Shown here piece by piece: positions 1-34,155 of a stretch of 34,155 bases of DNA. Both the position numbers and the translations under genes were made by a program. Every line of letters starts with the position of its first letter. Positions within the stretch are counted from its first letter, which is position 1. Origin of the DNA: a bacterium (lineage in GTDB: Bacteria; Patescibacteriota; Gracilibacteria; Peribacterales; Peribacteraceae); the NCBI GenBank assembly GCA_027592135.1, contig JAQCIJ010000001.1, forward strand, positions 1-34,155, written 5' to 3'. The notes under the pieces are model-generated. The model worked only from the letters and a program-made list of their open reading frames with translations. It was not told where the DNA came from and ran no database searches.

Positions 1-66
1 CAAATTAATTAAAATATCGTAAAGTAACTAATAGGTGACATGGAGACCATGGTGGTCACGTTGCCT

Positions 67-109
67 ATTCGGTCATTTACTAGGTAGGCAGAGCCTACCG
101 AATCAGGAG
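67..109 (+). promoter_or_regulatory. Structured leader and SD of the small membrane gene
   Basis: A perfect 7-bp hairpin (GGTAGGC, loop AGA, GCCTACC) lies at 83-99. It is followed by the Shine-Dalgarno AGGAG at 105-109, 6 nt before the ATG at 116. An alternative pairing of ATTCGGT (67-73) with ACCGAAT (97-103) competes with this hairpin and reaches almost to the SD. The two exclusive pairings could affect ribosome access, but that is inference. The hairpins and the SD are seen directly. Confidence 0.4.
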
Positions 110-115
110 TACAGC

Positions 116-412
116 ATGAAGCTTAGAGTATCCATTCCAGCCGTTCTGGGCTTTGCCCTTACTTTCGGTATTATTGGCGGATCGATGCTGATTTGCATTG
201 CAGACTGGCCAGTGGTGCTTCGGCATCATACATCTGTGAAGAATGCGATGATACTCACCTTGATCGTGTTGATTTTGAGTATTACAGAGCTTGTATGCCT
301 TGCTGCAGATGTGCACGATTCCTCCAAAAGGAATTGTTCTCGCATCGTTCTGATTTTTGCGTTGCCACTTGGCATCGCAACATTCATTGGACTCTTCGGA
401 TTCCTCTTCTGA
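116..412 (+). CDS. Small three-helix membrane protein, unknown function
   Basis: A 98-residue, very hydrophobic protein. Three likely membrane helices are visible at about residues 7-29, 44-63 and 76-97, joined by short polar loops. I recognise no family. The frame is open upstream to position 35, but the ATG at 116 has an AGGAG 6 nt upstream, and the residues before it are not hydrophobic, so 116 is chosen. An SD is unusual in this window, where most genes look leaderless. Together with the self-contained hairpin leader and terminator, it suggests an independently transcribed and possibly acquired gene. Confidence 0.6.
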   Translation: MKLRVSIPAVLGFALTFGIIGGSMLICIADWPVVLRHHTSVKNAMILTLIVLILSITELVCLAADVHDSSKRNCSRIVLIFALPLGIATFIGLFGFLF

Positions 413-443
413 TCAATCCTATTGGGTTGTGAGAGACCGAGCT

Positions 444-482
444 GGTCAGCCAACATTATTGTTGGCTGGCCGGTTTCTTTTT
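444..482 (+). terminator. Rho-independent terminator after the small membrane gene
   Basis: A 12-bp stem (444-455 with 460-471, one G-T pair) closes a TTAT loop and is followed by a T-rich run (GGTTTCTTTTT). It lies about 30 bp after the stop at 412 and is the clearest intrinsic terminator in the first kilobase. Confidence 0.85.
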
Positions 483-513
483 ACGTTGACACTTGTTGTA
501 TTACTGTGATGAC

Positions 514-545
514 ACGTTGTAACAACGTCTAGTTCTCTATACAAT
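514..545 (+). promoter_or_regulatory. Promoter with operator-like palindrome for the TrpR-like gene
   Basis: The -35 is TTGTAA (517-522), then a 17-bp spacer and the -10 TACAAT (540-545). The ATG is 8 nt further on, so the message should be leaderless. A 7-bp inverted repeat, ACGTTGT-A-ACAACGT, spans 514-528 and covers the -35. A related TGACAC...TTGTA motif lies just upstream at 487-500. Autorepression by the downstream TrpR/YerC-like protein is the simplest reading, but it is inferred. Confidence 0.6.
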
Positions 546-553
546 TCACGCAT

Positions 554-940
554 ATGGGTAAACGACGTTTTACAGAACAGGGTTGGCAGAAAGATCCATG
601 GTTTCGCGCACTCTGCAGTGCATTGGCTTCATGTAAGACAGAAGAAGAAACCGCAAATTTCTTACGTGATCTCGGTAGTTTATCAGAGTTACAGTCATGG
701 AGTGAGCGACTAGAAGTTGCAAAGCTCTTAAGCCAAGGGTTTACGTATAGAGAAGTCGCAAAGCATACAGGGGCAAGTACGACAACCGTCACGCGGGTAG
801 CCAGATCTATCGAAAATGGAACTGGTCAGTATCAAAAGTATCTAATGGGACTGAGAAAAAAGGCTGCCCTTGATACGTTTAATACACCAGAGGAGGTAAA
901 ACCTGTAAGGAGTGGGGAGGCATTGAGGAAGTATTTATAG
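554..940 (+). CDS. TrpR-like (YerC/YecD family) transcriptional regulator
   Basis: A 128-residue protein of the Trp-repressor superfamily, YerC/YecD branch. Residues about 15-55 form the helical dimerisation part (ALASCKTEEE, then LRDLGSLSELQ). A helix-turn-helix follows at about 68-90 (TYREVAKHTGASTTTVTRVA). The ligand of this branch is not established, and no tryptophan genes are nearby, so a role in tryptophan control should not be assumed. The start is placed 8 nt after a good -10. The promoter carries a palindrome suited to a dimeric repressor. The stop is followed directly by a dispersed repeat and then ribD. Confidence 0.85.
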   Translation: MGKRRFTEQGWQKDPWFRALCSALASCKTEEETANFLRDLGSLSELQSWSERLEVAKLLSQGFTYREVAKHTGASTTTVTRVARSIENGTGQYQKYLMGLRKKAALDTFNTPEEVKPVRSGEALRKYL

Positions 941-941
941 A

Positions 942-1002
942 AGTGGATAACGGACCAGCCGACGCCAAGGCTATGGCCGGCAAGTAGTGGAAAGTGGATA
1001 AA
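942..1002. repeat. REP-like 61-bp repeat, copy 1
   Basis: This copy matches the reverse complement of 1915-1975 at 59 of 61 positions. Both ends carry AGTGGATAA-type motifs around a GC-rich core with the string CGCCAAGGCTA. It lies between the TrpR-like gene and ribD. The core resembles the REP-like element at 21211-21237, with which it shares TAGCCTTGGCG on the opposite strand. Confidence 0.85.
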
Positions 1003-1065
1003 CAATGAACAAGATTCTAGAGAATCATGGTTCAGACGATGTTCGAAGTATCTGCAACAAAGAGA

Positions 1066-1071
1066 TATACT
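1066..1071 (+). promoter_or_regulatory. -10 element of ribD
   Basis: TATACT ends 7 nt before the ribD ATG with no Shine-Dalgarno between, fitting a leaderless transcript. I see no convincing -35. Confidence 0.45.
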
Positions 1072-1078
1072 AGACACA

Positions 1079-2059
1079 ATGAATCACGAACACTTTATGC
1101 ATCGTTGCCTCGAACTTGCCCAAAAGGGCAGGGGACTCGTTGGTGGTAACCCTCTTGTAGGATCGGTCCTTGTTCGCGATGAAAAGATCATAGCCGAAGG
1201 GTATTACCGAGGAGTGGGAACCGATCATGCAGAACAAGATATGATCACCCTTCGACAAGCTCAGGGTAAAAAAATTCGGCCAACTGATGGGTTGTACGTA
1301 AATCTAGAGCCGTGTTGTCATCATGGAAAAACTCCCCCGTGTACGGATGCGATTATCAAATCAGGGATCAAGAATGTATGCATCGGAATGCGTGACCCAG
1401 ACGAGAGAGTAGCAGGAAAGGGGATACAGCAATTAATAGATAACGGCATTACAGTAATAGGTCCAGTACTCAGGGCACAGTGCGAGAGGCTGAATAGAGG
1501 CTATATCAGTCTTCGTACACAGGGTCGTCCATATATCACCATTAAACGCGCTCAGACGCGAGAAGGACTTGTCTCCAACACAGATGGCACCAAGCTGTGT
1601 ATAACGTCTCAGGAGCAAAATACATGGGCTCATACACATCTTCGATCGACCCATGATGCGATCTTGGTTGGTGTACAAACAGTGATTGTAGACGACCCGC
1701 AACTTACTATTCGATTTCCCCAACCCCCAACCCCCAACTACCAACCCTTTCGTATAATTTTAGATCCAGATCTACGTATTCCACGAGAGTCACAGCTGCT
1801 CGATCAACGAACTATCATCATCACCCAAAAAGATCCGGAACCAATCGGAGATGCTCAAGTAATACAGATTTCAATTGTCAATAATCACTTTGACTGGGAA
1901 GAGCTTTGGAAAGCTTTATCCACTATCCACTACTTGCCGGCCATAGCCTTGGCGTCGGCTGGTCCATTATCCACTATTTTAGTCGAAGGAGGACCAAAGA
2001 CCTGGGAGTCATTTAAAAAAGCAGGAATTGTAGATGAGGAGGTTATCCTTATTGGTTAA
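1079..2059 (+). CDS. ribD: Riboflavin biosynthesis protein RibD, C-terminally short
   Basis: A bifunctional-type RibD: deaminase on 2,5-diamino-6-ribosylamino-pyrimidinone phosphate, then NADPH reductase. The deaminase domain fills residues 1-145 and keeps the zinc ligands H50 (HAE), C79 and C88 in PCCHHGKTPPC. The reductase domain follows from about 150. Family members usually run to about 360 residues, but this one stops at 326, just after the VDEEVILIG strand, so the last strands and helix of the reductase are missing. Residues about 279-299 are encoded by a 61-bp repeat whose inverted copy lies upstream of the gene. No other riboflavin gene is in the window. The stop overlaps the stop of the convergent flavoprotein gene. 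Deaminase function looks intact; reductase function is doubtful. Confidence 0.88.
   Translation: MNHEHFMHRCLELAQKGRGLVGGNPLVGSVLVRDEKIIAEGYYRGVGTDHAEQDMITLRQAQGKKIRPTDGLYVNLEPCCHHGKTPPCTDAIIKSGIKNVCIGMRDPDERVAGKGIQQLIDNGITVIGPVLRAQCERLNRGYISLRTQGRPYITIKRAQTREGLVSNTDGTKLCITSQEQNTWAHTHLRSTHDAILVGVQTVIVDDPQLTIRFPQPPTPNYQPFRIILDPDLRIPRESQLLDQRTIIITQKDPEPIGDAQVIQISIVNNHFDWEELWKALSTIHYLPAIALASAGPLSTILVEGGPKTWESFKKAGIVDEEVILIG
1915..1975. repeat. REP-like 61-bp repeat, copy 2, inside ribD
   Basis: This is the inverted copy of 942-1002 (59 of 61 identical). It lies inside the ribD reading frame and is translated as about 20 residues (LSTIHYLPAIALASAGPLST) just before the LVEGGP motif of the reductase. 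RibD proteins do not normally carry such a segment, so it looks like an in-frame repeat insertion. Confidence 0.85.
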
Positions 2060-2730
2060 AGTTTTGCCGCGGATCTCTGCCCAAATTTGTAGAGTTTTTC
2101 AAAAAGTCTATGGCGTAGTGGAAGCTTGCCGTTGTTCTTAAATGCATCAGCGAATGCAGCAAACCATGCCCCTTTTTTTTGTACAAGTGCGATCCGGTCT
2201 GCCCTTTTGTCTACAACAAGGCCAAATTCCCCTCTTCCTGGAGTGGCATGTCCTTCGTAGAAAATACCAGCGACAGTACCTCCGTAGTACCGTATGGATT
2301 CTCGGACAAACATTGTTGTAAAACGCATGAGCCCTTTCCACGCTGCTTTGGGAGCTCCTCCTGTAAAGATAAAGTAAAATGGCTTCCCCTGTAACATTCC
2401 TGTTGTTCGTGTTTCTGGGTCTAGGCCAAAGCATCCCATCCAATCGATAAAGTTTTTAAGGTGTGCAGGCACTCCAAAATTCCATACAGGGGTAGCAATC
2501 AATACTCCATCAGCTAGCGTAATCATCTTTTTTAGCTCGTGGTACTCTTTAGGAAATACACACGCATTGGTGTAGCAATCAACAGTAAACTGTGGAAGTT
2601 CAAATTCAATTAAACGTAGCTTGTGAACATCACAAGCACAGGCATCTTTTGCCCCCTCAAGAAACGCATCAGCTAAAAATTCAGAATTACTGGGTTTATT
2701 CGTACTGCAAACAAGGACAAGAATGTTCAT
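2056..2730 (-). CDS. NADPH-dependent FMN reductase-like flavoprotein
   Basis: A 224-residue flavodoxin-fold protein. It opens with a strand and phosphate-binding loop (MNILVLVCSTNKPSNSEFLA), then ADGVLIATPVWNFGVPAHLKNFIDW. The PVWNFGVPAHLKNFID motif is typical of NADPH-dependent FMN reductases and NAD(P)H quinone oxidoreductases. The frame is open 30 codons upstream, but the family begins with the MNILVLV strand, so the ATG at 2730 is chosen. A weak -10 (TATCCT) ends 7 nt upstream of it. The gene is convergent with ribD, with stop codons overlapping by 4 bp. A link to flavin metabolism is suggested only by proximity. Confidence 0.8.
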   Translation of the reverse strand: MNILVLVCSTNKPSNSEFLADAFLEGAKDACACDVHKLRLIEFELPQFTVDCYTNACVFPKEYHELKKMITLADGVLIATPVWNFGVPAHLKNFIDWMGCFGLDPETRTTGMLQGKPFYFIFTGGAPKAAWKGLMRFTTMFVRESIRYYGGTVAGIFYEGHATPGRGEFGLVVDKRADRIALVQKKGAWFAAFADAFKNNGKLPLRHRLFEKLYKFGQRSAAKL

Positions 2731-2862
2731 AGATAAGAGGATAACAGATTTTCTCTTTACCGTAACGTTGTTTTGTACAGAGTGTGGATCTACGAAGATG
2801 AAGCGCAATGGTTCGTGCAAGTTATATTTAGACTGCGGTGGAACGAGTGGGTGTAGTTAAGG

Positions 2863-2868
2863 TACAAT
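2863..2868 (+). promoter_or_regulatory. -10 element of the 2875 gene
   Basis: TACAAT ends 6 nt before the ATG at 2875 with no SD in between, another leaderless arrangement. The -35 is not clear. Confidence 0.4.
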
Positions 2869-2874
2869 CACGTT

Positions 2875-3309
2875 ATGAGTAATAGTTGGCTCGACATGAT
2901 GCCCTCCAGCGAGCGGCAAAAGGTACGTGAGAAGTACAAGCTCTCTGCAGCTGCGTATGAAAAATTGCGCGAGAAGGTAAAGGGCCCAGAAGATCTCGAG
3001 CGAGAATCGCAGTGGAATGAAGCTATGGCACAGCTACGGTTTGGGTTGGAGACAGAACCTGAGATGAAGAAAGCTCTCAAAGCACAGATAGAAAAAGATA
3101 TCGCGCAGCAGGGAATAGAAGCTGTGCTTGCAAATCCAGATATTCCAAAAGAGATGAAGCAGCAACTAGAGAGTGGATCGTTTGAGGTTGATGTGGATAG
3201 CCCTACAGAAGATGTATCAGATCAATTAGTCGTGAAACCAGAAGGAAACATAGGAGAGAGTATTCCAGTATCTAAGACGTTGACGGAGTCGTATCTATCG
3301 CAGTTGTAG
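2875..3309 (+). CDS. Hypothetical helical protein
   Basis: A 144-residue charged protein with no signal peptide or membrane segment. Residues 10-110 are strongly helical and rich in Glu, Lys and Gln. The tail from about 105 is acidic and probably disordered (VDVDSPTEDVSD). I recognise no family. Codon use resembles its neighbours, and a -10 hexamer sits at the expected leaderless distance, so I take it as a real gene. Confidence 0.65.
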   Translation: MSNSWLDMMPSSERQKVREKYKLSAAAYEKLREKVKGPEDLERESQWNEAMAQLRFGLETEPEMKKALKAQIEKDIAQQGIEAVLANPDIPKEMKQQLESGSFEVDVDSPTEDVSDQLVVKPEGNIGESIPVSKTLTESYLSQL

Positions 3310-3558
3310 GTCGGCAAATAATTATGTCCATTGTGTACGTGAGGATGGGGCTAAAAAGCAACAAACAATACGCCGAATGCCGATGCCCAAAGTAGAAAAC
3401 GCATAAAAGAGAAGGGAAGCGCGGGAATACTTTCCCGCAGGTGTTTAACGCCAGCATCATAATATATCTTTTATATATACTGCAAGGGTTTATTTACAAA
3501 GAGCCCTTGCCTAAAACAAAAAAGTCGAACACAATTTTATTTCATGTATACAAATTTT
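3310..3558. other. Intergenic region with hairpins
   Basis: No gene is visible. It holds a 7-bp hairpin GCGGGAA-TACT-TTCCCGC (3421-3438) and a 7-bp stem GCAAGGG/CCCTTGC (3482-3510). A minus-strand stem AAAGTCG/CGACTTT (3521-3527 with 3562-3568) has a T run after it, and could end the RNHCP gene despite its long loop. Between the hairpins lies an AT-rich stretch. Confidence 0.4.
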
Positions 3559-3852
3559 CTACGACTTTAAAATACTTAAGTCATCATCGCAAGCGGCCTT
3601 GTTAGGGATCTCCTTGCCGCAACCTTCGCAGAGGTGAACGATCATCCAGCCCTTCTTTTTGCGATGATCAATGCCGACCGGTTTCATCATACTTTTACAG
3701 GTTGACGCACGGTCTCCAGGGCCTGCATCGTCTACATGGCGACTCCATAAACACTTTGGGCAGTGGTTTCTGTACGATCCTGTTTCTAATGGTTCAACAT
3801 CTGCATCGCAGTGTTCACAGGTAAACGGTTCTTGGCGAGCTATGAAAGGCAT
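3559..3852 (-). CDS. RNHCP domain zinc-ribbon protein
   Basis: A 97-residue protein with two zinc-ribbon CxxC pairs (CEHC and CPKC) and the diagnostic YRNHCPKCLWSRHVD block at about residues 27-41. A second pair (CEGC) follows near residue 75. The RNHCP family is widespread in bacteria but its function is unknown; nucleic-acid binding is plausible for a zinc ribbon. The ATG at 3852 lies 6 nt after a minus-strand TATACT (3864-3859). The gene is 29 bp downstream of the 443-aa unknown gene on the same strand. Confidence 0.85.
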   Translation of the reverse strand: MPFIARQEPFTCEHCDADVEPLETGSYRNHCPKCLWSRHVDDAGPGDRASTCKSMMKPVGIDHRKKKGWMIVHLCEGCGKEIPNKAACDDDLSILKS

Positions 3853-3881
3853 ACGAGAAGTATAACGATATTTAATTGTAC

Positions 3882-5213
3882 TTACGCACGAATTACTCCT
3901 CGAATATTTCGAACAATCCTTGCAAATCCTTCTGTATACTCAGGCTTGTTGAGATTGGTACTTGTATTATGGTATCCGAATATTTCTCCTTGAAAAAGAT
4001 TTAAGTCTTTTCCGTGATTCATAACGATACCAGTAGCGAGAGCACATTGCTCATTAATTTCTGTTATAGCGTTGCTACGAAAGACCGATGGATAGAATTT
4101 GGTATCGTACTGAGGAAATTCTACTCGAGGATCTTCTGCATGAATATGTGCACCTGTAATACTAAGAGTATCTTTGTATCCAGTAATAACTTCTTTATTG
4201 TTACTTATATCCGCAAGTTCTTCTGCATACGCTAGAGCTTGTTGCCATTTAATACGACCTGTATCTATACAAACTTTTTTTCTTCCTCCTCCTTCATCAA
4301 GATCTATACGGATATTAAAATCTTTATATGCACCAGAACCAATTTCAAATGACATACGCGCTTGGCCATCTCTGTTTCGTGTTGGTCGAAAGTTTATACG
4401 CATACCAGATCTGCTATTTTTTTGTGTAACTTTTGCGGCTAGTGCAGTCCAAAATGTATCAAGTATCTTTGCGTACTCCTCAATGTCTAGCACGCTAATG
4501 ATCGTCGGAATTTTGGCAATATTTCCCCGAACTGCACTGCTAAGTTGATAAAAATGCAACGCATGCTTACTTGTGAATAATCGAGAGCTGGCTAGTGTAG
4601 AAATTTGCTGAGGGGCAGATCTTTTATTAGACGTAAGATGATGTGCTGTTTCACCAAAATACAATGCACAATCTTCTTCCTGAGCATGAATGGCAAAAAC
4701 GGTAGCCATACTTGTAGTTGCAGTAATCAGATCTTCTGTTTCAGTTTTCCAATCACCTACAAAAGCAATCGAAAGAGGATCTTTAAGTTGATTCGTAACG
4801 GTATCAAAAAAATTATACTGATGTGTATGTGCACTATTTAGGTGGTGCATTGTTTCTTGGAACCAGTCACATGTTTGCGTTATTAGTCGTGATTCTTCAC
4901 TAAACATATGGGCTGCAAGAATTGCAAGTTCTGCATCGTATTCTTTCACTTTTTGTAATAGAGGAATGGGGCTATCTGCATTGCTTGTCTCTGCTAGAAA
5001 AGACTCAATTTCTGTATATTCTTCTCCAAAATCATCAAAGCCTGACACATTGATCATCATTAGTTCATATAGTGCTAAATGTTGAGAGGTAGTATGAATA
5101 CGATCTTGAATACCAAGGGAATTTCCCATGCTAAGATGATGCAATACAAAATCTTTTTTGTTCATTTTCTTAGGAGGGTCTTCAACCGTATCTGATTCAA
5201 ATTCGTCTTCCAT
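3882..5213 (-). CDS. Unknown 443-aa soluble protein
   Basis: I do not recognise this protein. The first 20 residues are acidic and lysine-rich. Residues about 25-270 look helical and rich in His, Gln and Thr. Residues about 280-340 contain strand-like segments (MRINFRPTRN, FNIRIDLDEGGG), and the last 100 residues are mixed. There is no signal peptide, membrane helix or familiar catalytic motif. The gene looks more AT-rich than its neighbours and has a near-consensus promoter overlapped by a palindrome. It may be a regulated accessory gene. RNHCP follows 29 bp downstream. Confidence 0.7.
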   Translation of the reverse strand: MEDEFESDTVEDPPKKMNKKDFVLHHLSMGNSLGIQDRIHTTSQHLALYELMMINVSGFDDFGEEYTEIESFLAETSNADSPIPLLQKVKEYDAELAILAAHMFSEESRLITQTCDWFQETMHHLNSAHTHQYNFFDTVTNQLKDPLSIAFVGDWKTETEDLITATTSMATVFAIHAQEEDCALYFGETAHHLTSNKRSAPQQISTLASSRLFTSKHALHFYQLSSAVRGNIAKIPTIISVLDIEEYAKILDTFWTALAAKVTQKNSRSGMRINFRPTRNRDGQARMSFEIGSGAYKDFNIRIDLDEGGGRKKVCIDTGRIKWQQALAYAEELADISNNKEVITGYKDTLSITGAHIHAEDPRVEFPQYDTKFYPSVFRSNAITEINEQCALATGIVMNHGKDLNLFQGEIFGYHNTSTNLNKPEYTEGFARIVRNIRGVIRA

Positions 5214-5214
5214 A

Positions 5215-5247
5215 ATAGTATTATAAATAAAATACTATATATGTCAA
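5215..5247 (-). promoter_or_regulatory. Near-consensus promoter with overlapping palindrome
   Basis: On the minus strand, TTGACA (5247-5242), a 16-bp spacer and TATAAT (5225-5220) match the sigma-70 consensus. The ATG is 6 nt downstream. A perfect 8-bp inverted repeat, ATAGTATT and AATACTAT (5215-5222 and 5231-5238), covers the -10 and half the spacer, an ideal operator position. The binding protein is unknown. Confidence 0.75.
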
Positions 5248-5283
5248 TACTTTGTTATAAGTACAGATATACAATTAAATGTA

Positions 5284-6378
5284 CTAATTATTAAACTTAA
5301 AGTGCAAAACATCACCATCTTTAACAATATACGTTTTCCCTTCTTGGCGAAGCTTCCCGGCATCCTTGGCTCCGCTCTCTCCGCCGAATTCGATGAAGTC
5401 TGCGTAGGCAATTGTTTCTGCTTTGATAAATCCCTTTTCGAAGTCTGTATGAATCACTCCTGCAGCTTGTGGCGCGGTGCTTCCTTTGAGTATGTTCCAT
5501 GCACGAACTTCCTGCACTCCTGCAGTAAAGTATGTCTGGTATCCAAGGGCTTGATATGCAGCGTGGATCAATCGATCAAGTCCAGAGTCGGTAACACCTA
5601 ACTCATCCAAGAACTCTTTGGCATCCTCTGCAGACAGATCTTGTAAATCCTCTTCGATCTTCGCAGAGATTGTAATCAGTTGCTCAGATTCATTAAGGTC
5701 CATCTGTGTTTTGATATCAGAAGCCTTGAGGGCATGAAGTTCGCTTTCTGCAACATTACAGGCATAGATAATAGGCTTATAGGTAAGCAGCTGTGCAGTC
5801 TTGAGGTATGCATGTTCTTCTTCAGTTACATCCGTTTCTATGGCCATCCTTCCTTCATCGAGCATTTTGCGGACCTTTTCTAGCGCAGCTAGTTCTTTGA
5901 TTTTCTCTTTATCTCCACCTCTAGCCAAGCTCTGAAGTTTGTTCATTCTACCATCGATCGATTCCATATCAGCGATCATGAGCTCTGTCTCGATAATTTC
6001 TCTATCACGCTTTGGGTCTGTCTCTCCTTCGACGTGCGTGATTTCGGAGTCCACAAAGTGACGTACCACATGGCAGATGGCATCTACCTCACGGATAGCT
6101 CCGAGGAATTTGTTTCCAAGGCCTTCTCCTTTAGAGGCTCCTTTTACCAGTCCTGCGATATCCACAAATTCTATAGCGGTAGGAATCACTTTTTGAGGGT
6201 TTACGATTGCAGCCAATGCATCCAAACGCGTATCAGGAACCTCTACAATCCCTACGTTAGGCTCTATAGTACAGAAGGGGTAGTTCTGAGCCATTGCACC
6301 CTTAGAACGCGTTAGTGCATTAAAGAGGGTAGATTTACCTACATTAGGGAGGCCGACAATACCGATCTTGAGTGCCAT
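5284..6378 (-). CDS. ychF: Ribosome-associated ATPase YchF (Obg family)
   Basis: A 364-residue YchF/OLA1 protein, the usual length. The P-loop GLPNVGKS is at residues 9-16, followed by the switch region with [10 protein letters not shown] near 73-82. An NVAES segment replaces the usual NKxD, as expected for a YchF that prefers ATP. A helical insert spans about 130-200, and a C-terminal TGS domain runs from about 280 to the end ([12 protein letters not shown]-type segment, then DFIEFGG). It binds ribosomes and is linked to translation and stress control. It has its own leaderless-type promoter, divergent from the sortase gene. Confidence 0.96.
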
Positions 6379-6385
6379 CCGGGAA

Positions 6386-6414
6386 AATGTACAGGATTGC
6401 CTTATCTATGCCAA
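6386..6414 (-). promoter_or_regulatory. Promoter of ychF
   Basis: Minus strand: TTGGCA (6414-6409), a 17-bp spacer and TACATT (6391-6386). The ATG lies 7 nt beyond, with no SD. Confidence 0.6.
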
Positions 6415-6427
6415 ATATTTAGTTCAC

Positions 6428-6455
6428 TTGACAAAAACAAGAAAAAGTATAGGAT
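6428..6455 (+). promoter_or_regulatory. Promoter of the SLH-sortase gene
   Basis: TTGACA at 6428-6433, a 16-bp spacer and TAGGAT at 6450-6455. The ATG is 9 nt downstream with no SD. It is divergent from the ychF promoter within 86 bp. Confidence 0.55.
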
Positions 6456-6464
6456 ACTACTCCT

Positions 6465-7748
6465 ATGTTTAGCAAAGACCTCTTCAAACGTTTTGTCGCT
6501 TCATTGGCCCTCGTATCCATTGCCAGCCTCATGGCAGGACAGGCTTTTGCCGCCAATTTTCCGGATACAGAAGGAACAGACTACAAAGCTGCCTTTACCT
6601 ATCTCAGCAATCAGCAGATTGTGAAAGGGTATGCAGATGGCCTTGCTCGTCCCAACGCACCACTTAACCGTGTCGAAGCTCTAAAGGTTATTCTTATAGC
6701 TCAAGGAGAGTTTGCAGACCGCATTGCTCACTACGCAAAAAACACGCCCCCGATTCCCCTCTTTACCGATGTGGATCAGACCCAGTGGTACACGCCGTAC
6801 CTCGAAGCTGCCTCAGAGAAATCTGTAGTTACCGGATATCCAGATAGGTCGTTTCGTCCTGGGCAACTACTTAAAACAGAAGAAGCAGTCACATTGCTGA
6901 TGCGTACGTTTAATCTTACGGGCCCTAATGCGGTAGCCACTCTTAGTCCATATATAGAGAACCAGTCGAACCAGTGGTATACAGCATCCATTAATCAAGC
7001 CATCGAAAAGAATCTTGTCATGCACAAAGGAAAGCTGCGTCTTGGATCTGCCATTACCCGTGGTCAGTTCTTTGATATGGTGTATCGTCTGTATGCTATC
7101 CGTGCTAATAAGCAGACAGTCTTTGCAGGTCCAGAGCCTCAAGCTCAAGTTATTGCACAGCCAGTACCTCAGCCTATTTCTGTTGCCCGTGCAGTTCCAG
7201 GAGCAAATCCAGGATCTACAGGAGTATCTTCGTATAATAACGCGGATACAGTGCCTGCAAATGTAGTACTTAGTCCAAAGATCGACCACCCTTACGCCTC
7301 AGAAAAATACTTCTCTATTTCTATGCCAAGTATTGGTGTAACGGATCTTACCATTACGCACCCACAGGATGCCGTCTCCAAAGATGGTGTTCTCTCTGTA
7401 TTAAAACAAGGAGTAGGACACCTCTTCTCTTACCCTGGTGGAGGAGGAAAGATGATGGTATACGGGCACAGCTCGGGGTACCCATGGGACGTATCAGAAT
7501 TTACAAAGATCTTCCGTCGTATCAACGAACTAAATCCAGGAGACAAGGTATACATAACCTACGCAGGTACGTTATATGTTTACAAGGTAACGCACGAGCA
7601 GACGATTATTGCCAAAGACGCCAACAAAGCTTTCCTCGACGAAGGAGTAGGGGAGGAGCTTATTCTCTTTACCTGCTGGCCTCCAGATAGCATCGCACAA
7701 AGATACTTGGTACATGCGGTACCGGTGGAAACGGTTGCATTACAGTAG
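6465..7748 (+). CDS. SLH-domain protein fused to a sortase
   Basis: A 427-residue secreted protein. A signal peptide covers residues 1-29 (ends GQAFA). Three S-layer homology repeats follow at about 32-75, 92-140 and 160-205. A Pro/Ala/Gln-rich linker spans 215-265, and a sortase domain about 275-425. The catalytic set is visible: H335 in VYGHSS, C404 in FTCWPP and R413 in QRYLVHA. The TCWPP and RYLVHA pattern resembles class D/E/F sortases. SLH repeats normally bind secondary cell-wall polymers, so the enzyme is probably held at the envelope by SLH rather than a membrane anchor. This layout, with SLH in front of the catalytic domain, is uncommon. Its LPxTG-type substrates are not in the window. 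Confidence 0.9.
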   Translation: MFSKDLFKRFVASLALVSIASLMAGQAFAANFPDTEGTDYKAAFTYLSNQQIVKGYADGLARPNAPLNRVEALKVILIAQGEFADRIAHYAKNTPPIPLFTDVDQTQWYTPYLEAASEKSVVTGYPDRSFRPGQLLKTEEAVTLLMRTFNLTGPNAVATLSPYIENQSNQWYTASINQAIEKNLVMHKGKLRLGSAITRGQFFDMVYRLYAIRANKQTVFAGPEPQAQVIAQPVPQPISVARAVPGANPGSTGVSSYNNADTVPANVVLSPKIDHPYASEKYFSISMPSIGVTDLTITHPQDAVSKDGVLSVLKQGVGHLFSYPGGGGKMMVYGHSSGYPWDVSEFTKIFRRINELNPGDKVYITYAGTLYVYKVTHEQTIIAKDANKAFLDEGVGEELILFTCWPPDSIAQRYLVHAVPVETVALQ

Positions 7749-7763
7749 GGGTTCTTTATAGCT

Positions 7764-7850
7764 ATGGAACCGATTAAGTGGCTAATAGAAGTCATATTTA
7801 TCATTTCATTAATAATACTCAACGTTCAATTCTATCGAATACATCTTTAA
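7764..7850 (+). CDS. Possible 28-aa single-helix membrane peptide
   Basis: A short ORF between the sortase and the transposase. After the ATG it encodes about five polar residues, a continuous hydrophobic helix (VIFIISLIILNV) and a basic end (YRIHL). An upstream TTTATAG could act as a -10. The composition suits a small membrane peptide, but the ORF is short enough to be chance. Confidence 0.25.
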   Translation: MEPIKWLIEVIFIISLIILNVQFYRIHL

Positions 7851-7869
7851 TCATGCAGGATGCTTATCT

Positions 7870-8463
7870 ATGTTATTTCAAGAGAAATACCGAGTTGAAT
7901 CAACCCGTCTACAAGGACGTGATTATGCCCAGCCAGGTAAATATTTTATAACGATTTGTACCAAGAATCGGCATCATTGGTTTGGGGAAATACGGAATGG
8001 AATAATGGGGTTATCGGATGTGGGGTGTATTGTGCATAATTATTGGATGCAAATACCCGATCATTTTTCACATATCCAATTGGATCGTTTTATCGTTATG
8101 CCCAATCATATTCATGGAATCATTTCCATACACCATCATTCGTTTTCGGTAGAGACGTGCGATTCGCACGTCTCTACGTATAAACATATATTTTCTCATG
8201 AATTACGCGTTATATCCGGGTTGATTATCCCACGACCAAAACCCGGATCAATTGGCTCAATTATCGGTCAATTTAAATCATCATGTACCAAACAAATACG
8301 ATCGATGGGTTTCACCGATTTCGCATGGCAACCACGATTTCATGATCGTATTATTTGGAATAATAATGTGTTGCATACGATACGGAAATACATAAAAAAT
8401 AATCCTACCCAATCCTCCGCAGTATCTCACGATCCACAAACTCCCTCTGCCGCCCATACGTAA
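7870..8463 (+). CDS. REP-associated tyrosine transposase (RAYT, Y1 HUH)
   Basis: A 197-residue IS200-like Y1 transposase of the RAYT type. The N-terminal block GKYFITICTKNRHHWFG is typical. The HUH motif is MPNHIHG near residue 80, the tail block FAWQPRFHDRII lies near 156, and IRKYIKNNP near 171-179 supplies the likely catalytic tyrosine. The loop between the HUH motif and the helix before IIGQFKS contains a 29-bp DNA palindrome that is translated. The last 18 residues run antisense into the 3' end of the ATPase gene and look like read-through to a chance stop. RAYTs are known to be linked with REP palindromes, and such repeats are present in this window. Confidence 0.92.
   Translation: MLFQEKYRVESTRLQGRDYAQPGKYFITICTKNRHHWFGEIRNGIMGLSDVGCIVHNYWMQIPDHFSHIQLDRFIVMPNHIHGIISIHHHSFSVETCDSHVSTYKHIFSHELRVISGLIIPRPKPGSIGSIIGQFKSSCTKQIRSMGFTDFAWQPRFHDRIIWNNNVLHTIRKYIKNNPTQSSAVSHDPQTPSAAHT
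8149..8177. repeat. 29-bp palindrome within the RAYT gene
   Basis: A 14-bp perfect inverted repeat (GTAGAGACGTGCGA and its complement) around one T. It falls in the variable loop of the transposase, so it is translated (about VETCDSHVSTY). It resembles REP hairpins that RAYT proteins bind. Confidence 0.85.
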
Positions 8464-10900
8464 GACGAGAGAGCTGCTTGAATGCCTCTCCTGCTTGTTC
8501 GTCTTTTACGAATGACGTGTCGAGCCATGGTTTTGGAACCTCTATACTAAATGGCCTCGATGGCTGGTTATTTACACTCAGTTTCATAGCACCATTAAAG
8601 GCATCGATATTAATGAGATCTTGATCCGAGAACACGGGAGCCATTTCTTTAGCACAGACCTCTGCATCCTGTGGCCCAATCTTATAGAACATCATTGTTC
8701 CAACGTTACCAAAGATCGCACCCTTAAGGCTTACCGATCCAGACAGTTTACTGTCTTTTTCGAGCTGGTCGATATATTGGTGCGCAAGAATAAGACCGAG
8801 ACGATACTTACGAGCCTCAGAGAGAATAGATTCAATCGAAGGGGTGACGAAGTTCTGGAATTCATCGATGTAGAGGAAGAAGTCCTTACGCTCTTCTTTT
8901 GACATGCGTTGACGCCTCATGGCTGCGACCTGAATTTTAGACACGGCAATCATACCGAGAAGCTGCGCGTTAATATCTCCAACAAGACCCTTCGAAAGGT
9001 TCATCAAAAGAATCTTATTGTTACTCATACAGTCTGCAATATTAAACGCAGACTTGGTTTGCCCGACAATATTTCGAATCAGTGCATTGGTATAGAATTG
9101 ACCAAACTTTGCGGCGAAGTAGGGGATCATCTCTTGTTTTTCACGTTGCCCTGTAGAGGCCATTTGTTTCTCCCAGAAGTTACGGATGATAGGGTTCTTT
9201 ACCTTTGTAACTTTGTACTTCTGCCACTCTTCATCGGTAAAGAGTTTTACCATATCAGTAATAGCACCACCTTCTTCTTCATCTTCCATCAGGGTAAGAC
9301 ATCCGTTTCTAAAGTAGTCCTGGATACGTGGCCCGAAGATTTCTTCCCCAAACATCTTTACCATCATGTTCATCGCATCAAGTGCTACGAGATCTCGCTC
9401 TTCTGGGCCATCTGCCTCGAGGATATTCAGACCCATCGGACGTTCGGTATCTGCAGGGTTAAAGTAGATTACGTCATCTGCGCGTTCTCGTGGAATATAC
9501 GGAAGCAGATCTTCGATCAGCGACCCATGCGGGTCTATGACACAGACTCCTTTTCCATTATGGAAGTCCTGGCGAGCCATCAGTTGAATAATTGAAGACT
9601 TACCAGTACCAGTCTGTCCAATAATATAGAAGTGACGAAAGCGATCCTCGTTGGCCATAAAGATCTTTTTCTTTTCACCACGAACAGTGTTGGTACCAAG
9701 GTACAGACCTTCTTCTGGTGTTCCTTTTGGTAGCGGCGCCATTTTAAATTGTTGCCACTTAATCATATCCACTTTGTTATATTTAAAATTTGGCAGATGG
9801 AAGAATGTGGCAAGTTCTGCAGTTCCAAAAAGCATTGTTTTATACATCAACCATTGCCCAACTGTACGTCGAGGGCTTCTGCGTATAAACCGTTCGATGA
9901 CATCACCTTTTCTTCGTACTTGTGGCCTCTTAAAACTATTACCACGAATAACATCAAATTGAGCAAATGCGGTAATGATTCCAGAGAGTACATTCTGCGC
10001 CTTAGCTGGAGTTTCTGCAGATCCGATAGTACGAATCGTGCAGTAGTACCCAGGGTTGAGTGCTTTTTCATCCAGCATCTTACTGCGATCTTCTTGTACT
10101 TGGGTCACACGGTTCCCTGTTGATTCATTAGCATCGCTAAGACTGACCACTTCTGATGTTTCTGAAGATGTAAGCAAAGAGAACACCGCACTCATCCACG
10201 AGATGGGGCTATACCATTTTGCATGTGACTTCTGTGGGTTGATCATCTTTATCGCTGCTTTCTGTAGCTTCTTCTGCCAACCTCCTGCAGCTGGGCGAAT
10301 CACAAATTGTATAGCGGCTCCTTCATCATCTTTGAGTTTAGAGAAGGCATTGGTAATGGCATTAAGAGGGTCACTCTTCATTTCTGCATATGTTCTAAAG
10401 CTAAAGGAATAGTCTTCTGCTGGAAGCAATGCTTCTGCTGCAGTATGAGAGTCTGATGTAAAGATGTTGTAGTCTTCTACTTCGTTAATCGTGACATCAG
10501 GGTAAAAAGAAGTTACCTGCTTTTCGACGATATGAGCTATAGATCGTGGGCACACAACAAAGAATAAGATCTCCCCTCCAAGTGCTGCATATTCCAGTGA
10601 CAAATAATTCTGCCCTTGCCAGTACCTGGATATGCGGCTATTAAAAATACCGTAGAGCGATTGATACAGGTGGTCCATTACGCCGATCACTTCTTTAAAG
10701 TCCTGACCAGAAGAGAATTGCTCGGAGGTAGACTCTTTATCTTCTTTACTTTCTTTCTTAGGCACAATGATCTGTAAAAACACCATTGCTTCTCCGCGTC
10801 GCCTATCAGCGTTCCGTCTACACATCCAGAGCCCCAGGAAGCTTATTGTTCCTGCTGCGATAAGGCCAATGACGATGTCTATCAAATCCATTGCGGGCAT
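8405..10900 (-). CDS. VirD4/TraG-like type IV secretion ATPase (paralog 1)
   Basis: An 831-residue membrane-anchored AAA-type ATPase of the TraG/VirD4/TraD coupling-protein group. A transmembrane helix lies at about residues 5-27. A regulatory region of about 400 residues follows, then the Walker A motif GQTGTGKS at 428-435 and a CVIDPHG strand near 455. FFLYIDEFQNF, with the Walker B/DE pair, is in the C-terminal half. The RecA-like fold with DEFQNF and an RKYRLGLILAHQY sensor segment supports DNA or substrate translocation. A close paralog begins at 32089. The -10 TATAAT ends 6 nt before the ATG. No relaxase or mating-pair gene is nearby, so the role may be DNA uptake, pilus work or another export task. 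Confidence 0.88.
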   Translation of the reverse strand: MPAMDLIDIVIGLIAAGTISFLGLWMCRRNADRRRGEAMVFLQIIVPKKESKEDKESTSEQFSSGQDFKEVIGVMDHLYQSLYGIFNSRISRYWQGQNYLSLEYAALGGEILFFVVCPRSIAHIVEKQVTSFYPDVTINEVEDYNIFTSDSHTAAEALLPAEDYSFSFRTYAEMKSDPLNAITNAFSKLKDDEGAAIQFVIRPAAGGWQKKLQKAAIKMINPQKSHAKWYSPISWMSAVFSLLTSSETSEVVSLSDANESTGNRVTQVQEDRSKMLDEKALNPGYYCTIRTIGSAETPAKAQNVLSGIITAFAQFDVIRGNSFKRPQVRRKGDVIERFIRRSPRRTVGQWLMYKTMLFGTAELATFFHLPNFKYNKVDMIKWQQFKMAPLPKGTPEEGLYLGTNTVRGEKKKIFMANEDRFRHFYIIGQTGTGKSSIIQLMARQDFHNGKGVCVIDPHGSLIEDLLPYIPRERADDVIYFNPADTERPMGLNILEADGPEERDLVALDAMNMMVKMFGEEIFGPRIQDYFRNGCLTLMEDEEEGGAITDMVKLFTDEEWQKYKVTKVKNPIIRNFWEKQMASTGQREKQEMIPYFAAKFGQFYTNALIRNIVGQTKSAFNIADCMSNNKILLMNLSKGLVGDINAQLLGMIAVSKIQVAAMRRQRMSKEERKDFFLYIDEFQNFVTPSIESILSEARKYRLGLILAHQYIDQLEKDSKLSGSVSLKGAIFGNVGTMMFYKIGPQDAEVCAKEMAPVFSDQDLINIDAFNGAMKLSVNNQPSRPFSIEVPKPWLDTSFVKDEQAGEAFKQLSRLTYGRQREFVDREILRRIG

Positions 10901-10906
10901 CTTACC

Positions 10907-10912
10907 ATTATA
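10907..10912 (-). promoter_or_regulatory. Extended -10 of the ATPase gene
   Basis: Minus strand TGGTATAAT. TATAAT spans 10912-10907 with a TG just before it, and the ATG follows after 6 nt. No SD is present. Confidence 0.6.
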
Positions 10913-10973
10913 CCACGTCTAAAGAGTATCTGATAGGGAATTTGGTCTATACAGAGCCAAGAAAGAAAAAATA

Positions 10974-11366
10974 CTATTGTTTCTCTGCCCAGTACTGTTT
11001 GGCTTTTAGAAGTGTCTCTACCATTTCGAGGAGTTTACGGATGGTCATTTCGCTCTTAATAAAGTAGTCATCAGCTCCAAGATCTAGTCCACGCGCCTTA
11101 TTTTTCTCATCACCAAAGTTTGTCAGCATGATAATAGGGAACTTTCGCCCTTCTTTTGGATACTTTTCTAATACGCCAAATCCGTCGAGAATAGGCATAC
11201 TGATATCAAGAACAAGGATGTCTGGCTCTTTCTTCTGGATCTCAGCGATGGCCTCTTCTCCATTTTGCGCAGTACGTATGGTGTATCCGCTTAATGTAAA
11301 CTTCTTTGTATAGACCTCACGGAGAACCGCGTCATCTTCTGCAATTAGGATATCAGCATTTGCCAT
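10974..11366 (-). CDS. Single-domain response regulator
   Basis: A 130-residue CheY-like receiver with no output domain. The acidic pocket is D11/D12, the phospho-acceptor is D54 (LVLDISMP), the switch threonine is T82 (MLTN) and the lysine is K104 (FIKSE). The C-terminus is a helix rich in Lys and Glu. It has its own promoter. No histidine kinase is in the window, so its partner is elsewhere. It sits downstream of tsf and upstream of the VirD4-like ATPase gene on the same strand. That order could be functional or chance. Confidence 0.93.
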   Translation of the reverse strand: MANADILIAEDDAVLREVYTKKFTLSGYTIRTAQNGEEAIAEIQKKEPDILVLDISMPILDGFGVLEKYPKEGRKFPIIMLTNFGDEKNKARGLDLGADDYFIKSEMTIRKLLEMVETLLKAKQYWAEKQ

Positions 11367-11373
11367 ATAGTTT

Positions 11374-11402
11374 ATTATAACAGAAAAATGTTCTAAAGTA
11401 AA
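11374..11402 (-). promoter_or_regulatory. Promoter of the response regulator gene
   Basis: Minus strand TTTACT (11402-11397), a 17-bp spacer and TATAAT (11379-11374). The ATG is 7 nt downstream. Confidence 0.65.
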
Positions 11403-11459
11403 TTGCTCAAAACAAGGGAAAAGTGTGGATAGTATAGGAGAACCAGATCTGTTTATGCC

Positions 11460-11481
11460 AAAAAACAGGTTGCTACTCCTG
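11460..11481 (-). terminator. Weak terminator after tsf
   Basis: On the minus strand a 4-bp stem (CAGG with CCTG, 8-nt loop) is followed by six Ts (11465-11460), about 28 bp after the tsf stop. The stem is short, so termination is only possible. Confidence 0.35.
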
Positions 11482-11508
11482 GATTTTGGGTTATTAGACT
11501 CTTAAGTC

Positions 11509-12282
11509 TTAGACGAAAATACGGACATATTCTACGATTTTTGTGTCTCCGAGCAGTTCTCCAACGAGCTTTCCTGGCTCTTTAACAAATTCCTGGGTTG
11601 TGAGGGCATTCTCTTCTCGGAATTTCTTTTCTTTTCCGATCATAATCTTCTCCATGATCTCAGCAGGCTTGCCTTCGGCTGCAAGTTGCTCTGTCCAGAT
11701 ATCGCGCTCTTTTTCTACCTCTTCGTCAGTAACTTCTTCTGGATTGATATACGTCGGATTCATTGCAGCAGCATGCATTGCAATATCTTTTGCAAGATTC
11801 TCAGACCCTCCAGAGAGACCGATAACAACACCAATCTTCCCGTTGCTGTGAACATACACTCCAGACACTGCAGCTTCGGTGCGTTTCATTTCACCAAGCG
11901 AGATGTTCTCACCAAGTTTTTGTACAAGAGCTGGAATCTTTTCTTCAGCAGCAGCCTGAGCCTTTTCGAGTCCTTCATTGAGAAGGATATCTGCAAGCTC
12001 CTGGCCTACTGTCTGGAAGTTATCATCACGTGCTACGAAGTCTGTCTCGCAGTCGATACGTACCATGGCAGCTTTACCACTGGAATGTGCAGAGAAGACA
12101 GAGCCTTCACTCTGATCGCGTTCAGCTTTTTTTGCAGCAGCAGATGCCCCCTTCTTTCGAAGGATCTCAATAGCCTTTTCTTCATCTCCGCCAGCTTCTT
12201 CAAGTGCATTTTTGCACTGCATAATAGAGACTCCTGTTCGGGAGCGAAGGGAGTAAACAGCTTTTGCATCAATAGTAGACAT
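11509..12282 (-). CDS. tsf: Translation elongation factor Ts
   Basis: A 257-residue EF-Ts, the GDP/GTP exchange factor of EF-Tu. The N-terminal UBA-like helices cover residues 1-50 (VYSLRSRTGVSIMQCKNALEE). The EF-Tu-contacting TDFV motif is at about residues 80-83, inside CETDFVARDDNF. A core and coiled-coil region follow. It lies 27 bp downstream of rpsB on the same strand, the conserved rpsB-tsf pair. No SD precedes it, so translation probably depends on the rpsB message. Confidence 0.97.
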   Translation of the reverse strand: MSTIDAKAVYSLRSRTGVSIMQCKNALEEAGGDEEKAIEILRKKGASAAAKKAERDQSEGSVFSAHSSGKAAMVRIDCETDFVARDDNFQTVGQELADILLNEGLEKAQAAAEEKIPALVQKLGENISLGEMKRTEAAVSGVYVHSNGKIGVVIGLSGGSENLAKDIAMHAAAMNPTYINPEEVTDEEVEKERDIWTEQLAAEGKPAEIMEKIMIGKEKKFREENALTTQEFVKEPGKLVGELLGDTKIVEYVRIFV

Positions 12283-12309
12283 AGTAGTGAGAGGTTAGTA
12301 GTTAAATGA

Positions 12310-13002
12310 TTATTTCTTTTCTGCAGGAGCGCTTCCCCCCATAGCCTCGAGGACAGTGTTCATGATCAGTTCGATAGATTTTACGGCGTCGTCGTTTCCA
12401 GGAATACATTTAGTAAACAAATCAGGATCTGCGTTACTATCACAGATACCATATACAGGGATACGAAGCTTGTTAGCTTCCAGCACTGCAACACGGTCGC
12501 GAACAGCATCGATAACAAACACTGCATCAGGCATAGTCGTCATTTTTGAAACACCACCAAGAGCGATATCAAGCTTGGTAAGTTCTTTACGAAGCTGCGT
12601 CTGTTCTTTTTTGGTGTACTTTTCGATCTCACCAGTTTTAAAGCTGCTCTGAAGATCAAGATAATGCTTAATACGCTTTCTGATTGTATTCCAGTTTGTC
12701 AGTAGTCCTGGAAGCCATTTCTTTGTAACGATTGGATGGCCAAGTGCCTCGGCAAACATTTCGATGTAGATAATACTCTGCTGTTTTGTAGAAACAAACA
12801 ACACAGTTTTTCCTTCTGCTTGAAGCTTTGCAAGAATCTCACAGACCTCATCGAGGGCCTTTTTCGTCTGAACAAGATCGAAGATATGTACTTTGTTTTG
12901 TACACCGTAGATATAGGAAGCCATCTTTGGGTTCCACTTATGTTTTGGGTGACCAAGGTGACATGCTGATTGCAGAAGATCTTTTTCTGTAACAGTAGAC
13001 AT
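12310..13002 (-). CDS. rpsB: Ribosomal protein uS2
   Basis: A 230-residue uS2 of the small ribosomal subunit. Typical blocks are LGHPKHKWNPKMASYIYG near residues 16-33, then WLPGLLTNWNTIRKR, with the C-terminal PDAVFVIDAVRD and GICDSNADPD. It is the first gene of the rpsB-tsf pair. The 291 bp upstream hold hairpins but no gene and may be a regulatory leader. The sequence before the ATG (TTTCTCCT) is not an SD; it is close to the complement of one. Confidence 0.97.
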   Translation of the reverse strand: MSTVTEKDLLQSACHLGHPKHKWNPKMASYIYGVQNKVHIFDLVQTKKALDEVCEILAKLQAEGKTVLFVSTKQQSIIYIEMFAEALGHPIVTKKWLPGLLTNWNTIRKRIKHYLDLQSSFKTGEIEKYTKKEQTQLRKELTKLDIALGGVSKMTTMPDAVFVIDAVRDRVAVLEANKLRIPVYGICDSNADPDLFTKCIPGNDDAVKSIELIMNTVLEAMGGSAPAEKK

Positions 13003-13293
13003 AGGAGAAATGGATAGTGGATAGAGGGTAATGGATAAATGAATATCCTGTGATGTGATCCTTAGCTGCCCTTTCGCGTCATCTCACCTAGTACGGCAGG
13101 CCCCGATATGGGGAGGATCCGTTGTGATCTGCGAAAAGTGTGAAGTATGTATACCGATAAGCCGAATAAAGAGCAAGAAAAAGCTTGGTGAAATGTCCAT
13201 TTTTCTTAGCGAATGGTGATCGTAACTCCTTGGAAAAATACCGCTAGTGACTTATGGGTCGTACCCAATTAGGATGCCCGCCCACCAACGAAT
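13003..13293. other. Intergenic region upstream of rpsB with hairpins
   Basis: No gene is recognised. Visible elements are a CCCC-ATATC-GGGG stem near 13100-13112 and a 5-bp hairpin TGGGT-CGT-ACCCA (13255-13267). At the rpsB end is TGGATAGTGGATA (13011-13023), the same 13 bases that flank the 61-bp repeat near ribD. The region separates divergent genes, so it must contain both promoters. A uS2-binding autoregulatory leader is a possibility by analogy with other bacteria. Confidence 0.35.
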
Positions 13294-13710
13294 ATGATCA
13301 CCTACCCTCATCAACCAAAAGACAGCAGAATGCGCCAAGTACGTAAGAAATTACGTGGCATAGCCCGAGACCTTGCAATCCTGCGTTACTACCTCAAAGA
13401 TCGCGTTCCGCATGATCAGCAGAAAGAATTTAAGTATCAACTACAACGGGCGTTTGATGCAGGGCGAGCATTTTCCGAAGTACAGAATATCCCCTCGGTC
13501 CCTCCTGTGGATGAGGAGGGAATGATCAAAATTGGACCAGAGCTTCGCGACCATATTCTCGAGATGCGACAGATCTATTATGAGGTCGATCAACTGCGAG
13601 AGATCGTCGCCAATATCTTTGATAAGCATTCTCAGAGCATGCTCAAAAATCTCTTGTACGAACAAGAGGAAAAACGAACGGGGACTGAGTTTGCGGAGAT
13701 AGAAGTTTAA
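13294..13710 (+). CDS. Hypothetical helical protein
   Basis: A 138-residue, almost wholly helical, charged protein without signal peptide or membrane segment. It has a basic N-terminus (RMRQVRKKLRG) and two long helices at about residues 15-55 and 80-125. I recognise no family. The start is the first ATG of the frame after the rpsB leader. The stop codon overlaps that of glyS, so the two genes are tightly convergent. Confidence 0.6.
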   Translation: MITYPHQPKDSRMRQVRKKLRGIARDLAILRYYLKDRVPHDQQKEFKYQLQRAFDAGRAFSEVQNIPSVPPVDEEGMIKIGPELRDHILEMRQIYYEVDQLREIVANIFDKHSQSMLKNLLYEQEEKRTGTEFAEIEV

Positions 13711-15338
13711 TTCTTCCAATACTCAGCAATCTCCGCTCGAAGATCACTAATCTTCACACGCTTTTGCTCAAGCGTATCACGGTCGCGAATCGTAACAGTA
13801 TCTGGATCTCCTTGCTCGCTGTCTTCTCCAATAGTTCCAAAGTCTACGGTGATACAGAGAGGCGTTCCGATTTCATCCTGTCTGCGGTACCGCTTACCAA
13901 TACTTCCGGTGACATCAAAGTCTGTTACAAGATTCGTATGTTCTAAGAGCATCTCGTGCACTTCTTTTGCTTTGGCAACGAGGTGTTCTTTTTTGCTGAG
14001 AGGAAGGATAGCAATGTCGATAGGGGAGAGTCGCTTATCAAATTTCATTACCGTTCGTACATCACCGTTCTCGAGTTCTTCTTCGGTATAAGCATCTATA
14101 AGTACTGCAAGGGTGACACGATCAGATCCAAAGGATGGCTCCATGACATGTGGAGTAATTTTCCGCTGTGCATCATCAGGATCCGTGTACTGTAACGATT
14201 GCCCACTAAATTTCTCATGTTGCTTTAGGTCATAATCACTACGATATGCTACTGCAGCACATAACTCTCCCCATCCGAAAGGGAAATTGTATTCGATATC
14301 TGTAGTTCCTTTAGCGTAATGTGCAAGTTCATCTGGCTCGTGGTCTCGTAGACGAAGATTTTCTTTTGAAATACCAAGGACATCTTGAATAAATTCCATA
14401 CTGCGTGCTTTCCATTGTTCATATAATTTTTTCCAGTCCTCTCTCTCTGGATCAAAGAAATATTCAATCTCCATTTGTTCAAATTCCCGTGTTCTAAATG
14501 TAAAATTCCCTGGGGTAACCTCATTACGAAATGCTTTACCAATTTGCCCAATTCCAAAGGGAAGTCGCATACGCATAGACTGAGATACATTGAGGAAGTT
14601 CACAAAAATACCTTGTGCAGTTTCTGGGCGTAAATAAATATCTGTTCCCTCACCCTCAATAACTCCTTGCTGTGTTTTAAACATCAAGTTAAATGGTTTT
14701 GGCGGTGTTAATTCTCCGCCGCAGTATGGGCATGGCATAAGTAATCCTGTTGTCGCTAATTGCTCAGTAGCCAAATATTTTATCAGTTCTTTCATTGAAC
14801 TTAATATAAGGATGTCCTCATTAGAATCTTTAGTAGCTTTCGAGGCATTTTCAAGGAATTCCGCTAGCCAAGAGATTGTCACAGATGGATTTCTTACAAT
14901 AGCCAAATTTGGCGCAAGTGTTTTTGCATCTTTCTCACCCCATGCCTTTAAGTCAAGTAAGGAAACCTCTTCATTTCTGTAGAGCTTTGCAAGCGACTGA
15001 AACCAATGACTGTTTTCTACTAGTTCTGGCCAGTGATCTTCTCGTACCATTTTTTTACAGTGCTTACATGAGCTGATCAAATCAGCAAAAGAGCCAACAT
15101 GGCCACTGGCTTCCCACACTTTTGGATTCATCAGAATAGATGCATCTAATCCAACCATGTCCGTTTGCTTGTGAATAAAGTGATTCCACCACTCACGTTT
15201 TACGCGATTTTTAAGCTCTACACCAAGTGGTCCATAATCCCACGTATTAGCAAGACCTCCATAGATCTCAGATCCTGGGAAGATGAATCCTCTGCGCTTG
15301 CAGAGAGAGACGACTTGGTCGAGGGAGGTAGCTGGCAT
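13707..15338 (-). CDS. glyS: Glycyl-tRNA synthetase, class II alpha2 type
   Basis: A 543-residue GlyRS of the single-chain dimeric type found in archaea, eukaryotes and some bacteria, not the alpha-beta type. Motif 1 lies near RGFIFPGSEIYGGLANTWDYGPLG (residues 15-38). Zinc-type Cys pairs occur in CKHCKKM and CPYCGGE. Motif 2 carries FRNEVTPGNFTFRTREFEQME, and motif 3 is near EPSFGSDR. A C-terminal anticodon-binding domain starts at about residue 435 (SPIDIAILPLS). It charges tRNA-Gly. The frame begins 427 bp from the PrsW gene; no SD is visible, and a weak TACTCT lies 9 nt upstream. Confidence 0.95.
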   Translation of the reverse strand: MPATSLDQVVSLCKRRGFIFPGSEIYGGLANTWDYGPLGVELKNRVKREWWNHFIHKQTDMVGLDASILMNPKVWEASGHVGSFADLISSCKHCKKMVREDHWPELVENSHWFQSLAKLYRNEEVSLLDLKAWGEKDAKTLAPNLAIVRNPSVTISWLAEFLENASKATKDSNEDILILSSMKELIKYLATEQLATTGLLMPCPYCGGELTPPKPFNLMFKTQQGVIEGEGTDIYLRPETAQGIFVNFLNVSQSMRMRLPFGIGQIGKAFRNEVTPGNFTFRTREFEQMEIEYFFDPEREDWKKLYEQWKARSMEFIQDVLGISKENLRLRDHEPDELAHYAKGTTDIEYNFPFGWGELCAAVAYRSDYDLKQHEKFSGQSLQYTDPDDAQRKITPHVMEPSFGSDRVTLAVLIDAYTEEELENGDVRTVMKFDKRLSPIDIAILPLSKKEHLVAKAKEVHEMLLEHTNLVTDFDVTGSIGKRYRRQDEIGTPLCITVDFGTIGEDSEQGDPDTVTIRDRDTLEQKRVKISDLRAEIAEYWKN

Positions 15339-15387
15339 GTACAGGAGAGAGTAGCAGGGTGGGGGAGGGTTTCCTAGCTACGTTATT

Positions 15388-15673
15388 GGGAAATAAAGGG
15401 AATAAAGGGAATAAGAGATTAGAGGAATGCTTTCCGAAGACTAGTGGTAAGCGAGCCCGTTTTCTGTATGCACCTTTCTGCAAAAGCAAAATCATCAGCA
15501 GTAATATATTCCAACTCCCTAGAGAGAAGACATTGGTAATGCACTTCCTCTAGAGAGCTTAGTGCTATCTCGAAGAATCGAGCCTTTTCTTTATTAGATC
15601 GACGAGCATTTCCTTCCGCAAGATTCATCTGCATCCCGTATTGCCCTTATTTCTCATATCCCCTTTATTTCCC
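15388..15673. repeat. Inverted GGGAAATAAAGGG repeats flanking a four-helix remnant
   Basis: A 13-bp identical sequence, GGGAAATAAAGGG, occurs at 15388-15400 and in inverse at 15661-15673. The left copy continues into two further AATAAGG-like units. Between them lies a truncated four-helix-bundle ORF. The layout resembles a small mobile unit, but no direct target duplication was found. Confidence 0.55.
15419..15634 (-). pseudogene. Truncated four-helix-bundle protein (23S rRNA IVS / S23-like)
   Basis: 71 codons match the C-terminal part of the four-helix-bundle family (S23/23S rRNA intervening-sequence protein, related to Avd): NLAEGNARRS, then RFFEIALSSLEE and LSRELEYI. The first helix, about 45 residues, is missing. 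An in-frame stop precedes the ATG by 15 nt. In another frame just upstream, a partial match (RIGTGFGAN) suggests that a short insertion shifted the frame. It lies between inverted repeats and is probably non-functional. The family has no clear enzymatic role. Confidence 0.6.
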
Positions 15674-15746
15674 TTGTATTAGCTCCAAAACCAGTTCCAA
15701 TCCTCTTAAGAACCCTAATTGATGCATTTCTAAATATACTAAAATA

Positions 15747-15755
15747 TGCTATAAT
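15747..15755 (+). promoter_or_regulatory. Extended -10 of the PrsW gene
   Basis: TGCTATAAT (15747-15755) is a consensus extended -10. The TTG start of the next gene is 9 nt away without an SD. No clear -35 is present, as is common with extended -10 promoters. Confidence 0.6.
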
Positions 15756-15764
15756 AATATAGCT

Positions 15765-17480
15765 TTGAAACAAATATTACAAAAAGTAAACATCAGGCTA
15801 AAGTATGCATTTGTCGCTGTAACAAGCACTTTTCCTGTTCCTGCAGCGGCTGCAGCCCCTGGAAAACTCTTTGCAGAGTCTTCAGATAGAGGTGCTCACA
15901 TGATTATGATGTTTGTGACATTCGTTATTATCTCTGCAGTACTCATACGGATATGGATGGGAATTATGAACCACTCTGCAGTGCATCACGATTCGATTGA
16001 TACAATAGAAGCGCAAAAGCGAGCACCATATCTACCTTCATTGAGAACGATTATTACAACAGTAATCTGCACAGCAGGTTTGTTCTTGCTTAGTCTTAAA
16101 ACAATGGACGGCATCGTTCCATTCCATGGACCGAATGGACAATCGAACGCTGCGATCTTCTTTGGTGCCATTGGCCTTATCAGTATCTTTGCAGAATTTC
16201 TTTGGCCGAAGGCGAAGCACTATGTGTTTGCCTTCTCTATAGGAACACTGGTTACATTTATTCTGGTAGGCTTTTACTACATGTTGTTTTATAGGTCGGT
16301 TCAGCAAGATCCATTCTTTATGGCTCTTGGTATTATGTGTGTCGTTATGGCATGGAGGTTCTTGTTTGGGCCGTGGAGACCTAAGGTAAAAGCGACTGTT
16401 CTTGGGACATTTATCTTGTGGCTTGCAGTACATATATTTATGAAAGAAGCGCCAACGCAGCGTTCTGCACACTTACTTGCCACACTTATCGCATTTATCC
16501 CAGCAGTGATCTGGTGCATGCTCTTCCTTAAAGAGCACAAGCAACGTATGAGCCTCGTTATCCTCATGTTCTTTGCAGGAATGCTCTCGACAGCACCTGT
16601 CCTCTTTTATGATGCAATGGTACGACACAAGGTAGAACTGCAGTTCTTCCTCTTTAGTGTCACTCCTGAAAACTTCACACGAAGCTCCAATGCATTCGTC
16701 AGTGGAAACCTTGTCGGGGTTACCGGAGTACAATCAACAATCGTAGTAACGCTCATTTCCTTCTTGATCGTCGGTCTAATCGAAGAGATCTCGAAGTTCT
16801 GGGTCCTTAAAAAGAGTGGTCGCAACTTCTTTAGTTCTATTGATGACGTATTGCAGCTTGGTATTATCGTCGCAATCGGATTTGCCTTTGCAGAAAACGT
16901 GATGAACCCAAGTTACTTCTTGGCATTTGTTCGTTCATACCTCATTAACCCAGAAGTTCCTATGTGGGGAGCATTTTTTGGTAATGTTCTTGGTCGTGCG
17001 ATTCTTACAAACATGGTACATATTCTTTCTACTGGAGTATTTGCGTACTTCTATGGAAAGATGTTGTTTGCAGGTCCTGTACTCGAAGAAGAGCATAAAG
17101 CAGGAAAGATCCACCCTATTCCGCACATGGTTCACAGTATCTTCCGTATTCCAGAAAAGCTGGCTTTCCGTCGTGAGAGTATTACCCTCGGTCTAGTAGC
17201 GTCTGTAACGCTTCATGGAATGTTTAACTTCTTGGTAACACTTCCAGATCTTCTTCCGGGAAATCCTCGAACAGTAGGAGACCTACTCGGGAGCAACCCC
17301 GATTCACCGTTGCATTACATCGCACTACTAATAATTCCGTCTATGTTCTACGTTGTTGGGGGTTTTTGGATTCTCTCTATTCTCTTTTACAAGAAAGAGT
17401 GCATGAAAGAGCGTGGAGTATTAGTCGAAGCAGATACATTTATTCCAGCAGAGAGTTTTTATTCGCAGTATGCGAAGTAA
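15765..17480 (+). CDS. PrsW-family intramembrane metalloprotease
   Basis: A 571-residue membrane protein with about ten to twelve hydrophobic helices. The PrsW motifs are present in the second half: GLIEEISKFWVL (EExxK), AFAENVMNP (ExxN) and LHGMFNF (HxxxN). PrsW proteases cleave membrane anti-sigma factors or related targets. The N-terminus has a short hydrophobic segment near FPVPAAAAAPGK. The first half carries extra helices compared with the usual 200-250 residue family size. The start is TTG, 9 nt after a strong extended -10. No sigma or anti-sigma gene is nearby, so its target is unknown. Confidence 0.88.
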   Translation: MKQILQKVNIRLKYAFVAVTSTFPVPAAAAAPGKLFAESSDRGAHMIMMFVTFVIISAVLIRIWMGIMNHSAVHHDSIDTIEAQKRAPYLPSLRTIITTVICTAGLFLLSLKTMDGIVPFHGPNGQSNAAIFFGAIGLISIFAEFLWPKAKHYVFAFSIGTLVTFILVGFYYMLFYRSVQQDPFFMALGIMCVVMAWRFLFGPWRPKVKATVLGTFILWLAVHIFMKEAPTQRSAHLLATLIAFIPAVIWCMLFLKEHKQRMSLVILMFFAGMLSTAPVLFYDAMVRHKVELQFFLFSVTPENFTRSSNAFVSGNLVGVTGVQSTIVVTLISFLIVGLIEEISKFWVLKKSGRNFFSSIDDVLQLGIIVAIGFAFAENVMNPSYFLAFVRSYLINPEVPMWGAFFGNVLGRAILTNMVHILSTGVFAYFYGKMLFAGPVLEEEHKAGKIHPIPHMVHSIFRIPEKLAFRRESITLGLVASVTLHGMFNFLVTLPDLLPGNPRTVGDLLGSNPDSPLHYIALLIIPSMFYVVGGFWILSILFYKKECMKERGVLVEADTFIPAESFYSQYAK

Positions 17481-17512
17481 GTTATTGACCATACACTCAC
17501 GCGTACAGTTCT

Positions 17513-17540
17513 TTGATATCAGTAATACCCAAGGTACAAT
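17513..17540 (+). promoter_or_regulatory. Promoter of ctpA
   Basis: TTGATA (17513-17518), a 16-bp spacer and TACAAT (17535-17540). The preferred start at 17565 is 24 nt downstream, giving a short leader. A GTG at 17541 directly abuts the -10 and is probably not transcribed. Confidence 0.6.
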
Positions 17541-17564
17541 GTGATCAACCTCTTCTATATTGAT

Positions 17565-19205
17565 ATGAAACGATTTTCTCGAATACTTTCTGCAACACTT
17601 CTTTTTGTGCTTCTTGCTCCCGTAGCAAGCTTTGCCGCAAGTGCAGATGATGCATTACCAGGATACGGAGACAGCGTAGTTATTTCTCGAGGAGACTTTA
17701 TCCGTGCTGCGGTGCAAGTCTTAGAGATGGAGAACATGTCAGTAGATGAAACTATAGATTTGCCATATCGTAGAGTCGCTAGGGGATTAGAGAAGTATAT
17801 ACGTATCGCTCATACAAAAGATGCACTGGAGGCATTTAGATATGATCTATTGCTTGCGCAGGATATAACGAGGGGTGATGCTCTCCGTGTACTGGTGAAT
17901 CTTTCAGGGAAAACAACAACAACACCTGCTTCCTTTAAAGATGTACGCATAGGATCGGAGGAAGAGTACGCAGTACGAGTAGCTATAGACCAAAAGTGGA
18001 TGGAGCCCATTCGTAATGATTTGTTTGGAGTAAGAAGAAAGCTCACTGGGCGAGAGGCGATACTCCTTCTAAGAAAAGCTTCTGGAGAAACGATGATGCC
18101 AAGTACAACGAACAACACGAATGGAAATTCTACAACCATTAAAGTAAATTATACGTCGCAGCAGAGACTGATGAATCTACCAAAGACACAGATACTCGAG
18201 TCTATTTGGAGTATGATTGAAAGAGAATTTTACTATACCGATAATATCGATGTTGATGAGGCAGCATTTGGTGCTGCAGAAGGATTAGTAAAAAGCTTGG
18301 GAGATAAATACACTACATTTATGCGACCTGTGCGTGCACAGCAATTCCAGACTCAGATCAAAGGAGAGGTAACCGGCATCGGGGCACAGGTAGAGTATAT
18401 TGATGAAATATTCACCATTATTTCTCCAATTAAAGGTTCTCCAGCAGAAGCCGCGGGCTTAAAGCCTGGAGACCAAGTAATCAAGGTAGATGGTGTACCG
18501 CTCGCAGGACTCTCTTTTATGGATGCTGTCGATAAAGTACGAGGTCCTAAGGGGTCAAAAGTAAAACTGACGATTCGTCGAGATGGTATAGAGCTTGATT
18601 TTGATGTGCTCCGCGATATTATTCGTGTTCCAGAGGATATTATTACGTGGCAAGGAGATATTGCCGTAGTGCAAATTACACAGTTTGGACGTGTGACCCA
18701 AGAAGGACTTCGTCCTCAGATGGAGGAAATTGTGAAGAAAAATCCAAAGGGTATTGTTCTTGATCTTCGTAGCAATCCAGGAGGACTTCTCTCTGCAGCA
18801 AATCTTGTTGTCAGCCTCTTTGTTCCAAAAGGAACGCCATATGTAGAAGTACGTTCTCGAAAAGATCAGAGTCTATCGCTAACGACACAAGAACAAGTAG
18901 TGCCAGATTCCATTCCTGTTGTCGTTCTGGCTAACGAAGGATCTGCTTCGGCTTCAGAAATTGTTGCTGGTGCGTTGCAAGACCTCGATCGCGCAACAGT
19001 CGTTGGAGCAAAAACATTCGGAAAAGGAACAGTGCAACAGGTGTTAGAGTTTAATGATCAAAGTAGCCTCAAGATGACTATCGCAGAGTGGTTTACACCG
19101 AACGGCGGTAAGATCGATGGAATCGGCGTTCATCCCGATATTGGTATTTCTGAGATAGAAGGAAGAGACGCACCGTTGCTGAAGGCACTTGATCTATTGC
19201 GGTAA
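17565..19205 (+). CDS. ctpA: SLH-like plus PDZ carboxyl-terminal protease (S41)
   Basis: A 546-residue secreted protease. The signal peptide is residues 1-24 (MKRFSRILSATLL, ends ASFA). Degenerate SLH-like repeats occupy about 28-180. A PDZ domain covers 260-345 (GIGAQVEYIDE, then GLKPGDQVIKVDGVPL). The S41 peptidase domain lies about 355-530 and has the Ser in NEGSASASEI and the Lys in KTFGKGTVQQ that form the Ser-Lys dyad. It trims or degrades envelope proteins at their C-termini. The frame could start at GTG 17541, but the ATG at 17565 begins the signal peptide. The last 12 bp overlap the RT stop region in opposite orientation. Confidence 0.93.
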   Translation: MKRFSRILSATLLFVLLAPVASFAASADDALPGYGDSVVISRGDFIRAAVQVLEMENMSVDETIDLPYRRVARGLEKYIRIAHTKDALEAFRYDLLLAQDITRGDALRVLVNLSGKTTTTPASFKDVRIGSEEEYAVRVAIDQKWMEPIRNDLFGVRRKLTGREAILLLRKASGETMMPSTTNNTNGNSTTIKVNYTSQQRLMNLPKTQILESIWSMIEREFYYTDNIDVDEAAFGAAEGLVKSLGDKYTTFMRPVRAQQFQTQIKGEVTGIGAQVEYIDEIFTIISPIKGSPAEAAGLKPGDQVIKVDGVPLAGLSFMDAVDKVRGPKGSKVKLTIRRDGIELDFDVLRDIIRVPEDIITWQGDIAVVQITQFGRVTQEGLRPQMEEIVKKNPKGIVLDLRSNPGGLLSAANLVVSLFVPKGTPYVEVRSRKDQSLSLTTQEQVVPDSIPVVVLANEGSASASEIVAGALQDLDRATVVGAKTFGKGTVQQVLEFNDQSSLKMTIAEWFTPNGGKIDGIGVHPDIGISEIEGRDAPLLKALDLLR

Positions 19206-20144
19206 ACTCAAAAACCAGCACTGGTTCTGCAGATCTTGACTCAACAGGTAGCAGTCCGCGTGCGAGAGAACACCGAGATAGGACTGTAGTGATTGATCGA
19301 CGCTCTCAGGCGAGATATGCCCCGCTTTGCAACTATCGATTCGATCACTGAGCTTCCTCATCATGCGTCGCTCTGTTTTCGTGCGAAGCATACGGTGATG
19401 CGGCAGGAGCATATATCCAAGGAAATCGATGCCTTGCTTGTATTTCAGGAACGCATCGAGTTCTTCACGGCTTGCCGCGACGATCACGAAGTCATCCGTG
19501 TACCGGACGAAGTGTTTGATCCTGAGTGTATGTTTGATGAATTGATCGAACTCGTTGAGGTAGACATTGGCAAAGAGCTGAGAAGTAAGATTGCCGATAG
19601 GGATTCCCTTCCGCCCGAAGAGTTCGGGATCCTTGGCAAAGGAACTCCCGATGATTTCACAGAGCAACGCAATGGTTTTCTCATCCTTTACCCGTCTTCC
19701 GATGATATGGAGGAGTATGTCATGATCGACGGAAGCAAAGAACTGATGGACGTCGCATTTGAGAACAAAGCATGGGCGTGTCCCGTTCCGGCTCACACTT
19801 TTTAGCATCCCATCGAGTGCGTTTACCGCTTTGTGCGTCCCTTTGCCTTTCTGGCAGGAAAAATTGAGTACCGAGAAAACGGCATGATGCAGAATGCGAT
19901 CCCGCACACTTGCATTGTGAATGCGGCGCTGTTTTGGATCGCAAATGGTGAAAGCGCTGTAGGATTCGTGCCGGTATGTTCCGGCTGCAAGTTCCCGATG
20001 CAGGGCAAAGAGATTCTGCTCCATCCTGCGCTCAAATTCCTGCACATCCTTCCGAGCTTGTTTACCCTTCCGAAACTCCTCCCATGCAGTAAAAAGGGTT
20101 TCCTTTGAGGTAATTTTGCCGAAAAGGTGCTTGTATACCTTCAT
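19194..20144 (-). CDS. DGR-type reverse transcriptase
   Basis: A 316-residue RT of the diversity-generating retroelement clade. RDRILHHAVF (81-90) and SCQKGKGTH (96-104) precede motif A, with D131 in LKCDVHQFFASVD. The motif typical of DGR RTs, IGNLTSQLFAN, is at 183-193, the catalytic YTDD at 215-218, and FLGY at 241-244. The thumb region has SYLGVLSHADCYLL at the end. Only 22 residues separate YTDD from FLGY, where other DGR RTs have about 40-50, so the region around motif 6 appears deleted in frame. The enzyme copies the TR RNA with adenine-directed errors. It is opposite in strand to its target and TR. Activity of this copy is uncertain. Confidence 0.92.
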   Translation of the reverse strand: MKVYKHLFGKITSKETLFTAWEEFRKGKQARKDVQEFERRMEQNLFALHRELAAGTYRHESYSAFTICDPKQRRIHNASVRDRILHHAVFSVLNFSCQKGKGTHKAVNALDGMLKSVSRNGTRPCFVLKCDVHQFFASVDHDILLHIIGRRVKDEKTIALLCEIIGSSFAKDPELFGRKGIPIGNLTSQLFANVYLNEFDQFIKHTLRIKHFVRYTDDFVIVAASREELDAFLKYKQGIDFLGYMLLPHHRMLRTKTERRMMRKLSDRIDSCKAGHISPESVDQSLQSYLGVLSHADCYLLSQDLQNQCWFLSLPQ

Positions 20145-20360
20145 TGCTGCATTGTAGAAGTTTTCGGGGACATTGACAGAAACTAACTTTTATTATAAGT
20201 TATGCCAAGTGTTCTTTCAGAGCATCGTCAAGATTCAGGTAAAGAGACAAGCTCTCTGTGCATTTTGCGTGCTTAGGGCGCTTGTCTCATTTCCGAGCAA
20301 GTCCGAGCCGACGGTACAATCGGTAATACTTGTATGCCCTAAGGGGTAAAGGAGAATCTC
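20145..20360. other. Divergent control region between RT and target gene
   Basis: No gene is recognised. It must carry the promoters of the divergent RT and target genes. It holds a 9-bp inverted repeat GAGACAAGC (20244-20252) and GCTTGTCTC (20280-20288) with a 27-nt loop. An ORF of 24 codons from 20208 looks like chance. AAGGAG (20349-20354) is the SD of the target gene. Confidence 0.4.
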
Positions 20361-21059
20361 ATGAAGACCGCCGCAACAAGCTTGACTAGCCTACCACAGA
20401 AGAAGATCACGACTGGCCTCAAGCGACTCCAAGAGGCAGGCATCACACCAGAGCGATGGCTAGCCATGCTCGACGCAGACCCTGCTTCCATGCAGAGACT
20501 TGTGCGCTACATCAGGACGGGGTGTCCCTTTTTGGGGACGGGTGTGTCCTACGATGCGGCCACGGTTGGTCGCACTCTCGGATTCTCCTGCGAGTGCAGC
20601 GAACCCGTCCCAAAGGCCAACGACGGCGAAATCGTCGTTTACTACGGAGGCTGGAGCCTCGGCGATCTCGTCGGAACGGGCAAGGTGGTCAACCACCTGT
20701 CTTCCGAGAGGGAGACGTGGAAGGCCGAACCGGGGTACTATCGGGTGCTTCTGCCCGTCCCTGATTCAAATAGGAAGACGTGGAGTCAGCAAGCGGGTGA
20801 CGAGGACAGCATGCTTGTCCGTCAATACGACGGGTGGCAGCCCATCCCAACACCCGTTGGTGCAACTGCACTGGCCGTGTATCTCGGTATCAGTGGCGAA
20901 GATCTCCTCAAAGGGAATTTCGCTCGCTGTGATGAGGCGCTCCCCGACGATCGCCACGCCGCACTCTGCGTCGACGAGGGTCGCGTGGGCGTCGACAGCG
21001 ACTACTGGGGTGGCTGCTCCAGCGGCCGCGTCTATCTCGGTGCCGCTCGGAAGTCCTGA
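20361..21059 (+). CDS. DGR variable (target) protein, C-lectin-type C-terminus
   Basis: A 232-residue protein without signal peptide or membrane helix. The N-terminal 60 residues are helical (ITTGLKRLQEAGITPERWLAML). A middle region follows with YYGGWSLGDL and GYYRVLLPVPDSNRKTW. Residues 193-230 are the variable repeat, ending in the SGRVYLGAAR block expected of C-type-lectin folds in DGR proteins. Adenine-derived codons cluster at about 15 sites, presumably ligand-binding positions. The SD AAGGAG is 6 nt from the ATG, unlike the leaderless neighbours, and the gene is visibly GC-richer. Both points suggest lateral origin. The ligand is unknown, and cytoplasmic or surface location cannot be decided. 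Confidence 0.88.
   Translation: MKTAATSLTSLPQKKITTGLKRLQEAGITPERWLAMLDADPASMQRLVRYIRTGCPFLGTGVSYDAATVGRTLGFSCECSEPVPKANDGEIVVYYGGWSLGDLVGTGKVVNHLSSERETWKAEPGYYRVLLPVPDSNRKTWSQQAGDEDSMLVRQYDGWQPIPTPVGATALAVYLGISGEDLLKGNFARCDEALPDDRHAALCVDEGRVGVDSDYWGGCSSGRVYLGAARKS
20937..21052 (+). repeat. DGR variable repeat (VR)
   Basis: 116 bp at the 3' end of the target gene, matching the template repeat at 21457-21569. All 20 substitutions fall at adenines of the TR (15 to G, 4 to C, 1 to T). One extra codon (TAC before TGG) is present in the VR. The last 23 bp (from GTCTATCTCGG) are identical and GC-rich, as expected for the initiation-of-mutagenic-homing segment. Confidence 0.95.
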
Positions 21060-21098
21060 GCCTTGAGTCTTGAGGGCTTGCGCCTTCTTGACGCCTTG

Positions 21099-21136
21099 AA
21101 CCTCCGCGACATTTTTTTCGCGGGGGTTCTTTTTTG
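21099..21136 (+). terminator. Terminator of the DGR target gene
   Basis: A 10-bp stem (21099-21108 with 21119-21128, one T-G pair) closes an AT-rich loop. The 3' arm CGCGGGGGTT is followed by CTTTTTTT, 40 bp after the target stop. Confidence 0.85.
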
Positions 21137-21456
21137 ATACACTGCATTTGTGCATCGCTCTTGTAGCCGGGATCACGGTTCCGTCTCGCGGCGCACCTCG
21201 TCTCTGCTTACCCGGCGTAGCCTTGGCGAAGTCGGGCAATCACCGAAGCGATGAGCGTAGGTGAAAACTCACCGGAGTGTCGCGTCTCTACGGAGCACGA
21301 CAGCGAGTGGGCTCAGACGAAGGAACTTCTTGCTCATTCTCAGCGGAGATATGGGTCACACCATTGCTCCCGAATGAAATACAGGGAGAAGAGGATATAG
21401 GTCGCAAGGCGGTAAACCTCGACTTCCGGTGTCTATAGACGGGAATGGGCAACATA
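21137..21456 (+). other. Non-coding spacer before TR with REP-like element and hairpins
   Basis: No gene is recognised between the target terminator and the TR. It holds a REP-like palindrome (21211-21237), a 5-bp hairpin GGTGA-AAAC-TCACC (21260-21273) and a TGTCG/CGACA stem near 21278-21304. It could be the 5' part of the TR-containing RNA, which must be transcribed on the plus strand to serve the plus-strand VR. No convincing promoter is seen. Confidence 0.4.
21211..21237. repeat. REP-like imperfect palindrome
   Basis: Begins CCCGG and ends CGGGC, with TAGCCTTGGCG in the centre. That 11-base string also occurs in the ribD repeat. Such elements are common in CPR genomes, where they give chance peptides of the PDFAKATPG type. 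This one lies inside the DGR. Confidence 0.6.
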
Positions 21457-21569
21457 GCGCTACCCAACGATAACCACGCCGAACTCTACGTCAACGAGGG
21501 TCGCGTGAACGTCAACAACAACTGGGATGACAACTCCAACGACAACGTCTATCTCGGTGCCGCTCGGAA
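21457..21569 (+). repeat. DGR template repeat (TR)
   Basis: 113 bp with 33 adenines, most in AAC codons (11 AAC in the frame homologous to the VR). It is outside any gene and in the same orientation as the VR. The 80 non-adenine bases are all conserved in the VR. It has AAC-AAC-AAC where the VR has four codons, so the TR probably lost one AAC after the last transfer, or the VR gained one. Confidence 0.95.
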
Positions 21570-21588
21570 CTTCCTTCAGTCAGTCCGA

Positions 21589-21620
21589 ACAACTCTCTCG
21601 AACAACCGTGAGAGAGTTGT
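21589..21620. other. 11-bp hairpin immediately after the TR
   Basis: A perfect stem ACAACTCTCTC (21589-21599) with GAGAGAGTTGT (21610-21620), 10-nt loop, 19 bp downstream of the TR and 2 bp beyond the avd stop on the other strand. It could end the TR RNA, or serve the same role as the cruciforms seen near DGR repeats. It lacks a strong T tract. Confidence 0.75.
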
Positions 21621-21621
21621 C

Positions 21622-21783
21622 CTATTCCTTTACATCGAGGATCAGGTTCTCTACTCGCTGCCAAAGTGTGTAGCGGTCTGCCTTCGAGACGATACCGCGC
21701 AGACCGTGGAAGGTGCGGTAGAGATCGTATGCACGGCGCAGAATGGGGATATCAAAAGCATCTCCCCCTCTGTCTGTATTCAT
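21622..21783 (-). pseudogene. avd: Truncated avd-like DGR accessory gene
   Basis: 53 codons, starting directly at the rpsU stop (TAGATG). They match the first half of Avd-type four-helix-bundle proteins: FDIPILRRAYDLYRTFHGL, then SKADRYTLWQRVENLILDVKE. DGR Avd proteins, about 110-130 residues, bind the RT and the TR RNA and are needed for cDNA synthesis. Here the protein stops after helix 2 begins, and the downstream sequence is the hairpin and TR rather than further avd. It therefore appears to have lost helices 3 and 4, with the new end formed by rearrangement next to the TR. A functional short form cannot be excluded. Confidence 0.75.
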
Positions 21784-21999
21784 CTACATATTGCTGTAAA
21801 ACTGATTTTTTCTATTCTTATCTCTGTACTCTTCACGCTTGAGAGCCTTTTGGCGCGTAAGACGCTTCGTAGGTTTTTTCTTGTTGTGGCCCAATTCACG
21901 AAGCAGCTTCATAAGTCCTGTTTTTTGGACCTGACGCTTAAATCTCTGCTGAAGAGCATCATTACTTTCATTGCCTTTTTTGTGAGCGTGTACTGTCAT
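21784..21999 (-). CDS. rpsU: Ribosomal protein bS21
   Basis: A 71-residue basic protein of the bS21 family, as found in CPR bacteria. NESNDALQQRFKRQVQKTGLM corresponds to the conserved helix 1 region. KKKPTKRLTRQKALKREE forms the basic second helix. It binds the 16S 3' region of the small subunit. The start ATG at 21999 lacks an SD. The gene is divergent from gyrB, and its stop abuts the avd remnant, so the DGR segment seems to have landed directly behind it. Confidence 0.85.
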   Translation of the reverse strand: MTVHAHKKGNESNDALQQRFKRQVQKTGLMKLLRELGHNKKKPTKRLTRQKALKREEYRDKNRKNQFYSNM

Positions 22000-22034
22000 T
22001 TCTGGGGCAGCTTAGGGAGACTGAGATACTTTAG

Positions 22035-24143
<2,109 letters not shown>

Positions 24144-24165
24144 GCAGTAAGAGGCAGGCGGGCGG

Positions 24166-25497
24166 TTAGTCCTCAAACCCATCCCTCAGCACGTACGTAT
24201 CGAGGTTCTCTTTTCCAATCAGTTTAATAATTTCTGGAACTGCTTTATCGATCTTAACCTCTCTCTGCTTACCTAGAGCCATATCTCGCAAAATAATGGT
24301 TCCTGCTTTTACTTCCATTTGGCCAAGTAATAATGTGTACTTTGCGCCAAACTTATCGGCGAGGCGCATTTGGCTTTTAAGACTTGCTTCACCAAGAGCA
24401 CCAAGTGTGTGCACACCCAAGTCTCGCAATTCAGAAATTAAACTAAGACATTTCTTTTTAGCACTAGGCCCAAGCTGTGCGACAAACACATCGATTTGGT
24501 CTTTGTGTGGAGCTTGCACACCTGCTTGTTTCATCTGGTAGATAATACGTTCCATTCCTCCAGCAAATCCAACACCAGGAGTAGGTTGGCCACCAAGCAT
24601 CTCCATAAGTGGATCGTACCGCCCACCTCCACCTACTGAATTTTTTCCTCCGGTATCGTTATCAAAGAACTCAAAGACGGTTTGGTTGTAGTAATCGAGC
24701 CCCCGAACAAGTTGGTTGTTTTCGACATATTCATCACCAAGCTCATCAAGATATTCTTTTACGGTATTGTGATATTCTTTGCTTTCCTCACCAATGAATT
24801 GGTCCAACGTCGGAGCATTCTTTAGTAAGATGCGTGTGTCCTCTTCTTTGGAGTCCAAAAGTCGAAGAGGATTTGTTTCGAGCCGAGTTCGGTCTAGTTC
24901 TGGTAAGTTTCGCTCCTTTCCAATGAAGTAATCCTTAAGAGCGGTGATGTATTCTTGGCGGTTTTCTGCAGTACCAATATTATTGAGCTGTAATGTAAGA
25001 CGATCGTGAATGCGGAGGTCTTTAAAGATTTTATTACACACGTGAATTAACTGTGCATCCAAAGAGGGGTCACTAAGTCCAATAACCTCTAGGTCAAATT
25101 GGTGGAACTGACGGTATCGTCCTTTTTGTGGACGGTCATGTCGGAAGCAAGGCCCAATAGAATAGAGCTCCACAGGTTGTGGCAATTGTTTCATGCCATG
25201 TTCGATGTAGCTTCGGCAGATGCTTGCGGTAAATTCTGGTCGCAACGCATACTCTTCCATTCCTTCTTCGCTGTGGTGTGAACCCACCATAAACAGCTCC
25301 TTCTCGACAATGTCGGTGTGCTGCCCAATTCCTCGTTCGAAGACTTCTTTCTTTTCGAATGTAGGGGTGTCTATACGCTTAAATCCTGCCTGCCTGCAGC
25401 GGTGACGTACAGCCTTCTTAATGTAGGTGTGGTACTGGTGATCCTCTGGTAGGACATCAGATGTTCCCTTTGGTGTGCGATATTTTACTTCAGACAT
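24166..25497 (-). CDS. hisS: Histidyl-tRNA synthetase
   Basis: A 443-residue class II HisRS. The N-terminal motif 1 region (RTPKGTSDVLPEDH, then YALRPEFTASICRSYIEH) is followed by motif 2 (FRHDRPQKGRYRQFHQFDLE) near 120-140. The histidine-specific LVRGLDYYNQTVFEF follows, and motif 3 is near TPGVGFAGGMERI. A C-terminal anticodon-binding domain follows from about 345. It charges tRNA-His, and a tRNA-His gene lies 186 bp upstream on the same strand. GyrB is convergent with a 22-bp gap. Confidence 0.97.
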   Translation of the reverse strand: MSEVKYRTPKGTSDVLPEDHQYHTYIKKAVRHRCRQAGFKRIDTPTFEKKEVFERGIGQHTDIVEKELFMVGSHHSEEGMEEYALRPEFTASICRSYIEHGMKQLPQPVELYSIGPCFRHDRPQKGRYRQFHQFDLEVIGLSDPSLDAQLIHVCNKIFKDLRIHDRLTLQLNNIGTAENRQEYITALKDYFIGKERNLPELDRTRLETNPLRLLDSKEEDTRILLKNAPTLDQFIGEESKEYHNTVKEYLDELGDEYVENNQLVRGLDYYNQTVFEFFDNDTGGKNSVGGGGRYDPLMEMLGGQPTPGVGFAGGMERIIYQMKQAGVQAPHKDQIDVFVAQLGPSAKKKCLSLISELRDLGVHTLGALGEASLKSQMRLADKFGAKYTLLLGQMEVKAGTIILRDMALGKQREVKIDKAVPEIIKLIGKENLDTYVLRDGFED

Positions 25498-25573
25498 CCG
25501 AAATAGCCTAGCAGATCAAGAGATCTTAGCCAAGGGGCTTATTTGATATTAAATGGCTCGTCTTCGTCCGTCT

Positions 25574-25673
25574 CCGTCACGTCACTTCGTGACGGACTAC
25601 GACGGGGCTACGACGCAGCACCCTTGAGAAAGTTGAGGCACACCACGACGAAGTGCCGAGCTTCGCGAGGCAC
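25574..25673. repeat. GC-rich hairpin repeats between hisS and tRNA-His
   Basis: A 7-bp stem CCGTCAC/GTGACGG (25574-25595) with a competing GTCAC-TTC-GTGAC hairpin inside it. A second stem GTGCC/GGCAC (25653-25673) encloses GAGCTTCGCGA. The ACTACGACGG-type sequence is like repeats found in CPR genomes. They may be REP-type elements. Confidence 0.5.
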
Positions 25674-25682
25674 GAAGACGGG

Positions 25683-25760
25683 TGGGGCGAGAAATGGGGT
25701 TCGAACCCACGACCTTCCGGACCACAACCGGACGCTCTAACCAACTGAGCTACTCTCGCC
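25683..25760 (-). tRNA. tRNA-His (GTG)
   Basis: A full cloverleaf. The anticodon stem TCCGG/CCGGA has loop TTGTGGT with anticodon GTG. The acceptor stem is GCGAGAG with TTCTCGC. The first base, at 25760, is an encoded G-1 pairing with C73, as histidine tRNAs require. The 3' CCA is encoded (25685-25683). The D-stem GCTC and T-loop TTCGAAC are regular. Confidence 0.95.
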
Positions 25761-25823
25761 ATATGTAAACAGCCCGCATATCCTACTAGTGCAAAAGCTC
25801 AAATGGAAGGTATTCCGTCTGTT

Positions 25824-27779
25824 TTACGCAGGCTTTTCTCCTGGGTCTATGTCTGGAGTATCCATTGGAGGAACCTCCATAGGCTCGATATCCTCTGCTG
25901 TAATAAAGGCAACAGGCTCATTATCATCAGATTCTGTTGCAGAAATCGCTGCACTTTCAGGGGCCTCCTGCTCTCCTCCTTTTCGAGTTTTTAGATTTTC
26001 TCTGTACCGCTGACGCTTTTTGCGCTTCCGTTCACGCTCTCGATCCAAAGCTTCTGGGCTCTTTTCTCCATCTACTGGAGCTGCTGGCACAGGCTCGGTT
26101 GTCGGTGCAGGCACTACTGCAGGTTCTGGTGGTGGAGCAACCTTACCAACTTTCCCATCCTCCACTGGTGTCGCAGGAGTTTGCCCTTCTGCTTCTGCCT
26201 TTTGAATACCTGCTTGTAGCCAGTCTGGAGCATTATTTGTATCTGCTTGTAGTTGTTCTACAGATGGTTGCAATGCTGTGTGGTCTACATTGGGTGCTGG
26301 CGTATCGACAATTGGCGCAGTAAGAGGAGCAGGTTCTACTGGAGCTGTAGCAGCAGGAGCTGGAACAGTTTCCTGCAACCACGAAGGAGTGGCAGCAGTC
26401 TCTGGTGTAGGAGCAGGCTCAGGATCTGGAGCAGGCTCTGATGGGGTAATAATCACCTCTGGTTCTGGAATTTCCACAGGTGGTTGTGGAGCAATATCTT
26501 CCTGAGGAGGTTCAGGAATTTCCTCTGCCAGAATCTCCATTGGTGGAGCTACGTCTTTTACAGCTTCTTCGGGTGTTTTTACCATAGTCTTCTCTGCCTT
26601 TTCCATTACTCCTTCTAGAGAGAATCCTTTCTTTTTTACTTTTCCAATAATAAAGAAAATCAGAGCTCCAATAACCGAAGAGCCGACAAGGCTGAGTATC
26701 AGCTTAATCACAATACCAAGAATTGCACTTCCTTCTTTTTGCTTTTCTACATTCTTTAACGGATCGTTCGTTTTCCCATCTGGACCTTCTACCGTAGTGG
26801 TATCTTCTTTTAATCTATTAACGGTAACATCTTCTTGAACGGTTTCTAATACCTTTCCAGTTTTTAAATCACGTACTTCTACTTGCACCTTATAGAGACC
26901 AGATTCTGCAAAGTCATGAATAGGCCTATCATGCAAGCTTGTTATACCGTCGCCAAAGTTCCAATGGAGCAGTAATGGCTTTTCTTCTCCTACAGGAAGG
27001 CGAAGAGAAAAATGCACTTCTCCATTATCACTCTTTAGTACCATGATGCGCATTTGCGTTTCATCATCAATGTTTGAGTTTTCTTTTTGCATTTCTTGAG
27101 GATTTTCTTGTAGGATTTTTGATCCTACCGCATATGAGGTAAAGTTTGCTGTTCCATCTTTAAGTAGTGCTCCTAGACGAATAGTGCGTGGAGTTGCATT
27201 GACAAACCACACATGAAGAGGATTTCCTTCCGATCGAAAAAGTGTATTTCGAGTATCTTCATCATTTTCCAAATTGCCGTCACCATTGCTATCAACTAAT
27301 GTATCAAAATCAATAGCCAAGATTTTTACGTCATCACGATTTGGCGTAATGCTGATTACCTGTTTCCCTAGACTCATTGGAATAGTATCTTTGTAAATAG
27401 GAGGGTCGATAGCTACGATATCACCAACGCCCCCTGGCGCTAGGCGGTCTTCTACTTTGAGCTGCCGAACTTCGATAAAGAACATGCGTTCTGCCTTTTT
27501 TCCTTCTGCATTTACTTCTGCAGCCAGGATAAAGTTTCCTTCTTTAGAAAACCGTGTTCGAAATACTGCATCTCTACTCGATTCAATAAGTTTCGTTTCT
27601 TCAGAGAGTACCCAATTTACTTTAGCATCTTTCGAAGTAGCTGCCTGAATCTCGAAAATTGTCCCAATAGGAATTTTTATTACTTCTTGTGAGGAACTTG
27701 TTAATTGTGCAAGGGCAATGGATCCACCAAAGGCAACAGCTGCAAAGACAGATACAATAGTGGTGCGTACTCTAGTCAT
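25824..27779 (-). CDS. PKD-domain membrane protein with Pro-rich cytoplasmic tail
   Basis: A 651-residue protein. The signal peptide is residues 1-25 (VSVFAAVAFGGSIALA). The extracellular part contains a Ca-type DSNGDGNLENDED loop near 165-177 and a PKD-like domain near 280-320 (LHWNFGDG, then HDFAESGLYKVQVEV). A single transmembrane helix lies at about 350-380 (AILGIVIKLILSLVGSSVIGA). The long C-terminal tail is rich in Pro, Ala and Glu and has a basic patch (RERERKRKKRQRYRE). The gene starts one base into the stop of the VirB2-like gene (TAATG), so the two are translationally coupled. It may anchor an envelope machine; the exact role is not known. Confidence 0.75.
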   Translation of the reverse strand: MTRVRTTIVSVFAAVAFGGSIALAQLTSSSQEVIKIPIGTIFEIQAATSKDAKVNWVLSEETKLIESSRDAVFRTRFSKEGNFILAAEVNAEGKKAERMFFIEVRQLKVEDRLAPGGVGDIVAIDPPIYKDTIPMSLGKQVISITPNRDDVKILAIDFDTLVDSNGDGNLENDEDTRNTLFRSEGNPLHVWFVNATPRTIRLGALLKDGTANFTSYAVGSKILQENPQEMQKENSNIDDETQMRIMVLKSDNGEVHFSLRLPVGEEKPLLLHWNFGDGITSLHDRPIHDFAESGLYKVQVEVRDLKTGKVLETVQEDVTVNRLKEDTTTVEGPDGKTNDPLKNVEKQKEGSAILGIVIKLILSLVGSSVIGALIFFIIGKVKKKGFSLEGVMEKAEKTMVKTPEEAVKDVAPPMEILAEEIPEPPQEDIAPQPPVEIPEPEVIITPSEPAPDPEPAPTPETAATPSWLQETVPAPAATAPVEPAPLTAPIVDTPAPNVDHTALQPSVEQLQADTNNAPDWLQAGIQKAEAEGQTPATPVEDGKVGKVAPPPEPAVVPAPTTEPVPAAPVDGEKSPEALDRERERKRKKRQRYRENLKTRKGGEQEAPESAAISATESDDNEPVAFITAEDIEPMEVPPMDTPDIDPGEKPA

Positions 27780-28462
27780 TATCTAAAAGAAGATTCTACA
27801 ACTCTAACGATTGCACTGGCTATTATAATGATCACTAGTCCAATTATTGCATAGAAAATAATGCGCTTTGCTTTATCTTTTGCAGTCTCGTCACCAAGAC
27901 TAACCACCATAAGGATACCTGCAATGACAATCACGACAACTGCTGCTAATCCCATAAAGCTGAGCACAGTAGACAAAATATTTAAAATCACTACACGAAT
28001 ATCGCTCCCTCCGGTATTTCCAAGATCTGGTACAGGTCCAAAGATAGAACCACCTCCAGTAGCATCGATAATAATCGTGACAATTCCTGCGGCAATAGCG
28101 ATAATAATAAGACCAATAACAGCATACGTAATAATCTTCTTCGTTTTGTCTTTTGCTGTTTCATCTCCCACACTTATTACCATATAGATACCAGCAATAG
28201 CGATTACTACTACTGCAGCAAGACCCATAAAGAGTAATACTGCAAGGAGAAGGTTCAAAATAATATCGCGAATATCATCACGGGATACTCCTCCGATTGC
28301 TTCTGCATGATCAATACCACCAACAATCCCAGGACCTCCATAAAATTGTGCAGTGACAATATCAGGAACCACAGCAGCAACAACTCCGAGAAGTGCCGCA
28401 GCTACCACAGGTCGAGAAAATACTAGCATGATGAGTGAGAGGATTTTTGTCATAGGTTTCAT
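27779..28462 (-). CDS. VirB2/TrbC-like membrane protein with internal duplication
   Basis: A 227-residue protein. After an N-terminal hydrophobic segment (to about residue 38, ends VTAQ) it contains two similar halves, about residues 62-132 and 154-224. Each has a helix pair around FMGLAAVVVI, then the polar ISVGDETAKDKTKK or VSLGDETAKDKAKR, and a second helix. This pair-of-helices form is that of T4SS major pilins and related small membrane proteins. The first ATG (28462) is 3 nt after the -10 TACAAT; the second (28453) is 12 nt after it and is a better start if the message is nearly leaderless. Coupled to the PKD protein gene downstream. Confidence 0.75.
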   Translation of the reverse strand: MKPMTKILSLIMLVFSRPVVAAALLGVVAAVVPDIVTAQFYGGPGIVGGIDHAEAIGGVSRDDIRDIILNLLLAVLLFMGLAAVVVIAIAGIYMVISVGDETAKDKTKKIITYAVIGLIIIAIAAGIVTIIIDATGGGSIFGPVPDLGNTGGSDIRVVILNILSTVLSFMGLAAVVVIVIAGILMVVSLGDETAKDKAKRIIFYAIIGLVIIIIASAIVRVVESSFR

Positions 28463-28465
28463 ACT

Positions 28466-28474
28466 ATTGTAGCA
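28466..28474 (-). promoter_or_regulatory. Extended -10 of the VirB2-like gene
   Basis: Minus strand TGCTACAAT. TACAAT at 28471-28466 has a TG before it, just upstream of the first ATG. Confidence 0.5.
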
Positions 28475-28504
28475 AAAATAGCGGTTTAGCGCTACCCTTT
28501 GTAC

Positions 28505-29500
28505 ATGCGACCAGCTCGAACATCAGAGATTCTTACAGCGTCGAAGACTGATGCGTTTTTGGTCACAAATCTGACGAATATTCACTACCTCAGCGGTAGA
28601 GAAGTAAGTACTGGTTTTGTTCTAATCACAGCCAAAAAAATGACATTACTTGTTGATAGTCGCTACAGAGAGGCTGCAGAGAAATCTGTCCGAAAAGGGA
28701 TCAAGGTAGATGATATTGATGCTCTAAAAAGCCTCTTAAAACCCATTAAGCGGTGTGGATTTGAGTCTGAGGATGTCACAGTCGCAAGGCGTGCTGCTTG
28801 GAAGAAAAAGTTATTGAACACAAAATTTGTTCAATCAAGGGGGATTATCGAGGAATTTCGCAGGAGCAAAGAGCCAGATGAGTTGCAACATTTCCGCAAG
28901 GCACAGGCTATTACACATCAATTAATGGATACTGTTCCGACGCTGCTTAAAGGATCTATCACCGAGAAGCAGCTTGCAGAGAAGCTGAGGCAAATCGCTA
29001 TAGAACTAGGTGCAGATGAGCTCTCATTTGATCCAATCGTTGCATTTGGCACACACACAAGTAGCCCTCATCATCATCCTTCTTCTCGAAAGCTTTCAAA
29101 AGGGCACATTGTACAGATCGATATCGGAGCACGCGTAAACGGATACTGCGCAGACCAGAGCCAGGTCTTTTTTACGGCTAAGAAAACACCCCTACAAAAA
29201 AAAGTGTACGACGCTTTAAATAGGGCAAAACGTGAATCCATTGCTGCAATTAAATCAGGAGTGACAAATCATCAACTCGACAAGATTGCTCGTGATATTT
29301 TAAAAGAAGATGATCTTGAGCAGTATTTCACACACTCTCTGGGCCATGGTGTAGGTCTGGATATCCATGAAGGAGTTTCTATTAGTGGTAAGGCAAAAAA
29401 GCAGAAACTACTCAAGAATGAAATAATCACCATAGAACCCGGTGTCTATATTCCCGGTAAGTTTGGAATGCGGCTCGAAGAAGAAATTATCGTAATGTAA
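28505..29500 (+). CDS. M24 family aminopeptidase (Xaa-Pro type)
   Basis: A 331-residue creatinase/prolidase-fold metallopeptidase. The N-terminal domain covers about residues 1-125. In the catalytic pita-bread fold the metal ligands are D206 (QIDIGA), D217 (YCADQS), H281 (HSLGHGVGLDIHE), E311 (IEPGVY) and E325 (MRLEEE). It probably removes N-terminal residues next to proline. The usual DMTR at the second Asp is DQSQ here, a mild deviation. The frame opens at a TTG (28499), but the ATG at 28505 follows a -10 (TACCCT) by 6 nt and starts at a family-like position. Divergent from the VirB2-like gene. Confidence 0.93.
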   Translation: MRPARTSEILTASKTDAFLVTNLTNIHYLSGREVSTGFVLITAKKMTLLVDSRYREAAEKSVRKGIKVDDIDALKSLLKPIKRCGFESEDVTVARRAAWKKKLLNTKFVQSRGIIEEFRRSKEPDELQHFRKAQAITHQLMDTVPTLLKGSITEKQLAEKLRQIAIELGADELSFDPIVAFGTHTSSPHHHPSSRKLSKGHIVQIDIGARVNGYCADQSQVFFTAKKTPLQKKVYDALNRAKRESIAAIKSGVTNHQLDKIARDILKEDDLEQYFTHSLGHGVGLDIHEGVSISGKAKKQKLLKNEIITIEPGVYIPGKFGMRLEEEIIVM

Positions 29501-29531
29501 ACCATGGTATACAGACGAGAAGATCTACATT

Positions 29532-29540
29532 TGCTATAAT
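29532..29540 (+). promoter_or_regulatory. Extended -10 of the 3D-domain protein gene
   Basis: TGCTATAAT at 29532-29540 ends 8 nt before the TTG start. An AAGGAG lies between but only 2 nt from the start, too close for a normal SD. Confidence 0.6.
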
Positions 29541-29548
29541 AAGGAGAT

Positions 29549-30958
29549 TTGAAAACAAAACTCACACCACTCTACCGCCGCGCACTTCCAAAAATACCAC
29601 TGCACATCCGTGCAATTGTTTTGATGGTTGCTATTGCTGCTCCGTATCAAACACTTGGAAATCCTATCGTTCGAACAAAGCCGTATGAACAAGAGTTTTT
29701 AATTACGGCATATTACTCACCGCTGCCTGGTCAGTGTTGCTATGTAAAAGGAGGACTAGAAGCAGACAAAGTATTAAACGGGCAGGGGATTGCCGGTGCA
29801 GACCAAACGCCAGTATTCCCAGGGATGATTGCAGCACCAAAGAGTTATCCGTTTGGCACAAAAATTTCTTTGCCAGGTCTTGGTACACTTGCTGTTCATG
29901 ATAGAGGTGGAGCAATTAATGAGCTTGGAAATGGAAAACATCGTCTTGATATCTGGGCAGGTTACGGAGAGGAGGGGCTTGCTCGAGCGCTTGCCTTCGG
30001 GCTGCAACGGGTATCGGGAACAGTGTATCCTAACGCAAGCAGGCAGCCTACTGTGCAGTTTGATCTCGCAAACATGCCAGCACCAATTGATGAATTAAAA
30101 GTGTATTTTGTCGAGAAAGATAACCTTCTTGCACTGCGTCCAAAAGAAGGAGAGAGGGGACTGTCTGTCTATTTGCTTCAAGACCACTTGCAGAATATTG
30201 GATACTTACAACATCGTCCAACGGGATTTTACGGACCAGAGACGAGTATAGCATTCCAAAATTTCCTAAAAGATTTCCAGGTAGATGCACCGAAGAACAT
30301 GCTCTCAGAAACATCAGCTGCTTACGTACTCGCAGCTCGCTCTCGCTTGCACGCTCGTGATCCATTTACGGAATACATCGATCCAAAAGCATCGAAAGAT
30401 GCTATTACTCAAGCACAACGTACACTACGGTTTCTTGGCTACTACAAAGGAAGAACGAATGGAGAGTACGATGATAATCTCTTTGCAAGTATCCTAAAAT
30501 TTCAGCAAGATCATGCACTTGTAGGAACAGCTTCGGATACAGGAGCAGGTCGTATAGGACCTCTGACCAGCAAATCTATTCGTGGAATGTGGAACAAGCT
30601 GATTGTGAAAAGTCATGCAGGGCGCCATTTAGACCGCTATGCAATCGATCAGCATATCGAAAAAAATGGTCAGCGCATCGCCCAGTTTCTTGGTACAGAG
30701 TACACTGGGAAGCAAGTGCAACTTTTGCAGGCAGAACTTGCAGCACTCGGCTTCTTTCCAGAAGAAAAAATCAATAGTGTATTCGGTTCACTTACCGAAC
30801 AGGCTGTTATCAATTACCAGTTAGATCGTGGATTAATTTCTTCTCGATCAGATCAAGGGGCAGGATATGTTGGACCTGCGACACTGCGTAGTTTACGCAA
30901 GGATCAGCGCAATATCTTGTACGACATCGTAAGAGGTCAAGGGTGGAATGCCCTATAA
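29549..30958 (+). CDS. 3D-domain protein with peptidoglycan-binding repeats
   Basis: A 469-residue secreted cell-wall protein. The signal segment is about residues 15-38 (IPLHIRAIVLMVAIAAPYQTLG). A 3D/double-psi-beta-barrel domain (MltA-like, with the Asp triad seen in AVHDRGGAI and RLDIWAG) covers about 45-170. Three peptidoglycan-binding-type repeats follow, near 190-265 (LLQDHLQNIGYLQ), 285-350 (AQRTLRFLGYYKG) and 385-455 (LLQAELAALGFFP). Each has a helix and G-x-Y/F pattern with an FGSLTEQAV-type ending. 3D domains are linked to lytic transglycosylase action on glycan strands. The start is TTG, after a strong -10. It lies next to an RlpA-like gene, forming a wall-remodelling pair. Confidence 0.88.
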   Translation: MKTKLTPLYRRALPKIPLHIRAIVLMVAIAAPYQTLGNPIVRTKPYEQEFLITAYYSPLPGQCCYVKGGLEADKVLNGQGIAGADQTPVFPGMIAAPKSYPFGTKISLPGLGTLAVHDRGGAINELGNGKHRLDIWAGYGEEGLARALAFGLQRVSGTVYPNASRQPTVQFDLANMPAPIDELKVYFVEKDNLLALRPKEGERGLSVYLLQDHLQNIGYLQHRPTGFYGPETSIAFQNFLKDFQVDAPKNMLSETSAAYVLAARSRLHARDPFTEYIDPKASKDAITQAQRTLRFLGYYKGRTNGEYDDNLFASILKFQQDHALVGTASDTGAGRIGPLTSKSIRGMWNKLIVKSHAGRHLDRYAIDQHIEKNGQRIAQFLGTEYTGKQVQLLQAELAALGFFPEEKINSVFGSLTEQAVINYQLDRGLISSRSDQGAGYVGPATLRSLRKDQRNILYDIVRGQGWNAL

Positions 30959-30966
30959 GAATCCTG

Positions 30967-30972
30967 TAGAAT
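30967..30972 (+). promoter_or_regulatory. -10 element of the RlpA-like gene
   Basis: TAGAAT (30967-30972) precedes the reading frame of the RlpA-like protein. ATC at 30982 lies 9 nt after it, the spacing used by ATG starts elsewhere in the window. Confidence 0.45.
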
Positions 30973-30981
30973 CATATTCTT

Positions 30982-32028
30982 ATCAAACATGCTTTTCTGA
31001 TATTCGGCCTACTTCTTATTCCATGTTCTACGAGTGCTGCAGAAAACTTTCTGACACGCTCAGATGCGTATCTCCTGATATGGGAAACAGTGAATCGCCC
31101 TGCATTTGAAACAGAAAAATCCTATAGTGACGTACTGGAAGATGACAGAGGATACCTAGAGATTAGCTTCGGAAAGCGCAGAGGTATTCTCCCTGATGCA
31201 GAAACTTTTCGCCCAGATGAACTCGTGACACTCGATGATGCATTATTGTGGGTCTATAGAACACGAAATGTTCGTGAGCTTCCGGATATGCAACAAGTAG
31301 ATTTACCTTCTATGATGAGTGACTTCCCACTTCTCAATGATAATTCTCGCCCTCTCGATGGCCGTGTAACGCGTACAGATCTTCTATCATTTATAGCCAA
31401 GCTTGATGGCCAACTGCGCAAAGAGGTACACGAGGTAAGTTTTTATGCAGATGATTTTCACGGAAATGGTACGGCATTTGGCGATGTATTTGATATGCAT
31501 GCCTTAACTGCAGCCCATAGGTCTTTTCCGAGTAATACACTCGTAAAAGTAACCAATGTCGATAATAAAAAGTATGTTGTTGTGCGAATCAACGATCGTG
31601 GTCCATACGTAGACGGAAGAGATATGGACCTTTCGAAAGCTGCCTTCGAAGCGATTGCTCCTATAGGGCAAGGGGTGCTGCGGGCGACATTTGAGCGTCT
31701 GGGGCATATGGATTTGGTGGATAAGTGTAAGCAAAGACAGCGTCTGTATCAGCGTAGAATTACTCGAGATACGCTGTTTTTTCGTGGTGTTCCACATACA
31801 TTCACCCTTGGAGATCAGCTGATCTTACAGAGCAATAGGCCATTTGTTGTATTAGGGATAACATTCCCCGATGGGCAATATCTACGCATTCAGGATTTTG
31901 TGCATCCCAAAGAAAAATATAGAATTACACCAGATATTTCTGGTCGATACAGCTTTCGTGTCGGTGATACCCTTGGGCATTACCGCGAAATGCGTATGGA
32001 TGTGAGTGGTTGCTTGCAGTCATTCTGA
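30982..32028 (+). CDS. rlpA: RlpA-like protein with SLH-like N-terminus; start uncertain
   Basis: A secreted protein with a double-psi beta-barrel like rare lipoprotein A: SFYADDFHGNGTAFGD, then VRINDRGPYVDGRDMDLSKAA (RlpA has NDRGP and DLS motifs). The N-terminal half has SLH-like segments (FLTRSDAYLLIWETVN). A signal peptide is clear in this frame (AFLIFGLLLIPCSTSAA), but it is preceded by no ATG, GTG or TTG. The first standard start is GTG at 31090, inside the SLH segment. Candidates are ATC at 30982, 9 nt after a -10, or a one-base loss in a T run at 30993-30996 that would restore an ATG at 30989. I give 30982. RlpA proteins cut naked glycan strands at division sites. Confidence 0.8.
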   Translation: MKHAFLIFGLLLIPCSTSAAENFLTRSDAYLLIWETVNRPAFETEKSYSDVLEDDRGYLEISFGKRRGILPDAETFRPDELVTLDDALLWVYRTRNVRELPDMQQVDLPSMMSDFPLLNDNSRPLDGRVTRTDLLSFIAKLDGQLRKEVHEVSFYADDFHGNGTAFGDVFDMHALTAAHRSFPSNTLVKVTNVDNKKYVVVRINDRGPYVDGRDMDLSKAAFEAIAPIGQGVLRATFERLGHMDLVDKCKQRQRLYQRRITRDTLFFRGVPHTFTLGDQLILQSNRPFVVLGITFPDGQYLRIQDFVHPKEKYRITPDISGRYSFRVGDTLGHYREMRMDVSGCLQSF

Positions 32029-32050
32029 TCTACCCAGCAAGCCAAAAATC

Positions 32051-32059
32051 TGCTATAAT
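32051..32059 (+). promoter_or_regulatory. Extended -10 upstream of the second ATPase
   Basis: TGCTATAAT at 32051-32059. The ATG at 32089 is 29 nt downstream, so this gene has a short leader without an SD. Confidence 0.5.
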
Positions 32060-32088
32060 CAGTAGATTTATTGTATCATAAAGAAAAT

Positions 32089-34155
32089 ATGGTTTCCTTT
32101 CTTCGTTACGGTACCTGGCCAATGATCTGGTTGATTGTTATCAGCAGCATATCGATATTTAGCGATGGGTTTTGGGGATGGCTTTGGAGGCAGATTGCTG
32201 AGGCTCCATTTGGCTCCCTCGTTGGTATTGTTTTATTATACGGATCATGGCGTTTTTCTGTAAAAGCATTTCGTCACTGGTATGCGCACAAACAAGGAAA
32301 AAATTTGATTGCACTAAAGATATTGCTCCCACGTCAAGAGACGAAGATTGATCAAGAGAAACGCACAGAAAAAGATTTTAAAGAAAAAATTGCGATGATG
32401 GAGCAATTATTCCGCGCATTATGGGAGATTAAGTCTCTTAACTTTTTCCAGATGCTTCACTTCTGGTTCTTTCGGTACATCTGTATCAGCTTTGAGATGT
32501 ATGTCGAAAAAGGGCAACTGACAATGTATGTGGTTACAACGCCAAAACTTATTTCTATTGTCGAAAAGCAGATTACCGCTTTCTATTCTGATGCTGAGGT
32601 AACAGTACAAAATACACCAGATATCTGGCCAAAGGGATACAAGATGGTTGCCTACAATATGATGATGCAAAAGAAGTTCATGTATCCAATTCGATTTTAT
32701 GAACAGATGCAGGACGATCCACTGAATGGTATTGGTAATGTACTTAGCAAATTAGGTACTGATGAAAAGGCCTGTATCCAAATGGTGCTTACCCCTTCTT
32801 TTTCTGGAAAGTGGAATAAAAAAGCTCGTGAATTTGCGAGTATCAGTTTTAAAGGAAAGAAAGATCATTTCCTTTCGCATATTCCCCTGCTGGGTACTCT
32901 TGGTAAAATCTTTTCTGGGATTATTTCCGAAGAGCAAAATTCAAATTATGCTCCAGGCTCTAAAGGTGGAGACTCATTTGTGCGTATGATTCAACCGGAA
33001 GAAGAGTTGTATAAGCGTATGGGAGAGAAGGCAGGTATGGGTTTTTACCATGCATCAATCCGTATATTCGCTTCTGCAAAGACCTACGAACGATCTATAG
33101 AAATAACGAACAACATGCAGGTTGCCTTTAATGCGTTTAAAGATTTGTACGGAAATGTCATTGTTAACCGACGGATGTTTGTGGATTTTTTCCCACTCGA
33201 TCTCAATGCAAAGATTATGTACAAACTTTGGAAGTATCGTATCAATGGATTTATGCACAAGCAGTCCTTGCTTGTAGAAAAAGAACTCGCAGGGCTTTTT
33301 CACTTCCCAGATAGCAGGTATAACAAGATACCTATTATTCAGTGGACAGCTTCTAAGGTATTGCCACCTCCACCCAATGTGCCATCAGAAGGAATTCTGT
33401 TGGGTGTTAATAATTACAGAGCAGCAGAAACAGAAATCCGGTTTATGTCGAAAGACCGTACGCGTCATCACTACATTATTGGTAAATCTGGTACTGGTAA
33501 ATCTGCCTACATTAGCTGGATGTCCCGTCAGGATATTGCCAATGGAGAAGGTGTCTGTATGATCGATCCACATGGAGACTTGATCGAAGATGCGCTTGCA
33601 AACACACCAAAAGAGCGAGCAAAGGATGTTATCTTGTTTAACCCTGCCGATAAAGATCGACCAATGGGACTCAACCTCCTAGAGGCCTCAACGCCAGAAG
33701 AAAAAGATAGAGCTTCTCTGGATGCAATGGAGATCTTTATTAAGTTGTTTGGAAATGAAATCTTTGGTCCACGTATTCAGCACTACTTCCGTAATGGATG
33801 TCTTACATTGATGGATGATGAAGAAGAAGGGGCAACGATCCTCGATGTGCCACGAATGTTCGTCGACGAAGACTTCCAGCGTTACAAGGTAAGCAAGTGT
33901 CGTAATGCGGTTGTACGAAGTTTCTGGGAACATGAAATGGCCAAAACAGGACAACGAGAAAAAGAAGAGATGATTCCATACTTCAGCTCGAAGTTCGGTC
34001 CATTTATCACAAACACGACGATGCGTAATATCATAGGGCAGCCAAAGTCTGCATTTGATATCCGCAAAATCATGGATGAAGGAAAAGTACTTTTGGTAAA
34101 CCTTTCTAAGGGTAAGATCGGAGATACCAATGCACAGCTACTCGGTCTGATTTTT
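32089..34155 (+). CDS. VirD4/TraG-like ATPase, paralog 2, cut by the window end
   Basis: 689 codons are visible, with no stop. It is paralogous to the 831-residue protein at 8405-10900, with the same order of domains. The N-terminus has two hydrophobic helices (about residues 10-25 and 42-58). The regulatory region then contains KLISIVEKQITAFY, similar to IAHIVEKQVTSFY of paralog 1. Walker A, GKSGTGKS, is at 465-472, followed by CMIDPHGDLIEDA and AMEIFIKLFGNEIFGPRIQHY, all near-matched in paralog 1. The Walker B/DEFQNF part lies beyond the window. No stop interrupts the frame. The function is presumably DNA or substrate transfer at the membrane. Confidence 0.88.
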   Translation, partial: MVSFLRYGTWPMIWLIVISSISIFSDGFWGWLWRQIAEAPFGSLVGIVLLYGSWRFSVKAFRHWYAHKQGKNLIALKILLPRQETKIDQEKRTEKDFKEKIAMMEQLFRALWEIKSLNFFQMLHFWFFRYICISFEMYVEKGQLTMYVVTTPKLISIVEKQITAFYSDAEVTVQNTPDIWPKGYKMVAYNMMMQKKFMYPIRFYEQMQDDPLNGIGNVLSKLGTDEKACIQMVLTPSFSGKWNKKAREFASISFKGKKDHFLSHIPLLGTLGKIFSGIISEEQNSNYAPGSKGGDSFVRMIQPEEELYKRMGEKAGMGFYHASIRIFASAKTYERSIEITNNMQVAFNAFKDLYGNVIVNRRMFVDFFPLDLNAKIMYKLWKYRINGFMHKQSLLVEKELAGLFHFPDSRYNKIPIIQWTASKVLPPPPNVPSEGILLGVNNYRAAETEIRFMSKDRTRHHYIIGKSGTGKSAYISWMSRQDIANGEGVCMIDPHGDLIEDALANTPKERAKDVILFNPADKDRPMGLNLLEASTPEEKDRASLDAMEIFIKLFGNEIFGPRIQHYFRNGCLTLMDDEEEGATILDVPRMFVDEDFQRYKVSKCRNAVVRSFWEHEMAKTGQREKEEMIPYFSSKFGPFITNTTMRNIIGQPKSAFDIRKIMDEGKVLLVNLSKGKIGDTNAQLLGLIF

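Follow-up and report, generated by a model that had tools for sequence, protein, structure and literature searches.

A DGR of a Patescibacteria lineage with a structured RNA leader 5' of its template, a probable codon gain in its VR and a damaged reverse transcriptase

Two direct repeats, a gene that ends in one of them and a reverse transcriptase (RT) gene on the opposite strand raise the question of what kind of element lies here, which of the repeats changed when they came to differ in length by one codon, whether the element still works and what occupies the interval between the repeats. The window, by which we mean the whole stretch of 34,155 nt that was analysed (contig JAQCIJ010000001.1 of assembly GCA_027592135.1), belongs to a MAG of 1.12 Mb in 54 contigs, which is 98% complete and not closed. 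We regard it as practically certain that what lies here is a diversity-generating retroelement (DGR) from a Patescibacteria lineage. Our best explanation of the whole, to which we give a probability of about 0.82, is a DGR that gained a codon in its VR, was recently inactivated and carries an RNA leader ahead of its template (TR). The layout is inverted, with RT and Avd on one strand and the target gene, leader and TR on the opposite one (Table 1).

Table 1. Features of the cassette, with positions in the window.
Feature	Position (nt)	Strand	Basis
DGR reverse transcriptase gene, 316 aa	19194..20144	-	Pfam RVT_1 1.1e-13; phrog_1423 1.1e-96
Target gene, 232 aa, VR at 3' end	20361..21059	+	Predicted structure; homologues in family
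VR, 116 nt	20937..21052	+	TR alignment: template-A changes plus one extra codon
Four VR codons GAC-AGC-GAC-TAC opposite three TR AAC	20994..21005	+	Overlapped by ACTACT 21001-21006
Hairpin and T-run 3' of target gene, likely terminator	21098..21129	+	Sequence inspection
Structured RNA leader of TR transcript	21156..21452	+	Covariation (13 loci), model R1, independent refold
Leader 5' hairpin	21156-21190	+	
Leader 3' domain, closing stem	21330-21341/21441-21452	+	
TR, 113 nt, 33 adenines	21457..21569	+	VR alignment
12-bp hairpin directly 3' of TR; TR RNA and Avd remnant converge on it	21589..21620	+	
Avd remnant, 53 aa	21622..21783	-	Comparison with L013 Avd

The relation between the two repeats follows from their alignment, which agrees with the earlier note on a TR of 113 nt, a VR of 116 nt, a single 3-nt gap and changes solely at template adenines. 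Mismatches occur at 0 of the 80 other template bases, a zero that is partly set by our taking the first non-adenine mismatch as the end of both repeats (C at TR 21570 against G at VR 21053, in the IMH/IMH* region), which leaves the conclusion unaffected. The gap can be placed at 12 positions (after TR 21512-21523) with no mismatch at a non-adenine, giving 19-21 adenine substitutions, and the best placement has 19 (13 to G, 4 to C and 2 to T). The 20 differences counted earlier (15 to G, 4 to C and 1 to T) correspond to one valid placement, with the gap after 21520-21523 and an inserted VR triplet that reads ACT, CTA or TAC. Were the differences spread at random over 113 sites, the chance that all would fall on adenines is 5e-13 for 19 and 7e-14 for 20; the adenine-specific mutagenic copying that the note had proposed is thus borne out, as the A-only differences of a DGR, at a P of about 1e-13. 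At the candidate IMH/IMH*, the VR end reads CGGAAGTCC and the TR end CGGAACTTCC, and the C in TR against G in VR recurs in many relatives. Direct repeats that differ only at the adenines of one copy are one mark of a DGR, and two further marks are present: the VR occupies the 3' end of an open reading frame, stopping just short of its stop codon, and close to TR and VR is an RT with the motif (I/V/L)GxxxSQ defined in PMC3521204, here IGNLTSQ (from residue 183), together with YTDD (215).

As for the target protein, its AlphaFold2 model has a pLDDT of 86.8, and nearly all of the rows listed by VIA-align for residues from about 85 to 232 are C-type lectin domains, with Z between 3.7 and 8.0 and mostly 5-8; Foldseek gave weak matches only. 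The protein has no match in Pfam, PHROGs or NCBIfam. Its C-terminal domain is likely, from the predicted structure, to be C-type-lectin-like, and the C-type lectin is the usual fold of DGR targets.

The codon difference lies in a run that reads AAC-AAC-AAC-TGG in the TR and GAC-AGC-GAC-TAC-TGG in the VR (20994-21008). The earlier note held that the TR had four AAC units when it wrote this VR and afterwards lost one. AAC could indeed be the source of all four VR codons, AAC runs are prone to slip in DNA replication, and four codons do occur at this site within the family, in one of 15 aligned homologous target proteins (L080, genome G018). The relatives, on the other hand, point the other way. 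The arrangement that the note itself had set against its claim, a three-AAC TR with three matching VR codons, occurs in L092 (G047), a member of the same family that is not a close relative, where TR reads GTC-AAC-AAC-AAC-TGG and VR GTC-GAC-GGC-GAC-TGG; L013 has three codons at the homologous site in its one TR and both VRs, and in L078 the TR and the VR have three each. Furthermore, no gap is needed to align 90-114 nt of the window's TR with the target VRs of five cassettes (L070, L073, L074, L075 and L076), and the window's VR requires a 3-nt gap against nearly all homologues, in nearly all of which three codons are found. Loss from the TR would require both a gain and a loss there. Since relatives have three codons in TRs and VRs and four appear in L080 only, a single gain in the VR is simpler, and loss from the TR seems improbable. 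On these sequence comparisons, we consider it quite probable that the one-codon difference is a gain in the VR; three codons would then be the ancestral state, retained in the TR. A separate observation on L013 concerns an in-frame TGA in its TR (6225-6342), which is A to C in both VRs (TGC), so that the stop is present in the template only.

The extra codon could have arisen by a slip of the RT over one unit of AACAACAAC while copying or by a later duplication of ACT in the VR, and for this VR the two are inseparable. First, the VR contains an exact tandem ACTACT, which the earlier note does not mention, so that plain duplication accounts for the gap without four AAC units, and with one ACT removed it reads GAC-AGC-GAC-TGG, which can be derived from the three-AAC TR by changes at A only. 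Duplication by replication slippage after retrohoming, with no RT event, is thus a serious possibility, at somewhat less than an even chance. Four AAC-derived codons nevertheless give the same look in 48% of simulated products (with AAC substitution rates taken from same-class pairs), and for this reason the tandem was dropped as a discriminator between DNA duplication and RT slippage. Second, VRs that are one codon longer at AAC or AAT runs recur in three other same-class cassettes (L093, L162 and the second VR of L086, whose sibling VR has the same length as the TR), and there the equal change in size comes with no plain duplicate. Slippage in threes at AAC repeats is, moreover, a published model (Wu et al. 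2018, as cited in PMC12875486). A slip by one AAC unit during cDNA synthesis, with the codon gained at copying, therefore comes close to an even chance, even though it cannot be told apart from ACT duplication at this VR and the direction of length change varies. Length changes of 3 nt in the core make the VR longer in four same-class pairs and one phage pair, and the TR longer in one phage pair (L237) and one doubtful pair; with so few cases, and both directions among phage DGRs, we claim no fixed direction. In another phage cassette (L280), the VR (3610-3687) is 6 nt longer than its TR through a tandem duplication of TTTTCG, away from adenine codons.

The state of the cassette is a different matter, and the damage to RT and Avd went unremarked in the earlier note. 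Its RT has two internal in-frame deletions, with junctions near 19862 and 19445, which remove 11 aa (PIFEPTFIAHS) and 23 aa (the LHPHKV region, between YTDD and QGIDFLGY), and both segments are kept by every other full-length family RT that was aligned. Avd, 115 aa long in relatives, is reduced to 53 aa; 46 of its residues match the N-terminus of the intact L013 protein (115 aa) at 80% identity, and the remainder has been deleted. An intact Avd homologue matches NCBIfam DivGenRetAVD and Pfam bAvd. An active, self-sufficient DGR would have a full-length RT and an intact accessory protein, and this one has neither. A second, intact RT acting in trans was considered and set aside: protein and RVT_1 searches of the 98% complete, unclosed MAG gave no other RT, save a C-terminal remnant on contig C8. 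Judged by these lesions, the cassette is most probably inactive in this genome. It is possible that the reduced RT of 316 aa still works, as both deletions preserve the frame. RT and Avd would have been lost by deletion after the codon gain, and the absence of any non-A difference between TR and VR indicates that inactivation was recent; recency has been argued in the same way, from A-only TR/VR differences, for RT-broken DGRs (PMC3521204).

The AAC run or the RT gene might also owe its form to an artefact of assembly or consensus. The sequence is a MAG consensus in which strain mixtures may occur, and DGR loci vary within populations, with contigs that often end there, as C8 does in beginning inside a VR. 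The VR codon, however, is in frame and consistent with A-only change, a single long contig carries all of the lesions, and relatives show lesions too; we thus hold an artefact to be very unlikely. Among the nearest RTs (at least 74% identity over the aligned part), those of G066 and G034 are intact, that of G005 has lost its catalytic core through an in-frame deletion, and in G009 only a C-terminal piece of the RT is left; loss by deletion is therefore recurrent in this group.

Several neighbouring loci deserve description in their own right. The remnant on C8 (L004, G000:C8, 1-884) is a second DGR of this genome, on a contig that begins within the VR end; VR end, leader, TR and then the C-terminal part of an RT follow one another on the same strand, with no Avd and no RT N-terminus, and its TR differs from its VR end at adenines plus one C/G in the IMH region. 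L071 (G005:C13, 1775-3873) has an in-frame RT deletion of about 70 codons that includes the catalytic core, and keeps the leader, the TR being gone. In L070 (G034:C84, 1431-1553), the TR beside a close target homologue does not fit the VR next to it and is similar to the TR that a different cassette type of G034 carries; the local TR has seemingly been exchanged. The damaged RT and Avd genes (G000, G002, G005, G009 and G072) provide a short natural series in which DGR decay can be followed.

The sequence that separates VR from TR is conserved in 13 cassettes, and its plus strand folds into six helices with 46 pairs. Over these 13 loci, 97.1% of cells are paired, as against 39-49% when the partners are slid; 30 of the 46 pairs show compensatory changes, and none of 500 shuffles reached the observed values. 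The plus strand is marked as the RNA strand by its frequent G-U pairs. A covariance model of the leader 3' domain, R1, finds 17 places in 11 of the 74 family genomes (the order-level genome set consists of the same 74) and also matches two loci of the same class (L148 and L166) and viral contigs (L196-L199 and L202). When ten loci that had not been used for training were realigned by sequence, they folded into the same helices, and 22 of 26 pairs showed compensation. In 38 control DGR loci from other clades, among them that of BPP-1, R1 has no match at E up to 1, and an Rfam search of 19000-22200, likewise at E up to 1, gave none either. We have very little doubt that the leader is a real RNA structure. 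An orphan leader-like RNA was also seen in L333 (G072:C25, 1501-1614), next to a gene that resembles a target, and neither TR nor RT was seen adjacent to it.

What the leader does is suggested mainly by where it ends. In all 19 known pairs, TR-VR homology starts between -1 and +4 nt from the leader 3' end. Wherever Avd is found in leader-bearing cassettes it is antisense and starts 14-67 nt past the TR (about 50 nt here), and in most of them a hairpin lies between TR and Avd; by scan, no clear hairpin was seen 3' of the TR in L091 or in L166, and L004 has no Avd. The cassettes L083-L092, L148, L166 and L196-L202 have an Avd that runs antisense to both TR and RT, unlike the layout of BPP-1. The leader might be an unrelated riboswitch-like or untranslated-region element that lies between the genes by position only, and its location after the target gene would suit such an element. 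Against this, its distance from the TR lies between -1 and +4 nt in every one of the 19 pairs, in genomes and viral contigs alike, and where examined it is found at DGR cassettes or their remnants, so that this explanation appears distinctly unlikely. That the leader sets the TR boundary or binds the RT is, in our judgement, an evenly balanced proposition. The plus-strand transcript would consist of leader, TR and 3' hairpin; the RT would have copied the TR with errors at adenines, and the cDNA would then have replaced the VR. The closing stem would have determined how far copying extended on the 5' side, and might also hold RT or Avd. By analogy, it may be comparable to the termination motif described at the 3' end of avd in BPP-1 (PMC12875486).

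More broadly, and tentatively, we suggest that in a DGR clade of Patescibacteria and some viral contigs the template RNA is structured 5' of the TR and not 3' of it, with a stem that reaches up to the first copied base and that could both anchor the RT and halt copying, and with a terminal hairpin just past the TR. If such a 5' leader architecture is true, cDNA priming must differ from that which uses the BPP-1 spacer. Should the leader bind RT or Avd and fix the 5' end of the cDNA, it would represent a template RNA of different architecture and make it possible to test directly which parts of the RNA are required to prime copying and to end it. The literature search, which left most subscription papers outside, found no description of a structured 5' leader in DGRs, and the position and boundary role of the leader are thus new as far as the literature was searched. 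The adenine footprint, the inverted layout, a broken RT and AAC slippage are already known for DGRs; the footprint and the codon indel are expected from known DGRs and known AAC slippage, and what this locus adds is the leader.

The closest well-described system is the DGR of Bordetella phage BPP-1 (mtd/avd/TR/brt), which has in common with the window the A-only transfer from TR to VR, the RT family, an Avd homologue and a C-type-lectin target, here by predicted fold. The RT of an intact relative (L068) matches the reverse transcriptase of PDB 8ub7 (E 1e-49), which we take to be the BPP-1 enzyme. In BPP-1 a single strand carries mtd, the gene that precedes TR, TR itself and brt, and a structured spacer of about 140 nt lies 3' of the TR, between TR and brt. 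In the window, on the other hand, the structured element is 5' of the TR, RT and Avd are damaged, and Avd is antisense and convergent with the TR, with only about 50 nt and a hairpin between them; read-through of the transcript past the TR into antisense Avd is possible. The DGRs of Patescibacteria/CPR (clade 2, Roux et al. 2021, PMC8144416) resemble this one in host group and, as far as that account describes them, in a target without a recognised Pfam domain; the likeness is one of host and target, and the parts of the account consulted make no mention of a 5' leader. With the inverted DGRs of DiGReF (Schillinger et al. 2012, PMC3521204), the window shares an RT strand opposite to that of TR and VR, and with the RT-inactivated DGRs of the same work a broken RT beside TR and VR that still differ by A-only changes. 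Inactivation there took the form of stops, frameshifts and insertions, whereas in the window it consists of two in-frame deletions and the truncation of Avd.
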